NCBI RefSeq assembly: GCF_003386795.1
Contig: NZ_QTUC01000001.1
Coordinates: 372,001 to 436,000 of the forward strand
DNA length: 64,000 bases
Direction: 5' to 3'
From: Thermasporomyces composti
Lineage (GTDB): Bacteria; Actinomycetota; Actinomycetes; Propionibacteriales; Actinopolymorphaceae
In this document: in pieces, positions 1 through 64,000 of the stretch
Numbering within the stretch: position 1 is the stretch's first letter
How the letters are laid out: every line of letters begins with the position of its first letter
Translations under genes and position numbers: made by a program
The notes under the pieces: generated by a model
Seen by the model: the letters and a program-made list of their open reading frames with translations, nothing else
What the model was told of the DNA's origin: nothing
The model's database searches: none

Positions 1-35
1 CTCGCGACGCAGACCACTCACGACGCAGACACTCA

Positions 36-296
36 CTACGCGGACCAATGGAGGAACGCGTCGCCGATCTGGACGACGACGAACCACACCACCAGACCGA
101 CGACGGGCAGCAGAGGAACGAGCGACGGCCGCCGACGGAGAGACACCACGGCAGTGACGAGGAGGCCGCACCAGAGGACGAGGAAACCCACCACGGCCCA
201 CCGTGGTGCGACCAGGCCAGTGGCGAGATAGAGCCCCAAGAGCGGCACGAGAGCCGCGAGACCTACCCACCTCGCCGCCCGCGCAGCCGCACTCAC
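36..296 (-). CDS. small integral membrane protein, unknown function
   Basis: Encodes 86 residues with three hydrophobic stretches (about residues 10-31, 33-52 and 58-80). Positively charged Arg pairs sit between the second and third, so a three-helix inner-membrane protein is likely. The start is a GTG with no clear Shine-Dalgarno sequence, so the first residues are uncertain. It lies downstream of, and on the same strand as, the F420-dependent dehydrogenase gene with about 60 bases between them, so the two may be cotranscribed. I recognise no family and can assign no function; hydrophobicity and codon-position G+C support it being a real gene. Confidence 0.55.
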   Translation of the reverse strand: MSAAARAARWVGLAALVPLLGLYLATGLVAPRWAVVGFLVLWCGLLVTAVVSLRRRPSLVPLLPVVGLVVWFVVVQIGDAFLHWSA

Positions 297-358
297 ACAG
301 CCACCGTGGCGTGGTCGGGCGCGACGCGCCAGGACGGGTACGTCACCTCAGGCACCGG

Positions 359-1360
359 TCACGCGCTCGGCCAGCGCTCTCGCAGCTTCGGGAGGACGTC
401 CCGAGCGAACAGCTCCAAGAACCTGGCCTGGTCGTCACCCGGACCGTGGAAGACCAGCTCGGTGAAGCCCAGCTCCACGTAGGGCGCGACCTTCTCCACG
501 ACCTCGTCGGGGTCGTTGGTGACGATGAACCGCTTGGTCCCGGCCAGCGGGTCGGCGTCGGCGAGACGTTCCAGCTCGAGCGGATCGTGGGTGCCCTGCT
601 TCTGCTCCGCCGACAGACCGAGCGCAGCCCACCACCGACACGCCTCCCGAGCCGCGTCGAGGTCGGTGTCGTAGGAGACCTTGATCTCGATCTGCAGAGG
701 GAAGCCGCTCTCGGCGCGACCAGCGGCGCGGGCGCCCTCGCGCATGGCGGCGAGCACCGCCTCGTACAACTCCGGATCCTTGCCGCTGGTGGCGATGAGG
801 CCGTCCCCGATCCGGCCGGCGAGCTTGCCGGCGAGTGGACCGCCCGCGGCGACGTAGATGGGTGGCGGTGTCTCCGGGCGCTCGTAGATGGTGGCCTGGC
901 GGGTCTTGTAGTACTCGCCGTCGTAGTCGACCCGTTCCTGCGACCACAACGTGCGAATGAGGTCCACCGCCTCACGCAGCCGGGCCCGGCGCTCCTTGCC
1001 ACTCGGCCACTCGGCACCCGTGGCCGGCACCTCGTTCATCGCCTCCCCCGTTCCGACGCCGAGGTAGACGCGACCTGGCGCGAGCCGTTCGAGAGTGCCG
1101 AAGCCCTGCGCCACGATCGAGGGGTGGTAGCGCAGCATCGGCGTCAACACGCTCGTGCCCATGGTGATGCGCGTCGACGTCGCGGCGAGTGCGCCGAGCC
1201 AGGTGAAGACCAGCGGCGCGTGGCCCGACGTGTGTCGCCACGGCTGGAAGTGGTCGGAGACCGCGACGAGATCGAAGCCGAGCCGCTCGGCGAGCAAGGC
1301 GTAGTCGAGCAACTCCCGCGGCCCGAACTGCTCCGCCGACGCCTTGTAGCCGTACTTCAT
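359..1360 (-). CDS. fgd: F420-dependent glucose-6-phosphate dehydrogenase-like enzyme (LLM class)
   Basis: A luciferase-like-monooxygenase-fold oxidoreductase of 333 residues. The N-terminus (GYKASAEQF at residues 4-12, SDHFQPWRH at 35-43, GVGTGEAMNE at 101-110) closely matches, from memory, mycobacterial Fgd1. His37 and Glu106 sit where Fgd1 has its catalytic His40 and Glu109. Fgd1 oxidises glucose 6-phosphate to 6-phosphogluconolactone while reducing coenzyme F420 in the cytosol. The ATG at 1358-1360 was chosen because a strong GAGGGAGG ribosome site lies just upstream; the open frame continues further but without family similarity. Another F420-dependent sugar or alcohol dehydrogenase of the same class is the main alternative. 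Confidence 0.85.
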   Translation of the reverse strand: MKYGYKASAEQFGPRELLDYALLAERLGFDLVAVSDHFQPWRHTSGHAPLVFTWLGALAATSTRITMGTSVLTPMLRYHPSIVAQGFGTLERLAPGRVYLGVGTGEAMNEVPATGAEWPSGKERRARLREAVDLIRTLWSQERVDYDGEYYKTRQATIYERPETPPPIYVAAGGPLAGKLAGRIGDGLIATSGKDPELYEAVLAAMREGARAAGRAESGFPLQIEIKVSYDTDLDAAREACRWWAALGLSAEQKQGTHDPLELERLADADPLAGTKRFIVTNDPDEVVEKVAPYVELGFTELVFHGPGDDQARFLELFARDVLPKLRERWPSA

Positions 1361-1428
1361 GAGGACGCCCCTCCCTCGCCACCGCGCGTTCCTACCCTCA
1401 CCGAGCCCAGTGTGGCACGGTAGAGCCA

Positions 1429-2004
1429 ATGGATCTCCACGAGGCACGGATGCTCCAGGATGTGCTCGACGGCACACCCTGGCTCGAACGTGCGCGCGAG
1501 TTCGGCCGGGCGCTGCGGCGGTCGACCCGAAGCGGGCTGCTCCTCTTCGGTCCTCGCGACGACGAGCCGTGGCACTTGACCGCCCACCTGGAAGACGAAG
1601 CCCGCTTCGCCGGGGTCCCCGAGCTCGCTCCCACGCTGGTGCGGTGGAGTCCTCCCTCGGACGCCCCGGCGCATCTGTCCGTCGGTCTCGACCGCCTCGC
1701 CGCCGCCCGACGGGGCGAGTCCGTGCTCGTCGTCGCCGCCGCCACACCCCCGGCCCTGTTGGAGCGGGTGGAGGACGTTCGCCGCCGTGGCGCGAACGTC
1801 TTCGCGCTCGGCACGGGGGACACCGAGCTCTCGACCCTCGCACACGAGACGTTGAGCCTCGAGGCGAGCGTCGCGCCCGTCGTGTCCTTCGAGGGCGCCC
1901 AGCACCTGGTAAGCCTCACCACGACGCACGCAGCGATCGAACGTCGAAGCGTGCGTGCCCGGTTGCGCCGTCTCCTGGACACGATCGCCGGCCCGGACCG
2001 GTGA
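1429..2004 (+). CDS. conserved hypothetical protein, possibly SIS-like
   Basis: 191 residues, soluble, divergently transcribed from the F420-dependent dehydrogenase with about 68 bases between starts. The middle of the protein (about residues 95-140) reads as a beta strand VLVVAAATPP, a helix, then ANVFALGTGD followed by an Ala/Leu-rich helix. That is reminiscent of the Rossmann-like half of sugar isomerase (SIS) domains, but I see no diagnostic sugar-phosphate motif. The start is the ATG after GGTAGAGCCA, with no obvious Shine-Dalgarno sequence. Function unknown. Confidence 0.6.
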   Translation: MDLHEARMLQDVLDGTPWLERAREFGRALRRSTRSGLLLFGPRDDEPWHLTAHLEDEARFAGVPELAPTLVRWSPPSDAPAHLSVGLDRLAAARRGESVLVVAAATPPALLERVEDVRRRGANVFALGTGDTELSTLAHETLSLEASVAPVVSFEGAQHLVSLTTTHAAIERRSVRARLRRLLDTIAGPDR

Positions 2005-2386
2005 GCACACACGGTCCACGCCTCGAGCCCGACGCATTCCCTCGCCCCGAAGGCGACCCCACATTGCTGGCGAGGCAAGAGCGGTACGACACGCGGTGCC
2101 GGTGAGACAAAGTGGCCCGTGAGACAAACGACCCGTGAGACAAAGGGACCGGTAAGACGAGCGGTCGGTAAGACAAAGAGGTGACTAACGCACCACGGCA
2201 TGGCCCTTGTTTGGGATGAATTCCCGGACCACTTCGGACGTTTCCCGCACGGACGAAAAGATTCCTTGACACTCATGGTTTACAAGTGCCCCTCATGCGC
2301 AAGACCCACTGAGACGGCGGAGTGACGCCTTGCCATGGCAGCAACGACCTCCTACAAGGTCGGAGCCCTGCGAGGGAGGCAGTGCG
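2005..2386. other. 382-bp gene-free region holding a short-repeat array
   Basis: No convincing coding sequence on either strand. Its left half contains the GTGAGACAAA-type repeats listed separately. Its right half (about 2185-2386) is less G+C-rich, with TTGACA at 2264-2269 as a possible -35 element but no matching -10 at standard spacing. The last 20 bases hold the ribosome site of the lysine-rich gene. Confidence 0.6.
2102..2183. repeat. five tandem imperfect repeats of 16-17 bp, consensus GTGAGACAAAGNGNCC
   Basis: Consecutive copies begin at 2102, 2119, 2135, 2152 and 2168. Each starts GTGAGACAAA or the variant GTAAGAC(A/G)A(A/G), followed by a variable G/C-rich 6-7 bases. A degenerate sixth copy (GTACGACA) may start near 2084. 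Spacing is about 1.6 helical turns. The copies are not identical, so this is an aged array rather than a recent slip. It could be a cluster of protein-binding sites or the worn end of a mobile element; no transposase gene is next to it. Confidence 0.75.
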
Positions 2387-2977
2387 GTGCCCACACGAAT
2401 GACAGCGGCGACGAGAGCCGCGAGGACGACAACGGCCACGACAGGGAGACGGAAGAGCTCCTCCGGCACGGCGGCCATCGCGAGGTCCGTCGCGAGGCCG
2501 GCGGCGACCGCCCGAAAGGTCGCCCGGGGAGTCGTCCAGGCCGCGGAGAAGGTCACCGGGACCCGACGGACGGCGACGAAGCGATCGGCGACCAAGCGCG
2601 CCGCCACCAAGCGAGCGGCGACAAAGCGCACGACGACCGCGAAAAAAGCCGCCAAGAAGGTGACGCGCAAAGCGACCGCGCGCAAGACAACGGCCAGGAA
2701 GACCGCGGCGCGGAAGACGGCGGCGAGAAAGACCGTGGCGAAGAAGGCCACCGCGCGGAAGACAGCGGCGAAGAAGACCGTGAAGAAGGCCGCCGCGAAG
2801 CGAGTAGCCGCCAAGAAGGCGGCCGCCAAGCGTACCGCCAAGAAGACGACGGCGAAGCGCACGGCGAAGAAGGCGGCGGCGAAGCGCACGACCGCGCGGA
2901 AGACCGCGAAGCGGACGACGGCGAAGAAGACCACCCGAAGCCGAACCACGAGGGCGAGGGCGACGAGAACGCTCTGA
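2387..2977 (+). CDS. histone H1-like Lys/Ala/Thr-rich nucleoid protein
   Basis: 196 residues, extremely basic. After about 60 residues of Thr/Ala/Arg-rich sequence, the rest is a run of AKRT, AKKT and ARKTA-type repeats, the composition of eukaryotic histone H1 tails, of the tails of mycobacterial and streptomycete HU, and of AlgP-like bacterial proteins. Such proteins bind DNA non-specifically and compact the nucleoid. The GTG at 2387 is the best start because GGGAGG ends 7 bases upstream; an ATG four codons later is the alternative. There is no HU core, so this is a stand-alone tail. The low-complexity repeats make its length prone to change between strains. Confidence 0.75.
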   Translation: MPTRMTAATRAARTTTATTGRRKSSSGTAAIARSVARPAATARKVARGVVQAAEKVTGTRRTATKRSATKRAATKRAATKRTTTAKKAAKKVTRKATARKTTARKTAARKTAARKTVAKKATARKTAAKKTVKKAAAKRVAAKKAAAKRTAKKTTAKRTAKKAAAKRTTARKTAKRTTAKKTTRSRTTRARATRTL

Positions 2978-3102
2978 TCGGTCGTCGCCCTCCGCGGCGA
3001 GCCGTCAGCTCCTCGGCGGTGCCCGAAGCCCCGTCACCGTGCCGAGGAGCAGATCCCACGCGAGAGACCCATGCCGGCCGCCGGCACCGCCCGACGGCCG
3101 AC

Positions 3103-3306
3103 TCAGCGGTCGTCCTCGTCGAGGTCGTCGTTCCAGAGCGGGTCGTTGTCCCACGCCTCGTTGCGTTCGGCGACCTTCGCCAGGGCGTTCTCGGCGTCCT
3201 CGCGACTGGGATAGGGACCGAGCCGGTCGGCGTTCTTGCAGCCCTCTCGCGGCTCGACGCGGTGATGCCGCAGGCAGTACCACCACTCCGGGCGCTCCAC
3301 GCTCAT
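3103..3306 (-). CDS. conserved small actinobacterial protein
   Basis: 67 residues, acidic, beginning MSVERPEWWYCLRHH and containing EGCKNADRLGPYPSREDAENAL, then a very acidic C-terminus. I recall near-identical small proteins beside map in many actinobacteria. The two cysteines with the HH pair (residues 11, 14, 15, 23) could bind a metal. The ATG at 3304-3306 was chosen over longer frames because similarity begins there, with GAAGG about 7 bases upstream. It is divergent from map across about 80 bases. Function unknown. Confidence 0.75.
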   Translation of the reverse strand: MSVERPEWWYCLRHHRVEPREGCKNADRLGPYPSREDAENALAKVAERNEAWDNDPLWNDDLDEDDR

Positions 3307-3388
3307 GGAGCTAGCCTTCCCCACGGTGCCGACTCGAGCAACCCAGAGGGCCATGAACCGGGGGCCGGAGCCGTAGACTCCAGGAGTC

Positions 3389-4252
3389 ATGAGTCCCCTC
3401 GCACCCGCCACGATCTCGCCGCGTCGGCCAGTCCCCCGCGGCATCGCCAGGCCTGAGTACGTCGACAAGCCCGCGCCGGCGCGGTTCCGCGGCTCCGAGG
3501 TCAAGGACGAGGAGACGATCGAGCGGATGCGGATCGCGTGCCGCATCGCCGCCCAGGCCCTGCAGGAGGTCGGCCGCCACGTCGCCCCGGGCGTCACCAC
3601 GGACGAGCTCGACGCGATCGGCCATGAGTTCTTGTGTGACGCGGGAGCGTACCCGTCGACTCTCGGCTACCGCGGTTTCCCGAAATCGCTGTGCACCTCC
3701 GTCAACGAGGTGATCTGCCACGGGATCCCCGACTCACGGCCGCTCGAGGACGGCGACATCGTCAACATCGACATCACCGCCTACATCGGCGGCGTCCACG
3801 GCGACACCAACGCGACCTTCCTCGTGGGGGACGTCGACGAGGAGAGCCGCCTCCTCGTCGAGCGAACCCACGAGGCGATGATGCGGGGAATCCGCGCGGT
3901 CGCACCAGGTCGCAAGGTGAACGTCATCGGCCGAGTGATCGAGTCCTACGCCAAGCGGTTCGGTTACGGCGTCGTCCGAGAGTTCACCGGCCACGGCATC
4001 GGCACGGCGTTCCACTCGGGCCTCATCATCCCCCACTACGACGAGCCTCGGTTCGACACCGTGATCGAGACCGGGATGACGTTTACCATCGAGCCGATGC
4101 TCACCCTCGGCACCCATGAGTGGGAGATGTGGGACGACGGGTGGACCGTCGTGACGAAGGACCGTAAGCGCTCGGCGCAGTTCGAGCACACCATTCTGGT
4201 GACCGCCACGGGCGCGGAGATTCTCACGCTGCCGGACGCTCCCACGAGCTGA
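3389..4252 (+). CDS. map: methionine aminopeptidase, type I
   Basis: Removes the initiator methionine from new proteins in the cytosol. 287 residues. All five ligands of the dinuclear metal centre are visible: Asp128 and Asp139 ([14 protein letters not shown]), His202 (FTGHGIG), Glu235 (FTIEPM) and Glu266 (QFEHTI). The N-terminal extension of about 40 residues with a proline-rich segment is usual for the longer actinobacterial isoform (compare mycobacterial MapB). A GGAG lies just upstream of the ATG and a TAGACT -10-like hexamer lies 9 bases before it, so the leader must be very short. Confidence 0.97.
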
Positions 4253-4269
4253 ATCGGGCGTGGTGGGTG

Positions 4270-4458
4270 TCAGGCCCGGGCGTTGAGCTCCTCCACGATG
4301 AGCTCGGCGTCGCGGCGGGTCATGTCCAACCGTGGAATCCACCAGTCGTTGGCATGCAGGTCCCAGATGCCGTAGCCGAACCTGGTCTCTCGTACGACGT
4401 ATCGCTCACCCACCGGTTCGCCTCCCCATTGTCGTACGGGGACCAAGCTATCGAACAC
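4270..4458 (-). CDS. 62-aa protein under a LexA-type box, unknown function
   Basis: A short soluble protein (GTG start) rich in Trp, Arg and acidic residues, with the segment YVVRETRFGYGIWDLHANDW in the middle. No family recognised. The coding frame begins inside a perfect TCGAAC-N4-GTTCGA palindrome, the consensus LexA operator of mycobacteria and streptomycetes, so expression is probably induced by DNA damage. It ends 17 bases from the convergent map stop. The PH-domain gene on the same strand is 71 bases upstream, so this may be its own SOS-controlled unit at the end of the his cluster. Confidence 0.6.
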   Translation of the reverse strand: MFDSLVPVRQWGGEPVGERYVVRETRFGYGIWDLHANDWWIPRLDMTRRDAELIVEELNARA

Positions 4459-4466
4459 ACGTTCGA
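4451..4466. promoter_or_regulatory. LexA (SOS) box TCGAAC-ACAC-GTTCGA
   Basis: A perfect 16-bp match to the actinobacterial SOS box TCGAAC-N4-GTTCGA: left arm 4451-4456, right arm 4461-4466. It overlaps the GTG start codon (4456-4458) of the 62-aa gene, an ideal position to block transcription of a leaderless or short-leader message. The consensus is established for Mycobacterium and Streptomyces LexA; binding here is inferred. Confidence 0.75.
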
Positions 4467-4529
4467 AATGGAAGTCCTGGGTGTGACCGAAGGACCGGTC
4501 GGACAGCGCCGTCCGACCGGGTCAACGCA

Positions 4530-5003
4530 CTACGTGTTCCGCTGGGTACGTGTCCGCGCGGCGACCAATGCGGCCAGGTCCTGGGCGGCTCTGCGGGCGC
4601 GAGCGCCGTCCGCGCTCTGGATCGCCATCACCGGCATCGTCGTGCCGTCGTCCAGGTCCAGCTGAACCCACGGGTCCCCTGGGCGCAGGCTCACGTTCAG
4701 GACCTGCGCCCACTCCAGGCGACGACTGCGCACCAGGTTGACGATGGTGAGCCCGTGCTCGTCGGCCTCCAGCCGGATCCGCCCCAGTCGGTAGAGGCCG
4801 TACAGCAGGGCGACGAGCAGAAGCGCGAGCGTCACGACCTGGGCCGGACTGAAGTCGGCCCGGGCGGCCGGCGGCAGAGCCACCCAGAGACCCACACCCG
4901 TGATGACGAGCACGACCGCCATCACGACGGCCACCACGAGGCCCAGCCGGGCACGCCAGGTATGGGGAAGCGCGGGCAGATCGACCGAGGGCTCGGACGT
5001 CAT
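4530..5003 (-). CDS. PH domain-containing membrane protein
   Basis: 157 residues with two transmembrane helices (about residues 20-42 and 53-72), followed by a bacterial PH-like domain. The stretch from RIRLEADEHGLTIVNLVRSRRLEWAQV to the final Ala-rich helix is typical of the bPH_6-type family. Such proteins commonly follow hisG in actinobacteria; their role is unknown. It lies 43 bases downstream of hisG on the same strand and is probably cotranscribed. Confidence 0.8.
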   Translation of the reverse strand: MTSEPSVDLPALPHTWRARLGLVVAVVMAVVLVITGVGLWVALPPAARADFSPAQVVTLALLLVALLYGLYRLGRIRLEADEHGLTIVNLVRSRRLEWAQVLNVSLRPGDPWVQLDLDDGTTMPVMAIQSADGARARRAAQDLAALVAARTRTQRNT

Positions 5004-5046
5004 CGAGGACCGACTCTCACCTTCGCCGACCGCCGACTCGTGGTCC

Positions 5047-5892
5047 TCACAGCCGGCACGCGTGGATGTTCGTCACCAGAATGGCACGCGCGCCGATACC
5101 CCACAGCTCATCCATCAAGCGTTGCGCGTCCGAACGGGGCACCATCACGCGCACAGCCACCCAGCCCTCGCGGTGCAGCGGCGAGACGGTCGGCCCCTCG
5201 AGTCCCGGGGTGATCTGGCACGCCTCGTCGATCCGGTCGGCCCTGATGTCGTAGTCCATGAGGACGTAGTCGCGAGCGACGAGGACGCCCTGCAGCCGAC
5301 GAACGAGGAGATCCAGCCCGTCAGGGTCGGCGACGCCGTTCCTCTTGATGAGCACCGCCTCGGACTCCAGCAGTGCTTCGCCGAACAGCTCCAGTCCCGC
5401 CTGGCGGAGGGTGGCACCGGTCTGCACGACGTCAGCGATGACGTCGGCGACGCCGAGCTTGATGGCCGTCTCCACAGCGCCGTCGAGCCGCGTCACCTGA
5501 GCGCTCACGCCTCTGTCCGCGAGGTACTTGTGCACCAGTCCCGGGTACGACGTCGCGATCCGAAGTCCCTCCAGGTCCTCCACCGAGGTCGCGGTGCCGG
5601 GCTGGGCGGCGAACCGGAACGTCGATCGTGCGAAGCCCAACGGCAGGATCTCCTTCGCCGGCGCCCCGGAGTCCAGCAGCAGGTCACGTCCGGTGATGCC
5701 GACGTCGAGAGTGCCCTCCCCCACGTAGACGGCGATGTCACGGGGGCGCAGGTAGTAGAACTCGATGTTGTTCTCCGGATCGGCGAGCACCAGCTCACGG
5801 GAGTCGAGACGCTGGCGGTAACCGGCCTCCCGCAGCATGTCGACGGCGGGGCCGGCGAGGGTTCCCTTGTTCGGGACGGCGACACGCAGCAT
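5047..5892 (-). CDS. hisG: ATP phosphoribosyltransferase (histidine biosynthesis, first step)
   Basis: Condenses ATP with PRPP to give phosphoribosyl-ATP, the committed step of histidine synthesis. 281 residues, the long form with a C-terminal ACT-like regulatory domain (about residues 205-281) that mediates histidine feedback inhibition, so no HisZ partner is needed. The N-terminus MLRVAVPNKGTL and the segment DVGITGRDLLLDSG are family hallmarks. hisE lies 67 bases upstream on the same strand, the usual actinobacterial hisE-hisG pair; no other his genes are in the window. Confidence 0.96.
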   Translation of the reverse strand: MLRVAVPNKGTLAGPAVDMLREAGYRQRLDSRELVLADPENNIEFYYLRPRDIAVYVGEGTLDVGITGRDLLLDSGAPAKEILPLGFARSTFRFAAQPGTATSVEDLEGLRIATSYPGLVHKYLADRGVSAQVTRLDGAVETAIKLGVADVIADVVQTGATLRQAGLELFGEALLESEAVLIKRNGVADPDGLDLLVRRLQGVLVARDYVLMDYDIRADRIDEACQITPGLEGPTVSPLHREGWVAVRVMVPRSDAQRLMDELWGIGARAILVTNIHACRL

Positions 5893-5959
5893 GGTCTAGC
5901 TCACTTTCTCAGCCTGTGACGAACTCGATCGACTGGGCGCGTCGGCAGGCCGACACGCC

Positions 5960-6223
5960 CTACAGATGGGCGTAGACGTCATCGAGATCGAGGCCGCAGG
6001 CGAGCATGAGCACCTGGGCGTGGTAGAGCAGCTGGGAGATCTCCTCGGCGGCCCGTTCCCGCGACTCGTACTCCGCCGCCATCCAGGCCTCCGCGGCTTC
6101 CTCCACGAGCTTCTTGCCGATGGCATGGACGCCCGCGTCCAGAGCGGCGACGGTGCCGGAGCCCGGCGCACGCGTGGCCGCCTTGGCGGACAGCTCGGCG
6201 AACAGCTCGTCGAAGGTCTTCAT
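5960..6223 (-). CDS. hisE: phosphoribosyl-ATP pyrophosphatase
   Basis: Hydrolyses phosphoribosyl-ATP to phosphoribosyl-AMP, the second step of histidine synthesis. 87 residues, the usual size of stand-alone HisE. The MazG-like metal-binding helices are visible: [14 protein letters not shown] and [17 protein letters not shown], with the Glu residues that bind Mg. The ATG was chosen because the conserved [11 protein letters not shown] begins there, with AGGA a few bases upstream. First gene of the hisE-hisG-PH unit. Confidence 0.94.
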
Positions 6224-6368
6224 GGTGATCCTGAGTCGGTGTGGCGGGCAGGGTCCGTGTGACGCGGACACAAGCCTAGAAGCGGGGCCCGCCCGACCTG
6301 GTCGTGGGTGCCGCGACGACCCACGCGAGCGCCGACTTCGTCCGTCGTGGAGGCGTTTCTCCCGGATG

Positions 6369-7157
6369 TCAGACGAGTCCCGAGCGCACGGCATAGAGCG
6401 CTGCCTGCGTGCGGTCCGACAGGCCCAGCTTGGCGAGGATGGAGGACACGTGCGCTTTGACCGTCTTCTCGGACACCACGAGGGCTCGCGCAATCTCCCG
6501 GTTGGAGCGGCCCCGGGCCAGCTCCACCAGCACCTCCTTCTCGCGCTCCGTCAACGCCTCCACACCGCTCGGCTCGGATTCGCTCCGCAGGACGGCGGTC
6601 GCCACTTCCGGCTCGAGGAGGACCTGCCCGGCGTGGACGGCGCGGATTGCTTGCGCGAGCGCGTCCGGGTCGACGTCCTTGAAGAGGTAGCCTGACGCGC
6701 CGGCCCGCAGCGCGGCCACCACCCGGGCCGGCTCGGTGAACGAGGTGAGGACCAGCACCCGCGTCTGGTCACCCTCGGCTCGCAGCATTCGCAGCGCCTC
6801 GACCCCGTCGACCGACGGCAGCAGCAAGTCGAGGAGCATGACGTCCGGGCGCAGCTGGCGAACCCGCTCGACCGCCTCGGCACCGTCGGCGGCCTCACCC
6901 ACCACCTCGATGTCGTCTTGAACGTCAAGGAAGCTTCGCAGCCCGTGCCGGACGACCTGGTGGTCGTCCACGACCAAGACGCGAATCCGGCCACGGGTCG
7001 GACCGGCCCCCGTCACCGTCGACGCGGCCTGTTTGGTCACCTCGGTCGCGGTCGTCGCCTCGGTCGACATCGTGCGCGCCGGGACAGCGTCGGCCTCACT
7101 CACGGGCGCCTCCGGACTCACGGGCGCCTCCGGACTCACGGGCGCCTCCGGACTCAC
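6369..7157 (-). CDS. NarL/FixJ-type response regulator
   Basis: 262 residues from the most upstream GTG. After a variable N-terminus, a receiver domain starts at [17 protein letters not shown] with the phosphoacceptor Asp in PDVMLLD, a Thr in VLTSF and a Lys in LFKD. A LuxR-type helix-turn-helix follows ([22 protein letters not shown], then [13 protein letters not shown]). Partner of the overlapping histidine kinase; the two genes share 62 bases. The start is ambiguous because the region encoding SPEAPV repeats carries four GTG codons in frame, each with its own GGAGG; MSTEATT further in would give about 233 residues. Target genes unknown. Confidence 0.93.
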
Positions 7158-8343
7158 GGGGCACCTCCAGCCGCACGGTCGTCCCCACTCCTGGCGCAGA
7201 GTCGATGCGCAGCCGTCCGCCCGCTCTCCTCGCCCGGCTGCGCATGGACGCCAGTCCCAGGTGCTGACCGCTCATCGCCGACGGGTCCTGGGTGAAGCCG
7301 GCGCCGTCGTCGGTGACGGCGAGCACAACCCGGTCGTCGTCGACCCGGAGGTCGAGGGTCACCACGCTGGGCATGGCGTGACGGACCGCGTTGTGCAGCG
7401 CTTCCTGCGCGACCCGGAACACGGCGTCTTCGATGTCCTCGGGCAGCGCGCACCTGCCGTCGCAGTTGGAGGTGAAGCGAATGTCGACAGGGTGCAGGCG
7501 ACTCACCACCGCGACGTGCTTGCGCAGCGCGGGAACCAGCCCGTCCTCACGCAGCGCCGGCGGGCGAAGCTCGGTGATGACCGCCCTCAGCTCCTCCAGC
7601 GCGCCTCCCGCCAGCTCCTTCATCCGGGCGAACTCCACCCGGGCCCGCTCGTGGTCACCCTTGGCCACCAACGCCTCCACGGCCGGGATGGTGAGCCGCA
7701 AGCTGAACAACTTCTGGGCGACGGCGTCGTGGAGGTCCTGGGCGATCCGCGACCGTTCCTCCAGCAGGGTGAGCTCCCGGTCACGCTCGAACATCCGTGC
7801 CCGGGTGAGGGCGATCGCCGCGTGCGCCGCGAGGATCCCCAAGAGTCGCTCGTCCTCAGCGGTGAATTCCGCGCCGTCGGGACCGTTCGCGACGTAGATG
7901 GCGCCGAGGGTCGTCCCACAGTCGATGATCGGCACGCCAAGGAAGGACCGGATCACCGGGTGGGCGGCCGGCCAGCCCTTGAAGTGCGGCTCGGTCCGCA
8001 CGTCGGCGCACCGGTAGACCCGCGAGTCCCGCATCATCACGCCGAGCAAGCCGTGCCCACGTGGCGTCGGGCCGATCGCACGCCATTGGTCGGCGCTCAC
8101 GCCCGCCGCGTGGAACTCCGCGAACGTGCCGTACTCGTCCGGCACACCGAGGCCGGCGTAGTCCGCCTGGACGAGCGTGCGCGCCGACTCGACGATCATC
8201 TGCAGGACCTCGCGGGTCGAGGTGCGCTCGGTGACCGCGAGGAGAGCACGTGACAGCGCGTCGAGCGTCTGGTCACACGACGGAGTCGCGCTGCACCCTG
8301 AGTCGTCGCGCCGTTCCGAGCGGCTCGGTGAGATGGTCGTCAC
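7096..8343 (-). CDS. GAF-domain sensor histidine kinase (NarL/DegS class)
   Basis: 415 residues, no membrane segments, so a cytosolic sensor. A GAF domain covers about residues 30-190. A HisKA_3 dimerisation domain follows with the phosphorylatable His in ERSRIAQDLHDAVAQ. A HATPase_c domain has the N box (QEALHNAVRHA), G1 box (VTDDGAGF) and a final GVGTTVRLEVP. It signals to the overlapping LuxR-type regulator. The GAF ligand cannot be told from sequence; redox, gas or light sensing are all known for relatives. The last 18 residues are the low-complexity ARESGG repeats. Confidence 0.94.
   Translation of the reverse strand: MTTISPSRSERRDDSGCSATPSCDQTLDALSRALLAVTERTSTREVLQMIVESARTLVQADYAGLGVPDEYGTFAEFHAAGVSADQWRAIGPTPRGHGLLGVMMRDSRVYRCADVRTEPHFKGWPAAHPVIRSFLGVPIIDCGTTLGAIYVANGPDGAEFTAEDERLLGILAAHAAIALTRARMFERDRELTLLEERSRIAQDLHDAVAQKLFSLRLTIPAVEALVAKGDHERARVEFARMKELAGGALEELRAVITELRPPALREDGLVPALRKHVAVVSRLHPVDIRFTSNCDGRCALPEDIEDAVFRVAQEALHNAVRHAMPSVVTLDLRVDDDRVVLAVTDDGAGFTQDPSAMSGQHLGLASMRSRARRAGGRLRIDSAPGVGTTVRLEVPRESGGARESGGARESGGARE
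7098..7160. repeat. 18-bp tandem repeat (3 copies plus part) carrying repeated Shine-Dalgarno/GTG starts
   Basis: The unit ACTCACGGGCGCCTCCGG is repeated at 7098, 7116 and 7134, with 9 bases of a fourth copy at 7152. On the minus strand it reads GGAGG, five bases, GTG. Together with the upstream GGAGG-TGCCCC-GTG, this gives four possible starts for the response regulator, at 7157, 7139, 7121 and 7103, all in one frame. The same bases encode the kinase C-terminus as ARESGG repeats. Because 18 is divisible by three, copy-number change keeps both genes open. Confidence 0.9.
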
Positions 8344-8485
8344 ATCGCCACGGTACCGGCCTGCCCGCCCGTCGTCCTCGGCCGAGCGTCGTAGGTCCAG
8401 GGTCCAGGAGAGGTCTCGTCCGCTGACTGATGGCCGAACCTCCTCGCCTTCCTAGGGTCGAAGCCGGTGAGGAGGGATACGGTTC

Positions 8486-8818
8486 ATGACGAACGACCTG
8501 ATGATGAGCGAGCTCGCCCGCGCCCGCATCGCGGACCTGTACCGAGAGGCGGAGGTCCGACGCCTATCCCGGGCGGCGCGTCACGCTGCCCCGGGCCGGA
8601 CGCTCACCCAGCGATTCCTCGCCCGCCTCACCGCTCGCCACGCTCGGCAGGACGCCCGGGTCGAGCAGCCTCCCGTGGCACTGCCACGGCAGCGCACCAC
8701 CTCGGAGTCCGCCACCGTCAGCGGTGCAGCTGACCCTGGTGAGCGTCGCCTCACGCCGCACACGGGAGTGGTGGCGATCACGCGCCCATCGCGTGGTACC
8801 CGCCGTCGACGTGGATGA
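8486..8818 (+). CDS. small basic hypothetical protein
   Basis: 110 residues, rich in Arg and Ala. A good GAGGAGGG ribosome site sits 8 bases before the ATG. The N-terminal helix MSELARARIADLYREAEVRRL and following RAARHA resemble short actinobacterial proteins of unknown role. The C-terminal 14 codons overlap the convergent end of fabI, so only the N-terminal part is well supported. Divergent from the histidine kinase gene across about 140 bases. Confidence 0.55.
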   Translation: MTNDLMMSELARARIADLYREAEVRRLSRAARHAAPGRTLTQRFLARLTARHARQDARVEQPPVALPRQRTTSESATVSGAADPGERRLTPHTGVVAITRPSRGTRRRRG

Positions 8819-9548
8819 TCTCGCCGGTCGTCTTGGGGAAGAAGTCCGACAGCAGGGCGACGCACGCCCGACCCGTCGCCTCCCGGTCGTCGGCGTCCCA
8901 CCCCAGGGGAGCGCGCGGCGCCCAGATGCTCTCGACCTGCTCGAAACCGGGGATCCCCTTCGCCGCGATGGTCTTGGTCGGGCCGGCGGAGACGAGGTTC
9001 ACCCGGATGCCCTTGGGCCCGAGGTCGCGGGCGAGGTAGCGAGCGCAGGACTCCAGGCCGGCCTTGGCGACACCCATCCAGTCGTACGCCGGCCACGCCA
9101 CCGAGGCGTCGAACGTCAAGCCCACGATCGAGCCGCCGTGCTGCATGAGTGGCAGCGCCGCCATGGCCAGAGCCTTGAACGAGTAGGTCGAGACGTGGAG
9201 CGCGGTGGCGACGTCGGGCCAGCTTGTCTGGAGGAAGTTGCCGCCCAGCGCCTCCTGCGGCGCGAAGGCGATCGAGTGCACCACGCCGTCGAGCCGGTCG
9301 ACGTGGGCGCGCAGCGAGTCCGCGAGCCCGGCCAGGTGCTCCTCGTTGGTGACGTCGAGCTCCAGGACGGCCGGCTCGACCGGAAGTCGCTTGGCGATGC
9401 GCCGCGTGATCGACAGGGCTCGACCGAAGTTGGTGATGACGACCTGGGCGCCCTGCTCCTGCGCCACCTTCGCGACCGCGAAGCCGAGCGAGGTGTCCAT
9501 GGTCACGCCCGCGACCAGGATGCGCTTGCCCTCGAGGATTCCACCCAT
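8778..9548 (-). CDS. fabI: enoyl-[acyl-carrier-protein] reductase (NADH)
   Basis: Last reductive step of type II fatty acid elongation, NADH-dependent. 256 residues, an InhA/FabI-type SDR. GVTMDTSLGFAVA is the divergent dinucleotide-binding loop, and the catalytic Tyr and Lys are seen in AYDWMGVAKAGLE (Tyr-x6-Lys). GIRVNLVSAGPTKTIAAKGIPGF is the substrate loop. It sits one base downstream of fabG, as in the mabA-inhA and streptomycete fabG-fabI operons. Its last codons overlap the convergent small ORF. Members of this family are targets of triclosan and isoniazid-adduct type inhibitors. Confidence 0.96.
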   Translation of the reverse strand: MGGILEGKRILVAGVTMDTSLGFAVAKVAQEQGAQVVITNFGRALSITRRIAKRLPVEPAVLELDVTNEEHLAGLADSLRAHVDRLDGVVHSIAFAPQEALGGNFLQTSWPDVATALHVSTYSFKALAMAALPLMQHGGSIVGLTFDASVAWPAYDWMGVAKAGLESCARYLARDLGPKGIRVNLVSAGPTKTIAAKGIPGFEQVESIWAPRAPLGWDADDREATGRACVALLSDFFPKTTGEIIHVDGGYHAMGA

Positions 9549-9549
9549 G

Positions 9550-10254
9550 TCAGTGCCCCATTCCGAGTCCGCCGTCGACCGGGATGACCGCGCCGGTGAT
9601 GTACGCCGCCTCGTCGCTCGCCACCCACCGGATCACCCGGGCGACCTCCTCCGGCGTGGTGTACCGGCCGAGTGGGATCTGGGCGAGGTACTGCTTTTGT
9701 AGCTCCTCGGACAGCTGCGCGGTCAGGGCGGTTTCGACAAAACCAGGCGCCACGACGTTGGCGGTGATGCCTCTCGACCCGAGCTCGCGGGCGATGGAGC
9801 GCGCCATGCCGACCATGCCGGCCTTGCTCGCCGCGTAGTTGACCTGGCCGGCGCTCCCGAGGAGGCCGACGACGGAGGAGACGAAGATGATCCGACCGCG
9901 ACGCAGCCGCAGCATGCCCTTGGCGGCACGCTTGGCCACCCGGTAGGCGCCGGTGAGGTTGGTCTCGATGACCTGGGACCAGTCCTCCTCGCTCATCCGG
10001 AGCAGCAGGGTGTCACGGGTGATACCGGCGTTCGCGACGAGAACCTCGACCGGTCCCTGCTTCTCCTCAACCTCCGCGAACGCCGCCTCGACGGTCTCCG
10101 GTTCGGTGACGTCGCACTTGACCGCGAGGAAACCGGCCGGCGGCTCGCCTCCGCGGTAGGTGATGGCGACGTTGTCGCCCACCTCGGCGAACGCCTGAGC
10201 CACGGCGAGTCCGATACCCCGGTTGCCGCCGGTCACGAGCACCGATCGAGCCAC
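9550..10254 (-). CDS. fabG: 3-oxoacyl-[acyl-carrier-protein] reductase
   Basis: NADPH-dependent reduction of 3-ketoacyl-ACP in fatty acid synthesis. 234 residues. The SDR signature is complete: NAD(P) motif TGGNRGIGLAVA near the N-terminus, NAG(I) at about residue 86, catalytic Ser in VSSVVG, Tyr and Lys in YAASKAGM, and the C-terminal GAVIPVDGGLGMGH. First gene of the fabG-fabI pair. Specific assignment among the many SDRs rests on the neighbouring fabI and overall length. Confidence 0.94.
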   Translation of the reverse strand: MARSVLVTGGNRGIGLAVAQAFAEVGDNVAITYRGGEPPAGFLAVKCDVTEPETVEAAFAEVEEKQGPVEVLVANAGITRDTLLLRMSEEDWSQVIETNLTGAYRVAKRAAKGMLRLRRGRIIFVSSVVGLLGSAGQVNYAASKAGMVGMARSIARELGSRGITANVVAPGFVETALTAQLSEELQKQYLAQIPLGRYTTPEEVARVIRWVASDEAAYITGAVIPVDGGLGMGH

Positions 10255-10457
10255 GAACGCCTCCTGTAGTCACGCTGTCACAGTCGGGCAAGACGCACCC
10301 GTTCCGGGACGCTAGCAGCCTCGAGCCCGAGACCTTCGTCTGAGGCTTTCACACCCGCGCGCGTGTCGTAACCCCGACCGAGGCGCCGGCTGGCCGAGGC
10401 CGGACGAGCGCGCGAGACGGCTCCATGTCGGGACGGCCGTCTCGAGCCACGCCCGCG

Positions 10458-10463
10458 TAGGCT
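10458..10463 (+). promoter_or_regulatory. -10 element TAGGCT, leaderless-type, for the CocE-like gene
   Basis: TAGGCT fits the actinobacterial TANNNT -10 consensus and ends 7 bases before the GTG start, where transcription would begin at the start codon itself. No Shine-Dalgarno sequence is present. No clear -35. Confidence 0.5.
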
Positions 10464-10470
10464 TCGGCCC

Positions 10471-12081
10471 GTGGCTCGTTCACCGCGCATCGTCTGCCTC
10501 GACACCACCGTCGTCACCCCCGACGGCGTCCCGTTGGCCACCGACGTCACCGTCGCCGACGACGGCGAGCGCCATCCCGTCCTGTTGTTCCGCACGCCGT
10601 ACGGCCGCGCCTCGGTGCGCGGCGCTCACGACGCCATCGGCTTGGCGAGGCTGGGGTGGGCCGTCGTCACCCAGGACGTGCGCGGCCGATGGGACTCCGG
10701 CGGAGCGTTCCTGCCGTTCCGGTCCGAACGAGCCGACGGCGCGCACACCATCGCGTGGTGCGCGTCGCAGCCGTGGTCCAACGGCGCGGTCGTCATGGCG
10801 GGCGCCTCCTACAACGGCTTCACCCAGTGGCTCGCCCTGGCCGACCGGCCGACCCCACTGCGCGCCATCGCACCGGCCGTCTCGGGCCCGAGCGTCCGCG
10901 ACGCGGTCTACGAGGGTGGGGCGTTGCAGTACGGCGTCTTCACCGCGTGGACGCTCGGCATCGGCGCGTTGGGGAGCGCCAGCCTCGACCGCGCGGTGGT
11001 CGCCGCCGCCCTCGCCGAGCTCGACGGGTGGCCACGCTCCCTCAGTGAGGGGATCGAGAAGAGCACACTGCCGCAGATCAGTCCCGACTGGACACGCTGG
11101 CTCGACCCCGAGGACGAAGCGCTGTGGTCGTCCCTCGACGCCACCCCTGCCGTGTCGGGGCTCGACATCGCCGGCTACCACCTCGCCGGTTGGCACGACC
11201 TGTTCTGTGAGAGCACGCTGCGCGGGTACCAGCTCCTCACCGGCGAGAGCGCCGACGAGCGGACGAGGCGTCGGCAGCGGCTGGTGGTCGGCCCCTGGTC
11301 GCACGCGAGCATGCTGCGTCGGTCGACCGGCGACCTGGACTTCGGCGTGGCGGCGCAGGGCGAGTTCAACGGACTCCTCGAGGAGCAGGTGGCGTTCCTG
11401 ACCGGAGCCGTCGCCGGGCATGACGTGCCGTCCGGCGTGCGTGTCTTCGTCATGGGGACGAACCGCTGGCTGGACCTTGCCGCCTGGCCTCCGCCGAGCG
11501 ACCCGACACCGCTCTTCCTCACCCACGAGGACGGGCAGCGCCGCCTGCGCTGGTCGCCGGCACAGACCGAGGGAACCGACCGTTACCGGCACGACCCCAC
11601 CAACCCCGTGCCGACGATTGGCGGCCGCACCCTGCACCCCACCCCGCCGCAGGCCGGTCCGCTCGACCAGCGTGTCCTCGACAGCCGTCCGGACGTCGTC
11701 ATCTACACGAGCGACCCACTCGAACGGGATCTCACCATCATCGGAACGGTCGAGGCACACGTCGTCCTCTCGTCCACGGCCGAGGAGACGGACGTCACCG
11801 TGAAGCTCGTCGACGTGCACCCCGACGGCGCGGCGATGCTCGTCGTCGACTCGATCCGACGCGTCCAGACGACGCCGGGACGTCCGCAGCAGGTGGATCT
11901 CACGGTGGGGTCCACCGCCCTGACCTTCCGCGCCGGCCACCGGATTCGGGTGGAGATCGCCTCGTCGAACTACCCGCGGTTCGACACGTGTGAGGCGGCC
12001 GAGCAGACCATTCACCACGGTGGACGCGCCGCATCCCGGATCGTCCTGCCGGTGGTGGGCGCGACGGTCATGGCGTCCTGA
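10471..12081 (+). CDS. CocE/NonD family hydrolase (X-Pro dipeptidyl-peptidase-like esterase)
   Basis: 536 residues: an alpha/beta-hydrolase domain, a helical cap and a C-terminal jelly-roll domain, as in cocaine esterase and alpha-amino acid ester hydrolases. A plausible triad is Ser113 (GASYNG), Asp243 (AGWHDLF) and His278 (GPWSHA), close to the spacing in CocE. Hydrolyses an ester or amide; substrate unknown. No signal peptide, so cytosolic. The GTG start follows a leaderless-type -10. It is convergent with the exported GxGYxYP gene; a hairpin lies 34 bases after its stop. Confidence 0.88.
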   Translation: MARSPRIVCLDTTVVTPDGVPLATDVTVADDGERHPVLLFRTPYGRASVRGAHDAIGLARLGWAVVTQDVRGRWDSGGAFLPFRSERADGAHTIAWCASQPWSNGAVVMAGASYNGFTQWLALADRPTPLRAIAPAVSGPSVRDAVYEGGALQYGVFTAWTLGIGALGSASLDRAVVAAALAELDGWPRSLSEGIEKSTLPQISPDWTRWLDPEDEALWSSLDATPAVSGLDIAGYHLAGWHDLFCESTLRGYQLLTGESADERTRRRQRLVVGPWSHASMLRRSTGDLDFGVAAQGEFNGLLEEQVAFLTGAVAGHDVPSGVRVFVMGTNRWLDLAAWPPPSDPTPLFLTHEDGQRRLRWSPAQTEGTDRYRHDPTNPVPTIGGRTLHPTPPQAGPLDQRVLDSRPDVVIYTSDPLERDLTIIGTVEAHVVLSSTAEETDVTVKLVDVHPDGAAMLVVDSIRRVQTTPGRPQQVDLTVGSTALTFRAGHRIRVEIASSNYPRFDTCEAAEQTIHHGGRAASRIVLPVVGATVMAS

Positions 12082-12114
12082 GACTCCGCGACCCGAGGCC
12101 GCTCCCGCCCGTGA

Positions 12115-12130
12115 GCCCCTCTCGAGGGGC
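12115..12130. terminator. hairpin GCCCCT-CTCG-AGGGGC between convergent genes
   Basis: Six-base perfect G+C-rich stem with a CTCG tetraloop, 34 bases after the esterase stop and 66 bases before the convergent stop. There is no U tract, as is common in high-G+C actinobacteria, so function as a bidirectional terminator is inferred. Confidence 0.5.
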
Positions 12131-12195
12131 CCACCTGACGGCCCCACCCGAGAGCCACGGCCGTACGGCCCGCGCGACACTGCCACGCGGGTGGA

Positions 12196-14256
12196 TCAGT
12201 TGGCGACGCTCTCGTGGATGAGCGCGAAGAAGACGTCCCCGCGGACGAGTTCGAACCGGTCGTCGAGCCGCTCGGCGAGCTGGACGATCTGGGTCGGCGT
12301 CCACTGCCAGGCCTGGATGGCACACGCCACGAACCTCGGCGCGCTGCCGTCCCAGTCCGCCACGTGCGCGAGCAGATTCTCGTAGTAGTCGTCGACACCC
12401 GCGAACCGCGCGAAGTCTCCGACCACCGGCAAGCCACCGGGCATGGAGAACTGGTTGCCGCGCTCCCAGCCGAGCGTCATCCCGAGCGCCGGCGTGTTCT
12501 TCTTGTACGACGCCCCGACCCGCTCGCTCACCGGCGCCGGCCCGCTGCCGACGATGTTGAAGCAGGAGATGACGTTGATCCCGGTGGACCGCATGTAGCG
12601 GCCGGTCATCCGGGTGTAGAGGTCGAACTCGTCCGCCGGCCACAGTCCCGGGTAGGTGTAGCCGGCGCCGGACGGACCGGCGATGAGCAGGTCGTTCTCG
12701 GTGGCCGTGCGCTGGTAGTAGCTGTAGATCGCCGGACCGATGTCCCGGAGCAGCGGGTTGATCGTCCAGTTCGTCGGGACGGTGCCGCGGTCGTCGTTGT
12801 CCCACAGCTCGCGCATGCGGTGTTGACAGTACTGGATGTTGTCACCCTCGCCGACGGTGAACGTCACGTACACCTTGGCGCGTAGCGGCGGCACCGTTCG
12901 CCGTGGCGGCGCCGAACGGATCGGCGCGGCGACACCGGAGTGAACGGTGCCGTTGTTGTAGAAGTCGGCAGCCAGGACCTCCAGCCCTTGCGCCGATGCC
13001 AGCCCGACACCGCTGTGCTCGCCCGCGACGGCACCGCTGAACCAGCCGAGATACGGCGTGGTCGGCTCGACTGTGCCGAAGATCTCCGTCATGAGCTCAC
13101 CACCCGGTCCGTTGGGCGGGAGCCAGAACACCATGGCCCTCGTCGCCACGATGTAGTCGCGGAAGTGCGGGAACGGTTCCACCCGAGTCGGCGCCGTGGT
13201 GGTCGCGGTGACGAGGAACTGGTTCCACATCTCCACCCGGGCGGTGAGCGTGGTCGTCCCGGCGGGAGGGGTGAACCGGTAGATGAAGTAGGCACCGCCG
13301 TCGCAGAACCGGTGTCCTTCCGGCGCGATCGCCGACCCGTCCGCGTCGAACAGGAACGGCTCTTCCTCCGGGCTGTTCGTGGCGAAGTCGGCGATCGGTG
13401 TGCCGTCCGCCAAGACCGTCATCCGGGCGACTGACGGACCCCAGCCGTCGTTGGTGAACGCGTCGTGGAAGCGGACGTAGACGGCCTCGCCACCGAGCTC
13501 TGGTGACAGGTCCAGCTCGTAGACGTCGCGGTTGGAGCTGTCGCGAATCTCCCTGGTCTCGCGGGCGACTTCGCGCCACTCGACACCGGGCACGCCGACC
13601 GTTCGGGTCGGTGGGACGCCGGTGAGCAGCCGGTGCGTACAGCGCGGATACAGGTGCTCGAGCTGCCACCGGTAGATCGCGATCGGGTCGTCGTCGAAAC
13701 GCCCGCGCAGGTCCTCGACGACGGTGAGCCCGTACGTCTCCACCTGGTCCGGGCTCGCGATGACCGCGCCCTTGAGCCCCGCCAGCGTGGTCGCGACGTT
13801 GATGGTGTCGGGGACGTCAGGGTCGTACACGACCGCCCCGCTGATCTCGCCGCGGTACCGCTCGAGGAGGCTCATCGCGTCCTCGTGCCGCGTCGTCGGG
13901 ACGCCGAGCGTCGTCAGCCAGGCGGCGTCGCTCCACCCGTCGAAGGTGAAGTACAGACGAGGCTGCGTGCGGTTGACGACGCCCTGCAAGGTGGCGAGCA
14001 GCGCCTGGTCCGCGCCGTGGAGTGGACGGATGTCGGCGACATCCAGTCGCTTCGGCCGCCGGAAGGTGGGCAGCACCTGCCGGGCAGGCCAGGTGAGCCG
14101 TGGCGGTCGCGGACCGGAGACTGGAACACCGGTCGACGTGGAACCCGCGGCCATGGCGTGGGTATGGGTGGTCGATGCGGCGGCCTGCGTGCCGCCGAGG
14201 AGGCTGGCACCGAACAGCCCACTGGGAATCGTGAGGAAGGTGCGACGAGTGACCAT
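12196..14256 (-). CDS. Tat-exported GxGYxYP-domain protein (putative glycan-active)
   Basis: 686 residues. The N-terminus MVTRRTFLTIPSGLFGASLLG is a twin-arginine signal (RRTFLT) with a hydrophobic core and an Ala-rich cleavage region. The motif that names the GxGYxYP family occurs literally as GAGYTYPGLWP at about residues 527-537. A middle segment (about residues 215-320) looks like a carbohydrate-binding-type beta-sandwich with aromatic residues. The family is found near polysaccharide-use genes and is suspected, not proven, to be a glycoside hydrolase. The gene stands alone here, divergent from the DUF3099 gene. Unusually long upstream region (about 390 bases). Confidence 0.8.
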   Translation of the reverse strand: MVTRRTFLTIPSGLFGASLLGGTQAAASTTHTHAMAAGSTSTGVPVSGPRPPRLTWPARQVLPTFRRPKRLDVADIRPLHGADQALLATLQGVVNRTQPRLYFTFDGWSDAAWLTTLGVPTTRHEDAMSLLERYRGEISGAVVYDPDVPDTINVATTLAGLKGAVIASPDQVETYGLTVVEDLRGRFDDDPIAIYRWQLEHLYPRCTHRLLTGVPPTRTVGVPGVEWREVARETREIRDSSNRDVYELDLSPELGGEAVYVRFHDAFTNDGWGPSVARMTVLADGTPIADFATNSPEEEPFLFDADGSAIAPEGHRFCDGGAYFIYRFTPPAGTTTLTARVEMWNQFLVTATTTAPTRVEPFPHFRDYIVATRAMVFWLPPNGPGGELMTEIFGTVEPTTPYLGWFSGAVAGEHSGVGLASAQGLEVLAADFYNNGTVHSGVAAPIRSAPPRRTVPPLRAKVYVTFTVGEGDNIQYCQHRMRELWDNDDRGTVPTNWTINPLLRDIGPAIYSYYQRTATENDLLIAGPSGAGYTYPGLWPADEFDLYTRMTGRYMRSTGINVISCFNIVGSGPAPVSERVGASYKKNTPALGMTLGWERGNQFSMPGGLPVVGDFARFAGVDDYYENLLAHVADWDGSAPRFVACAIQAWQWTPTQIVQLAERLDDRFELVRGDVFFALIHESVAN

Positions 14257-14650
14257 GGCAGCGGTTCCCTCCCATCGCCGAGCACGCCAGGTGGGACGGT
14301 AGGGGCCTCGCCTCGACGTTGTCGATCATGTTGACCAGAGTCGGCAAGCGACCACTCGCCAGGGCGCCGTGCTCCTCGCGTGCCCGCACAACGCCGGCAT
14401 GCCGACCGCGTCGTCGCGGTCTCCGTAGGCGCACCCGTCCGCGGGTGGGACCGCCGCCGAGGTGGTGGCCCACCGCAGATCGGGCATTCCGGTCGTCATC
14501 GTCTGCCGGACGCCGTTCACCCGCACGTGCCGGAGTGACCGAAACCGGCACCTCCACGTCCGCGATCGAGCCGCAGGCGACTCGCACCCACTCTCCTCGT
14601 CTCCTCGCCGACGCCGGGCGTACCGTGGCAGGAGGAGTCGAGGAGGCCCG
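14257..14650. other. 394-bp intergenic region between divergent genes
   Basis: No convincing coding sequence. Near 14326-14340 there is an imperfect inverted repeat GTCGATCATGTTGAC, which could be an operator for the GxGYxYP gene about 80 bases upstream of its start. The right end carries GGAGGAGTCGAGGAGG, the ribosome site for the DUF3099 gene. Confidence 0.4.
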
Positions 14651-14977
14651 ATGCGTCAGAAGGTCCGCACACCCGTCTTTCGGATCAGCGCGGCACCACG
14701 CAGCCTGAAGGAGGACGTCCGATCCCGCGAGGTTCGCTATCTCGTGTCGATGGGTGTACGGACTGTGTGCTTCCTGGGGGCCTTCCTCACCCACGGTGTG
14801 GTCAGGTGGCTACTTGTCGTAGCAGCCTTCATCCTGCCCTACATCGCTGTGGTCATCGCCAATGCGGGCCGCGAACGCCGCTCTGAGCCGGTGCCGGCCT
14901 TCGTTCCCACCCCGAAGCGGACCTTGGCGGAGGGCTCAAGCTCCACTGCACCACAAAAAGCTCGGGGGGACGTCTAG
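14651..14977 (+). CDS. DUF3099 family membrane protein
   Basis: 108 residues. Two closely spaced transmembrane helices (about residues 33-49 and 53-70), with the family signature LPYIAVVIANAGRE right after the second. The N-terminus is basic and cytosolic. Widespread in actinobacteria, function unknown. The ATG was chosen because the family similarity starts there and AGGAGG lies 4 bases upstream. The C-terminal 35 residues are low-complexity. Confidence 0.85.
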   Translation: MRQKVRTPVFRISAAPRSLKEDVRSREVRYLVSMGVRTVCFLGAFLTHGVVRWLLVVAAFILPYIAVVIANAGRERRSEPVPAFVPTPKRTLAEGSSSTAPQKARGDV

Positions 14978-15363
14978 ACCTCGCGAGGCGTTCGTGCCAA
15001 ACTCGGTCGTGCGCGCTCCGCTTCCCCCGTCGGAGTGCGACGTGATGCGGTGCCGGGCGGCTTCCCCCGTGGCTGCCCGGCATCGCTTCTGTGCTCTTCC
15101 CCTCCGGTACACCCGCGATGGGCGGCGAGGTGGCGTCGCTCACCAGTGCAACGCGCACGGAGCGCTGCTGGTTGCCCGGTCGCGCGGATGCCCTGTCTTC
15201 TCGGCGTGTGCTTCTCGTCTCAGCGTCTGTCTCTCGTCGCCTCGGCTCTCCAGCTCTGACGTCCCAGAGCGACACGATGTCCGTGGTGTGCGGTGCCACG
15301 ATGTCCTCAAAGACACGAGGCCCCCGAAGAACAGAACGACACGAGACCGGCGAGGTAACGCAG
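14978..15363. other. 386-bp region without a supported gene
   Basis: Open frames cross this stretch but none shows a ribosome site, family similarity or sensible composition. G+C is a little below the surroundings by eye. I see no hairpin or repeat that stands out. It probably contains the promoter of the following 74-aa gene. Confidence 0.5.
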
Positions 15364-15588
15364 ATGACCGACGCCCCGGGAGACGGCCTCATCTGCTCGG
15401 CGAAGGGCTGCTCGGAGCCGGCGACCTGGGCACTGAGGTGGAACAACCCGCGAATCCACACCCCGGACAGACGCAAGACCTGGCTCGCCTGTGACCGTCA
15501 TCGGGCGCATCTCAGCGACTTTCTCCGGGTCCGCGGGTTCCTCCGCGAGGTCGAGCCGATGGCGAGCGACGACCAGTCGGCTCCGTGA
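15364..15588 (+). CDS. small Cys/His-rich conserved protein (possible zinc ribbon)
   Basis: 74 residues with the pattern C-x4-C (ICSAKGC), then WALRWNNPRIHTPDRRKTWLAC and DRHRAHLSDFL. Four potential metal ligands (three Cys and a His) suggest a small zinc-binding fold. Near-identical short proteins occur near moaA and SURF1 genes in many actinobacteria; their function is unknown. GAGG lies 8 bases upstream of the ATG. Convergent with moaA. Confidence 0.75.
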   Translation: MTDAPGDGLICSAKGCSEPATWALRWNNPRIHTPDRRKTWLACDRHRAHLSDFLRVRGFLREVEPMASDDQSAP

Positions 15589-15663
15589 CCTTGACACATC
15601 CTGGGTGGACGCGAGCGACGTGCTGCTGTGTGACGTCAGACATGCCTGCTCGCGGCGACCCGC

Positions 15664-16656
15664 TCAACCGCCGATCGCCGACATCGGCCGTGACGGCTGG
15701 AGGAACGTCGGGTCGTCGATGCCGTGACCGGCCTGCTTGGTCGCGACCGCTCGACGCCACAGCGCCGCAAGCTGCTCGTCCGAAGCCCCCGCGCGAAGAG
15801 GCGTTCGCAGATCGGATTCCTCGCGCGCGAACAGGCAGTTGCGCACCTGACCGTCGGCGGTGAGCCGGACCCGGTCGCAATCGCCGCAGAACGGCCGCGT
15901 CACCGACGCGATGATGCCCACCGTGGCGGGACCACCGTTGACCACGAACTGCTCCGCGGGCGCGCTGCCGCGCACGTAACGGTCGTCGGGGCGCAGGTCG
16001 AAGCGCTCGCTGAGACGAGCCAGGATCTCGTCGGCGGTCACCATCGTCGCGCGATCCCAACGGTGCTGGGCGTCGAGCGGCATCTGCTCGATGAACCGCA
16101 ACACGTAGCCACGCTCCAGGCACCACGCGAGCAAGTCCGGCGCCTCCGCGTCGTTGACGCCGCGCACGAGCACGGCGTTGACCTTGATCGGCGCGAGTCC
16201 GACCCGCTCGGCCGCGGCCAGCCCGTCGATGACGTCGCGGAGCCGGTCGCGACGGGTCAGCTGATGGAAGACCTCCGGCCGCAGGGTGTCGAGGGAGACG
16301 TTGACGCGATCCAAGCCGGCGTCCCGCAGTGGCTCCGCGAGCCGACTCAGGCCGATTCCGTTGGTCGTGAGCGAGATCTCCGGACGGGGCCGGAGCTGGC
16401 TGGTGCGGCGGACGATGTCGACCAACCCACGGCGGAGCAACGGCTCGCCTCCGGTGAACCGCACCTCGCGGACGCCGAGGAGCCGGACGGCCACTCCGAT
16501 GAGTCGGACGACCTCGTCGTCGGTCAAGATTTCCGGCGACGGCAGCCAGGGCAGACCTTCGGCCGGCATGCAGTAGCTGCACCGCAAGTTGCACCGGTCC
16601 GTCAGCGACACCCGCAGGTCGGTGGCGACCCGGCCATAGCGGTCAGCGAGCACCAT
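15664..16656 (-). CDS. moaA: GTP 3',8-cyclase (molybdenum cofactor biosynthesis)
   Basis: Radical-SAM enzyme that starts molybdopterin synthesis by rearranging GTP to 3',8-cyclo-GTP. 330 residues. The N-terminal [4Fe-4S] motif CNLRCSYC (Cys-x3-Cys-x2-Cys) and the C-terminal second cluster (FCGDCDRVR plus NCLF) are both present. The ending departs from the usual GG tail motif: it reads HGIDDPTFLQPSRPMSAIGG, still with terminal Gly-Gly. The ATG at 16656 is favoured because a TAGGGT -10 ends 6 bases before it, implying a leaderless message; a GTG one codon earlier is the alternative. Needs Fe-S clusters, which the suf operon would supply. Confidence 0.96.
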   Translation of the reverse strand: MVLADRYGRVATDLRVSLTDRCNLRCSYCMPAEGLPWLPSPEILTDDEVVRLIGVAVRLLGVREVRFTGGEPLLRRGLVDIVRRTSQLRPRPEISLTTNGIGLSRLAEPLRDAGLDRVNVSLDTLRPEVFHQLTRRDRLRDVIDGLAAAERVGLAPIKVNAVLVRGVNDAEAPDLLAWCLERGYVLRFIEQMPLDAQHRWDRATMVTADEILARLSERFDLRPDDRYVRGSAPAEQFVVNGGPATVGIIASVTRPFCGDCDRVRLTADGQVRNCLFAREESDLRTPLRAGASDEQLAALWRRAVATKQAGHGIDDPTFLQPSRPMSAIGG

Positions 16657-16662
16657 CACTCC

Positions 16663-16668
16663 ACCCTA
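16663..16668 (-). promoter_or_regulatory. -10 element TAGGGT, leaderless-type, for moaA
   Basis: TANNNT-type hexamer ending 6 bases before the moaA ATG, with no separate Shine-Dalgarno region. Divergent from the SURF1 promoter, about 90 bases away. Confidence 0.5.
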
Positions 16669-16756
16669 TGCAGCCCCCTCCGACAGTCGGTACGCCCAGG
16701 ATGTCCATTGCAGCGTCGGCACCCACCCGCTGCGTCCTTCCCCTGGAGGGTTCGGT

Positions 16757-16762
16757 TAGCGT
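16757..16762 (+). promoter_or_regulatory. -10 element TAGCGT, leaderless-type, for the SURF1 gene
   Basis: TANNNT-type hexamer ending 8 bases before the GTG start. A GGAGGG at 16745-16750 is too far upstream to serve as a ribosome site for that GTG. Confidence 0.45.
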
Positions 16763-16770
16763 CACCAGTC

Positions 16771-17601
16771 GTGTACCGCTTCCTGCTGCGTCCGCGCTGG
16801 ATCGCGCTGGTCCTCGGGGTCGCGGTGCTGGTGACCGTGTTCGTCCAGCTCGGCGACTGGCAGCTGGACCGGCGCGCTCAACGCCAGGCTCACAATGCGT
16901 TGGTCACCGTCAACAGCGAGCGACCGCCGCGCCCCGTCGAGCAGGTCCTGGCACCCGGCCGCGCGGTCCAGCCAGCCCAGGAGTGGACACGCGTCCTCGT
17001 CCGCGGTAGGTACGACGCGGACCACCAGGTCCTCGTCCGCTACCGCCCCCTCGACGGCGCGCCGGGATTCCACGTGCTCACTCCGCTGGTGCCGCGGAAC
17101 GGACCGGCCGTCCTCGTCGACCGGGGATGGATTCCACGCCCCGGTGGTTCCGAGGCTGCCACGGCGCCCGCGCCGCCGTCCGGCGAGGTCACGGTGGTCG
17201 GGCGGGTGCGCCGCAGTGAAGAGGCACCCGACGGCCAAGGCCGGCCGCAGGCCGGACAGGTGCGCTTCATCGACACCGACCAGCTCGCCGCCGACCTCCC
17301 CTACCCCGTGGTCGACGGCTACGTCGAGTTGGTGGAGCAGCGTCCCGCCGCTCAAGACACGCCTCGCCCGGTGCCGCCTCCGACGCTGTCGGAGGGGCCG
17401 CACCTGGCGTATGGGCTCCAGTGGTACTTGTTCGCCGTCATCGCTGTGGTCGGTCTGGGTCTTCTGATCTACGACGAGGCCCACGGCGGTCGTCTGCGCG
17501 AGCGCCTCCGCGGCCCGGACCCACACGCGGACGCCACCCCGCCACGTGACCTCGGTGAGTCGACGGCGCCCCTTCCTCGATCCGAGAGCGGGCGGCCCTG
17601 A
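16771..17601 (+). CDS. SURF1-family cytochrome c oxidase assembly protein
   Basis: Helps insert heme a into cytochrome aa3 oxidase. 276 residues. The two membrane helices bracket the protein: one at about residues 10-30 (IALVLGVAVLVTVFVQLGDWQ) and one near 217-237. Between them is the periplasmic-side domain with the family signatures GDWQLDRR, PAVLVDRGWIPR and the late GPHLAYGLQWYLFA. The GTG start puts the membrane helix at the N-terminus; longer frames are antisense to moaA. ctaA and ctaB elsewhere in the window act in the same assembly pathway. Confidence 0.93.
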   Translation: MYRFLLRPRWIALVLGVAVLVTVFVQLGDWQLDRRAQRQAHNALVTVNSERPPRPVEQVLAPGRAVQPAQEWTRVLVRGRYDADHQVLVRYRPLDGAPGFHVLTPLVPRNGPAVLVDRGWIPRPGGSEAATAPAPPSGEVTVVGRVRRSEEAPDGQGRPQAGQVRFIDTDQLAADLPYPVVDGYVELVEQRPAAQDTPRPVPPPTLSEGPHLAYGLQWYLFAVIAVVGLGLLIYDEAHGGRLRERLRGPDPHADATPPRDLGESTAPLPRSESGRP

Positions 17602-17661
17602 GGACGGTCGACGACAGGACGGCGGGTTGGCGCGGGGCCCAGGCACGCCCGGCCGGCGGCG

Positions 17662-18501
17662 TCACGCCCGCGCCTCGCCGAGAGCGGCGTCTGCCAGGCG
17701 AGGCAGCACCTCGCCGATCGGATCCCGCAGAACCGCGGCGGCCTTCTCGTCGTACGGCGTGGGTTGACCGTTGATGACGACGAGCCGGGCGCCCGCCTCC
17801 AACGCGACATCGCAGAGTCCGGCCGCCGGGTAGACCGTCAGAGACGTCCCGACGGCGAGGAAGAGGTCGGACTCCTCGGCCGCGCGCACCGCCTGGGCGA
17901 GCACGTCGCGGTCGAGCGGCTGACCGAACGAGATGGTGGCCGACTTTTGGATACCGCCGCAGCTCAGACAGCGCGGGTCGGGTTCGCCCGCGTCGACGCG
18001 GGCGAGAACGTCGGCCATGGGCGTCCGCAGTCCGCACTCCAGGCAGACCGCCCACCACACCGTGCCGTGGAGCTCCACCACCCTCGTGGAGCCGGCCTTT
18101 TGGTGGAGGCCGTCGATGTTCTGAGTCACGACGGTGTGGATGAGCCCGGCCCGTTCCAGGCGCACCAGAGCCTCGTGGGCCCGGTTGGGCCGTGCCGTCC
18201 ACGCCGGGTGGTCGCGGCGAGACTTCCAGGCTTCGACCCGCACGGCCGGGTCGGCGAGGTAGTCGGCGATGTTGGACAGCCGTTCGGCGGCCGGGTTCGT
18301 CGTCCACACACCGCGCGGCCCGCGGAAATCCGGGATACCGGAGTCGGTGGAGATCCCCGCGCCGGTCAGCACTGTCACGGTCCGTGCGTCGCGCAGCCAG
18401 ACCGCCACCTGGTCGGTCCTGTCCCGATCGACCGTGCCCCGATCGGTCGAGCCCTGGCTGGTCGAACGCTGGTTGATCGAGTCCGCTCCCGCTTCGGCCA
18501 T
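17662..18501 (-). CDS. NAD-dependent protein deacylase, sirtuin (SIR2) family
   Basis: Removes acetyl or other acyl groups from lysines using NAD. 279 residues. Motifs in order: GAGISTDSGIPDFRG (NAD loop), TQNIDGLH (catalytic region), the general-base His in ELHGTVW, a Cys4 zinc site (CLEC and CLSC), and VGTSLTVYPAAGL. Similar to actinobacterial CobB-type deacetylases that control acetyl-CoA synthetase. The ATG at 18501 was chosen because a TACTGT -10 ends 6 bases upstream (leaderless) and the 37-residue N-terminal extension is low-complexity. Convergent with SURF1. Confidence 0.95.
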   Translation of the reverse strand: MAEAGADSINQRSTSQGSTDRGTVDRDRTDQVAVWLRDARTVTVLTGAGISTDSGIPDFRGPRGVWTTNPAAERLSNIADYLADPAVRVEAWKSRRDHPAWTARPNRAHEALVRLERAGLIHTVVTQNIDGLHQKAGSTRVVELHGTVWWAVCLECGLRTPMADVLARVDAGEPDPRCLSCGGIQKSATISFGQPLDRDVLAQAVRAAEESDLFLAVGTSLTVYPAAGLCDVALEAGARLVVINGQPTPYDEKAAAVLRDPIGEVLPRLADAALGEARA

Positions 18502-18507
18502 GCTCCG

Positions 18508-18513
18508 ACAGTA
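18508..18513 (-). promoter_or_regulatory. -10 element TACTGT, leaderless-type, for the sirtuin gene
   Basis: Good TANNNT match ending 6 bases before the ATG, the spacing expected if transcription starts at the start codon. Confidence 0.5.
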
Positions 18514-18751
18514 CGTGCCCCATGCACCAGCGAGCCCCGTGCACCAGCGAGCGCGACCCCGGGCGACGTCGTGGACCCGAGGGTCGTGGTCACGTCGCCG
18601 CGTCACGGCGACGCGATCCTTCGCGGACGCCCACGTGCCGTCGCTCTGCGTGACGGAATCGTCCGAAGACGCCTCGTCCTTCGGCATTTTTGCGGCACCA
18701 TTACCGTGTCCGCATGCAAAGCGTGACCACCATGGGGCAGGATGGGCCACC

Positions 18752-19510
18752 GTGGATCTTGGGGTGCGGGACCGAGTTTTCCTGTTGAGTGGAGCGAGCC
18801 GCGGGCTGGGCCGGGCAACCGCCGAGGTTCTCGTGGCCGAGGGAGCCTACGTGGTGATCTCCGCCCGAGACGAGGACGCCGTGCAGCGCACCGCCGCCAG
18901 CCTGGGCACCGCGCGGGCTGTCGGCGTGGCCGCGGACAACGCCGACCCCGCGTCGGCTGAGCGTTTGGTGGCCACTGCCATGGCCAAGTGGGGTCGTCTC
19001 GACGGCGCGCTCATCAGCGTCGGCGGGCCGCCGGCGGGATCCGCGATGGACACCGACGAGGACGAGTGGCGGCGAGCCTTCGAGTCGATCTACCTCGGCA
19101 CGTTGCGGCTCTGCCGAGCGGTGGCCGCGGCGTGTCGCGACGGCGGCTCGATCGCCTTCGTGCTCTCGAGCTCCGTCCGGTCCCCGATCGCCAACCTCGC
19201 GATCTCCAACGGGCTCCGTCCTGGGCTCGCCGGTCTAGCGAAGACCTTCGCCGACGAGCTGGGCCCTGCCGGTGTGCGGGTCAACAGCCTGTTGCCCGGA
19301 TCGTTCGACACCGAGCGCACCCGAGAGCTCGCGGCCCAGTCGGGCGACCCGGAGGCGTACCGCCGTCGACGCGAAGCCGAGATCCCCCTTCGACGTTTCG
19401 GCTCACCCGCGGAGTTCGGCCGGGTCGCGGCCTTCATCCTGTCCCCAGTCGCCTCGTACGTCACCGGCACCACCATCGCCATCGACGGCGGCGCCCTCCG
19501 GGCGATCTGA
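18752..19510 (+). CDS. SDR-family oxidoreductase lacking the usual catalytic Tyr/Lys
   Basis: 252 residues, Rossmann fold. The cofactor motif SGASRGLGRATAEV and the C-terminal GTTIAIDGGALRAI are normal for FabG-like SDRs. At the active site, the Ser block SSSVRSPIANL is followed by ISNGLRPGLAGL where Tyr-x3-Lys is expected, so the catalytic Tyr and Lys are missing. A subgroup of SDRs with this SN-x2-R pattern exists; their reaction is not settled. The GTG start at 18752 is the first in-frame start giving the usual N-terminus. Its last 108 bases overlap the convergent ABC exporter gene. Confidence 0.85.
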   Translation: MDLGVRDRVFLLSGASRGLGRATAEVLVAEGAYVVISARDEDAVQRTAASLGTARAVGVAADNADPASAERLVATAMAKWGRLDGALISVGGPPAGSAMDTDEDEWRRAFESIYLGTLRLCRAVAAACRDGGSIAFVLSSSVRSPIANLAISNGLRPGLAGLAKTFADELGPAGVRVNSLLPGSFDTERTRELAAQSGDPEAYRRRREAEIPLRRFGSPAEFGRVAAFILSPVASYVTGTTIAIDGGALRAI

Positions 19511-21448
19511 CTGCTCACCGAGCCACGCCTGGCGGGGTACACGCCCGTCGCCGCCATCGGCGTGACCGTCCCGCTCGCGAGCGGCGAACTGCGTCCGGTA
19601 CAGGTCGGCGTAGAGGCCTCCGGCGGCCAGCAGGTCCTCGTGGGTGCCGCGCTCCACGATGCGCCCGTCGTCGAGGACGAGGATGAGGTCGGCGTCCCGG
19701 ACCGTCGAGAGCCGGTGCGCGATCACGATGGACGTGCGGCCTCGCAGCGCGGTGGACAGCGCCTTCTGCACGGCCGCCTCCGACTCGGAGTCCAGGTGAG
19801 CGGTGGCCTCGTCCAAGACGACGATGCGCGGTGCCTTGAGCAGCAGCCGAGCGATGGCGAGCCGCTGCTTCTCCCCACCGGACAGTCGGTAGCCACGCTC
19901 ACCGACCACGGTGTCCAACCCGTCCGCGAGGCTGTCCACCAGGTCCGCGATCTGGGCGCCTTCCAGGGCCCGATAGAGCTCCTCCTCGGTGGCGTCCGGC
20001 TTGGCGTAGAGCAGGTTGGCTCGGATCGTGTCGTGGAACAGGTGCGGATCCTGGGTCACCACGCCGACCGCCGACCGAAGCGACTCCACGGTCAGGTCAC
20101 GGACGTCGACGCCGCCGACGAGGACCCGGCCACTCGTCACGTCGTACAGGCGGGTGACCAGGTGGGTGAGCGTGGTCTTTCCCGCGCCGGAGGGCCCCAC
20201 CAGTGCCACCATCTGGCCCGGCTCGGCCGTGAACGACACGTCGTGCAGCACCTCGGTCGGAGTGGTCTGGTCAAGGACCGCGACCGTCTCCAGCGAGGCC
20301 AGCGACACCTCGTCCGCGCTCGGGTAGCGGAAGCTCACGTGCTGGAACTCCACGCGCGCAGGCGCGTCCGGGGCGAGGTCGACCGCGTCCGGGCGGTTCT
20401 TCACCAGCGGCTCGAGGTCGAGCACCTCGAAGACACGCTCGAAGCTCACCAGCGCCGTCATGACGTCGACGTGGACGTTGGACAACGCCGCGAGAGGTCC
20501 GTACAGACGGGTCAGGTAGGCGGTCATCGCCACGAGCGTGCCGACGTCCAGGACTCCGCGGACCGCCTGGACCCCGCCCCAGCCGTACACCAGGGCCACC
20601 GACAGGGACGCCACCAGCATGAGCGCGGTGAAGAACACCCGGCTGTACATGGCCTGGACCACGCCGATGTCACGCACCCGCGCAGCCCGCTCGACGAACG
20701 CCCGGTCCTCCGCTTCGTGGCGCCCGAACAGCTTGACCAGGAGGGCACCGGCCACGCCGAAGCGCTCGGTGATCATGGCGTTCATCTGGGCGTTGAGGTC
20801 GTACGACTCCCGCGTGATCGCCTGGAGCCGACGACCCACCCAGCGTGCCGGCAGCAGGAAGAAGGGCAGCATGGCCAACGCCACGACGGTGATCCGCCAG
20901 GACAGAGCCGCCATGGCGCCGATGGTGAAGGCGGCCGTGAACAGGTTCCCCACGACGTTGGACAGCGTCGAGGTGAACGCCTGCTGGGCCCCGAGCACGT
21001 CGTTGTTGAGCCGGGACACCAGCGCGCCGGTCTGGGTCCGGGTGAAGAACGCCAGCGGCATTCGCTGCAGGTGGGCGAACACCTTCGACCGCATGTCGAA
21101 GATGAGCCCTTCCCCGATCCGCGCGGAGAGGTAGCGCTGGACCAGCCCGAGCGCGGCCGACAGCACCGCGATCACGGCGACGACAAACGCCAGCGCCACG
21201 ACGAGGCCGGCGTCTCGCTTGAGGACGCCCTCGTTGATGATCTGGCGGAACAGGAGCGGCGTCACCGCGCCGAGACCGGCGTCGACCGCTAACAAGAGCA
21301 CCAGGCCGACCACGAAGCCGCGGTACGGCCTGGCGAAGGCGACGATCCGCCTCGTGGTCCCGGGTGCCAGGCGGCGCCGGGTGAGGGAACGGTCGCGGCT
21401 GAACGACCGCATCATCCCCCAGGCGCCGAAACCGCCGTGCATGGCCAC
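19403..21448 (-). CDS. ABC exporter, fused membrane and ATPase domains (multidrug/lipid type)
   Basis: 681 residues. Six membrane helices (about residues 35-330), then an ATPase with Walker A GPSGAGKTT, signature LSGGEKQRLA, Walker B IVVLDEATAHLD and the H-loop His in IAHRLSTV. Half-transporter that would work as a homodimer; MsbA/LmrA-like, substrate unknown. The GTG at 21448 was chosen because GGAGG lies 7 bases upstream; an ATG two codons later is possible. The last 50 or so residues (RDGHADGG onward) are low-complexity and read through the antisense of the neighbouring SDR gene end. Confidence 0.93.
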   Translation of the reverse strand: MAMHGGFGAWGMMRSFSRDRSLTRRRLAPGTTRRIVAFARPYRGFVVGLVLLLAVDAGLGAVTPLLFRQIINEGVLKRDAGLVVALAFVVAVIAVLSAALGLVQRYLSARIGEGLIFDMRSKVFAHLQRMPLAFFTRTQTGALVSRLNNDVLGAQQAFTSTLSNVVGNLFTAAFTIGAMAALSWRITVVALAMLPFFLLPARWVGRRLQAITRESYDLNAQMNAMITERFGVAGALLVKLFGRHEAEDRAFVERAARVRDIGVVQAMYSRVFFTALMLVASLSVALVYGWGGVQAVRGVLDVGTLVAMTAYLTRLYGPLAALSNVHVDVMTALVSFERVFEVLDLEPLVKNRPDAVDLAPDAPARVEFQHVSFRYPSADEVSLASLETVAVLDQTTPTEVLHDVSFTAEPGQMVALVGPSGAGKTTLTHLVTRLYDVTSGRVLVGGVDVRDLTVESLRSAVGVVTQDPHLFHDTIRANLLYAKPDATEEELYRALEGAQIADLVDSLADGLDTVVGERGYRLSGGEKQRLAIARLLLKAPRIVVLDEATAHLDSESEAAVQKALSTALRGRTSIVIAHRLSTVRDADLILVLDDGRIVERGTHEDLLAAGGLYADLYRTQFAARERDGHADGGDGRVPRQAWLGEQSDRPEGAAVDGDGGAGDVRGDWGQDEGRDPAELRG

Positions 21449-21593
21449 GTGGGAGCCTCCTTGTCCGGCCAGGTCCTGGTCTACGCCCAGCACAACCCGC
21501 CGGCGAGGCCACCGCTTCCCGGCAGGGGGACGATTGTCGCACTGCCGAGCACGGTCGTCCCGCGCCGCGGCCCTCCACGTGACCTCGGGGGTC

Positions 21594-21629
21594 CTCAAGG
21601 CCCCAAGGTGGTCACCTCGGGGCCTTGAG
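21594..21629. terminator. strong two-part hairpin (11-bp plus 5-bp stem)
   Basis: Arms CTCAAGGCCCC (21594-21604) and GGGGCCTTGAG (21619-21629) are perfectly complementary. Inside them AGGTG and CACCT extend the stem after a single mismatch. It lies 15 bases after the stop of the helix-turn-helix gene and about 145 bases before the ABC exporter start, so it most likely terminates the former. No T tract follows. Confidence 0.7.
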
Positions 21630-21643
21630 AGCCAACTCGTCGG

Positions 21644-21859
21644 CTACGTCCGCTTCTTGGAACGGGTCGCGCCGCCCCTGCTGCGGAGCTTCACTCCGGA
21701 CTCGGTCAGCAGCCGGTGCACGAACCCGTAGGACCGGCCCGTCTCCTGAGCGATGGTTCGGATGCTCTTACCTCCGTCGTACTTCTTCTTCAGGTCCGCC
21801 GCGAGCTTGTCTCGCTGCGGACCGGTGACTCGGACGCCCTTCTTCAGAGTCTCGGCCAC
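21644..21859 (-). CDS. small helix-turn-helix protein
   Basis: 71 residues, basic. A resolvase/sigma-like helix-turn-helix is clear: KSIRTIAQETGRSYGFVHRLL, followed by SGVKLRSRGG. The basic tail SKKRT may add DNA or RNA contacts. Near-identical stand-alone proteins are common in actinobacteria, often beside ABC-F genes; targets unknown. It lies about 290 bases downstream of the ABC-F gene on the same strand and is followed by a strong hairpin. Confidence 0.85.
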   Translation of the reverse strand: MAETLKKGVRVTGPQRDKLAADLKKKYDGGKSIRTIAQETGRSYGFVHRLLTESGVKLRSRGGATRSKKRT

Positions 21860-22153
21860 GCCTGCCTCCCGCTGACGAGTCTGTTTGTCGCGCTCGGCAC
21901 TTGGTCACCGATCCGTCCAGTTGGTGGACGAAACGGACTCACCTTCCAGTCGGCATCCGTTGCCAGATTCCGACCGGTCCGCTACTCGCCACCGAGCCGC
22001 ACAGCATTCGATCACTCCAACCAATGCCCCATGATCCGCCGAACCATGCCTCCGAACCAACGGAAGATCCGCCGTGTCGGATGGAAAGTTCTTGACGCGA
22101 TTGACAGATCCCGGCAATCGATCACCGACGCGGTGTTTGGTGATTCCGGTGGG

Positions 22154-23743
22154 TCACGCCAGCGCTACCAAATCCGCGTAATCGTCGCTCCAGAGATCTT
22201 CGACGCCATCCGGCAGGAGCAGCACACGCTCAGGCTGGAGCGCTTCGACCGCTCCCTCGTCGTGGGTGACCAGGACGATCGCTCCCCGGTAGGACCTGAT
22301 CGCGCCGAGGATCTCCTCCCGGGACATGGGGTCGAGATTGTTGGTTGGCTCGTCGAGCAACAGAACGTTGGCAGTCGAACACACCAAGCACGCAAGGGCG
22401 AGCCGAGTCTTCTCTCCCCCGGATAGCACGCCGGCCGGTTTGTCGACGTCATCCCCGCTGAACAGGAAGGAGCCGAGGATCCCACGGGCTTCAATGTCGG
22501 ACAAATGTGGTCCAGCCGACAACAGATTGTGTAGAACACTGCGGTCGAGATCGAGTGTTTCGTGCTCCTGGGCGTAGTAACCCAACCGCAGACCGTGTCC
22601 AGCCTCGACGACTCCGGTGTCCGGCTCCTCCACGCCTGCGAGGATCTTGAGCAAGGTTGTCTTGCCGGCGCCGTTGAGCCCCAGGACCACCACGCGACTG
22701 CCTCGATCGATCGCGAGGTCGACGTCTGTGAAGACCTCCAGCGATCCGTACGACTTGGAGAGCCCGGTGGCTGTCAATGGTGTCTTGCCGCACGGCGCGG
22801 GTTCGGGCAGACGGATGCGCGCGACCTTCTCCGGACGGCGCGGCGGCTCCACCGCCGCCAGCATCCGCTCGGCCCGGCGGGCCATGTTCTTGGCGGCGAC
22901 CGCCTTGGTGGCCTTCGCGCGCATCTTCTCGGCCTGGGCGAGAAGTGCCTGCGCCTTGCGCTCGGCGTTGGCGCGCTCCCGCTTGCGGCGACGTTCGTCG
23001 GCCTCACGCTGCGTGAGGTAGGTCTTCCACCCGACGTTGTGGATGTCGAGCTCGGCCCGGTTGGCGTCCAGGTGGAAGACCCGATTGACCACGGCTTCCA
23101 GCAGGCTGACGTCGTGGCTGATCAACACGAGACCGCCCTTGAAGCCCTTGAGGAACTCCCGCAACCACGCGATGGAGTCGGCGTCGAGGTGGTTCGTCGG
23201 CTCGTCCAGCAGCAGGGTGTCGGCACCGGAGAACAGGATCCGGGCGAGCTCGATTCGACGCCGCTGCCCACCCGAGAGCGTGCCCAGCGGCTGGTTCAGC
23301 ACCCGGTCCGGCAGGCCGAGGCTCCTCGTCACCTGGGCCGCCTCCGCTTCGGCCGCGTACCCGCCGCGGGCGAGGAACTCCGCCTCGACGCGGGCGTACC
23401 GTCGCATCGCCCGCTCGCTCCCACTGGCCGCCATCTCCTGCTCGCGGGCCCGGAGAGCACGCACCAGCTCATCGAGGCCACGCGCTGACAGAACCCGGTC
23501 GCGCGCTGTCACCTCGAGATCGCCGGTGCGTGGGTCTTGCGGCAGGTAGCCGACCGAGCCGCTGCGCGTGACCGTGCCGGCCGCCGGCAGGCTCTCGCCG
23601 GCGAGAACCCGTGTGAGCGTGGTCTTGCCGGCCCCGTTCCGCCCAACGAGCCCGATCTTGTCGCCTGGGGACACGCGGAAGGACGCGTTCGCGAGGAGAA
23701 GACGGGCGCCGGCTCGCAGCTCGAGATTGCTAGCGGTGATCAT
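22154..23743 (-). CDS. ABC-F family ATPase (ribosome-acting)
   Basis: 529 residues with two ATPase domains and no membrane segments. First domain: GRNGAGKTT, LSGGQRRRIELA, LLLDEPTNHLD. Second: GLNGAGKTT, LSGGEKTRLALA, LLLDEPTNNLD. The linker (about residues 230-305) is a highly charged helical pair typical of the P-site-tRNA interaction motif. ABC-F proteins act on the ribosomal E site in translation control or antibiotic resistance; which applies here cannot be told. There is no extended C-terminal coiled coil, unlike Uup. The gene's 3' third looks lower in G+C than the rest. Confidence 0.93.
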   Translation of the reverse strand: MITASNLELRAGARLLLANASFRVSPGDKIGLVGRNGAGKTTLTRVLAGESLPAAGTVTRSGSVGYLPQDPRTGDLEVTARDRVLSARGLDELVRALRAREQEMAASGSERAMRRYARVEAEFLARGGYAAEAEAAQVTRSLGLPDRVLNQPLGTLSGGQRRRIELARILFSGADTLLLDEPTNHLDADSIAWLREFLKGFKGGLVLISHDVSLLEAVVNRVFHLDANRAELDIHNVGWKTYLTQREADERRRKRERANAERKAQALLAQAEKMRAKATKAVAAKNMARRAERMLAAVEPPRRPEKVARIRLPEPAPCGKTPLTATGLSKSYGSLEVFTDVDLAIDRGSRVVVLGLNGAGKTTLLKILAGVEEPDTGVVEAGHGLRLGYYAQEHETLDLDRSVLHNLLSAGPHLSDIEARGILGSFLFSGDDVDKPAGVLSGGEKTRLALACLVCSTANVLLLDEPTNNLDPMSREEILGAIRSYRGAIVLVTHDEGAVEALQPERVLLLPDGVEDLWSDDYADLVALA

Positions 23744-24055
23744 TCAGTAGCTCTCCGGAGTCGATCGGACACAGGGAAAGGGCGTCGGCGTTGGCTGTCC
23801 GATCAAGAGGTCCGGATGAGCATGAGGTTCAGTGTAGAGAACGGGATCTCCCAGCCGCATCCGAGGATCGGGCCGGGACGCTTCTCGGCGCCCAACCCGC
23901 ATACGCTGAGCCTCGGCCATTCCGACCAGCTGCAGCCCTCGGGCCCGGTTGGCCGGCCGAGGACGCCCCTCGGCCGTTGGTCGACCGAGGACGCCGGAGC
24001 TGAGGACGCCGAAACGCAGGACTCAACGCTCAGGACCCCGAAACGGAGCCCGTCG
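23744..24055. promoter_or_regulatory. 312-bp bioY leader with hairpin and direct repeats
   Basis: No supported coding sequence. A perfect stem of nine pairs lies at 23954-23976 (CGGCCGAGG / CCTCGGCCG, loop ACGCC). GAGGACGCC occurs three times (23959, 23987, 24002). A 21-base segment at 23999-24019 is repeated with three mismatches at 24028-24048, whose end contains the GGAG ribosome site of bioY. It looks like a control region for the biotin operon. It does not contain the BioQ-type TGAAC-N3-GTTCA palindrome or an obvious BirA site. Confidence 0.45.
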
Positions 24056-24676
24056 ATGCCGTCCAGCCGTCTATCCACCCGTGACCTGGCGCTCGTGGCG
24101 CTCTTCGCGGCGCTGCTGGCCGCGCTCGGGCTTCCTGGGACGTTCTACCTCTTCGGCACCGCGGTCCCCATCACCGCGCAGACGTTGGGCGTCATGCTCG
24201 CCGGGTCGATCCTCGGCGCGCGCCGCGGCTTCCTCGCGGTGGCGACGTTCGTCGTCCTGGTCCTCGCCGGACTGCCCCTGCTCGCCGGTGGGCGCGGCGG
24301 ACTCGGCGTCCTCGCCGGAGCATCCGCGGGGTACTTCGTCGCGTTCCCACTCGGAGCCTGGGTCACCGGCTGGTTGACCGAGAAGGCGATGCCGCGTTAC
24401 TCGACGCTCTACGGCTTCATCGCGAACGTCATCGGCGGCATCGTGGTCGTCTACGCGATCGGGATTCCCGTGCAAGCCTGGCGGACGGGGACGACCGGCG
24501 TGGTCGCCGCCGTCGTCGCCGGCCTGGTGTTCCTGCCGGGCGATCTCCTCAAGGCGGTGGTGGCGACCGCCGTCGCCAAGGGGGTGCACGCCGGCTACCC
24601 GACCCTCGCCCGCGATACCGTTCGCCACGATGGCCATCTCCCGAGACGTGATACGACGGGCGGCCGCCCAACCTGA
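24056..24676 (+). CDS. bioY: biotin ECF transporter substrate-binding subunit
   Basis: S-component that binds biotin in the membrane. 206 residues with about six hydrophobic helices. The BioY hallmarks are visible: VPITAQTLGVMLAGSILGARRG, then GYFVAFPLGAWVTG and a final LPGDLLKAVVATAVAKGV. The ATG was chosen for GGAG 7 bases upstream and similarity starting just after it. The last 15 or so residues run into the next gene, overlapping it by 47 bases. With bioM and bioN four genes later it makes a complete biotin transporter. Confidence 0.94.
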   Translation: MPSSRLSTRDLALVALFAALLAALGLPGTFYLFGTAVPITAQTLGVMLAGSILGARRGFLAVATFVVLVLAGLPLLAGGRGGLGVLAGASAGYFVAFPLGAWVTGWLTEKAMPRYSTLYGFIANVIGGIVVVYAIGIPVQAWRTGTTGVVAAVVAGLVFLPGDLLKAVVATAVAKGVHAGYPTLARDTVRHDGHLPRRDTTGGRPT

Positions 24677-25934
24677 CCGGCCCGCCGTCACCGGGCCGTG
24701 CGGGCCGGTGAGCTTCGGAGAGCTCGCCGCCCGCGGCCGGGCGCGCGCCGACGAGCTGGCCGCGCGGGGCGTCGGCCCTGGGCAGCAGGTCGTCACCAGC
24801 GACGGTGACGTCGTAGCTCTCCTCGTCGACCTCCTCGCCGCCGACCTCTTGGGCGCGGCCACCGTCGTGACCGACGCCCGGTGGCCGGACTCCGTCCGAG
24901 CCGCGGCCGTCCAGGCGGCCGCGTCCGCGGCGGCACCGCACGGCGACGACGTCTGTCTCGTGGTGTTCACCTCGGGCAGCACGGGCACACCGAGGCCGGT
25001 GGCGCGCACGCGGCAGTCGTGGACGTTCAGCTTCCCAGCCTTCTCGGCGCTCACCGGGGTGGGCGACGCCGACACGGTGCTGATTCCCGGCGGGCTGTCG
25101 TCCAGCCTGTTCCTCTTCGGCGCGCTGCACGCCCTCACCATGGGGGCGGCCATCCATCCGCTCCCCCGGTGGTCGCCCGAGGCGGCCGCCGACGCCTGCC
25201 AGCACTGCACGGCGGTCCACGCGGTCCCGGCGATGCTCGCGGCGCTGGCCGACCGTCTCGAGCCGGCCAGGAGCAGACTGCGGACCGCCGTCTGTGGTGG
25301 GGCCCACCTCAGGCAGGACGTCGACGCCGCCCTTCGCCGTGCCGGTGTGACCGTGGTCGACTACTACGGAGCCGCCGAGCTGTCGTTCGTGGCGATCCGG
25401 CGGCCGGGCGCACCCGCCGGAGTCATGCGACCGTTCCCGAACGTCGAGGTCGACATCCGCGACGGCGTGATCTGGGCACGCAGCCCGTACCTCGCACTGA
25501 GCGTGGAGCGTGACCACGCTGGCTTCGCCACCGTCGGTGACCTCGGCGTCCGTCGCGACGATGGCACTCTCACCGTCGCGGGCCGCGCCGACGGCGTCAT
25601 CACCACCGGTGGGTCCACGATCATCCCCGAGGCGGTCGAGGAGGTCCTGCGCCACGCACCGAACGTCGCCGACGTGGCGGTCGTCGGACGAGCGCACGAC
25701 ACGCTGGGCGAGGTCGTCGTCGCGGTCGTGGAACCAGGTGACGACGGCGTCGCGCTCCACGACCTGCGCAGGAACCTCCGCGCATGGGCGGCGGAGCACC
25801 TCACCCCCGCGGAGCGACCACGGGTGTGGTACGCCGTCGACCGGCTCCCGCGGACCGCCTCGGGCAAGGTCGCCCGGGCTCAGGTCGTCGCCGGGCTGGC
25901 GGACGGAACTCTCAGCGCGCGGACCCTGTCGTGA
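24630..25934 (+). CDS. acyl-CoA ligase-like AMP-forming enzyme (YhfT-like) in biotin operon
   Basis: 434 residues, shorter than the usual 500-550 of acyl-CoA synthetases. All core motifs of the adenylate-forming family are present: P-loop FTSGSTGTPRPVAR, YYGAAELSF, TVGDLG, and the A10 motif PRTASGKVAR with the catalytic Lys. It should activate a carboxylic acid to an acyl-CoA. Position between bioY and bioM mirrors, from memory, the Bacillus bioY-yhfT-yhfS neighbourhood, so biotin, a biotin catabolite or pimelate are attractive substrates, but this is inference. It overlaps bioY by 47 bases and the thiolase by 4 (GTGA). No clear ribosome site. Confidence 0.85.
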   Translation: MAISRDVIRRAAAQPDRPAVTGPCGPVSFGELAARGRARADELAARGVGPGQQVVTSDGDVVALLVDLLAADLLGAATVVTDARWPDSVRAAAVQAAASAAAPHGDDVCLVVFTSGSTGTPRPVARTRQSWTFSFPAFSALTGVGDADTVLIPGGLSSSLFLFGALHALTMGAAIHPLPRWSPEAAADACQHCTAVHAVPAMLAALADRLEPARSRLRTAVCGGAHLRQDVDAALRRAGVTVVDYYGAAELSFVAIRRPGAPAGVMRPFPNVEVDIRDGVIWARSPYLALSVERDHAGFATVGDLGVRRDDGTLTVAGRADGVITTGGSTIIPEAVEEVLRHAPNVADVAVVGRAHDTLGEVVVAVVEPGDDGVALHDLRRNLRAWAAEHLTPAERPRVWYAVDRLPRTASGKVARAQVVAGLADGTLSARTLS

Positions 25935-27130
25935 TCGCCACCAAGCCCCATCCACGCACACCGGTCATCGTCGCCGCACGGCGCACCGCGATCGGCACCG
26001 CCGGCCGGGCATTGGCCGACGTCCCGGTCGAGCGACTCGCCGCGCCGGTCCTCCGGGCGCTGCTGGACGACCTCGCCGCACGACCGGCGGAGGCGAGCAA
26101 GGACCGGCTCCCCCCGGTCGCCGACGTCATCCTCGGAAACTGCATGGGACCGGGCGGCAATGTCGCGCGGGTGGCCACGTTGGCTGCTGGGCTGGGCCCG
26201 GACGTACCGGGGCTGACCCTCGACCGGCAGTGCGGCAGCGGTCTCGAGGCCATCACGCTCGCCGGCAGTCTCGTCCTCGCCGGCCGGGGCGACCTCTATC
26301 TCGCCGGCGGGGCGGAGAGCGCCTCCACCGCCCCGATCCGCGCGTGGCGCCCGAAGCGACCCGGCGACCCGCCGCGTCCGTACGAGCGGGCGCCATTCGC
26401 GCCACCCCCCTACACCGATCCGGACATGGGCGTCGCCGCCGACCGAGTAGCCCAGGAGGCGGGCGTGAGCCGAGCGCGGCAGGACGCTTACGCCGCCCGC
26501 AGCCACGCTCGGGCCGTCGCCGCCATCGAGGCGAAGCGCTTCGCGCGCGAGATCGTCCTCCTGGGCGGCGTCGACCGGGACGAGCGTCCCCGCGCCGGGC
26601 TGACCCCCGAACGCCTCGCCCGGCTGCGTCCGGCGTACGTGCCCGAGGCGGAAGGCGGAACCGTCACCGCGGGCAACTCGTGCGGCGTCAACGACGGAGC
26701 CGCGGCGGTCGCCGTCGTCCCCGACCACGTTCGGGTGGACCACGGGTGGCCCGGCCTCGCCCTCCTCGACTGGGAATGCGCCGGCAGCGACCCTGACCGA
26801 CCAGGTCTCGGGATGGTCCCAGCGGTTCGCCGGCTGCTCGCCCGCACCGGGCTCCAGCTCGACGACATCGGCGCGATCGAGCTGGTGGAGGCGTTCGCCG
26901 GTCAAGTGCTGGCCTGTGCCGACGCGCTCGGCCTCGATCCAGACCGGATCAGTCCCGACGGGGGGACCCTGGCCCTCGGCCACCCGTGGGGCGCGAGCGG
27001 GGCCCTCCTGCTCGTGCGGCTCTTCAGCCGGATGGTTCGCGAGGACGGGCCGGACCTGGGCTTGGCGGCCGTCTCCATCGGCGGCGGGATGGGTGTCGCC
27101 GCCCTCGTGCGGAAGGTTCCTGAGCCGTGA
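25931..27130 (+). CDS. thiolase-like protein with substituted second catalytic Cys
   Basis: 399 residues, thiolase fold. The nucleophilic Cys is present (LDRQCGSGLEAI) and so is the His of GHPWGASG. But the second catalytic Cys of the CxGGGxG motif is Ser (VSIGGGMG), and the NEAFA motif reads VEAFA. It may therefore not perform normal thiolysis or Claisen condensation. The GTG start overlaps the ligase stop (GTGA), and its own stop overlaps bioM, so it is translationally locked into the bio operon. Alternatives: an acyltransferase, a binding protein, or a thiolase with an altered mechanism. Confidence 0.88.
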   Translation: MIATKPHPRTPVIVAARRTAIGTAGRALADVPVERLAAPVLRALLDDLAARPAEASKDRLPPVADVILGNCMGPGGNVARVATLAAGLGPDVPGLTLDRQCGSGLEAITLAGSLVLAGRGDLYLAGGAESASTAPIRAWRPKRPGDPPRPYERAPFAPPPYTDPDMGVAADRVAQEAGVSRARQDAYAARSHARAVAAIEAKRFAREIVLLGGVDRDERPRAGLTPERLARLRPAYVPEAEGGTVTAGNSCGVNDGAAAVAVVPDHVRVDHGWPGLALLDWECAGSDPDRPGLGMVPAVRRLLARTGLQLDDIGAIELVEAFAGQVLACADALGLDPDRISPDGGTLALGHPWGASGALLLVRLFSRMVREDGPDLGLAAVSIGGGMGVAALVRKVPEP

Positions 27131-27801
27131 TCCGAGTGCGCGAGGTCACCCACCGCTACGGTGACCGGGTCGTCTTGGACTCGATCGACGTCGAGCTCAC
27201 CGAGCGCCGCATCGGCATCGTCGGAGCGAACGGCTCGGGGAAGTCGACCTTCGCCCGGCTGCTCAATGGCCTGGTCATCCCGACACACGGCCGCGTCGAG
27301 GTGGACGGGTTCGACACCAGGACGCACGGGCGCGAAGTCCGACGACGCGTGGGGTTCGTCTTCACCGACCCGGAGGCCCAGGTCGTCATGCCCACCGTGG
27401 CCGAGGACGTGGCGCTCGGGCTCCGGCGACTCGGCCTTCCCCGCGCCGAGGTCGCCCAACGGGTTTCGCAGACGCTCACCCGCTTCGGGCTGGCCGAGTA
27501 CGCGGACCACCCGGCTCACCTGCTGTCGGGCGGCCAGCTCCAGCTGCTCGCCCTGGCCAGCGTGCTGGTCACCGAGCCACGGACCCTCGTCTGCGACGAG
27601 CCGACCACGCTCCTCGACCTGCGCAACGCCCGAATGGTCACCGAGCTGCTGGCGAGCCTCCCCCAACAGGTCATCCTGGTCACCCACCACCTCGACCTGC
27701 TCGCCGGCTTCGAGCGCGTCCTCGTCCTGCACGAAGGGCGCGTCGTCGCCGACGCCGGCGCGAGCGAGGCGGTGGCGTTCTACCGGAGGCTTGTGGCGTG
27801 A
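27127..27801 (+). CDS. bioM: biotin ECF transporter ATPase
   Basis: 224 residues, ATPase of the energy-coupling module. Walker A GANGSGKST, Q-loop FTDPEAQ, signature LSGGQ, Walker B LVCDEPTTLLD and a His in VTHHLDLL are all intact. Short actinobacterial/proteobacterial BioM type rather than the longer EcfA. GTG start overlaps the thiolase stop; its stop overlaps bioN (GTGA again). Powers import of biotin bound by BioY. Confidence 0.93.
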   Translation: MIRVREVTHRYGDRVVLDSIDVELTERRIGIVGANGSGKSTFARLLNGLVIPTHGRVEVDGFDTRTHGREVRRRVGFVFTDPEAQVVMPTVAEDVALGLRRLGLPRAEVAQRVSQTLTRFGLAEYADHPAHLLSGGQLQLLALASVLVTEPRTLVCDEPTTLLDLRNARMVTELLASLPQQVILVTHHLDLLAGFERVLVLHEGRVVADAGASEAVAFYRRLVA

Positions 27802-28415
27802 GCCTGTCGACGCACGTTCACCTCGGCCTCTACCAGCCCGGCTCGTCCCCCGTGCACCGCATGCCGGCTGGGATCAAGCTGGTGGCGCTCGCCGTCGTCG
27901 CAGTTGGGATCCTCCAGGTCTCTCGCCTGGCCACGCTCGGGCTCGTCGCGGCGGCCACGGTGTTGCTCACCGCGGTCGCCCGCGTACCGTGGCGGGTGGC
28001 CCTGGCGCAGGTGAGACCGGTGTGCTGGGTCGCCGCGCCGCTCCTGGTCTTCCAGTGGGTGACCGCCGGCCCGGACCAAGCGCTGCTCGTCGTGGGGCAG
28101 CTGCTCATCCTCGTCGCGCTCGCCGCACTGGTCACGCTCACGACTCGGGTGTCGGCCATGCTCGACGCCATCGAGGCGGCGGCTCGCCCGCTCGTCCGCC
28201 TCGGGATCAACCCCACCCGGGTGGCGCTCGTCCTCGCGCTCACCGTGCGCTGTGTGCCGCTGGTCGCGCGTTGCTACGCCGAGGCACGGGAGGCCCAGAA
28301 GGCCCGTGGTCTGGACAACCGCCCCTCGGCGCTCGTCGTCCCCCTGGTCATCCGGCTGGTGAAGAAGGCCGACGCGATCGGGGCCGCGCTGGCCGCCCGA
28401 GGCGTGGACGACTGA
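27798..28415 (+). CDS. bioN: biotin ECF transporter transmembrane coupling subunit
   Basis: 205 residues, four or five hydrophobic helices. The EcfT family coupling motifs (Ala-Arg-Gly type) are present as AQKARG near residue 170 and AALAARG near the C-terminus; these contact the ATPase. Last gene of the five-gene bio operon, GTG start overlapping bioM. Convergent with the GNAT gene. Confidence 0.92.
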   Translation: MSLSTHVHLGLYQPGSSPVHRMPAGIKLVALAVVAVGILQVSRLATLGLVAAATVLLTAVARVPWRVALAQVRPVCWVAAPLLVFQWVTAGPDQALLVVGQLLILVALAALVTLTTRVSAMLDAIEAAARPLVRLGINPTRVALVLALTVRCVPLVARCYAEAREAQKARGLDNRPSALVVPLVIRLVKKADAIGAALAARGVDD

Positions 28416-28507
28416 GCCGGGACGCTCCCGTCCGAGCATCGGCCGTCGCCGTCGTCGCCAACGACCAACCCACGCCTGCGACGGCAGACGCCCGAGGACG
28501 GCGCCGC

Positions 28508-28993
28508 TCAGAGGCGGCGGTACATGATGTGCAGCCCGACGTACCCCTTCTCCGGATGGTGGAACGCCTCGGGGACGGTGCCGATGATCTCGAAGCCGAG
28601 CGAGCGCCACAGGGCGACCGCCCGCGTGTTGGTCTCCACCACCGCGTTGAACTGCATCGCCCGGTAGCCCTCGGCCCGGGCGAGCTCCAGGACGTGTTCG
28701 GCCAGCCGACGCCCGATGCCACGGCCAGCGTGCCGGGGGTCGACCATGAAGCTGGCGTTCGCGACGTGGGACCCGGGCCCGGCCTGGTTGGGCTGGAACT
28801 TCGCGGTGCCGACGACCTCGTCCCCGTCGAGGGCGACGACCGTCCGCACCGGGGGACCCGGCATCCACAGCTCACGAGCGCGCTCCTCCGGCGTGTCCGG
28901 GTCCCACGTGTAGGTGTCTCCCGCCGCCACGATGGCCCGCAGGAAGGGCCAAATCCGCGGCCAGTGCGCGGGTTCGGCGTCCCTGATCTGCAT
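28508..28993 (-). CDS. GNAT-family N-acetyltransferase
   Basis: 161 residues. The acetyl-CoA binding site is clear: VDPRHAGRGIGRRLAEHVLELA (RGxG type), then ALWRSLGFEIIGTVPEAF. The ending HHPEKGYVGLHIMYRRL resembles phosphinothricin-type/L-amino acid acetyltransferases; the substrate is unknown. Starts at 28993 (MQIRDAEPAHW) or four codons earlier at 29005; similarity begins at the former. Convergent with bioN; the IclR gene follows on the same strand upstream. Confidence 0.88.
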   Translation of the reverse strand: MQIRDAEPAHWPRIWPFLRAIVAAGDTYTWDPDTPEERARELWMPGPPVRTVVALDGDEVVGTAKFQPNQAGPGSHVANASFMVDPRHAGRGIGRRLAEHVLELARAEGYRAMQFNAVVETNTRAVALWRSLGFEIIGTVPEAFHHPEKGYVGLHIMYRRL

Positions 28994-29042
28994 AGCACTA
29001 AGCATGTCGCATCCGGGCGATCGCGCGCGCCACACACCGGCG

Positions 29043-29927
29043 TCAGTGAACCGGCGGCTCGGCCGCGGCCACCTGCGCGGCCACGCGTTGCTTGGTGGCC
29101 CCGAGGAGCTCTGAGATCTCCCACGCGGCCGCGGCGACCCTCGGGCCGAGCTCCTCCATGCGCTCCTCAGGCATGCGCACCTCGGGCGCGGACACGCTCA
29201 CCGACGCCACCGTGGCACCAGCGTCGTCGAAGATCGCCGAGGCGATCGTGTGGACGCCCTCGGTGCGCTCGGCATAGGAGAACGCGATGTTGTGTGCCCG
29301 AATCTCGGCCAGCTGTTTGCGCAGCAGGACGGGGTCTGTGACGGTGCGCGGCGTGGCGGCCGGGATCGGGCGAGCCAGGATCGTCTCCTGAATCGAGTAC
29401 GGCAGGTGCGCGAGCATCGCTTTGCCGGGCGCGCCGAGGGGCAAGGGGATGGGAACCCCGAACTCGGTGTAGGCGCGGCGAAGTGGCTGGCGGCTCTCGA
29501 CTTGGTCGATGACCGCCCGCTCGTGCGTGGGCAGGAGGACATGCAGTCCGATGGTCTCGTCGATGTCGTCCCGCAGCGTGGTCATCACCGGGAGAGCGAC
29601 ATCGCGCAAGGTCGCGGTGACCGTGCCGCCGCGCGCCAGCTGCAGCAGCAGCGGACCCAAGGCGTAACGGCGGTCGCTCGTCTGGCGAACGAGCCGGTTG
29701 TCCTGGAGAGCGCTGAGAAGCCGGTGGGTCGTACTCGTCGACAGGCCAGTCATCCGCGCGATCTCGCTGATCCCGAGCTCAGGGCGGTCAAGGCTGAAGC
29801 AACGAAGGATCGCGGCGGCTCGGTCGATCGACTGAACGCCCCGACGGCGCGCGCTGGGCGCGTCCGTCCCGGCCTCGCTCGCCTCGTGCGGTGCATCGGT
29901 CGTGTGTGGAGAGCTCGCGGACCCCAC
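29043..29927 (-). CDS. IclR-family transcriptional regulator
   Basis: 294 residues. Winged helix-turn-helix at about residues 33-90 (QSIDRAAAILRCFSL, LGISEIARMTGLSTSTTHRLL), then the IclR effector domain with the LPLGAPGKAMLAHLP stretch. Divergent from the enoyl-CoA hydratase gene across about 90 bases, so it probably controls that gene and itself in response to a small carboxylate or aromatic acid; ligand unknown. Confidence 0.93.
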   Translation of the reverse strand: MGSASSPHTTDAPHEASEAGTDAPSARRRGVQSIDRAAAILRCFSLDRPELGISEIARMTGLSTSTTHRLLSALQDNRLVRQTSDRRYALGPLLLQLARGGTVTATLRDVALPVMTTLRDDIDETIGLHVLLPTHERAVIDQVESRQPLRRAYTEFGVPIPLPLGAPGKAMLAHLPYSIQETILARPIPAATPRTVTDPVLLRKQLAEIRAHNIAFSYAERTEGVHTIASAIFDDAGATVASVSVSAPEVRMPEERMEELGPRVAAAAWEISELLGATKQRVAAQVAAAEPPVH

Positions 29928-30016
29928 CCAGCCTCCTCGCCGAGCGTTCCAGATACAGGACAGTTACCCCACTTTTCGGCATCAACGGCCTCTGTGGCAA
30001 GGAGGGAAAGACGCAC

Positions 30017-30835
30017 ATGCCAGCTAGCCCCGAAGCCGACGACGACAGGTGTGGACTCGTGACCGACGACCTCGTGGTGAACCGTGACGGCGCCATCGCG
30101 ACCGTCCTCCTCAACCGACCAGCCACGCACAACGCCATCACGCTGGCGATGTACACCGCCCTCCCCATGATCATGACCGATCTCGCCAGCGACCCGTCCG
30201 TCAGGGTGGTCGTCTTCCGTGGCGCCGGCACGAAGGCGTTCGCGTCCGGGGCGGACATCAGCGAGTTCGAGCGCGTGCGAGGGGACGCCGTCAGCGCACG
30301 CGCCTACAACGAGAAGGTGGCCGCGGCGGAGCGGGCGATCGAGGAGTTCCCCAAGCCCACGATCGCCATGATCCACGGCTATTGCATCGGCGGCGGTGCC
30401 GGCCTCGCTCTGGCCACCGATTTGCGTTTCGGGGACGAGCACACCGAGGTCGCCATCACGCCGGCCAAGCTCGGCCTCGTCTATGGCCTCGAGTCGACGA
30501 GACGACTGGTGGACCTGGTAGGGCCGGCGCGGGCCAAGTGGATGCTCATGTCCGGCGAGCAGATCCACGCCGAGGACGCCCTGCGTCTCGGACTGCTCGA
30601 CGAGCTGGTGCCGGCGGACACGTTGGAGGACCGCACCTACGACTTCGCGCGGTTGCTGACCACTCGTGCGCAGTTCAGCGTCCGAGCCGCCAAGACGATG
30701 GTCAACCGGATTGTCGACGGTCAGCGCACGGACGACGAGCTGACCGCGCACCTGCGCGATTCGTGCTTCGACACCGCGGACTACCGCGAAGGGGTCCGTG
30801 CGTTCCTGGAGAAGCGACCGCCACGCTTCGGGTAG
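30017..30835 (+). CDS. enoyl-CoA hydratase/isomerase family protein
   Basis: 272 residues, crotonase fold. The oxyanion-hole motifs are visible (FASGADISEF and HGYCIGGGAGLALATDLRF). The catalytic glutamates of classical hydratase (two Glu in the loop and in the GxxE segment) are not both evident: the second region reads AITPAKLGLVYGLES. Therefore another crotonase reaction (isomerase, decarboxylase or hydrolase) is possible. GGAGGG lies 10 bases upstream of the ATG. Single gene divergent from its likely IclR regulator. Confidence 0.9.
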   Translation: MPASPEADDDRCGLVTDDLVVNRDGAIATVLLNRPATHNAITLAMYTALPMIMTDLASDPSVRVVVFRGAGTKAFASGADISEFERVRGDAVSARAYNEKVAAAERAIEEFPKPTIAMIHGYCIGGGAGLALATDLRFGDEHTEVAITPAKLGLVYGLESTRRLVDLVGPARAKWMLMSGEQIHAEDALRLGLLDELVPADTLEDRTYDFARLLTTRAQFSVRAAKTMVNRIVDGQRTDDELTAHLRDSCFDTADYREGVRAFLEKRPPRFG

Positions 30836-30867
30836 CGTGCCGCCACCGGCGCACGGGTGGGCGGGTC

Positions 30868-31698
30868 TCAGCTCGGCCGCCACGTCGTGACCCGACACGA
30901 CGCGGTGACCGTCACGGGCGCGGGCAGACGTCGGATCCTGGCCGCCACCGTCTCCGGGTCGGTGTGCCACGCGCTCGGTCCCATGGCGACGAGAGCGCGC
31001 ACGGCGTCGTGGTCCAACCGGAGGGAGACGTCGAAGCGCTCCGAGTCGGCGACGGTGAACCACCGACCGAGGCTTTCCGCGAGCCGACGTTCCTTCTCCG
31101 CGTCCACCGACAGCAAGTCGAGGCGGCTGACGAGCTCGACGAGGTGTCGCGGCTCGGGCGTCACGGTGACCAGCCGCCCGCCCCGACGAAGCACCCGCGC
31201 GAACTCCGCGGCATGACGCGGAGCGAACACGTTGAGCACCACGTCGGCTACCCCGTCCCCGAGCGGCAGGTCTCGCCACAGGTCCGCGCGGACCGCGCCG
31301 ATGGCCGGGTGCGCCCGAGCCGCCCGGCGCAGCGCGTACGCGGAGGAGTCGATCGCGATACCCAGGCCGGGTGTCCGCTCGAGGACGGCCGCCAGGTAGT
31401 AGCCCGTGCCCGCGCCGGCGTCCACCACGACGTCACCGCCGGCGCGCGCGGCGACGGCCTCCGCCAGCCACCGGTAGTGCCCTGCGGCGAGGAACGCCTC
31501 CCGGGCGGCGACCATCGTCGACGAGTCTCCTGGTAGCCCTTTGCCGCGTCCCCTGCCTCTGAGCAAGGTCACGTACCCGTGTCGGGCGATGTCGAAGCTG
31601 TGCCCACCGCCGCAGCGCAGCGACCGGCCGCGCGCCGCCAGTTGTCGACCGCACACCGGACAGCGCAGCAGGTGGACGACGTCGAGCAGTCCCATCAC
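30868..31698 (-). CDS. RlmA-type 23S rRNA (guanine-N1) methyltransferase
   Basis: 276 residues. N-terminal zinc finger (RCPVCG at residues 12-17, then LRCGGGHSFD) followed by a SAM-binding domain with VVVDAGAGTGYY as motif I. RlmA and the TlrB tylosin-resistance enzyme share this layout; they methylate G745 or G748 in 23S rRNA. The family is clear, the exact position is not; resistance to macrolides is possible but unproven. GTG at 31698 or ATG at 31695 may start it. Convergent with the enoyl-CoA hydratase gene. Confidence 0.88.
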   Translation of the reverse strand: MMGLLDVVHLLRCPVCGRQLAARGRSLRCGGGHSFDIARHGYVTLLRGRGRGKGLPGDSSTMVAAREAFLAAGHYRWLAEAVAARAGGDVVVDAGAGTGYYLAAVLERTPGLGIAIDSSAYALRRAARAHPAIGAVRADLWRDLPLGDGVADVVLNVFAPRHAAEFARVLRRGGRLVTVTPEPRHLVELVSRLDLLSVDAEKERRLAESLGRWFTVADSERFDVSLRLDHDAVRALVAMGPSAWHTDPETVAARIRRLPAPVTVTASCRVTTWRPS

Positions 31699-31868
31699 GC
31701 CTGCGTCCGCGCCACATCAGCCAGGCTCATGGTCGGCATGATCGGTGGTGACCACGAGGCGGCCACCATCGGGGTACCGCCATGGCGGCACGCATCGACG
31801 TCCTCCAGCTTGTCCGCTGGCACGAGCACGCGCCTCGACCGCCGCTCACACCCCGCTGTGGCGCCTGG

Positions 31869-32555
31869 TCAACCGGTCTCCCCCGTCGCGTGATGGTGAG
31901 CCGCGCCCAGAGGTTTGGACTCCGGAGACCCGCGTTCCCGCAGGTAGATCGCGAGCACCGCCATGGAGACCAGTGCGAGCAGCTCCGACTGCCAGTTCTG
32001 GAGGGTGCGACTCCAGAAGTCCGGTGAGCCGAGGTACTCGTGCCAGGTCAGCGGCGGCTCGAGCTGGCTCAGCTGCTCCTCGTTGTAGGCCACGACGCCG
32101 GTGATCGACTGCGCGAACCAGGAGGCGAGGAAGATCGAGCCCATCGCGAGCGACAGCGAGTGCGAGTACACGCCCAGCCGGAATCCGCGGAGGCGAGCCC
32201 AGCGGGGTGAGTCCGGACCCGCGTACGGCCCGGCGCGCTGCTGTTCATCGGAACCGGGACCGGCCGCGTCAACCGGCTTGGACTCCGGGGAGCCACGCTG
32301 GACGAGCCACACCGTGCCGTAGATGTAGAGGAAGAACTGCAGGTACTCCGACTGCCAGTTCTCCGTCACGTCCACACCGAAGTCCGACGAGGTGAGGTAC
32401 TGCCACAGCGACACCGGCTCCAGCCCGGCCGCCAGCTGCTGTTGGTTGAGGAGAGCATGCCCGGCGACAGCCTGCCCGCCGAGCGCCGCGAGGAAGGCGG
32501 CACCGAACACGATCGTCAGCGAGTTCTCGCGGAAGGCCCTGCGTAGCACGGTCAC
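31869..32555 (-). CDS. DUF6766-like membrane protein with internal duplication
   Basis: 228 residues. Four hydrophobic segments arranged as two copies of a unit: helix, then Q-L-x-LEP-x-(W)-x-YL-S-DF, then NWQSE with a second helix, ending in RGSPESKP. The two RGSPESKP copies (about residues 87 and 209) and NWQSE copies show an old tandem duplication. Looks like the DUF6766 family as I remember it; function unknown. The GTG start directly follows the stop of the 27-aa ORF. Third gene of a lipoprotein - peptide - membrane protein cassette. Confidence 0.8.
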   Translation of the reverse strand: MTVLRRAFRENSLTIVFGAAFLAALGGQAVAGHALLNQQQLAAGLEPVSLWQYLTSSDFGVDVTENWQSEYLQFFLYIYGTVWLVQRGSPESKPVDAAGPGSDEQQRAGPYAGPDSPRWARLRGFRLGVYSHSLSLAMGSIFLASWFAQSITGVVAYNEEQLSQLEPPLTWHEYLGSPDFWSRTLQNWQSELLALVSMAVLAIYLRERGSPESKPLGAAHHHATGETG

Positions 32556-32639
32556 CTACCTGTGGAGGAGTCCGAGGACGACGACGTACGCCAGTCCCCC
32601 GACGAGAAGGAGGACAAGGCCGGTGAACGTGGCTCGCAC
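32556..32639 (-). CDS. 27-aa single-helix membrane peptide
   Basis: GTG start, 27 residues: two basic or polar residues, then an unbroken hydrophobic helix (GLVLLLVGGLAYVVVLGLL) and a terminal His-Arg. It fills the gap between the lipoprotein and DUF6766-like genes: it starts 7 bases after the lipoprotein stop, and its TAG is immediately followed by the next GTG. That packing, and my memory of similar peptides before DUF6766 genes, argue it is translated. No Shine-Dalgarno sequence, so translation is probably coupled. Confidence 0.6.
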   Translation of the reverse strand: MRATFTGLVLLLVGGLAYVVVLGLLHR

Positions 32640-32645
32640 GGTGGC

Positions 32646-33095
32646 TCACCGTCCAGAAATCACACAGTCGTACGGCTGGTCGCCGCGGTAGACACAGCCG
32701 GCGGCGGTGATCCTCCATCCCGCCGAGAAGCTCGCGAGGAAGACGGTGTCACCGGCGAACACCACCCGTGCCTGGTCGCCGTAGACGTCCACGGTGTCGA
32801 CGTGGTGTCCATGGGTGGGCACGTCCGCGTCGGCGAGGGCGCGATCACACGGGAGATCGGCCGACCGCTCCAGCTCCCGACGCGTCTGGGGCGCCAGCAA
32901 CCCGCAGGCGACCGCGGCGTTCCCGGCCGCGACGGCGGATCGGAACTGTCGAGCGACCGCAGTGACAGCCGCCTCACGCCGAGAGAGCGAGCCACATCCC
33001 GTCAGCGCGGCGATGAGGCAACCGGCCAAAGCCGCCCGGGCGATGATTGGTCGCGCTCTGGAGCGGGCAAGATCGCGAACCACGCCTCCAGCCAT
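32646..33095 (-). CDS. putative lipoprotein
   Basis: 149 residues. Signal peptide of about 34 residues (basic start, IIARAALAGCLIAALTGC) with the lipobox LTGC for lipid attachment. The mature part has an NTF2-like pattern (AVARQFRSAVAAGNAAVACGLLAPQTR, later WRITAAGC). Three or four Cys in the mature domain could form disulfides outside the membrane. First gene of the cassette with the 27-aa peptide and the DUF6766-like protein; function unknown. The exact start is uncertain. Confidence 0.75.
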   Translation of the reverse strand: MAGGVVRDLARSRARPIIARAALAGCLIAALTGCGSLSRREAAVTAVARQFRSAVAAGNAAVACGLLAPQTRRELERSADLPCDRALADADVPTHGHHVDTVDVYGDQARVVFAGDTVFLASFSAGWRITAAGCVYRGDQPYDCVISGR

Positions 33096-33167
33096 ACCCT
33101 TCGGCTGCGGTGGGCATGCGTCCCGTGAGCGAGCCGCGAGCCCGCGGCCAGCTCGTCTGCGCGCCGG

Positions 33168-33902
33168 TCATGGACCTGCGCTGACCAACCGCACGCGAAC
33201 CGAGCGGAACTGCTCCGGCGTCCGCTGGAGCACCGCCAGCTTGGGATCCGGCACGGTCAGGTGCGGGGGAACGACGAGCGGCCGCAGCGGCGCGAGTCGC
33301 GGATCGTCCAAGACCTGCGCCACCGCCCGACGGTCTCCGCCCACCACCACGGCGTCGAGCGTGTCGGCCACCGGAACGACGATCCGAGCGACGACGTCGG
33401 CCGCGGCCCGGAACGCCTCCCGCGCCTGCTTCTCCCGACGCCGGGCGAACCGCTGCTGCGACCAACCACCCGCCGCCGAGCGACCGTGGACCAGCCTCGA
33501 GCCCACTTTGGAGGCCACCAGTCGGCTTCCTTCGAACACCCCAGCGGCGTAGCCACCCAATCGCACCAGGACCACGCCGACACGACGATCCCGACACACG
33601 TGCTCGACGAGCCCACCGAAGATCGCGTCCGGATCTGACCGGAGCGGAGGAAACGGGACACGACACTCAGCGCGGGTGCCGTCCCGTGCCACCACCGTGA
33701 CCGTGTCGTCGTCGACAGACCACGAGGCGGGTGGGCGGGCACCGACCGCCTCTCCTGACCGTGCCGCGTCCTCCTGGCCCGCCGCCGCCCCACCGCGTGG
33801 CGCATCGGGTGCGGCCTCACCGCTGTGGCGGCAGAGGAAGTTCTCCAGGAAGCGCTCCAGCCGCTCCGGCGCGACGCTGAGCTCGCGAACGCCACCGGCC
33901 AT
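33168..33902 (-). CDS. acVLRF1-family peptidyl-tRNA hydrolase (Vms1/eRF1-like)
   Basis: 244 residues. Central release-factor-like core with GRSAAGGWSQQRFARRREKQ at about residues 141-160, the signature of the actinobacterial VLRF1 group related to Vms1. Vms1 proteins free nascent chains from stalled tRNA in ribosome rescue. Here the catalytic loop has GGWSQQ, with Gln two positions beyond the Gly pair. Residues 25-60 form a variable Ala-rich insert. It lies 18 bases downstream of sufT on the same strand, so it may be read with the suf operon. Confidence 0.85.
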   Translation of the reverse strand: MAGGVRELSVAPERLERFLENFLCRHSGEAAPDAPRGGAAAGQEDAARSGEAVGARPPASWSVDDDTVTVVARDGTRAECRVPFPPLRSDPDAIFGGLVEHVCRDRRVGVVLVRLGGYAAGVFEGSRLVASKVGSRLVHGRSAAGGWSQQRFARRREKQAREAFRAAADVVARIVVPVADTLDAVVVGGDRRAVAQVLDDPRLAPLRPLVVPPHLTVPDPKLAVLQRTPEQFRSVRVRLVSAGP

Positions 33903-33920
33903 GGGCTGGCTCTGGCCCGC

Positions 33921-34244
33921 TCAGACGTTGAAGCCGAGAGCCCGCAGCTGCTCGCGGCCCTCATCGGTGATCTTGTCGGGCCCCCACGGCGGCATCCACA
34001 CCCAGTTGATGCGGAACGCGTCGACGACGCCGTCGAGCGCCACCTGCGCCTGGTCCTCGATCACATCCGTGAGCGGACAGGCCGCCGAGGTGAGCGTCAT
34101 GTCGATCGTCGCCACGCCGTCGTCGTCCAGCTTCACGCCGTAGACCAGACCGAGGTCGACGACGTTGATGCCGAGCTCGGGGTCGACCACATCCTTCAAC
34201 GCCTCGAGGATGTCGTCCTCCGTCGTCCGCACGCCATCGGTCAT
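33921..34244 (-). CDS. sufT: SufT-like Fe-S assembly factor (DUF59/MIP18)
   Basis: 107 residues. DUF59 domain with DPELGINVVDLGLVYGV and the conserved reactive Cys in LTSAACPLTD. Aids maturation of Fe-S proteins. Overlaps sufU by 4 bases (stop/start), the usual actinobacterial order at the end of the suf operon. Confidence 0.92.
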   Translation of the reverse strand: MTDGVRTTEDDILEALKDVVDPELGINVVDLGLVYGVKLDDDGVATIDMTLTSAACPLTDVIEDQAQVALDGVVDAFRINWVWMPPWGPDKITDEGREQLRALGFNV

Positions 34245-34752
34245 CGGCCGGCTCCCTCCTTGTTGGCCTGCCCATCGAGGCCACCGCCGGGCCGCGAGGC
34301 TTGGTCACGGCCGAGGGCCCGAGCGGTGGCGTCCTTCCACGCCATCCACGCCAGCAAGGCACACTTGATCCGCGCCGGGTACTTCGAGACCCCAGCGAAG
34401 GCGATCCCGTCCTGAAGGACCTCTTCGTCGGGTTCGACCTGGCCCTTGGATTGCATGAGGGCCACGAACTCGTCGTGCACCCGCATGGCGTCCTCGAGTC
34501 GCTGGCCACGCACGAGGTCGTGGAGCACCGAGGCGGCGGCCTGGCTGATGGAGCAGCCCACGCTGTCGTACGAGACGTCATCGATGCGCACGTCGTCGCC
34601 CTCACCGGCCAGGCGCACCCGAAGGGTCACCTCGTCGCCGCAGGTGGGGTTGACGTGGTAGGCCTCGGCGTCGTACGGCTCCCGCAGGCCCTTGCCGTGC
34701 GGGTTCTTGTAGTGGTCCAGGATGATGTCCTGGTAGAGCGTCTCGACCTGCA

Positions 34753-34753
<1 letters not shown>
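34241..34753 (-). CDS. sufU: SufU, zinc-dependent sulfur acceptor of SufS
   Basis: 170 residues, Fe-S scaffold-type protein. Receives persulfide sulfur from SufS in actinobacteria and firmicutes. Ligands are visible: Asp and Cys in NPTCGDE, Cys in SVGCSIS and Cys in IKCALL. The insertion typical of SufU compared with IscU (about residues 70-100) is present. ATG overlaps the sufS stop by one base (TGATG). The C-terminal 20 residues are low-complexity. Confidence 0.94.
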
Positions 34754-36872
<2,119 letters not shown>

Positions 36873-36891
36873 GAGGGATCTGGCTCCAGTC

Positions 36892-37233
36892 CTAGGCAGG
36901 TCGTTCGATGTTGTTCAACGGGTGGTGGACGTCGACGTAGACGTCGTCGCCCTCCACCTTCACCGGGTACACAGGTACCGGCTCGGTCGCCGGCAGACCC
37001 GTCGGCTGTCCGGTCGCGAGATCGAAACGGGATCCGTGCAGCCAGCACTCGATCTCGCCGTCCTCGACCTCGCCCTCCGACAACGCCACCTCCTCATGGG
37101 AGCAGACGTCGTAGATGGCGTGCAGCTGGTCACCGGACCGCACGATCGCGACCGGGACGCCGTCGAGCACAACCGGAACCGGGCTGGCCTCGGTCACCTC
37201 AGCCAGCGCGCAGGCGCGTTGGAAGTCGCTCAT
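36892..37233 (-). CDS. Rieske-type ferredoxin subunit in the suf operon
   Basis: 113 residues. [2Fe-2S] Rieske ligands in VCSHEEVALSEG (Cys-x-His) and CWLHGSRFD (Cys-x2-His). Such a small bphA3/NirD-like ferredoxin is regularly found between sufD and sufC in actinobacteria; it may donate electrons for cluster assembly, which is inference. Only 3 bases from sufD. Confidence 0.93.
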   Translation of the reverse strand: MSDFQRACALAEVTEASPVPVVLDGVPVAIVRSGDQLHAIYDVCSHEEVALSEGEVEDGEIECWLHGSRFDLATGQPTGLPATEPVPVYPVKVEGDDVYVDVHHPLNNIERPA

Positions 37234-37236
37234 CGC

Positions 37237-38583
37237 TCACACCTCCGATCGCGCCCCGGGCGTCGCGCCGGACGACGCGGGCGGCAGGCCGATGCTGCGC
37301 TCGAGCTCCGCCTCGACCCGCTGCATCAGCCGGTCCCGCAGCTCCGGGACGCCGATCTGACGGATCAGGTCGGCGAAGAAGCCGTGCACCACCAGGCGGC
37401 GCGCCTCGTCGGTCGGGACACCGCGCGACTGCAGGTAGAACAGCTGCTCGTCGTCGAAACGCCCCGTCGCACTGGCGTGTCCCGCGCCCTCGATCTCGCC
37501 GGTCTCGATCTCCAGGTTCGGCACGGAGTCTGCTCGGCATCCGTCCGTCAACATCAGGTTGCGGTTGTGCTCGTAGGTGCGGATGCCCTCCGCCACCTTG
37601 CGGATCAACACGTCGCCGACCCACACCGCGTGCGCGCCCTTGCCCTGCAGCGCGCCCTTGTACTCGACGTTGCTCTGGGTGTGTGGGTGGTTGTGGTCGA
37701 CGAACAGCCGGTGCTCGAGGTGCTGGTCGGCGTCGACGAAGTACAGGCCGAGCATCTCCACCTCGCCGCCCGGACCGGCGTAGTCGACCTGGGCGTAGAG
37801 GCGGACGAGGTCGCCGCCGAAGGTGACGGCCACGTGCTTGACCGTCGCGTCACGGCCGACCCGGAGCGCCTGGTGGACGGCGTGGACCGCGTCGTCCTCC
37901 CAGTCCTGCATGGAGACGACGGTCAGCCGCGCTCCCTCGCCCACGGCGAACTCCACGTTGGCCGCGTGCGTCGCCGAGCCCACGTGGTCGAGGATCACGA
38001 CGGCCTCGGCGTAGGGCTTGACGTCGACCACGGTGTGCCCGTAGCTCGCTCCGCTCGCGTCCTCGCCGCGCACGGTCAGAACGACCGGCCGGTCGAGTCG
38101 AGCGTCCTGGGGCACCGTCACGACGGTGGCGCTCTGGAAGGAGGTCCACGCCTGGGCGCTGACGCGGTCCCCGGGGACGTAGACCGAGCCCAAACGCGGG
38201 TCGTCTCGGCCCACCGTCTCGACGCGCACCTCCGCCGGCGCGTCGACGCTGGTGACCACCTTGCCGTCCGGCGACGCCGTGCCGTCGGTCAGTCCACGCA
38301 ACCGCTTGAGCGGCGTGAACCGCCAGACCTCCTCCCGTCCCGTGGGGACCGGGTGGTCGGCGAGGTCGAACGAGCCGGTCGGGTGCAGGTGCGAGGCGGG
38401 CGCGGACTCCGCGCCGGCGCCATGCGCGTGCGCACGCCCGGCCGCGCCGGCCGGTGTCGCGGAACCCGCGGTGGCGCCGGACTCGGGCGAGAGCACCTGG
38501 GAAGCCGCGGCGGCGGGTTCCCCCGCGGCCACCTCACCGGTGCGGATCTGGTCGTGGTCAGGCATGTCGGATGTCGCTCTCAC
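37237..38583 (-). CDS. sufD: SufD scaffold protein
   Basis: 448 residues, right-handed beta-helix core. Typical segments: EEVWRFTPLKRLRGL near residue 89 and FYLQSRGVPTDEARRLVVHGFFADL near the C-terminus, as in SufB/SufD. The N-terminal 70 residues are an Ala-rich low-complexity extension. Partner of SufB and SufC. Confidence 0.95.
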   Translation of the reverse strand: MRATSDMPDHDQIRTGEVAAGEPAAAASQVLSPESGATAGSATPAGAAGRAHAHGAGAESAPASHLHPTGSFDLADHPVPTGREEVWRFTPLKRLRGLTDGTASPDGKVVTSVDAPAEVRVETVGRDDPRLGSVYVPGDRVSAQAWTSFQSATVVTVPQDARLDRPVVLTVRGEDASGASYGHTVVDVKPYAEAVVILDHVGSATHAANVEFAVGEGARLTVVSMQDWEDDAVHAVHQALRVGRDATVKHVAVTFGGDLVRLYAQVDYAGPGGEVEMLGLYFVDADQHLEHRLFVDHNHPHTQSNVEYKGALQGKGAHAVWVGDVLIRKVAEGIRTYEHNRNLMLTDGCRADSVPNLEIETGEIEGAGHASATGRFDDEQLFYLQSRGVPTDEARRLVVHGFFADLIRQIGVPELRDRLMQRVEAELERSIGLPPASSGATPGARSEV

Positions 38584-38642
38584 CTTCTCGTCGTACGGAC
38601 ACCTGGTCGACGCGGCTGCCCGGCCGCGTCCGCTGGGCCGGA

Positions 38643-40055
38643 TCAGCCGACGGCCCCCTCCATCTGCAGCTCGATGAGGCGGTTGAGCTCCAGCGCGTAC
38701 TCCATCGGGAGCTCACGCGCGATCGGCTCCACGAAACCGCGGACGATCATCGCCATCGCCTCGTCCTCGTTGAGCCCGCGGCTCATGAGGTAGAAGAGCT
38801 GGTCGTCGGTGACCTTGGACACCGTCGCCTCGTGGGCCATCTCCACGTCGTCTTCCCGGACGTCGACGTAGGGGTAGGTGTCGGAGCGGCTCACCGTGTC
38901 GACGAGAAGGGCGTCGCACTTCACCGTGCTCTTGGAGTGCTCGGCGCCTTCCCGGACCTCGACCAGGCCACGGTAGGAGGTACGACCACCGCTTCGCGCG
39001 ACGGACTTGGAGACGATCGTGGACGACGTCCGAGGCGCGCAGTGGACCATCTTGGCGCCGGCGTCCTGGTGCTGGCCCTCGCCGGCGAAGGCGATCGAGA
39101 GCGTCTCCCCCTTGGCGTGCTCACCCATGAGGTAGACGGCCGGGTACTTCATCGTGACCTTGGACCCGATGTTGCCGTCGACCCACTCCATGGTCGCGCC
39201 CTCGGCCGCCGTGGCCCGCTTCGTCACGAGGTTGTAGACGTTGTTGGACCAGTTCTGGATCGTGGTGTACCGGCAGCGGCCGTTCTTCTTCACGATGATC
39301 TCGACCACCGCGGCGTGCAGCGAGTCCGACTTGTAGATCGGAGCCGTGCAGCCCTCGACGTAGTGCACGTAGGCACCCTCGTCCACGATGATCAACGTCC
39401 GCTCGAACTGGCCCATGTTCTCGGTGTTGATCCGGAAGTAGGCCTGGAGCGGAATCTCGACGTGGACGCCCGGCGGCACGTAGATGAACGAGCCACCCGA
39501 CCACACGGCGGTGTTGAGCGCGGCGAACTTGTTGTCACCCGGCGGGACGACCGTCCCGAAGTACTCCTGGAAGATCTCCGGGTGCTCCTTCAGGCCGGTG
39601 TCGGTGTCGAGGAAGATCACGCCCTGCTGCTCGAGGTCCTCCCGGATCTTGTGGTAGACGACCTCGCTCTCGTACTGGGCCGCGACACCAGCGATGAGAC
39701 GCTGCTTCTCCGCCTCGGGGATGCCGAGTCGGTCGTAGGTCCTCCGGATGTCCTCGGGCAGTTCGTCCCAGCTCGTGGCCTTCTTCTCCGTCGAGCGCAC
39801 GTAGTACTTGATGATGTCGAAGTCGATCTCCGACAAGTCGGCGCCCCAGGTGGGCATCGGCTTGCGGTAGAACGCCTTCAGCCCGCGGAGCCTGATGTTC
39901 AGCATCCACTCGGGCTCGTTCTTGAGCGCGGAGATCTCGCGGACGACCTCTTCGGACAGGCCGCGCTTCGCGGTGGCGCCCGCGATGTCGCGGTCGGCCC
40001 AGCCGTACTGGTAGCGTCCGAGACCCTCGAGCTCGGGATGGGCGGTGCTCGTCAT
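38643..40055 (-). CDS. sufB: SufB Fe-S scaffold
   Basis: 470 residues. The main scaffold on which clusters form. Typical SufB regions: [21 protein letters not shown] near the N-terminus, and the conserved Cys in VEGCTAPIY (about residue 233). [21 protein letters not shown] near the C-terminus is diagnostic. The GTG/ATG region overlaps the sufR stop by 4 bases, and a 59-base gap separates it from sufD. Confidence 0.97.
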
Positions 40056-40942
40056 GGAGAAGTAGTCCTTCCAGTCCGGGACTCGGGTGTTCCGGATGTC
40101 GCCGGGGCTTGCGTCCCCGAGTGGTTCCTACGTGTCGTCGCGGTCGTCGTCCGCCTGAGCGTCGCCTCTTTCGCCTTCGACGCTGTGGACCGGCCGAGGC
40201 GCTCCTGGTGGAGCGTGCTCACGATCTCAGTGCGCGGAACGTGCGTGGTGCAGACCCCGTCGCCGTGCGCGATCGTGGCGAGGCGCTGCACATGCCGCCC
40301 AAGCAGCCGGGCGAACACCTCCGTCTCGGCCTCGCAAAGCTCCGGGAACTGCTCGGCGACGTGCGCCACCGGGCAGTGGTGCTGGCACACCTGCTCGCCG
40401 AGCCGTACCGGCTCGACCGAGGCAGCGTACCCGTCCGCGGACAGCGCCTCGGCAAGCGCTGCCGTGCCCGCCTTCTCCGGCGCCGCCGCGGCCACCGCGT
40501 GGTAGCGCTCCTCCAGGCGAGTCGCGACACGGCGCGCGAACTCCTGGAGAGCACGCTCGCCGCCGGTCTCCCGGATGTAGCGCAGCGCGCTGACCGCCAG
40601 ATCGTCGTACGCCTGGTAGAAGGCGCTGCGCCCGGCGTCGGTGAGGGCGAACACCTTGGCCGGTCGCCCCCGTCCCCTCCGGCCTCGGACCCGCTGGTCA
40701 CGGGCGACCACGACCCCTTCGGCGGCCATGGCGTCCAGGTGGCGCCGGACCGCGGCCGGAGTGATACCCAGACGCTCGGCGAGGGCGGAAGCCGTCTGCG
40801 GCCCGCCCTCGAGGATCGCCCGGGCTACCCGCTCCCTCGTCCTCGTCGAGAGATGGGTGGCGTCGCTCCGACTCTGCCGACGCGACGCTGGCGCACCAGC
40901 CGGCGCGGCCGACGTCGCAGGAGACGGACCGACGTTTTTCAC
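40052..40942 (-). CDS. sufR: SufR, Fe-S-sensing repressor of the suf operon
   Basis: 296 residues. DeoR/MarR-like winged helix near residues 35-100 ([23 protein letters not shown]) and a cluster-binding Cys/His set: CQHHC at about residues 185-189, then C in ELCEAE and GVCTTH. Represses suf when its cluster is intact. The protein has a 50-residue Thr/Arg-rich tail after VPRTEIV, longer than most SufR, and its stop overlaps sufB by 4 bases. GTG start at 40942 lies inside a palindrome (see regulatory site). Confidence 0.94.
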
Positions 40943-40954
40943 AACCTCATTGTG
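40940..40954. promoter_or_regulatory. candidate SufR operator CACAA-N5-TTGTG over the sufR start
   Basis: Perfect 15-bp palindrome with 5-base arms and 5-base centre, resembling the mycobacterial SufR site ACACT-N5-TGTGA in layout. The right half includes the GTG start codon of sufR in the minus sense, ideal for autorepression. Confidence 0.6.
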
Positions 40955-40978
40955 CTGTTATTCCTGCCGGCAAGCCAG

Positions 40979-40992
40979 TGAGGCTCGCCTAA
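40979..40992. promoter_or_regulatory. imperfect DtxR/IdeR iron box upstream of suf
   Basis: TGAGGCTCGCCTAA matches 11 of 14 positions of the right-hand part of the iron box consensus TTAGGTTAGGCTAACCTAA (12 of 19 over the full box). It lies about 37 bases upstream of the sufR start. Iron-dependent control of suf by DtxR is known in corynebacteria; here it is inferred. Confidence 0.35.
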
Positions 40993-41135
40993 CTACACCG
41001 TCCCTCCCGCCCGATACGTCCGAAATCTCCCCATGAGAGATTCGTCACGGCGATGATTCAGCGCTCCCGGTCCGCGCCACGACCCGCCGCGGAGGGCGTC
41101 TCCGATCACGGCGCGGAGAGGCGGGACAGTGCCGC

Positions 41136-41157
41136 CACACCACGGTGTGATCAACCG
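41136..41157. promoter_or_regulatory. palindromic site(s) between sufR and the ABC transporter
   Basis: CACACC-AC-GGTGTG (41136-41149) is a perfect 6-bp inverted repeat and is followed at once by CGGT...ACCG (41143-41157) around TGATCA. GTGATC recurs at 41148, 41156 and 41185. It may be an operator for the ABC-2 transporter genes, whose regulator is unknown. Confidence 0.4.
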
Positions 41158-41204
41158 TGATCGAGCCACCACGCCGCACACGAGGTGATCGATCAGCCAC
41201 GACC

Positions 41205-41210
41205 TACACT
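41205..41210 (+). promoter_or_regulatory. -10 element TACACT for the ABC ATPase gene
   Basis: TANNNT match ending 8 bases before the GTG at 41219; no Shine-Dalgarno sequence fits that GTG. No convincing -35. Confidence 0.45.
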
Positions 41211-41218
41211 CCCAAGGC

Positions 41219-42154
41219 GTGAACGACATGGTCGTCGAGGTGGAGGACCTCGTCGTGCGATACGGGCGCGGCCGATCGGCCGTCACCGCGCTCGACGGGC
41301 TCACCCTCACCGCCGCGCGCGGTCAGGTGACAGCCGTGCTGGGCCCGAACGGCGCCGGCAAGACGACCATGGTCGAGACGTGCGAGGGCTACCGCCGCCC
41401 GAGCGCGGGAACCGTCCGCGTCCTCGGACTGGACCCGATCCGCGACCGGCGCCGACTCCTGCCACGGCTCGGCGTCATGCCGCAGTCCGGCGGCGCGTGG
41501 CCAGGGGCGCGGGCCGAGGAGCTGCTCCGCCACGTCGCGCGCCTCTACGCCCACCCCCTCGACGTCGACATGCTCGTCGAGCGGCTCGACCTCGCCTCGT
41601 GCCGCCGGACGCCGTACCGGCGGCTGTCCGGTGGGGAGCGACAACGTCTCTCGCTGGCGATGGCGCTGGTCGGCCGGCCCGAGCTGGCGTTCCTCGACGA
41701 GCCGACCGCCGGCCTGGACCCGGCGGCTCGGCGCGCGACGTGGGAGTTGATCGAGGAGCTGAGAGCCGACGGCGTGTCGGTGATCCTCACCACACACCTC
41801 ATGGACGAGGTCGAGCGCCTCGCTGACCAGGTGTACGTCGTGGACCACGGCGTCGTCATCGCGTCCGGCACCCCCGCCGAGCTGACCACCCGCGGCGCGG
41901 CCAACACCCTGCGGTTTCGCGGACCGGCCGGGCTCGACCTGCGCTCCCTCGTCGCGGCGCTGCCGGAGGACTGCGCGGTCAGCGAACCGAGCCCCGGTCA
42001 CTACTTGATCGTCGGCAAGATCGACCCTCACCTCCTCGCGACGGTCACCGCGTGGTGCGCCGCCCACGGCGTCATGCCGGACGCTCTCGCGGTCGAGCGA
42101 CACACCCTGGAGGACGTGTTCCTCGAGCTCACCGGCCGGGAGCTGCGACGATGA
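41219..42154 (+). CDS. ABC transporter ATP-binding protein (ABC-2 type)
   Basis: 311 residues: full ATPase (GPNGAGKTT, Q-loop GVMPQSGGAWPG, LSGGERQRLSLAMALVG, LAFLDEPTAGLDP, His in TTHLMDEVERL) plus an 80-residue C-terminal extension typical of drug/daunorubicin-type exporters. Overlaps its permease by 4 bases (ATGA). In many actinobacteria this pair sits between sufR and ctaA, as here. Exported substrate unknown. Start is either the leaderless GTG at 41219 or the ATG three codons in. Confidence 0.92.
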   Translation: MNDMVVEVEDLVVRYGRGRSAVTALDGLTLTAARGQVTAVLGPNGAGKTTMVETCEGYRRPSAGTVRVLGLDPIRDRRRLLPRLGVMPQSGGAWPGARAEELLRHVARLYAHPLDVDMLVERLDLASCRRTPYRRLSGGERQRLSLAMALVGRPELAFLDEPTAGLDPAARRATWELIEELRADGVSVILTTHLMDEVERLADQVYVVDHGVVIASGTPAELTTRGAANTLRFRGPAGLDLRSLVAALPEDCAVSEPSPGHYLIVGKIDPHLLATVTAWCAAHGVMPDALAVERHTLEDVFLELTGRELRR

Positions 42155-42984
42155 CGACACCCCGGGACGGCTTCCCACCCGGCACGGAGGACGCTCCGAC
42201 CGGTCGCGGCACGTTCACGCCCGCACCCGGCGCGGCGCCGCTCGTCCGCATGGTGCTCGCCCAGGGCCTGTTGGAGACCCGGTTGCTGCTGCGGAACGGC
42301 GAGCAGGTCCTCCTCGCGCTGGTCATCCCCCTGCTTCTCCTCGTCGTGGGCACCCTCGCGCCCGGGATCGAGCTGGGTGGTTCCCGGCGTATCGACGTCC
42401 TCGCCCCCGGTGTCCTCGCGCTCGCGGTCATGTCCACGTCGTTCACGAGCGTGGCGATCGCGACCGGCTTCGAACGCCGGTACGGGGTGCTGAAGAGGCT
42501 GGGAGCCTCCCCGCTCCCCCGCGTCGGCCTGCTCGCCGGCAAGCTCGTGGCGGTGGGGTTGGTGGAGGCGCTCCAGGTCCTCGTCATCGTGACGGCCGCC
42601 GCCCTGCTCGGCTGGCGGCCCCACCCACACGCCGGCGCTGTCGCGGTCGCCGTGGCGCTCGTCCTCGCCGGGACGGCGGCGTTCGGCGCGCTCGGCCTGC
42701 TCATGGCCGGAACCTTGCGCGCGGAGGCCACGCTCGCCGCGGCCAACCTGGTGTACCTGCTCCTTCTCGTTGGTGGCGCGACGCTCGTACCGGTGGACGC
42801 CTACCCGGCCGTGCTCCAGCCCGTGATCGGTTGGTTGCCCTCAGGAGCGCTCGGGGAAGGACTGCGTCACGTGCTCGCCACGGCCGTGCCCTCGATGGAG
42901 GTAGCCGTCACCTCACTCGGGGTCTTGGTGGCGTGGGCGGTCAGTGGCTCGCTCATCACCGCGCGCGTGTTCCAGTGGGAGTGA
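42151..42984 (+). CDS. ABC-2 type permease
   Basis: 277 residues with six hydrophobic helices, after a 35-residue Pro/Gly/Ala-rich N-terminus. The middle stretch FERRYGVLKRLGASPL is a hallmark of ABC-2 permeases, located between helices two and three. Works with the ATPase encoded immediately before it. Only 3 bases separate its stop from the convergent XdhC stop. Confidence 0.9.
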   Translation: MTTPRDGFPPGTEDAPTGRGTFTPAPGAAPLVRMVLAQGLLETRLLLRNGEQVLLALVIPLLLLVVGTLAPGIELGGSRRIDVLAPGVLALAVMSTSFTSVAIATGFERRYGVLKRLGASPLPRVGLLAGKLVAVGLVEALQVLVIVTAAALLGWRPHPHAGAVAVAVALVLAGTAAFGALGLLMAGTLRAEATLAAANLVYLLLLVGGATLVPVDAYPAVLQPVIGWLPSGALGEGLRHVLATAVPSMEVAVTSLGVLVAWAVSGSLITARVFQWE

Positions 42985-42987
42985 CGG

Positions 42988-44151
42988 TCACCGATCGCGC
43001 GGGTCGAGGTCACCTGACCGTTCGCCCTCGGGGTCATCCGGATCAGGACCGTGGATGCGTCCCTCGAGGTCACGAAGTCGACGACCGGACCCGCCCCACC
43101 GCAGCGCGATGATCTCCGCGGCGATCGACACCGCGGTCTCCTCCGGGGTCCGACCTCGAAGGTCGAGCCCGATCGGCGCGGACAGCCGCGCCAGCTCCTC
43201 CTCGCTGACGCCGGCGGCCCGCAGCGCCTCGACGCGTGCGGCATGGGTGCGCCGGCTGCCCATGACCCCGATGTAGGCGGCCGGCGCCCGGAGGGCGACC
43301 CGCAGCAGGGGGACGTCGAACTTCGGGTCATGGGTCAGCACGCACACCACCGTGCGATCGTCGACCAGCCCCGCCTCGACCTGGGCCGCGAGGTAGCGAT
43401 GGGGCCAGTCGACCACCACCTCGTGGGCGTCCGGGACGCGCCGGGATGTCGCGAAGACGGGGCGCGCGTCGCACACCGTGACGCGGTAGCCGAGGAACCT
43501 GCCCATGCGCGCGACCGCCGCGGCGAAGTCGATCGCACCGAAGATGAGCATGCGCGGTGGCGCCGCGAACGACTGGATGAAGACCGTCACGTCCGCAGCA
43601 CGCCGCTCGCCGTCCGGCCCGTACCGACGCTCCCCCGTGGAGCCCTGCGCCAGCATCGCCCGCGCGTCCGCGACGACGGCTTGATCCAGCCCCGGAGATC
43701 CGAGCGAGCCCGCGACCTCGTCCGGCCAGACCAGCACGTGTGCCCCCACCGCCGCACGACCCTCGGTCACGGTGGCGAGCGCGACCGGCCGGCCCGCGCG
43801 GAGATCCTCGCCGAGGCGAAGCAACTCGGGGAAGGACGCCCGGTCGACCGGTTCGACGAAGACGTCGAGGCTCCCGCCGCACGTCAGGCCGACCGCGAAG
43901 GCGTCCTCGTCACTGACGCCATAGCGTTGCCGAACCGGCCGGCCGGTCGCGATCACCTCCTGAGCCAGCTCGTACACCGCTGACTCGACACATCCGCCGG
44001 AGACGCTGCCCACCGTCGCCCCGTCCGCGGTCACGGCCATCGTGGCCCCAGGCGGTCGAGGGGCGCTGCTCCAGGTCCGGACCACGGTCGCCAGGGCGAA
44101 CCGCTCACCCGCCGCGTACCGGGGCAGAACGTCGTCCATCACGTCACGCAC
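42988..44151 (-). CDS. XdhC/CoxF family protein
   Basis: 387 residues. N-terminal XdhC domain (VVRTWSSAPRPPGATMAV, SGGCVESAVYELA) and a C-terminal Rossmann-like domain (MLIFGAIDFAAAVARMGRFLGYRV, then YIGVMGSRRTHAARVEALR). Family members bind and sulfurate molybdenum cofactor for xanthine or CO dehydrogenases. No such dehydrogenase is encoded in the window, so its client is elsewhere. GTG start; the protein also begins plausibly at the Met four codons in. Confidence 0.92.
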   Translation of the reverse strand: MRDVMDDVLPRYAAGERFALATVVRTWSSAPRPPGATMAVTADGATVGSVSGGCVESAVYELAQEVIATGRPVRQRYGVSDEDAFAVGLTCGGSLDVFVEPVDRASFPELLRLGEDLRAGRPVALATVTEGRAAVGAHVLVWPDEVAGSLGSPGLDQAVVADARAMLAQGSTGERRYGPDGERRAADVTVFIQSFAAPPRMLIFGAIDFAAAVARMGRFLGYRVTVCDARPVFATSRRVPDAHEVVVDWPHRYLAAQVEAGLVDDRTVVCVLTHDPKFDVPLLRVALRAPAAYIGVMGSRRTHAARVEALRAAGVSEEELARLSAPIGLDLRGRTPEETAVSIAAEIIALRWGGSGRRLRDLEGRIHGPDPDDPEGERSGDLDPRDR

Positions 44152-44311
44152 TGGTCACCTCACGCGCTGACGGCCTGCCCGGGACGCGCCACGCACGGGG
44201 CGCCTCCACCTGACGAGCCCCACCTGTGAGCCCAGGCAAACGTCGCCCATCGTCGGCGTGATCCCTCACCGCCGTCAACCGGCCGCCCACCGGCGACGAA
44301 GCGGGGGTTCT

Positions 44312-44317
44312 TACCCT
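44312..44317 (+). promoter_or_regulatory. -10 element TACCCT, leaderless-type, for ctaA
   Basis: TANNNT match ending 7 bases before the ctaA GTG, with no ribosome site between. Confidence 0.5.
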
Positions 44318-44324
44318 CGTACTC

Positions 44325-45263
44325 GTGCAACTGCCCAGACCAACCCTCACCGGCGTGCGCCACCTCGCCGTCGCGTCCGTCGTGGTCAACATCGCCATCA
44401 TCGTCACCGGCGGGGCGGTACGCCTGACCGGCTCGGGGTTGGGCTGCCCCACTTGGCCGCGGTGCACGGAGGACTCCTTCGTCAGCCATCCGGCCCTCGG
44501 CATCCACGGCGCGATCGAGTTCGGCAACCGTCTGATCACCTTCGTCGTCGCCGCCGTCGTCGGCCTGGCGTGGCTCGCGGCGCTCCGCCTGCGACCGCGC
44601 CGACGGGATCTCGTCGCGCTCGCCTCGATCCTGCTGGCGGGCGTCCCGCTCCAAGCCGTGGCGGGTGGCATCACCGTGCTCACCGGACTCAACCCCTGGT
44701 GGGTGTCGGTGCACTTCCTCCTCTCACCCGCGCTGGTCGCCATCGCGGTGATCTTCGTCCGACGGTGCGGGGAGCCGGCCGGCCGGACCCAGCCCACCGT
44801 CCCGCGGCCGGTCCGCCAGCTGGCCTACGCGACGTTCGCGGCCGCGGCCGTCGTCATCTACATCGGGACCCTGGTGACCGGCAGCGGTCCACACGCAGGG
44901 GACGAGCGTGCGCCTCGCAACGGGCTCGACCCCGAATCGATCAGCCAGCTGCACACCGACGTCGCGTTCCTCCTCCTGGGTCTCACGATCGGCACGTTGC
45001 TCGCGTTCCGAGCCGTCGGCGCACCCGATCGCGCGCTCAGCGCGACGAGGTGGTTGCTCGGCGTCGAGGTCGCACAGAGCGTCATCGGGTTCGCCCAGTA
45101 CTTCACCGGCCTGCCGACCGTGCTCGTCGGCCTCCACTTGCTTGGCTCGGCCCTCATGGTCGTCACGGCGACCACGATGGTGCTCGGCACTCGGGAGGCG
45201 GCCTCCACGGAGCCGGTCGGACCACCCGGAACCGAGCGGCCAGCGCCCACCCCCGTGCCCTAG
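44325..45263 (+). CDS. ctaA: heme A synthase (COX15/CtaA)
   Basis: 312 residues, eight hydrophobic helices in two similar halves. Converts heme O to heme A for the aa3 oxidase. Conserved heme-ligand regions are visible: GAIEFGNRLITF (His in HGAIEFGNR), VHFLLS, QLHTDVAF and GLHLLGSALM. The loop with two Cys (GLGCPTWPRC) is the disulfide pair of actinobacterial and Bacillus CtaA. GTG start with a leaderless-type -10. Confidence 0.95.
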   Translation: MQLPRPTLTGVRHLAVASVVVNIAIIVTGGAVRLTGSGLGCPTWPRCTEDSFVSHPALGIHGAIEFGNRLITFVVAAVVGLAWLAALRLRPRRRDLVALASILLAGVPLQAVAGGITVLTGLNPWWVSVHFLLSPALVAIAVIFVRRCGEPAGRTQPTVPRPVRQLAYATFAAAAVVIYIGTLVTGSGPHAGDERAPRNGLDPESISQLHTDVAFLLLGLTIGTLLAFRAVGAPDRALSATRWLLGVEVAQSVIGFAQYFTGLPTVLVGLHLLGSALMVVTATTMVLGTREAASTEPVGPPGTERPAPTPVP

Positions 45264-45353
45264 GTGGCGCGATGGCGCCCTTGTGTCGAGACGGCGCGCT
45301 CGCGTCCGGAGGGCGGTGCGGTGTCGGGCCAGGGCGGCGGGAAGAGTCGACAC

Positions 45354-46910
45354 ATGGACGCCAAGCCGCCGGGCAGCGACGGCCCACCGGGCAGTGGCCT
45401 GCCGCCGGGCAAGGACTGCCCGCCCGACCGTGAGCGACCCGGGTTCGCCATCGACTCCCCATCCGGTCGCTGGGTGCTCGCCGGCGCGATCCTCGGGTCC
45501 GGTGTCGCTCTCCTCGACGCGACCGTCGTCACCATCGCGTTGCCGGCGATCCGCCAGAACCTGGGCGGTGGGCTCGTCGTGCAGCAGTGGGTGGTGGACG
45601 GCTACGTACTGTCCCTAGGCTCGCTGCTCCTGCTCGGCGGCGTCCTCGGCGACCGGTACGGCCGACGGCGGACATTCCTGATCGGCCTCATGACGTTCAC
45701 GGCGGCGTCACTCGCGTGCGGTCTCGCGCCCAACGCCGCGAGCCTGATCCTGGCCCGGCTCGCCCAGGGCGTGGGCGGCGCGCTGCTCGTGCCGGGCAGC
45801 CTCGCGCTCATCTACGCGACCCTGCGCGCGGAGGACCACGGTCGGGCGGTCGGCGTCTGGGCCGGGCTCACCGGCGTCGCCTCGGCGGTCGGTCCTTTGG
45901 TGGGCGGCTGGCTGGTCGCGGCGGCGTCGTGGCGCTGGGTGTTCCTGCTCAACCTCCCGTTCGCGGCGGTCGCCCTGGGGGTCATCCGGCGCCACGTGCC
46001 GGAGAGCCGGGACCCCACCTCGCCGCGCCGGCTCGACCTGGCCGGCGCCGCCGCGATCTCGATCGGCCTGGCCGGCGTCACCTTCGCCTGCATCGAGGTC
46101 CCGGTGCGCGGCTGGAGCGCGGTCACGGTGCTGGCCGGCGTCGCGGGTGCGGCCGGGCTGACCGCGTTCCCACTCCTGGAGACTCGTCACCCAGCGCCGC
46201 TGCTGCCACTCCGGATCTTCTCCTCACGGCAGTTCACCGGTGCGAACCTCACCACCTTCGGTGTCTACGCCGCGCTCAGCGGCGCGCTGTTCCTCCTCGC
46301 CTTGCAGCTGCAGCAGACCCTCCGCTACTCCGCGTTCGCCGCGGGGCTGGCCCTGTTGCCGATCACGATCGTCATGCTGCTGCTCTCGCCCCGAGTCGGC
46401 GCGCTCGGGCAGCGCATCGGCCCGCGCGCCCCGATGACCGTCGGCCCGCTCGTCGCCGGGCTCGGGCTGCTGCTCATGGCTCGGGTGCAGCACGGCGGGG
46501 CGTACTGGACGCACGTGTTCCCCGCCGTGACGGTGTTCGGCCTCGGCATGGCGATCACGGTGGCGCCGCTGACCTCGACCGTTCTCGCCTCCGTGCCCGA
46601 ACACCTCGTGGGCGCGGCCTCCGGCGTCAACAACGCCGTCGCGCGCGTCGCCGGTCTGCTCGCGGTGGCGGTCCTCCCGACGGTCGCGGGCATCCCGGTG
46701 ACGACCGCCGGGCCCCTCGGTCCCGGTTTCGCGCGTGCCATGCTCGCCTCGGCGGCGCTGTGCGCGGCGGGCGCGGTCGTGGCGTTCGCGACGGTGCGCA
46801 CCGGCGCCCGGGTCCGACCGCACCCTCCCCCGGGTGCGCGGCACGCCTGCCTGGAGCCGTGCACCAGGGTCGACGTCGCGAGCGTCCGCTCCACCTCATC
46901 GGACGTCTGA
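45354..46910 (+). CDS. MFS drug exporter, DHA2 (14-helix) family
   Basis: 518 residues. Motif LDATVVTIALPAIRQNL in helix 1 and GDRYGRRRTFLIG in the first loop mark the EmrB/QacA group. The N-terminus is a Pro/Gly-rich repeat (KPPG, GPPG, LPPG, CPPD) encoded by imperfect CCGCCGGGC-like repeats. The C-terminal 50 residues are a non-conserved tail. Substrate unknown. The ATG has only a weak GAAGAG upstream. Confidence 0.92.
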   Translation: MDAKPPGSDGPPGSGLPPGKDCPPDRERPGFAIDSPSGRWVLAGAILGSGVALLDATVVTIALPAIRQNLGGGLVVQQWVVDGYVLSLGSLLLLGGVLGDRYGRRRTFLIGLMTFTAASLACGLAPNAASLILARLAQGVGGALLVPGSLALIYATLRAEDHGRAVGVWAGLTGVASAVGPLVGGWLVAAASWRWVFLLNLPFAAVALGVIRRHVPESRDPTSPRRLDLAGAAAISIGLAGVTFACIEVPVRGWSAVTVLAGVAGAAGLTAFPLLETRHPAPLLPLRIFSSRQFTGANLTTFGVYAALSGALFLLALQLQQTLRYSAFAAGLALLPITIVMLLLSPRVGALGQRIGPRAPMTVGPLVAGLGLLLMARVQHGGAYWTHVFPAVTVFGLGMAITVAPLTSTVLASVPEHLVGAASGVNNAVARVAGLLAVAVLPTVAGIPVTTAGPLGPGFARAMLASAALCAAGAVVAFATVRTGARVRPHPPPGARHACLEPCTRVDVASVRSTSSDV

Positions 46911-46970
46911 TGACTCGGCTCGCTGCGAGCGCTTGCCACGCGCTGTCGCGCGCGACGACGATCAGGGTCC

Positions 46971-47585
46971 GTGGCCCGAACATCGCCCCCCGTCCACACG
47001 CCGCCCATCCACACGGTGACCCTCCCGCACTACCAGGTCCGGTCCGCGCCCGACCATCTCGCCATCGGTGAGGTCCTCGACCGCGCCATCTGCCGGCTCG
47101 TCCACGAGGCGGCCGGACCGGCCGAGCGACGGGTCGCCATCAGGGCCGTCAGCTTGATCGACCACCCGGGCATGTCGCACGACGACCTCACCGCGACCAT
47201 CGTGGCGACCGGTACCGACCGGTACGACCCCGCCCGCGTGGGGCCACTCGACCACGTCTACGGGCCGTACGGCGTCGAGCTGCACGCCATTCCCTGCACG
47301 GTCTCCCCCGCCGGGCTGCGGTCGGTCCACAGCTCGGGGCCGTCGGTCATGGCCGAAGTCGTCTCGGACTTCTACCTCGGACCGCCCGTCGACCGCGGCG
47401 GCGTCCCCCTGCGCGTGGACGTCGTGACGGTCTACGACCTGCGGATGCTGGAGGGCCTGGTCATCCCCTTCCACGGCGACGAGCCCGAGCCGACGGCGTA
47501 TCGGTTCCGCAGGCCGGCCTCCGACCGGCCGCATCCGCGGAACTGGCGGGCTCAGGCGGTCCTCGGCGTCCTCCAGGTGCGCTGA
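46971..47585 (+). CDS. hypothetical protein
   Basis: 204 residues, GTG start (ATG-free N-terminus), rich in His, Pro and Val, no membrane segments. I do not recognise a family. Features: LDRAICRLVHEAAGPAERRVAIRAVSLIDHPGMSHDDLTATIVATGTDRYDP in the N-terminal half and an Asp/Tyr-rich middle (DFYLGPP). Codon-position G+C is that of a real gene. It follows the MFS gene by 60 bases on the same strand. Confidence 0.55.
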   Translation: MARTSPPVHTPPIHTVTLPHYQVRSAPDHLAIGEVLDRAICRLVHEAAGPAERRVAIRAVSLIDHPGMSHDDLTATIVATGTDRYDPARVGPLDHVYGPYGVELHAIPCTVSPAGLRSVHSSGPSVMAEVVSDFYLGPPVDRGGVPLRVDVVTVYDLRMLEGLVIPFHGDEPEPTAYRFRRPASDRPHPRNWRAQAVLGVLQVR

Positions 47586-47763
47586 CCTCCGCGCCGAGGC
47601 TGCGTCGGCGCTCACGCGCCGAACCCGCGACGCCGCGACAACTCCCCGGGCGCGCGGCCATCCTCGGCCGACGTCTTCACCCGGTCGATCCGATACGGCA
47701 GGATCACGCGCAGTGCGCCGTCGACGACGACCAGACGCCAGCGAGACGAGCCGAGAGGACAGC

Positions 47764-48819
47764 ATGGACTACACCACGCCCCGTCCGGACCTCTACGACG
47801 TGCCCTACACGGCCACGGAGTTCCACGGCATGCCCTATCGCCAGCTCGGCGCGTCCGGCCTGCGAGCCTCCGTCATCGGCCTCGGCACCTGGAAGTTCGG
47901 GTACCCGCACACCGGAGACGGCGCCCGCGTCGACGAGCGCACCGCTTTCGCCATCTTCGACCGCGCGGTCGAGCTGGGCGTGACGTTCTGGGACACGGCC
48001 AACCGCTACAACGCCGGCTCGGGCAACTCCGAGCGACTGATCGGTCGGTGGTTCCGCGCCAATCCCGACCAGCGTCGCAACATCGTCCTCGCCACGAAGC
48101 TGTACGGCGGGATGGACGGCGCGACGCCCAACCACAGCGGCCTCTCGCGCGGCAACATCCGCGACGCGCTCCACGCGTCGCTCTCCCGTCTGCAGCTCGA
48201 CTACGTCGACTTGCTCTACTTCCACCGGTTCGACCCGACCGTGCCCATCGAGGAGAGTCTGGAGACGATCGAGGACCTCGTCCGCGAGGGCTTGATCCGC
48301 TACTTCGCCGTCTCCAACTTCACCAAGGACCAGCTCGCGTCCTACCTCGAGGTGCAGCGCAGCTTGTCCCGGCGGTGTCGACCCGTGGCCGTCCAGAACA
48401 AGTACGACCCGCTCGGCCGCGAGCCCGAGCCGTACGTGGGTGTGCTGGAGTTCTGCGCCGCCCACGACATCGCCTTCGTCCCCTACAGCCCACTGGCCGG
48501 CGGCCTGCTGACCACCCGCTACCTCGACCCCGCCAAGGCCGGCGCCGGTGACCGGCTCGTCGACGAGGGCACGCTGCAGTCGGTCGCCACGCCGGAGAGG
48601 CTGGCTGCGGTGCGGCGCCTGGTCAAGCTGGCCGAGTCCTGGGACATGGCGGTGAACCAGCTCGCCTTGGCGTACCTGCTCACGCTGCCGGGGATGGGAC
48701 CGCAGATCCCGAGCAGCTCCACGGTCGCCCAGCTGGAGTCGAACGCAGCCGCCGGTCGGATCGTCCTGACCGAGGAGCAGGTCCGCGAGGTGGAGGCCGC
48801 GCTGGCGCCGACGACCTGA
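47764..48819 (+). CDS. aldo-keto reductase
   Basis: 351 residues. Catalytic tetrad visible: Asp and Tyr in FWDTANRYNAG, Lys in LATKLYGG, His in LLYFHRFDP. NADPH-type region near the C-terminus (IPSSSTVAQLESNAAAG). Similar to the KCNAB/AKR12-like group, which reduces aldehydes or ketones; substrate unknown. GAGAGGA lies just before the ATG. Confidence 0.92.
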   Translation: MDYTTPRPDLYDVPYTATEFHGMPYRQLGASGLRASVIGLGTWKFGYPHTGDGARVDERTAFAIFDRAVELGVTFWDTANRYNAGSGNSERLIGRWFRANPDQRRNIVLATKLYGGMDGATPNHSGLSRGNIRDALHASLSRLQLDYVDLLYFHRFDPTVPIEESLETIEDLVREGLIRYFAVSNFTKDQLASYLEVQRSLSRRCRPVAVQNKYDPLGREPEPYVGVLEFCAAHDIAFVPYSPLAGGLLTTRYLDPAKAGAGDRLVDEGTLQSVATPERLAAVRRLVKLAESWDMAVNQLALAYLLTLPGMGPQIPSSSTVAQLESNAAAGRIVLTEEQVREVEAALAPTT

Positions 48820-48847
48820 GCCCACCTCCAGCCGGCGGGTGCGGCGG

Positions 48848-48860
48848 CCGCGTGTCGCGG
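48848..48860. terminator. small hairpin CCGCG-TGT-CGCGG
   Basis: Five-base G+C stem 29 bases after the aldo-keto reductase stop and 16 bases before the convergent phosphatase stop; possible bidirectional terminator, no U tract. Confidence 0.35.
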
Positions 48861-48875
48861 ATCGGCGACCCGTCG

Positions 48876-49592
48876 TCAGACGAGCCGCTGGCGGAGCGCG
48901 GTGAGCTGGTCGTCGGTGAGGCCTCCGCCCTTGAGGTACTCCGCCACGCCGCCGTACCTGCTTTCCAGGTGGGCGAGAGTGGTGAGCATGGTCTCCGGTG
49001 CGGTGACCTGCAGGCGTCGAACGTTCTCCCGCAGCACCGGGTCCTCGATCCTCGCGAGGACCGCGGCGTTCTCCTCGGCCAGCCGCTCCTGACTCAGGGC
49101 GTAGTCCTGAGCGATGACGTCGGGCTCGACGCCAGCGATGCGGAGAGCCATGGCCACGACCATGCCCGTCCGGTCCTTGCCCCCAGCGCAGTGGACGACG
49201 ACCGGGCCTGGAGGAGCGTCAGCGATCGCGCCCACCGCGGCCGCGAACAGCTGCGGCCGCAGGTCGAGCATCGCGATGTAGATCTCGGCAAGGCTCAACG
49301 ACTCGTTGTCCGGGTCGGCCGGATCCTGGACCGGGATGGAGCGGTAGAGCGACGACCCCTGGAACGGGCTCGGAGCACGCTCGCACTCGGTGGTGCGGCG
49401 CAGGTCGATGATCCGGCTGACGCCGTACTCCTTGACCGCGCGGACGCCTTCCTCGGTGAGCTTGGTGTGGTTGTCGGTCCGGACCAGTGCCTCGCGCCGG
49501 ATGGTCCTCCCGTCGGCAGTGGGAAGACCGCCGAGGTCGCGCGCATTGAGGCAGTTGGGCCAATCCAGATGAAGTGGCGTCACACTGGTCAA
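48876..49592 (-). CDS. tyrosine/lipid phosphatase (Y_phosphatase3, MptpB-like)
   Basis: 238 residues. P-loop VVHCAGGKDRTGMV with catalytic Cys and Arg; DLGGLP near the N-terminus (NCLNARDLGGL) and DLRR marker of this family. Dephosphorylates phosphotyrosine or phosphoinositides. The TTG at 49592 was chosen because GGAGG lies 7 bases upstream (GGAGG-TTTGGTC-TTG); a GTG three codons on is the alternative. A perfect palindrome is 40 bases upstream. Confidence 0.88.
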   Translation of the reverse strand: MTSVTPLHLDWPNCLNARDLGGLPTADGRTIRREALVRTDNHTKLTEEGVRAVKEYGVSRIIDLRRTTECERAPSPFQGSSLYRSIPVQDPADPDNESLSLAEIYIAMLDLRPQLFAAAVGAIADAPPGPVVVHCAGGKDRTGMVVAMALRIAGVEPDVIAQDYALSQERLAEENAAVLARIEDPVLRENVRRLQVTAPETMLTTLAHLESRYGGVAEYLKGGGLTDDQLTALRQRLV

Positions 49593-49631
49593 GACCAAAC
49601 CTCCACCTAGGACTCTCAGCAAACAGGAGGA

Positions 49632-49654
49632 AGGTCGCGTACCGTACGCGACCT
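49632..49654. promoter_or_regulatory. perfect 23-bp palindrome upstream of the phosphatase gene
   Basis: Arms AGGTCGCGTA and TACGCGACCT around CCG, about 40 bases upstream of the phosphatase start and about 165 bases after the ctaB stop. Position and perfection suggest an operator (for example TetR-type), but a terminator for ctaB is possible. No regulator gene adjoins it. Confidence 0.6.
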
Positions 49655-49820
49655 CGGCCAGCAGCTTACCGGTCGGTCCGCGAGGCCATGCCGCGCGCGC
49701 CGGCACCGGCCAGCCGTAGGGCGAGCGAAACCGGCCAGCTCACGAAGGCTCGGCACGGTGGTCAGCGGCGGGATCGACCGTCCCGAACGGCCAGCGATTC
49801 GGGGACGGGGCGCCGGAGGG

Positions 49821-50780
49821 TCAGCCGGTGAGCAAGGGGTCGATCGCGATCGCGGCGAAGACCAGCGCCAGGTAGATGTTGGACCAATGGAAGAACCGCA
49901 TCGGGCGGAGATCCAGCCCGCTCTTGCCGCGGACGACCCGGGCGAGCATGGCCACCGCCTCGGCCAGGACACCGGCGCCGAGGACACCGGCCGCCACGGG
50001 GTAGAACCATCCGGTCCGCGCGAGCGGCCAGACCGCGAGCGAGGCGGCCACGGTGGCCGCGGTGTAGGCCACCACCTGCCAGGCGACGTTGCGTTCCGAC
50101 GCCACCACGGGGAGCATCGGCACCTCAGCGGCCGCGTAGTCATCCCGGTAGCGCATCGCCAGCGTCCACGTGTGGGGAGGCGTCCAGAAGAACACCACGA
50201 GCGCGAGGACCACCGGTACCCAGTCGACCGAGTCCCGGATCGCGGCCCAGCCGATCAGCACCGGGAAGCATCCCGCGATGCCACCCCAGACGATGTTCTG
50301 CGACGTCCGGCGCTTCAGGAGCAGGGTGTAGACGAGGATGTAGAAGGCGTTCGCCGCGAGCGCGAGCCAAGCCGACAGCCAGTTGACCAGGACGCCGAGC
50401 CAGATCGTCGAGACCAGCCCGAGCACGACGCCAAAGATCAACGCCTGGCGTGGGGCGACGACGTGCCGCGGCAGCGGCCGTCGGCGAGTACGCCGCATCC
50501 GCTCGTCGATGTCGCGGTCGAAGAGGCAGTTGAGGGTGTTGGCGCTGCCGGCCGCGAGGATCCCGCCCACCGTGGTGGCGAGCACCAGCCCGAGGGGAGG
50601 TACCCCGCCTTCGGCGAGGAACATCACCGGCACACTGGTGACGAGCAGCAGCTCGATGATCCTGGGCTTGGTCAAGGCGACGTACGCCGCCACCACGTCA
50701 CGCCAGCTCGAAGGTCTCGAGCCGACTCCAACGGTCTCCTCGCGCACCGCTGGGCCGGAGTCGACAGCCGCCACACACAC
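49821..50780 (-). CDS. ctaB: protoheme IX farnesyltransferase (heme O synthase)
   Basis: 319 residues, UbiA-type prenyltransferase with about nine helices. Prenyl-diphosphate motif [15 protein letters not shown] and the second Asp-rich motif [13 protein letters not shown] are both present. Makes heme O, the precursor for CtaA. The start among the repeated GTGs is uncertain by two codons. Divergent from tkt. Confidence 0.96.
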
Positions 50781-50954
50781 CTCGGAAGGACAGACAAGGG
50801 CCGGACGGTCCGACCCTCAACGGCCGCCAGTCTAGGTGGCGCCCTCCTACGCGCTGTCGTCGACCCGAGCCGACACGGGCGTCCGTGGGACTCGAGCCCC
50901 ACGGGTAGGCTCGCAGGAGGGGTGCTCCGCCTTGCCCACCTCTGTTCCATCGAT

Positions 50955-50989
50955 GACGTCCTAGGCGAGACGGGGGACGTCCTAGGCGA
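50955..50989. promoter_or_regulatory. two 14-bp direct repeats before tkt
   Basis: GACGTCCTAGGCGA occurs at 50955-50968 and 50976-50989, 21 bp apart (two helix turns), with a third partial copy GACTAGACGACA next to it. Each contains CCTAGG. They precede the tkt ATG by about 25-60 bases and may bind a regulator of the pentose phosphate operon. Confidence 0.55.
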
Positions 50990-51012
50990 CAGGACTAGAC
51001 GACAGGAGCCGG

Positions 51013-53121
51013 ATGAACGCCAACGACGGACGTGTGCCACTTGAGTGGACCGATCTCGACCGACGGGCCGTCGACACCATCCGCGTCCTAGCCATGGACG
51101 CCGTCGAGGCCACCGGCAACGGCCACCCGGGTACCGCCATGAGCCTGGCGCCCGCGGCGTACCTGATCTTCCAGCGGCTCATGCGGTACGACCCGGCTGA
51201 TCCGGACTGGGCCGGCCGCGACCGCTTCATCCTTTCCGCCGGACACACCAGCCTCACCCTGTACATCCAGCTCTACTACGCGGGGTTGCTGGCCCTCGAC
51301 GACATCAAGCAGTTCCGGCGGTGGGGCAGCCGGACGCCGGGGCACCCTGAGTACGGGCACACGCCCGGCGTCGAGACGACCACCGGGCCGCTCGGCCAGG
51401 GCATCGCCAACGCGGTCGGGATGGCGATGGCGGCCCGACGCGAGCGCGGCCTGTTCGACCCCGACGCTCCGCCCGGCAGCAGCCCGTTCGACCACCGGAT
51501 CTTCGTCATCGCCAGCGATGGTGACATCGAGGAGGGCATCAGCCACGAGGCGTGCTCACTCGCCGGCCACCAGCGCCTGGGGAACCTGATCGTCCTCTAC
51601 GACAGCAACCAGATCTCCATCGAGGACGACACCGACATCGCGTTCTCCGAGGACGTCGGCAAGCGCTTCGAGGCCTACGGCTGGCACGTCCAGACCGTGG
51701 AGTGGCGACGCCCCGACGGCTACGTCGAGGACGTCCAGGCGCTCTGGGACGCCTACCAGAAGGCGATCGCCGAGACCGACCGCCCGTCGCTCATCATCCT
51801 CAAGACGATCATCGCCTGGCCGGCGCCCAACGCGCAGAACACCGGCAAGGCGCACGGCGCCGCGCTGGGTGCCGAGGAGGTGGCGGCGACCAAGCGCATC
51901 CTCGGCTTCGACCCGAACCAGACCTTCCAGGTCGAGGACGACGTGCTCGCTCACGTCCGCAAGGTCCGCGAGCGGGCCGCGCGGATGCGCCAGGAGTGGG
52001 ACGCCCAGTACAAGGCGTGGCGCAGCGCCAACCCGGAGCGGGCGAGCTTGCTCGACCGGACTCGGGAGCGCCGGCTGCCCGACGGGTGGAGCGACCGGAT
52101 CCCGACGTTCGAGTACGGCAAGGACGTGGCCACCCGCAAGGCCTCCGGCGTCGTGCTCAACGCCGTGGCGCCGGCTCTCCCCGAGCTGTGGGGCGGCTCG
52201 GCGGACCTGGCCGAGTCCAACAACAGCACCCTCGCGGGGGAGCCGTCGTTCATCCCGCCGGACCGCTCGACGAAGGAGTTCACCGGCGACTGGTACGGCC
52301 GCGTGCTGCACTTCGGCGTCCGTGAGCACGCGATGGGCGCGATCCTCAACGGCATCGCGCTCCACGGCGGAACCCGCCCGTTCGGCGCGACCTTCCTGGT
52401 CTTCAGCGACTACATGCGCCCCGCCGTCCGGTTGGCGGCGCTCATGAAGCTGCCCGTGATCTACATCTGGACCCACGACTCGATCGGTCTGGGCGAGGAC
52501 GGTCCCACGCACCAGCCCGTCGAGCACCTCGCCTCTCTGCGGGCCATTCCGGGTCTGGAGGTGGTGCGTCCCGCGGACGCCAACGAGACGGCCGCCGCCT
52601 GGCAGCACATCCTGGCCAACCCCGACGGCCCGAAGGCGCTCGCGCTCACCCGGCAGAACGTCCCGACCTTCGACCGCTCGGAGGGCACCGGCTTCGCGCC
52701 GGCCAGCGAGACCGCCAAGGGTGGCTACATCTTGGTCGACACGCCGGACGAGAAGATGCCTGACGTCATCCTGATCGCGACCGGCTCGGAGGTGCAGCTG
52801 GCCGTCGCGGCCCGCGAGGAGCTGGCGAAGGAAGGCATCGCCGCGCGGGTGGTCTCCATGCCGTGCGTGGAGTGGTTCGACGCCCAGCCCGAGTCCTACA
52901 AGGACCTGGTCCTCCCCTCCGAGGTTCGGGCGCGGGTGTGCGTCGAGGCGGGCACCGCCCAGCCCTGGTACCGCTTCGCCGGTGACGCGGGGCGGATCGT
53001 CTCCTTGGAGCACTTCGGGGCGTCGGCCGACTTCAAGACCCTCTACGCGAAGTTCGGCCTCACCAAGGAGGCGGTGGTCGAGGCCGCGAAGGAGAGCATC
53101 GCCGCGGCCGCCCGCGGGTGA
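51013..53121 (+). CDS. tkt: transketolase
   Basis: Moves two-carbon units in the non-oxidative pentose phosphate pathway; thiamine diphosphate enzyme. 702 residues. [11 protein letters not shown], the TPP motif region [13 protein letters not shown] ending YDSNQIS, and [18 protein letters not shown] (transketolase signature) are intact. AGGAG lies 4 bases before the ATG. First gene of the pentose phosphate operon. Confidence 0.97.
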
Positions 53122-53139
53122 CCCCCGGAAGGAGGCATG

Positions 53140-54252
53140 ATGACCGACCGACTCAAGGCGCTCTCCGACGAGGGCGTGGCGATCTGGCTCGACGACGTCT
53201 CCCGGCAGCGCCTGCGCTCGGGCAACCTCGCCGAGCTCGTCGAGACCAAGCACGTCGTCGGCGTGACCAGCAACCCGACGATCTTCGCCAAGGCGCTCTC
53301 GGACCCCGACGTCTACACCGGCCAGCTGCGGGACCTCGGGATCCGCGGGGTCGACGTCGAAGAGGCCACGCGGATGATCACCACGTACGACATCCGCTGG
53401 GCGTGCGACGTCCTCCGCCCCGTCTACGACCGGACCGGTGGCGTGGACGGACGGGTCTCGATCGAGGTCGACCCGCGGCTGGCGCACGAGACCGAGAAGA
53501 CCGTCGCCGAGGCGGGCCTCCTGTGGTGGCTGGTCGACCGGCCGAACCTCTTCATCAAGATCCCGGCGACGAAGGAAGGGCTGCCGGCGATCACCGAGGC
53601 GCTCGCCCAGGGGATCAGCGTCAACGTCACGTTGATCTTCGGGATCCAGCGCTACCGCGAGGTGATGGACGCGTTCATGACCGGCCTCGAGCGGGCCAAG
53701 GAGCGCGGCCACGACCTGTCCACCATCGCGAGCGTGGCGTCCTTCTTCGTCAGTCGGGTCGACACCGAGGTCGACAAGCGGCTGGACAAGCTCGGCACGG
53801 AGCGCGCCCGCGCGCTCCGCGGCAAGGCGGCCGTCGCCAACGCCCGGCTGGCCTACGAGGCGTACGAGCAGACGTTCGCCTCCGACCGGTGGAAGGCGCT
53901 CCAGGCCGCGGGGGCGCGTCCCCAGCGACCTCTGTGGGCGTCCACCTCGGTGAAGGACCCCAGCCTTCCGGACACGCTCTACGTCACCGAGCTGGTGACC
54001 TCCGGCGTGGTGAACACGATGCCGGAGGCGACGATCCAGGCGGTCGCCGACCACGGTGAGGTGCGTGGCGACACGGTGCGCGGCCGGTACGACGAGGCTC
54101 GCCAGGTCTGGGCCGAGCTCGCCGAGCTGGGCATCGACTACGACGACGTCGTGTCCGTCCTGGAGGCCGAGGGCGTCGAGAAGTTCGTGGCGAGCTGGAA
54201 GGAGCTGCTGGCCACGGTTCGCAAGGGCTTGGAGGAAGAGGCGCGACGGTGA
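53140..54252 (+). CDS. tal: transaldolase
   Basis: 370 residues, the long actinobacterial type. Motifs [12 protein letters not shown] near the N-terminus and [14 protein letters not shown] with the Schiff-base Lys. Transfers dihydroxyacetone units. ATG at 53140 is favoured (4 bases from GGAGG); an ATG one codon earlier is only one base from it. Its stop overlaps pgi (GTGA). Confidence 0.96.
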
Positions 54253-55874
54253 GCGGAGCGGACCTGCGCACCGAAGTCCACCAGCCCGACGGGGGAGTCG
54301 TCCTCGACCGGCTGGTCACGGAGGACGTGGCGGCCAAGCTGGCCCGCCAAGATCCCACGCTGTGGGGACCCGAGGCCGAGTCGGAGGCGTCGATCCGTCT
54401 CGGGTGGGTGGATCTGCCGCGGACCTCGCGACCGCTGCTCGCGCAGATCGACGCGCTGCGGGCCGAGCTGCGTGAGGAGGGCCTCGACCACGTCGTCCTC
54501 GCCGGGATGGGCGGCTCCTCCCTGGCGCCTGAGGTGATCGCGGCCACCGCCGGGGTCGAGCTGACCGTGCTCGACTCCACCGACCCACACATGGTGCGGC
54601 GGGCGTTGAGCGACCGACTCGATCGCACGATCGTGGTCGTCTCCAGCAAGTCGGGGACGACCGTCGAGACCGACAGCCAGCGGCGTGCCTACCTCAAGGC
54701 GTTCGCCGACGCCGGGATCGACGGCGCGCGCCGGATCGTCGTCGTCACCGACCCTGGCTCTCCGTTGGCCGAGCTGGCCGAGCGCGAGGGCTACCGGACG
54801 GTGTTCCTCGCCGACCCCCACGTCGGTGGCCGCTTCAGCGCCCTGTCCGCGTTCGGCCTGGTGCCCGCCGCTCTGGCCGGTGTCGACCCGGCCGAGCTGC
54901 TCGACGAGGCCGAGGCCGTCATGCCGGCGCTGGCCGCGTCCGCGCCGGACAACCCCGGACTCGCGTTGGGCGCCGCGCTCGGCGCCGCCCACGAGCAGGG
55001 GCGGAACAAGGTCGCCCTCGGGGAGGGGGCGAGCCCGATCCGAGGCTTCGCCGCCTGGGCGGAGCAGCTCATCGCCGAGTCGACCGGCAAGGACGGTCGC
55101 GGACTGCTCCCGGTCGACGTCGGCGCCGCCCGGACGTCGACCCCCGGCTGGGGCGACGCCGGCGACGACGTGATCCGGGTGTCCATCGGCGCGCCCGACG
55201 ACGCAGTCCCGGGGCAGCTGGTCACCGAGGGGTCCCTCGGCGCCTTGTTCCTGCTGTGGGAGACCGCTGTCGCCGTCGCGGGACGGGTGATCGGGATCAA
55301 CCCGTTCGACCAGCCCAACGTCGAGGAGGCCAAGCGGGCCGCCCGCGCCCTGCTCGATGCGCCTTCCGGCGAAGCGGCAGCGGCCGAGGAACCGGTCTTC
55401 GCCGACGGGGCGGTCGAGGTCTACGCCGACGCCACGCTGCTGGGCTCGGCGCGTTCGCTTCCGGACGCGCTCCAGGCGCTGACCAGGGCCGTCCCCGACC
55501 GGGGCTATCTCGCCGTGCTCGCCTACCTCGACCGGGTGGGCGACGCGCGCGCCGCCGACCTGCGGGGGCTCCTCGCGCGCGGCGCGGCATACCCGGTGAC
55601 GTTCGGGTGGGGACCCCGCTTCCTCCACTCGACCGGCCAGTACCACAAGGGGGGACCGCCCGTCGGGGCCTTCCTGCAGATCACCGGCGCGGTGCGCGAG
55701 GACCTCGCGGTGCCCGACCGCCCGTACACCTTCGGCCAGCTCATCGCCGCCCAGGCCGCCGGTGACCTCGCGGTGCTGCGGTCCAAGGGCGCCCCGACCC
55801 TGCGACTCCACCTCACCGACCGCTCGACTGGGCTTGAGCAGGTCCTCCAAGCGGCGGAAAGGGTACGTTCATGA
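54249..55874 (+). CDS. pgi: glucose-6-phosphate isomerase (short actinobacterial form)
   Basis: 541 residues. Links glycolysis with the pentose cycle. [13 protein letters not shown] is the SIS/PGI signature loop; [14 protein letters not shown] and [16 protein letters not shown] complete the active site. It overlaps zwf by 4 bases (ATGA). Divergent from standard eukaryotic-like Pgi, similar to the Pgi half of bacterial Tal-Pgi fusions. Confidence 0.94.
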
Positions 55875-57523
55875 CCGATGAGGCCGGTGCCCCCGGCACG
55901 ACCAGCCGCGCGACGACCGGCTCCGCCGACGCCGATCACATCGCGACCCAGGCGTCGGCGGTGGCGCCACTCGGTCCCGCGGCGGCGCTGATCCAGCAAA
56001 CCCCGGACACCAACCCCCTGCGCGATCCGCGTGACCGACGGCTGCCCCGCGTCGCGGGGCCCTGCGCGCTGATCATCTTCGGCGTGACCGGCGACCTCGC
56101 ACGCAAGAAGCTGATGCCGGCCGTCTACGACCTCGCCAACCGCGGGCTGCTTCCGCCCGGCTTCGCCCTCGTGGGGTTCGCCCGACGCGAGTGGGACCAC
56201 AAGGCCTTCGAGGAGGTCGTCCACGACGCGGTCAAGGAGCACGCCCGCACGCCGTTCCGCGAGGAGGTCTGGCAGCAGCTCGCCGAGGGCTGCCGGTTCG
56301 TGCCCGGCGAGCTGGGGGACGATCCGTCGTTTGAGCGACTGCGCGCGACGATCGCCGAGGTCGACCGGGAGCGCGGAACCAACGGCAACCACGCGTTCTA
56401 CCTGTCGGTGCCGCCCAAGCTGTTCCCGGTGACGGTCCGCCAGCTCAAGCAGCACGGTCTGGTCGACCACGTCCCCGGCCAGTGGCGCCGCGTGGTGATC
56501 GAGAAGCCGTTCGGCTACGACCTGCAGAGCGCGCGAGAGCTCAACGCGATCGTCTCGGAGGTCTTCCCGCCGGAGGCGGTCTTCCGCATCGACCACTACC
56601 TCGGCAAGGAGACCGTCCAGAACATCCTGGCCCTGCGCTTCGCCAACCAGCTCTTCGAGCCGATCTGGAACGCCCACTACGTCGACCACGTCCAGATCAC
56701 CATGGCCGAGGACATCGGCATCGGCGGCCGGGCCGGCTACTACGACGCGATCGGTGCCGCGCGGGACGTCATCCAGAACCACCTGCTGCAGCTGCTGGCG
56801 CTCACCGCGATGGAGGAGCCGGTGAGCTTCGACGCCCGCAGCCTGCAGCTGGAGAAGCAGAAGGTGCTCGCCGCGGTGCAGCTGCCGCGACGGCTCGACC
56901 TGTACACCGCGCGGGGCCAGTACGCCGCGGGCTGGGCCGGTGGCGAGAAGGTCCGGGGCTACCTCGAGGAGGACGGCATCCCGAGTACGTCGCACACCGA
57001 GACCTACGCCGCGATCAAGCTCGAGATCGACATCCGGCGCTGGGCCGGGGTGCCGTTCTACCTGCGCACGGGGAAGCGCTTGGCACGCCGCGTCACCGAG
57101 GTGGCCGTGGTGTTCAAGCGGGCACCGCACCTGCCGTTCGCGGCGACGTCCACCGAGGAGCTCGGCGAGAACACCCTGGTGATGCGGATCCAGCCGGACG
57201 AGGGTGTCACGATCCGGTTCGGCTCGAAAGTCCCGGGCACCCAGATGGAGATCCGCGACGTGACGATGGACTTCGCCTACGGCGGCGCCTTCACCGAGTC
57301 CTCCCCCGAGGCGTACGAGCGACTCATCCTCGACGTCCTGCTCGGCGACTCCCCCTTGTTCCCACAGCACGAGGAAGTGGAGCTGTCGTGGCAGATCCTC
57401 GACCCGATCGTCGAGTTCTGGGCCGAGCAGGGCCCACCCGAGCAGTATCCGTCCGGTACGTGGGGGCCGAAGTCGGCCGACGAGATGTTGGCCCGTGACG
57501 GTCGAAGCTGGAGACGGCCTTGA
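55871..57523 (+). CDS. zwf: glucose-6-phosphate 1-dehydrogenase
   Basis: 550 residues. Nucleotide loop GVTGDLARKKLMPAVYDL, substrate site EKPFGYDLQSAREL and RIDHYLGKETVQNIL. Oxidises glucose 6-phosphate, forming NADPH. About 55 residues of low-complexity sequence precede the conserved domain; the ATG in the pgi overlap is the natural start. OpcA, the next gene, is its assembly/allosteric partner. Confidence 0.97.
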   Translation: MTDEAGAPGTTSRATTGSADADHIATQASAVAPLGPAAALIQQTPDTNPLRDPRDRRLPRVAGPCALIIFGVTGDLARKKLMPAVYDLANRGLLPPGFALVGFARREWDHKAFEEVVHDAVKEHARTPFREEVWQQLAEGCRFVPGELGDDPSFERLRATIAEVDRERGTNGNHAFYLSVPPKLFPVTVRQLKQHGLVDHVPGQWRRVVIEKPFGYDLQSARELNAIVSEVFPPEAVFRIDHYLGKETVQNILALRFANQLFEPIWNAHYVDHVQITMAEDIGIGGRAGYYDAIGAARDVIQNHLLQLLALTAMEEPVSFDARSLQLEKQKVLAAVQLPRRLDLYTARGQYAAGWAGGEKVRGYLEEDGIPSTSHTETYAAIKLEIDIRRWAGVPFYLRTGKRLARRVTEVAVVFKRAPHLPFAATSTEELGENTLVMRIQPDEGVTIRFGSKVPGTQMEIRDVTMDFAYGGAFTESSPEAYERLILDVLLGDSPLFPQHEEVELSWQILDPIVEFWAEQGPPEQYPSGTWGPKSADEMLARDGRSWRRP

Positions 57524-58749
57524 TCATCGACCTGTCGGACACCAATGCCAGCGCGATCGCGAGCGCCCTGGTCCGAGCCCGCCGCAGCGCGGGCAGCCCG
57601 GCGATGGGCATGGTGCTCACGCTCATCATCGTCGCCGACGAGCACTCGCACTACGACGCGATCCGGGCCGCCATGCAGGCCGCCAAGGAGCATCCCTCAC
57701 GGATCATCGGGGTGATTCCCCAGGCTGGACGCGGCCCGGCCCGGCTGGACGCCGAGGTCCGCGTCGGCGGGGAGGGCGGCCCGGGTGAGAGCCTCTTGCT
57801 CCGCCTCTACGGCGAGCTCTCCCACCACCCGGAGTCCGTCGTCACCCCGCTGCTGCTGCCGGAGTCCCCCGTGGTCACCTGGTGGCCGGGGAAGGCACCG
57901 AGTGCCCCGTCGGCGGATCCGCTGGGTGCGCTAGCCCAACGGCGGATCACCGACTGCTCGGCCGCCCGCTACCCGCTGGCCGAGCTGCAGCAGCGCTGCC
58001 AGACCTACGCGCCCGGCGACACCGACTTGGCGTGGACCAGGATCACGCCGTGGCGGGCGCTCCTGGCCGCAGCGCTCGACCAGCCACACGGCATGATCTC
58101 CGGCGCCACGATCGAGGCCGAGCGCGCCAACGCGAGCGCCGACCTGCTGGGCGCGTGGCTGTCCTGGCGGCTGCGGATCCCGGTGACGGTGAAGCAGTCG
58201 GCCGGGCCTGGCATCACCGCCGCCCGCCTGCACACCGAGGACGGCGACATCGCGATCGACCGGACGGACGGTCGGGTCGCGCGGTACTCGATCCCCTTCC
58301 AGCCGGAGCGCACCGTCGCGTTGAAGCGCCGGGAGACCTCGGAGCTGCTGGCGGAGGAGCTGCGCCGGCTCGACCCCGACGAGATCTACGCGCGCACTGT
58401 CCAGGAGCTGCTGCGTACCGCGTCGGAGACGGCCGACCAGGTGCTGCTCTCCCCCGGTGAGCCGTCGGCTGAGAAGGCGGAGCGGCCCGCACGGAAGCGG
58501 GCGGCGAAGAAGCAGGCGGCTTCCGACGTGGGCGCGGAGCACGGCGGAAGGCGGACGGCGGCGAAGACGGCCAAGAAGGCCACGGCCAAGGCCCCGGCCG
58601 CGAAGGGAGCCGCCAAGAAGGCAGCGAAGAAGAGCGCCGCCAAGAAGACGACCGCCAAGAAGGCGACCGGTCGCACATCGACCACCCGCGCGGGTGGCGG
58701 CGCGAAGCGGGCGGCGTCGACGGGGCGCCGTGGACGGGAGGAGTCGTGA
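57520..58749 (+). CDS. opcA: OpcA, G6PDH assembly protein, with histone H1-like tail
   Basis: 409 residues. The OpcA core (about residues 1-310) starts MIIDLSDTNASAIASALV and activates or assembles G6PDH. After SPGEPSAEKAERPARKRAAKKQ the last 95 or so residues become a Lys/Ala/Thr-rich tail of AKKATAKA, AAKKAAKK and AKKTTAKK repeats, like the stand-alone basic protein at 2387. It starts with a TTG overlapping the zwf stop (TTGA), GGAG just upstream. The tail should bind DNA or RNA. Confidence 0.93.
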   Translation: MIIDLSDTNASAIASALVRARRSAGSPAMGMVLTLIIVADEHSHYDAIRAAMQAAKEHPSRIIGVIPQAGRGPARLDAEVRVGGEGGPGESLLLRLYGELSHHPESVVTPLLLPESPVVTWWPGKAPSAPSADPLGALAQRRITDCSAARYPLAELQQRCQTYAPGDTDLAWTRITPWRALLAAALDQPHGMISGATIEAERANASADLLGAWLSWRLRIPVTVKQSAGPGITAARLHTEDGDIAIDRTDGRVARYSIPFQPERTVALKRRETSELLAEELRRLDPDEIYARTVQELLRTASETADQVLLSPGEPSAEKAERPARKRAAKKQAASDVGAEHGGRRTAAKTAKKATAKAPAAKGAAKKAAKKSAAKKTTAKKATGRTSTTRAGGGAKRAASTGRRGREES

Positions 58750-59525
58750 CGAGCACGCCGGAGGTCGTCGTCCACGCCAACGCCGAGCTGCTGGCCCAGT
58801 CCGTCGCCGCCCGGCTGGTGACCCGCCTCGTGGACGTCCAGGCGAGCCGAGGAAGCGCCTCGGTCGTCCTGACCGGTGGCGGCATCGGCACCGCGAGTCT
58901 GGCCGCGCTGGCGTCCGCCCCGGCCCGCGACGCGATCGACTGGAGCCGCCTCGACATCTGGTGGGGTGACGAGCGGTTCCTGCCCACGGGCCATCCCGAG
59001 CGCAACGAGACCGGCGCCCGCCAGGCACTCCTGGACCACGTGCCGGTGGACCCGACGCGGGTGCACCCCATGCCCGCCTCCGATGGCCCGGATGGTGACG
59101 ACGTGGAGGCGGCCGCGCGGCGCTACGCCGCCGAGCTGGCGGCTGCCCGTCGACCGGAGGACCATGGCCCGTTCCCCTCGTTCGACGTCCTGCTGCTCGG
59201 CGTCGGCCCTGACTGCCACGTGGCCTCGCTGTTCCCCGGGCTGCCGGCCGTGTACGACGAGCGGCCGGTGGTGGCCGTCCACGGTGCACCCAAGCCACCG
59301 CCCACCCGGATCAGCCTGACCTTCCCCGCCATCCAGGCCGCGCGCGAGGTCTGGCTGCTCGTCGCGGGTGAGGAGAAGGCCCCCGCTGTCCGCCTCGCCC
59401 TCTCCGGCGCGGGACACGTGCAGGTTCCCGCCGCGGGTGCTCGCGGGCGGCAGCGCACCCTCTGGCTGCTCGACCAGGCGGCGGCCGCTCAGCTGCCCAG
59501 CGACCTGCGTCGGCCGTCGGTGTAG
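58746..59525 (+). CDS. pgl: 6-phosphogluconolactonase
   Basis: 259 residues. Hydrolyses phosphogluconolactone. Active-site LTGGGIGTASL, WWGDERFLP and GVGPDCHVASLFPG (family: GxGxDGHxASLFP, here Cys for Gly). GTG start overlaps opcA (GTGA), last gene of the operon. Its end overlaps the convergent LacI gene by 37 bases. No 6-phosphogluconate dehydrogenase gene follows in the window. Confidence 0.94.
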   Translation: MTSTPEVVVHANAELLAQSVAARLVTRLVDVQASRGSASVVLTGGGIGTASLAALASAPARDAIDWSRLDIWWGDERFLPTGHPERNETGARQALLDHVPVDPTRVHPMPASDGPDGDDVEAAARRYAAELAAARRPEDHGPFPSFDVLLLGVGPDCHVASLFPGLPAVYDERPVVAVHGAPKPPPTRISLTFPAIQAAREVWLLVAGEEKAPAVRLALSGAGHVQVPAAGARGRQRTLWLLDQAAAAQLPSDLRRPSV

Positions 59526-60580
59526 CGGTCGGCTGTCGTGCCGCGTCGACGGCGTGTACGGGGCGCCGGGCCGGTCGTCGCCCGGACGATGAGCTCGCTG
59601 TCGAGGACATGGCGGGTGTCCGCGACGTCGTCATCGCCCAAGATCCGCAACAGGACCTCGACCGCGAGCTGGCCGGCCATTCGGGTCGGCGCGGAGACCG
59701 CGGTCAGCGGTGGCGTGGTGGTGTCCGCCACCACGTCGTCGCAGCCCACCACGCTGACGTCGTCCGGCACCGCCACCCCGGCCGCCGACAGTCCGGCGAG
59801 GATGCCTTGTGCGACCGCGTCGTCGAACGCCACGACCGCGGTGACCCGCGCGGCGAGCAACGCCGAGGTGCACTCGATGCCGGCCGCGTAGGTGGGACGG
59901 CTCGCTTGGACGGTGGCCACCTCCAACCCGCGGGCGGCGGCGACCCGGCGGACGGCGCGACGGCGCTGCTGGTTCGACCACGACGACGCTGGCCCGCTGA
60001 CGTAGGCCAGACGTCGGTGTCCGAGGTCGGCGAGGTGCTCCACCGCCTGGGCCATGCCTGAGGCGCTGTCGATGAGCACCCTGGGCACTCCGGGGATGTC
60101 CCGGTTGACGAGCACGAGGGGACGTCGGGTCGCGTGCTCGCGCACCCGTGCCGACGGCATCCGGGTGGACGCCAGGACAACCCCCTCGACCTGGTGGGCG
60201 AACTTGGTGAGGAGCACGTCCTCGCGTGCCGGGCTCTCGTCGGAGTCACCGAGCACGACGCTGTAGCCGGCGGCGTCGGCCGCCTGCTGAGCCCCGCGCA
60301 TGAGGGGTGGGAAGAACGGGTTGGCGATGTCGGGCACGACGAGCGCGATCGTGGCGTACCGCCCCGTCGACAGCGCCCGAGCCACCACGTTAGGCGTGTA
60401 GCCCAGGCGAGCCGCGACCTCTCGCACGCGCTCGACTGTCTCGGGCCGAAGGAGGTCGGGTCGGGTGAACGCCCGCGACACCGTCGCCCTGGACACACCC
60501 GCCGCCTCCGCCACCTCCCGGATCGTGGGCGTCCGACCGCCACCGGTCAGCCCGCGGGCACCGGTCAGTCCTCGGGTCAT
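59489..60580 (-). CDS. LacI-family transcriptional regulator
   Basis: 363 residues. Helix-turn-helix TIREVAEAAGVSRATVSRAF plus hinge RPETVERVREVAARLGYTPN and a periplasmic-binding-type sugar domain. Last gene of the sugar-type operon; it likely represses that operon and responds to its substrate. The start at 60580 has no Shine-Dalgarno sequence; a GTG one codon before is possible. Confidence 0.93.
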   Translation of the reverse strand: MTRGLTGARGLTGGGRTPTIREVAEAAGVSRATVSRAFTRPDLLRPETVERVREVAARLGYTPNVVARALSTGRYATIALVVPDIANPFFPPLMRGAQQAADAAGYSVVLGDSDESPAREDVLLTKFAHQVEGVVLASTRMPSARVREHATRRPLVLVNRDIPGVPRVLIDSASGMAQAVEHLADLGHRRLAYVSGPASSWSNQQRRRAVRRVAAARGLEVATVQASRPTYAAGIECTSALLAARVTAVVAFDDAVAQGILAGLSAAGVAVPDDVSVVGCDDVVADTTTPPLTAVSAPTRMAGQLAVEVLLRILGDDDVADTRHVLDSELIVRATTGPAPRTRRRRGTTADRYTDGRRRSLGS

Positions 60581-60606
60581 CACGGCAGCGTAAGGAGCGC
60601 GTCGCC

Positions 60607-61632
60607 TCACACCGCGACAGGGTGGCCGCTGGCCAGGGAGCGGTGGATCGCGTCCAGGATCGCCGTGACGTGACGGCTCTCGGCGAGGGTGACCAGCGGC
60701 GCGCGTCCCTCCGCGACACACTCGATCATGTGCCGGTCGGCGAGCGCGAGCGCCCCGGCCTGGACGCCGTGGATCACCGGCGTGATGGAGGTCCTGGGGT
60801 AGCGGTACTCGCTGGACGTGGCGATCTCGAGCTGCTCGTCCTTGCGGTCGAGGTGGATGACACCCCGCTCCCCCACGACCTCGATGAACGAGTCGGTCAT
60901 CGTCGGGAAGGTGTCGGGGTAGATCCAGCACGACTCGAACGTGGCGACCGCCCCCGACGCGAACCTGACCTGCGCCTGGACGGCGTCCGGGGTCTTGATC
61001 CCCATGCCGTCGAGCACGCCCCGGACGCCTGTCGCGTACACCTCGACCGCCTGGTCGTCGCCGAAGAACCAGCAGACGAGGTCGATGTCGTGGCTGGACA
61101 AGAACCACGCGGGCGTGGTGCCCTCCGCCCACCGAAGCATCCGGGTGGGCACGAAGATCCGGTCGTTCTTGCGTGCGTAGGCCATCCTGGGACGGCCCAC
61201 GGCGCCGGCGTCGATCTCCGCCTTCGCCTGGGCATAGCAGGGGATCCAGCGGTGGTTGAACGCCGTCATGGCGGGGACGCCGGCCCGTTCGACCGCCTCG
61301 ATCACGCGATCAGCGTCCGCCAGGCTGGTGGCGAGCGGCTTCTCGATCAGGATGGCCTTGCCGGCCTCCGCGGCAGCGACCGCGATCTCGGTGTGGAGGT
61401 GGTCCGGCGTGGCGACGATGACGAGCTTCACGTCGGGACGGACCAGGAGCTCCTCGTAGTCGTCCGTGGCCACCCATCCGCCGTAGCGCGCCGTGAGCTC
61501 ACGGGCCGGCCCGTCCGGAACACTCGCCACACCGACGAGACGGGCTCGGGGGTGGGAGGCCACCGCGCCGGCGTGCGCGGTGCCCATGATGCCCGCTCCG
61601 ATGATCGCGACCCCGATTGGATCGACCTTCAT
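60607..61632 (-). CDS. Gfo/Idh/MocA-family dehydrogenase (first)
   Basis: 341 residues. NAD-fold GAGIMGTAHAG, catalytic EKPLATS, and SHDIDLVCW with the acid-base His. Family members oxidise inositol, sugars or sugar acids. Only 26 bases before the LacI gene and overlapping the second dehydrogenase by 4 bases, so operonic. Confidence 0.92.
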   Translation of the reverse strand: MKVDPIGVAIIGAGIMGTAHAGAVASHPRARLVGVASVPDGPARELTARYGGWVATDDYEELLVRPDVKLVIVATPDHLHTEIAVAAAEAGKAILIEKPLATSLADADRVIEAVERAGVPAMTAFNHRWIPCYAQAKAEIDAGAVGRPRMAYARKNDRIFVPTRMLRWAEGTTPAWFLSSHDIDLVCWFFGDDQAVEVYATGVRGVLDGMGIKTPDAVQAQVRFASGAVATFESCWIYPDTFPTMTDSFIEVVGERGVIHLDRKDEQLEIATSSEYRYPRTSITPVIHGVQAGALALADRHMIECVAEGRAPLVTLAESRHVTAILDAIHRSLASGHPVAV

Positions 61633-62600
61633 GGGTCCTTCACCTCCGTCTCCCGTCCACCGGCGCGGATCGACCGCTCGACCGCCTCGACGACCGCCAC
61701 CGCGGCCAGGCCGTCCTCACCCGTCACCGGTGGTCGCGTCTCGGTCCGCACCGCGGTCACGAACGCCATCAGTTCCTGGCGCAGGTCACCGCCGGGGATG
61801 CCGGCGTCCGGAGGCCAGTGGTAGGTGTCGAGCTGCTCGGTCCGGCCGCCGCGTGACGTCAGCGCGACGTCGGTATGGGAGAGCTCGACCTCGCACATCC
61901 CCTCGGCGCCCACGAGCTCCAAGCCAGCCGACAGCCCGCTGGCCCGCTCGACGGGAAGCAGCCACGACCACCGCAACTCGACCGGGGTGCCGTCGGTGAG
62001 CCAGGCGTGGACCTCCACGTGGTCGTCGTGCGGTGAGACCACCCGGAGCCCACGCGCCCGCACCCGGCTGATGCGGCGACCGGTCACGTGGTGGACGAGA
62101 TCCACGTCGTGGATGCCGAGGAACCACGCGACCGAGGTCCGGGTCCCGATCCGCCGGGCGGCGAGAAGCGAGTTCGCTCGCCAGGCCCGCACCGTCCACA
62201 ACGCACCGAGTCCACGACACGCCGCCACCGCCTGCGCCACCCGCGGGTCGAACCGCAGGAGGTGCCCCACCATGAGGTGCGCCGGCGACGGCCGAGCGGC
62301 CAGCAGCCGGGTCGCCTCGGCGACGCTGGTCGCGAGCGGTTTCTCGACCAGGACGTGCCGACCCGCCTGGAGCGCCTCGAGGACCGGGTCCCGAACGTCG
62401 TCAGGTGTCGCGACGACCACCGCGTCGACCTCGTCCCACCGAGCCCGGGTCAGGACCGGGACCCCGAATCGCTCAGCCAGCTCCGCGTGCCGCCTGGTGT
62501 CGGTCTCCGCGATCCACGCCAGCTCCACGTCAGGCACGGCAGGGAGGAGCCGGGCGTACAGGGTGCCCATGAATCCGGCGCCGACGACCCCGATCCGCAT
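61629..62600 (-). CDS. Gfo/Idh/MocA-family dehydrogenase (second)
   Basis: 323 residues. GAGFMGTLYARLL, EKPLATSV and GIHDVDLVHHVTG. Distinct from its neighbour, so the two probably catalyse successive or opposed steps, a common pairing (oxidation at one carbon, then reduction). ATG at 62600 or GTG one codon before, with AAGGG upstream. Confidence 0.92.
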   Translation of the reverse strand: MRIGVVGAGFMGTLYARLLPAVPDVELAWIAETDTRRHAELAERFGVPVLTRARWDEVDAVVVATPDDVRDPVLEALQAGRHVLVEKPLATSVAEATRLLAARPSPAHLMVGHLLRFDPRVAQAVAACRGLGALWTVRAWRANSLLAARRIGTRTSVAWFLGIHDVDLVHHVTGRRISRVRARGLRVVSPHDDHVEVHAWLTDGTPVELRWSWLLPVERASGLSAGLELVGAEGMCEVELSHTDVALTSRGGRTEQLDTYHWPPDAGIPGGDLRQELMAFVTAVRTETRPPVTGEDGLAAVAVVEAVERSIRAGGRETEVKDP

Positions 62601-62614
62601 CACGACGAGCCCTT

Positions 62615-63970
62615 TCACACCGTCGTGCAGATGACGTGGACGGCGAAGGCGCCGTAGAACAGAGCCGTGGCCGTCATCATGACGAGGCGGACGCCACGCA
62701 GCCGGATCGCCGCAGGAAGCGTGCGGTTCAGCCGGATGAGGAGTGCCGTCGACGCGAAGAGCACCAGACCGCCGATGACACCGCTGATGCTGATCAGGAT
62801 CAGCGGCTGCTCCAGCCCGAGGACGAGGATCGCGATACCGATCAGGACCTGAGCCCAGACGGTGAGCAGGTAGAGCTTGCTCTCCGACCAGAAGACGCTG
62901 TCGTGAAGCCGGTCCACCTTCCACACGTCAGCCACGACCCGTCCGGCGATGTCGAGGTTGCCGATCACGGTCGAGAACAGGATGCAGAAGCCGACGAGGA
63001 AGAACGCGGTCCCGAACCAGTCACCGACCCGCTCGGCGAGCACGGCGCCCTCGACCCGTACGAACGCGAGGTCTTTCTCGTCGACGCGCGCGCCGCCAAC
63101 GGTCGAGTGCGCGAGGACCGAGAGGGCGACGATCGTCGCGACGCCGATGCCGACGAACAGCACCAGCTGCTCACGGTTGGCCAACCGCCACCATCGCCGG
63201 AACCGACCGATGTTCTCCGGGTCCTGCGGGAACAAGTGGCCCAACGCGGGCGCCGCGGTCTCGGCGCCGGTGATGGGCGACACGATCCGCGGGACGTACG
63301 CGCCCATCCCCCAGTTCTTGTCCCGGATCCAGTTCGCCACCGCCAGATTGCCGAGCCCACCGGATCCGGCGTAGACGAGCGCGCTGAAGAAGACCGCGGG
63401 TTCGATCGCCTCGGGGAGCGTGCCCACGCTCACCACGCCTCGTGCCGCCTCCGCCCAGTCGCCAAGAGAGGTGCACACGACGGTCGCGACCGCGAGGAAG
63501 GCGAGCACGACCGCGGTCATCACCGTCTGGAACTTCTCCAGCGTCTGGTAGACGACGGGCGACAGGGAGAAGGCGACACCGACCAGCAGCAGGCCGACGA
63601 TGGCGCAGAGGAGGACGTCGACACCGAAGGCGTAGTTCAACGTCGTGGCGGCGCCGACGGCGATGCCGGGAAAGAGGAAACCGACGAGCGGAAGGGTGGC
63701 GAACAGCAGTCCCCAAGGGCGCCACAGCCGTGTGAAACCGGTGATCGCCGTCTCCCCCGTGGCCAAGGTGTAGCGCTGGACCTCGGTGTTGACGAAGAAC
63801 TGCAGACACACGCCGAGGACGGCGGCCCACAGCAACCCAAGTCCTTCGTGGCTCGCCACGTAGGGCCAGACGAGGAACTCGCCGGAGCCGACCGCACCCG
63901 CCACCAGGACGATGCCGGGACCCATCACCTTCCGAAACGACGGCGCCTCTGGCATCGGCCGGTACGTCAC
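62615..63970 (-). CDS. Nramp-like transporter lacking DPGN and MPH metal motifs
   Basis: 451 residues, about eleven hydrophobic helices, Nramp fold by pattern. Canonical Nramp transporters have DPGN in helix 1 and MPH in helix 6. Here helix 1 reads GAVGSGEFLVWP and the helix 6 area reads YAGSGGLGNLAVANW followed by IRDKNWGMG. So the substrate is probably not a divalent metal. It heads the dehydrogenase operon (15 bases before the second dehydrogenase), so a sugar acid or similar organic solute is an option. Confidence 0.85.
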   Translation of the reverse strand: MTYRPMPEAPSFRKVMGPGIVLVAGAVGSGEFLVWPYVASHEGLGLLWAAVLGVCLQFFVNTEVQRYTLATGETAITGFTRLWRPWGLLFATLPLVGFLFPGIAVGAATTLNYAFGVDVLLCAIVGLLLVGVAFSLSPVVYQTLEKFQTVMTAVVLAFLAVATVVCTSLGDWAEAARGVVSVGTLPEAIEPAVFFSALVYAGSGGLGNLAVANWIRDKNWGMGAYVPRIVSPITGAETAAPALGHLFPQDPENIGRFRRWWRLANREQLVLFVGIGVATIVALSVLAHSTVGGARVDEKDLAFVRVEGAVLAERVGDWFGTAFFLVGFCILFSTVIGNLDIAGRVVADVWKVDRLHDSVFWSESKLYLLTVWAQVLIGIAILVLGLEQPLILISISGVIGGLVLFASTALLIRLNRTLPAAIRLRGVRLVMMTATALFYGAFAVHVICTTV

Positions 63971-64000
63971 GGGCGGTAGGTGCCGACTCGGGATCTCCGG

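Follow-up and report, generated by a model that had tools for sequence, protein, structure and literature searches.

Five intact genes were found on the plus strand at positions 24056-28415 of the window, which is the whole 64,000-nucleotide stretch of Thermasporomyces composti DNA that was analysed: bioY, an AMP-forming CoA ligase, a thiolase-like gene, ecfA and ecfT (Table 1). No internal stops were present in any of them, each ending with the terminal stop only, and all Pfam assignments of the five were above the gathering cut-offs. The original prediction described GTGA overlaps running end to end; such overlaps of 4 nt were confirmed at three of the four junctions, whereas bioY and the ligase gene overlap by 47 nt. 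The complete ECF transporter that it proposed was recovered, the BioY, ATPase and T component families all being over the Pfam cut-offs in the operon. The best NCBIfam model for ecfA was TIGR04520 (ECF_ATPase_1) with 195.6 bits, under its cut-off of 315. A single BioY match (C1:396158-396589) was detected in the window genome, inside the bioY gene of the operon, which is the sole biotin importer of the BioY family found in this genome. An ABC-F gene lies upstream of the operon, divergent from bioY, and an enoyl-CoA hydratase gene (29891-30835) is situated 1.5 kb downstream, behind an IclR gene.

Table 1. Features of the biotin transporter-ligase-thiolase locus, in window coordinates.
Feature	Position	Strand	Description
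Inverted repeat GATCGGACA-N24-TGTCCGATC	23763..23804		candidate operator (speculative), in the gap separating bioY from the divergent ABC-F gene
bioY	24056..24676	+	206 aa; S component of biotin ECF transporter; PF02632 119.8 bits
AMP-forming acyl-CoA ligase	24630..25934	+	434 aa; PF00501 116.4 bits, PF13193 65.1 bits
Thiolase-fold enzyme	25931..27130	+	399 aa, GTG start; PF00108 177.5 bits, PF02803 104.5 bits
ecfA/bioM, ECF transporter ATPase	27127..27801	+	224 aa; PF00005 (ABC_tran) 90.9 bits
ecfT/bioN, ECF transmembrane (T) component	27798..28415	+	205 aa; PF02361 (CbiQ) 54.1 bits

Clusters of BioY, ligase and thiolase genes were detected in Actinomycetes, Alphaproteobacteria, Cyanobacteria and Bacilli, and this clustering across lineages is new here. 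At all 29 other class loci with flanks (L002-L030), the ligase had BioY no more than 1.2 kb away and the thiolase no more than 0.7 kb away, therefore the association of the operon genes is not a matter of chance. BioY, ligase and thiolase followed one another in this order in each of 20 enlarged class loci; ecfT came next in 19 of them, the contig of the remaining one ending there, and ecfA was present in 12 and lacking in 7. The BioY match adjoined the ligase in 35/35 class carriers, 34 of which had no second BioY, and BioY occurred in all 35 compared with 191 of the 296 genomes in the sample. Both BioY and the thiolase were near the ligase in 50 of 79 genome_contigs loci, in 6 of 8 plasmid loci picked by hand from the match lists, and in 10 of the best 30 Bacilli loci (one of them the query's own), where the gene order was bioY-ligase-thiolase. 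Fifteen Rhizobium loci among the 79 were arranged as thioesterase-ligase-thiolase, with BioY not beside them. Conservation of the gene order in other genomes had been set beforehand as a test of the original prediction; when it was run, the link held, and the linkage of the two enzymes with the BioY/ECF transporter is conserved far outside the window genome.

The predicted structure of the thiolase-fold enzyme (pLDDT 94.1) was aligned with 1wl4 over 375 residues (Z 57.0, rmsd 1.8). The enzyme scored 327.6 bits with TIGR01930, over the cut-off of 240.55, followed by PRK06690/NF005212 with 313.9 bits, under the cut-off of 498. The latter model, which we take to be that of the Bacillus YhfS family, ranked first or second in 8/8 scanned thiolase relatives. 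The nucleophile C101, corresponding to Cys89 of Z. ramigera, was kept in 122/122 distinct relatives, and H351 (His348 of the GHP motif) in 119/119 readable ones. The place of the base Cys378 is taken by S382; Cys was found here in 0/118 readable distinct relatives, all 118 having Gly, Ala or Ser, whereas it was present in all 28 ordinary control thiolases (3 paralogs from the window genome and 25 from its order, mostly of one subfamily). Position 247 is C251 in the window enzyme and Cys in 110/121 relatives, compared with Ser247 in the ordinary controls, which suggests that a second function has been kept. Asn316 of the NEAF motif, retained in 28/28 controls and 87/120 readable relatives, is V319 in the window enzyme, and V or T occupied this position in 28/28 readable window-type loci (L002-L030). 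Thus, the whole fold, the nucleophilic Cys and the GHP His are common to the window enzyme and to Z. ramigera thiolase, ThlA, BktB and FadA, but Cys378 is lost, Ser247 is mostly changed to Cys and, in the window type, Asn316 is replaced. The role of Cys378 in acetyl-CoA condensation is described in the accessible part of PMC3406046; due to its absence (0/118), ordinary acetyl-CoA condensation is not expected. The window-type enzyme, which is without Asn316 too, may form no C-C bond. The loss of Cys378 and Asn316 was not foreseen by the original prediction.

The motifs of ANL ligases comprise a P-loop, YGxxE, conserved D and R residues and a C-terminal catalytic Lys. In the window ligase, FTSGSTGTPR (the P-loop) was located at residue 113, YYGAAE at 245, VGDL at 302 and TASGK at 409 (K413), and S115, G116, E250, D304, R319 and K413 were invariant in an alignment of 22 members. 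With both domains over the gathering cut-off and the catalytic motifs kept, the protein was assigned to the ANL acyl-CoA ligases. The best of the 92 NCBIfam families matching it was PRK07638/NF005797, presumably the Bacillus YhfT family, with 188.2 bits, which is under the equivalog cut-off of 518; the same model was on top in 8/9 scanned relatives. The chain aligned best with the predicted ligase structure (pLDDT 90.3) was MenE 5x8f_D (Z 35.4, rmsd 3.3, 414 aligned residues). Structure comparisons of the ligase and thiolase models resulted in ordinary ANL-ligase and thiolase neighbours and gave no clue to the substrate.

In the window genome the best BioB match scored 27.6 bits, far under the cut-off of 225, and BioA gave no match at E<=1e-80; the bacterium thus seems unable to make biotin. 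Whether a host of this locus lacks bioA was one of the checks named by the original prediction. Among the 56 ligase-bearing genomes searched, BioB was over the cut-off in 16 and BioA in the same 16, which include all four Bacilli tested; the system is therefore not for auxotrophs only. In the other 40, the window genome included, neither was over the cut-off. The enrichment in BioB-less genomes (6/35 versus 139/261, p = 5e-5) weakened to p = 0.046 when the comparison was confined to BioY carriers and to p = 0.043 by genus, and therefore mostly tracks BioY and kinship. BirA was over the cut-off in 56/56 ligase-bearing genomes, so its replacement by a ligase and acyltransferase route was set aside.

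Additional partner genes were counted with named queries at >=40 bits in the 79 fetched loci, up to 6 kb per side. An MDR reductase was present in 36/79 loci, a thioesterase in 31/79 and both in 31/79. An SDR was detected in 18/79; it immediately follows the thiolase in L090 and L093, most SDR matches not being adjacent to it, and HadAB-like dehydratase halves were situated directly behind the thiolase in four Bacilli loci. The partner-bearing loci belong to lineages other than that of the window type: in 20 window-type loci (8-18 kb), no thioesterase, MDR, SDR or dehydratase match was obtained at 40 bits. Likewise, the hydratase and IclR queries remained without a 40-bit match in these 20 loci, which are distinct from the window's own; an ABC-F match and an ABC match were obtained at single loci. 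The MDR, SDR and HadAB-like partners fit chain lengthening better than beta-oxidation, because the latter would need an acyl-CoA dehydrogenase.

The speculative operator upstream of bioY is one of 7 inverted repeats in 23744-24060. Relaxed BirA-like boxes, defined after the sequences had been viewed, occurred at bioY in 4/6 Bacilli genome_contigs loci and nowhere else there (0.0 in shuffles); in 14 further Bacilli loci such a box was found once, in a genome already counted. The strict BirA consensus box fits with 1-3 mismatches. According to the available text of PMC6391492, the S. aureus yhfS-yhfT promoter was repressed by BirA and biotin in a lacZ reporter. Control by BioR was not indicated, the exact TTATMKATAA box being present in 0/95 loci scanned (L031-L125), and no Rfam match at the gathering score, as for a riboswitch, was detected within the window.

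Taken together, we consider it possible, with a probability of about 40%, that the operon serves BioB-independent salvage of biotin vitamers, in which a biotin derivative with a shortened side chain, e.g. bisnorbiotin, would be lengthened by two carbons. Bisnorbiotin is a known beta-oxidation product of biotin, two carbons shorter. A change of the biotin side chain, one of the roles named by the original prediction, is thereby the favoured one. The gene content and order, their spread, the lack of BioB and BioA, the altered active site and the families of the neighbouring genes were observed; from these we infer the substrate, the direction, the C2 donor and every reaction of the pathway as follows. 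BioY with EcfA and EcfT would import biotin and probably also its short-chain relatives with an intact ring, chiefly bisnorbiotin, and the ligase would convert the shortened acid to its CoA thioester. The thiolase-fold enzyme would then take the acyl group onto Cys101 and add a C2 unit, either by a decarboxylating condensation with malonyl-CoA or by a condensation using the relocated Cys251; these two routes are proposed because the acetyl-CoA base Cys378 is gone. Ketoreductase, dehydratase and enoyl reductase activities would take away the 3-oxo group, after which biotin would be released for BirA by a thioesterase. In some lineages the SDR, the HadAB-like pair, the MDR and a 4HBT_2 protein of the same locus are candidates for these late steps, which in the window lineage would be performed by housekeeping enzymes. 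The persistence of the bioY and yhfT-yhfS transcripts beyond those of the synthesis genes after biotin addition, as given in the accessible portion of PMC7235819, counts against salvage. So do the loss of Cys378, the window-type loci free of later-step partners, the enlarged loci lacking ecfA and the Rhizobium loci with no adjacent BioY.

Several other functions were weighed against this one. It is rather unlikely that the pair transfers acyl groups without forming a C-C bond. In this case the ligase would make the CoA thioester of biotin or of a vitamer, and the thiolase-fold enzyme, with Cys101 and His351 alone, would pass the acyl group on to an acceptor such as a carrier protein or a thiol, by which imported biotin would be trapped or stored. 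The nucleophile (122/122) and His348 (119/119 readable) are indeed the only residues kept throughout, Asn316 is V or T in 28/28 readable loci L002-L030, and the reductive partners are absent from the window-type loci. However, Cys at position 247 in 110/121 suggests that a second function is kept, Asn316 is retained in 87/120, and with BirA in 56/56 a second route of biotin attachment would be unneeded. Slightly less probable, and also unlikely, is a supply of lipids under biotin shortage, when failure of acetyl-CoA carboxylase exhausts malonyl-CoA: scavenged fatty acids would be activated by the ligase and then lengthened by the thiolase set without malonyl-CoA, the link with biotin being one of need and not of chemistry. 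The available text of PMC6391492 describes the S. aureus pair as homologues of a putative fatty-acid-CoA ligase and an acetyl-CoA acetyltransferase. Such a supply accounts for prototroph and auxotroph carriers alike, and the SDR, HadAB-like, MDR and thioesterase partners suit chain lengthening, but bypassing malonyl-CoA needs acetyl-CoA condensation, the base of which is found in 0/118 readable enzymes. Moreover, the ligase is short (434 aa in the window, 381 aa in one Paracoccus relative), and BioY beside it in 29/29 class loci is left unexplained.

Breakdown of the biotin side chain by beta-oxidation, as a carbon source or for removal of an excess, is improbable. The ligase and the thiolase correspond to its first and last steps, and a hydratase gene lies downstream (29891-30835), but thiolysis also uses the absent Cys378, the hydratase and IclR genes were without a 40-bit match in the other 20 window-type loci, and BioB-less carriers would destroy the vitamin that they must import. 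The repression of the S. aureus promoter by BirA and biotin (accessible text of PMC6391492) also argues against breakdown. Finally, the original prediction considered pimeloyl-CoA supply for new biotin, which is now highly improbable, whether by pimelate activation or by glutaryl-CoA lengthening. It would suit the 16/56 carriers with both BioB and BioA, and according to the available part of PMC6593275 there are 74 gut species that have BioF, BioA, BioD and BioB but no known source of the pimeloyl group. In the window genome and the rest of the 40/56 carriers, however, neither BioB nor BioA is over the cut-off and pimeloyl-CoA could not become biotin, which contradicts this function for BioB-less carriers.

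The Bacillus bioY-yhfT-yhfS locus and S. aureus yhfS-yhfT with bioY, which belong to the BirA regulon, contain the same BioY, ligase (PRK07638) and thiolase (PRK06690) families as the window. In contrast to them, the window proteins are below the equivalog cut-offs (188.2/518 and 313.9/498 bits), ecfA and ecfT are added to the operon, and its genome is without BioB over the cut-off. The BioW, BioC-BioH and BioZ routes, which feed BioF-BioA-BioD-BioB, resemble the window operon in their acyl thioester chemistry tied to biotin but differ in that 40/56 carriers here are without the downstream BioA and BioB over the cut-off. TenA salvages thiamin from degraded thiamin; restoring a degraded vitamin is the same idea, with another vitamin and other chemistry, and serves as an analogy only. 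That BioF-BioA-BioD-BioB is fed by known precursor routes is given in the accessible text of PMC6593275. As in the window, bioY, the ATPase and the T component share one operon in C. glutamicum bioYMN (PMC3398298, accessible text), but in the window bioY is separated from bioM by the two enzyme genes, and the same text on bioYMN contains no mention of a thiolase, CoA ligase or yhf.

The ligase-thiolase pair is already known in the biotin regulon of Firmicutes without an assigned job, and a literature search covering largely openly available texts found no function for yhfT/yhfS or bioY-ligase-thiolase. Even with another substrate, the BioB-less carriers and the altered active site make this old question directly testable by enzyme and growth experiments. 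If salvage is true, these proteins would include a natural thiolase-fold enzyme working without the acetyl-CoA condensation base. The alternative vitamers counted by the auxotrophy reconstruction of PMC6593275, in its accessible part, are dethiobiotin, DAPA and KAPA, each of which lies upstream of BioB; under salvage, the vitamin requirement in genome-based auxotrophy predictions would be wrong in kind. More tentatively, and somewhat less probably than salvage at this locus, the ligase and the re-tooled thiolase (Cys moved from 378 to 247, or malonyl-CoA used) may rebuild the valerate chain of environmental bisnorbiotin across phyla as a BioB-independent biotin repair, on which many presumed strict auxotrophs could live.

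The predicted five-gene operon, in which an AMP-forming CoA ligase and a thiolase-like enzyme are encoded between bioY and the transporter genes ecfA and ecfT, was borne out by the sequence with all frames intact (see table). The GTGA junctions claimed throughout hold between ligase and thiolase, thiolase and ecfA, and ecfA and ecfT (4-nt overlaps), but not between bioY and the ligase gene, which overlap by 47 nt. Downstream of the operon lie genes for a GNAT protein, an IclR regulator and an enoyl-CoA hydratase. The IclR/hydratase pair is tempting as a beta-oxidation part; it had no match beside 20 other loci of the window's type.

Features of the operon and its surroundings (window coordinates)
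Feature	Position	Strand	Remarks
ABC-F ATPase	22154-23743	opposite, divergent from bioY	next to bioY; 384.1 vs 380 bits, barely above the NCBIfam cut-off; ribosomal-protection-like ABC-F proteins
bioY	24056-24676	+	frame intact; Pfam above gathering cut-off
ligase	24630-25934	+	frame intact; Pfam above gathering cut-off
thiolase-like	25931-27130	+	frame intact; Pfam above gathering cut-off
ecfA	27127-27801	+	frame intact; Pfam above gathering cut-off
ecfT	27798-28415	+	frame intact; Pfam above gathering cut-off
IclR-type regulator / enoyl-CoA hydratase gene	29043-30835	- / +, divergent	1.5 kb after operon
SUF iron-sulphur assembly genes	34241-40055	-	two SufBD-core, ABC ATPase, NifU-like domain

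With the window ligase as query (E<=1e-40), matches were found in 35/296 genomes of the class sample, the window's own included. For 29 of the other 34 carriers the locus was examined with short flanks; in all 29 the ligase had BioY no more than 1.2 kb away and the thiolase no more than 0.7 kb away. The BioY-ligase-thiolase order was recovered in 20/20 enlarged stretches from class carriers, with ecfT behind the thiolase in 19 (the remaining one reaches the contig end) and ecfA in 12. Seven stretches with bioY-ligase-thiolase-ecfT and no ecfA match (L130, L133, L135, L136, L137, L139, L140), all from one family of the sample, may obtain the ATPase from elsewhere.

Among eight plasmid loci, hand-chosen from a larger number of matches, BioY and thiolase were both near the ligase in six (Azospirillum, Paracoccus, Nonomuraea, Streptantibioticus); in the Alloyangia locus BioY was 1.8 kb away on the opposite strand, and the Rhizobium phaseoli locus was without BioY. 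On Alloyangia and Paracoccus plasmids (L033, L035, L038), a nitroreductase-family gene encoded on the opposite strand adjoins the ligase and thiolase genes; in Azospirillum loci L031, L037, L047-L057 and L065 the gene behind the thiolase encodes an MFS transporter.

A single genome_contigs scan, for which five ligases led by an Azospirillum protein were aligned as the query, gave 79 loci from the best 80 matches, a few truncated at contig ends; near the ligase, BioY was found in 58, thiolase in 69 and both in 50. The carriers included Rhodospirillaceae, Rhizobium, Sinorhizobium, Shimia, Leptolyngbya, Streptomyces, Nocardiopsis, Actinoplanes, Virgibacillus, Oceanobacillus, Metabacillus and other Bacilli. 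In 15 Rhizobium loci the order was thioesterase-ligase-thiolase, BioY not adjoining. Six alphaproteobacterial MAG loci (L067, L068, L069, L071, L072, L074) contained EcfA-EcfT-BioY-ligase without thiolase; a DUF1330-type gene lies upstream in these, and a CitMHS-type transporter in L067, the one scanned. Tistrella L075 and Pelosinus L076, with neither BioY nor thiolase near, may represent a different ligase. In a Bacilli sample (Bacillus ligase query, E<=1e-50) 60/200 genomes had a match; of 30 loci examined, both BioY and thiolase were near in 10 (including that of the query genome itself), a further 6 had just the thiolase near, and 14 lacked both.

The window genome gave no BioA match at E<=1e-80; in this one-contig genome (97.6% complete) the best BioB match was 27.6 bits vs the cut-off of 225. 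BioB, BioA, BirA and BioY were searched in 56 ligase-bearing genomes (35 from the class, 21 via loci, without L073 and L083). BioB (TIGR00433) exceeded its cut-off in 16/56 and BioA (TIGR00508) in those same 16; removal of two doubtful BioB-positive carriers (G298, G299) resulted in 14/54. BirA was above cut-off and BioY present in 56/56, BioY as a single copy in 34/35 class carriers. BioB occurred in 145/296 class genomes, namely 6/35 ligase carriers vs 139/261 others (Fisher p 5e-5 by genome, 0.043 by genus), and within the 191 BioY-bearing class genomes in 6/35 vs 54/156 (p 0.046). Kinship and BioY both confound this enrichment of the ligase in BioB-less genomes; the solid point is that the system occurs in many BioB-less genomes. 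In such carriers the known route from pimeloyl-CoA, KAPA, DAPA or dethiobiotin to biotin is closed.

The ligase is likely to be enzymatically active, because it has both ANL domains and retains the usual catalytic residues. Its predicted model (pLDDT 90.3) was closest to CoA ligases such as MenE (Z 35.4, rmsd 3.3, 414 aligned), neighbours which yield no substrate. The thiolase-like model (pLDDT 94.1) matched ordinary thiolases over the full length (1wl4: Z 57.0, rmsd 1.8, 375 aligned; rows up to 1 Z apart were treated as tied). In 124 thiolase rows (122 distinct, from related species and not independent), the nucleophile (window C101, Cys89 of Z. ramigera thiolase) was kept in 122/122 and His348 in 119/119 readable rows. 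Cys378 abstracts the substrate proton in the Z. ramigera enzyme (PMC3406046). Of the 118 readable rows, 86 had Gly at this position, 30 had Ala and 2 had Ser; four more rows had a gap there. Position 247, an active-site serine of thiolases, was Cys in 110/121. Asn316 was kept in 87/120 and replaced by V, T or M in the others, the window-type loci L002-L030 having V or T in 28/28 readable rows. Cys378, Ser247, Asn316 and His348 were all kept in 28/28 control thiolases (3 from the window's genome and 25 from its order, mostly one subfamily).

Partner enzymes were searched up to 6 kb a side (at least 40 bits) in the 79 genome_contigs loci, resulting in matches to MDR in 36, 4HBT_2 thioesterase in 31, both together in 31 and SDR in 18. 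The MDR naming is weak: the models concerned, for quinone oxidoreductase PIG3 and for acryloyl-CoA reductase, all scored below cut-off. An SDR was directly behind the thiolase only in L090 and L093, and a HadAB-like dehydratase half immediately behind it in four Bacilli loci. The MDR-thioesterase pair was detected in Rhizobium, Sinorhizobium, Streptomyces/Nocardiopsis, an Aestuariivirgaceae MAG, a Rhizobiaceae MAG and Actinoplanes; its arrangements differ among these lineages, which argues for a functional link. When applied to 20 stretches of the window's type, 8-18 kb long, the same MDR, thioesterase, SDR and dehydratase queries gave zero matches.

The partnership of ligase, thiolase and bioY is already known in the Firmicutes biotin regulon. 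The S. aureus yhfS-yhfT promoter is repressed by BirA and biotin in a lacZ reporter (PMC6391492), a review names bioY, yhfS and yhfT as BirA-repressed in both B. subtilis and S. aureus (PMC11089781), and bioY and yhfT-yhfS transcripts outlast those of the synthesis operon after biotin addition (PMC7235819). A BirA-type box in relaxed form (TTGTYAAC-N14/15-GTTRACAA, one mismatch allowed), drawn up after a first look with a stricter consensus, was found at bioY in 4/6 Bacilli genome_contigs loci and nowhere else in them; shuffles of the six gave a mean of 0.0. The box overlaps the called start in L083, which makes that start doubtful. In 14 further Bacilli loci it occurred once, in a genome already among the four. 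The window's upstream region was inspected and searched for inverted repeats. The literature searched, with subscription papers largely out of reach, assigned no role to bioY-ligase-thiolase and did not mention the cross-phylum spread, the BioB-less hosts or the active-site change, of which an earlier description may exist.

We consider salvage of side-chain-shortened biotin the main reading, with a probability of about 40%. The thiolase is its weak point: judged by its residues, the ordinary acetyl-CoA reaction should not be expected, because Cys378 is missing. Cys251 might act as a substitute, malonyl-CoA might be the donor, or the enzyme would make no C-C bond and would perform CoA-dependent acyl transfer. 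For salvage, the BioY transporter points to a biotin-like acid as the substrate, repression by biotin to a role in supply rather than destruction, and the missing BioB and BioA to a substrate whose ring is already complete; the CoA ligase, condensing-type enzyme, reductases, dehydratase and thioesterase suggest side-chain lengthening. Bisnorbiotin is two carbons shorter than biotin, and as the substrate it would be consistent with all four pointers.
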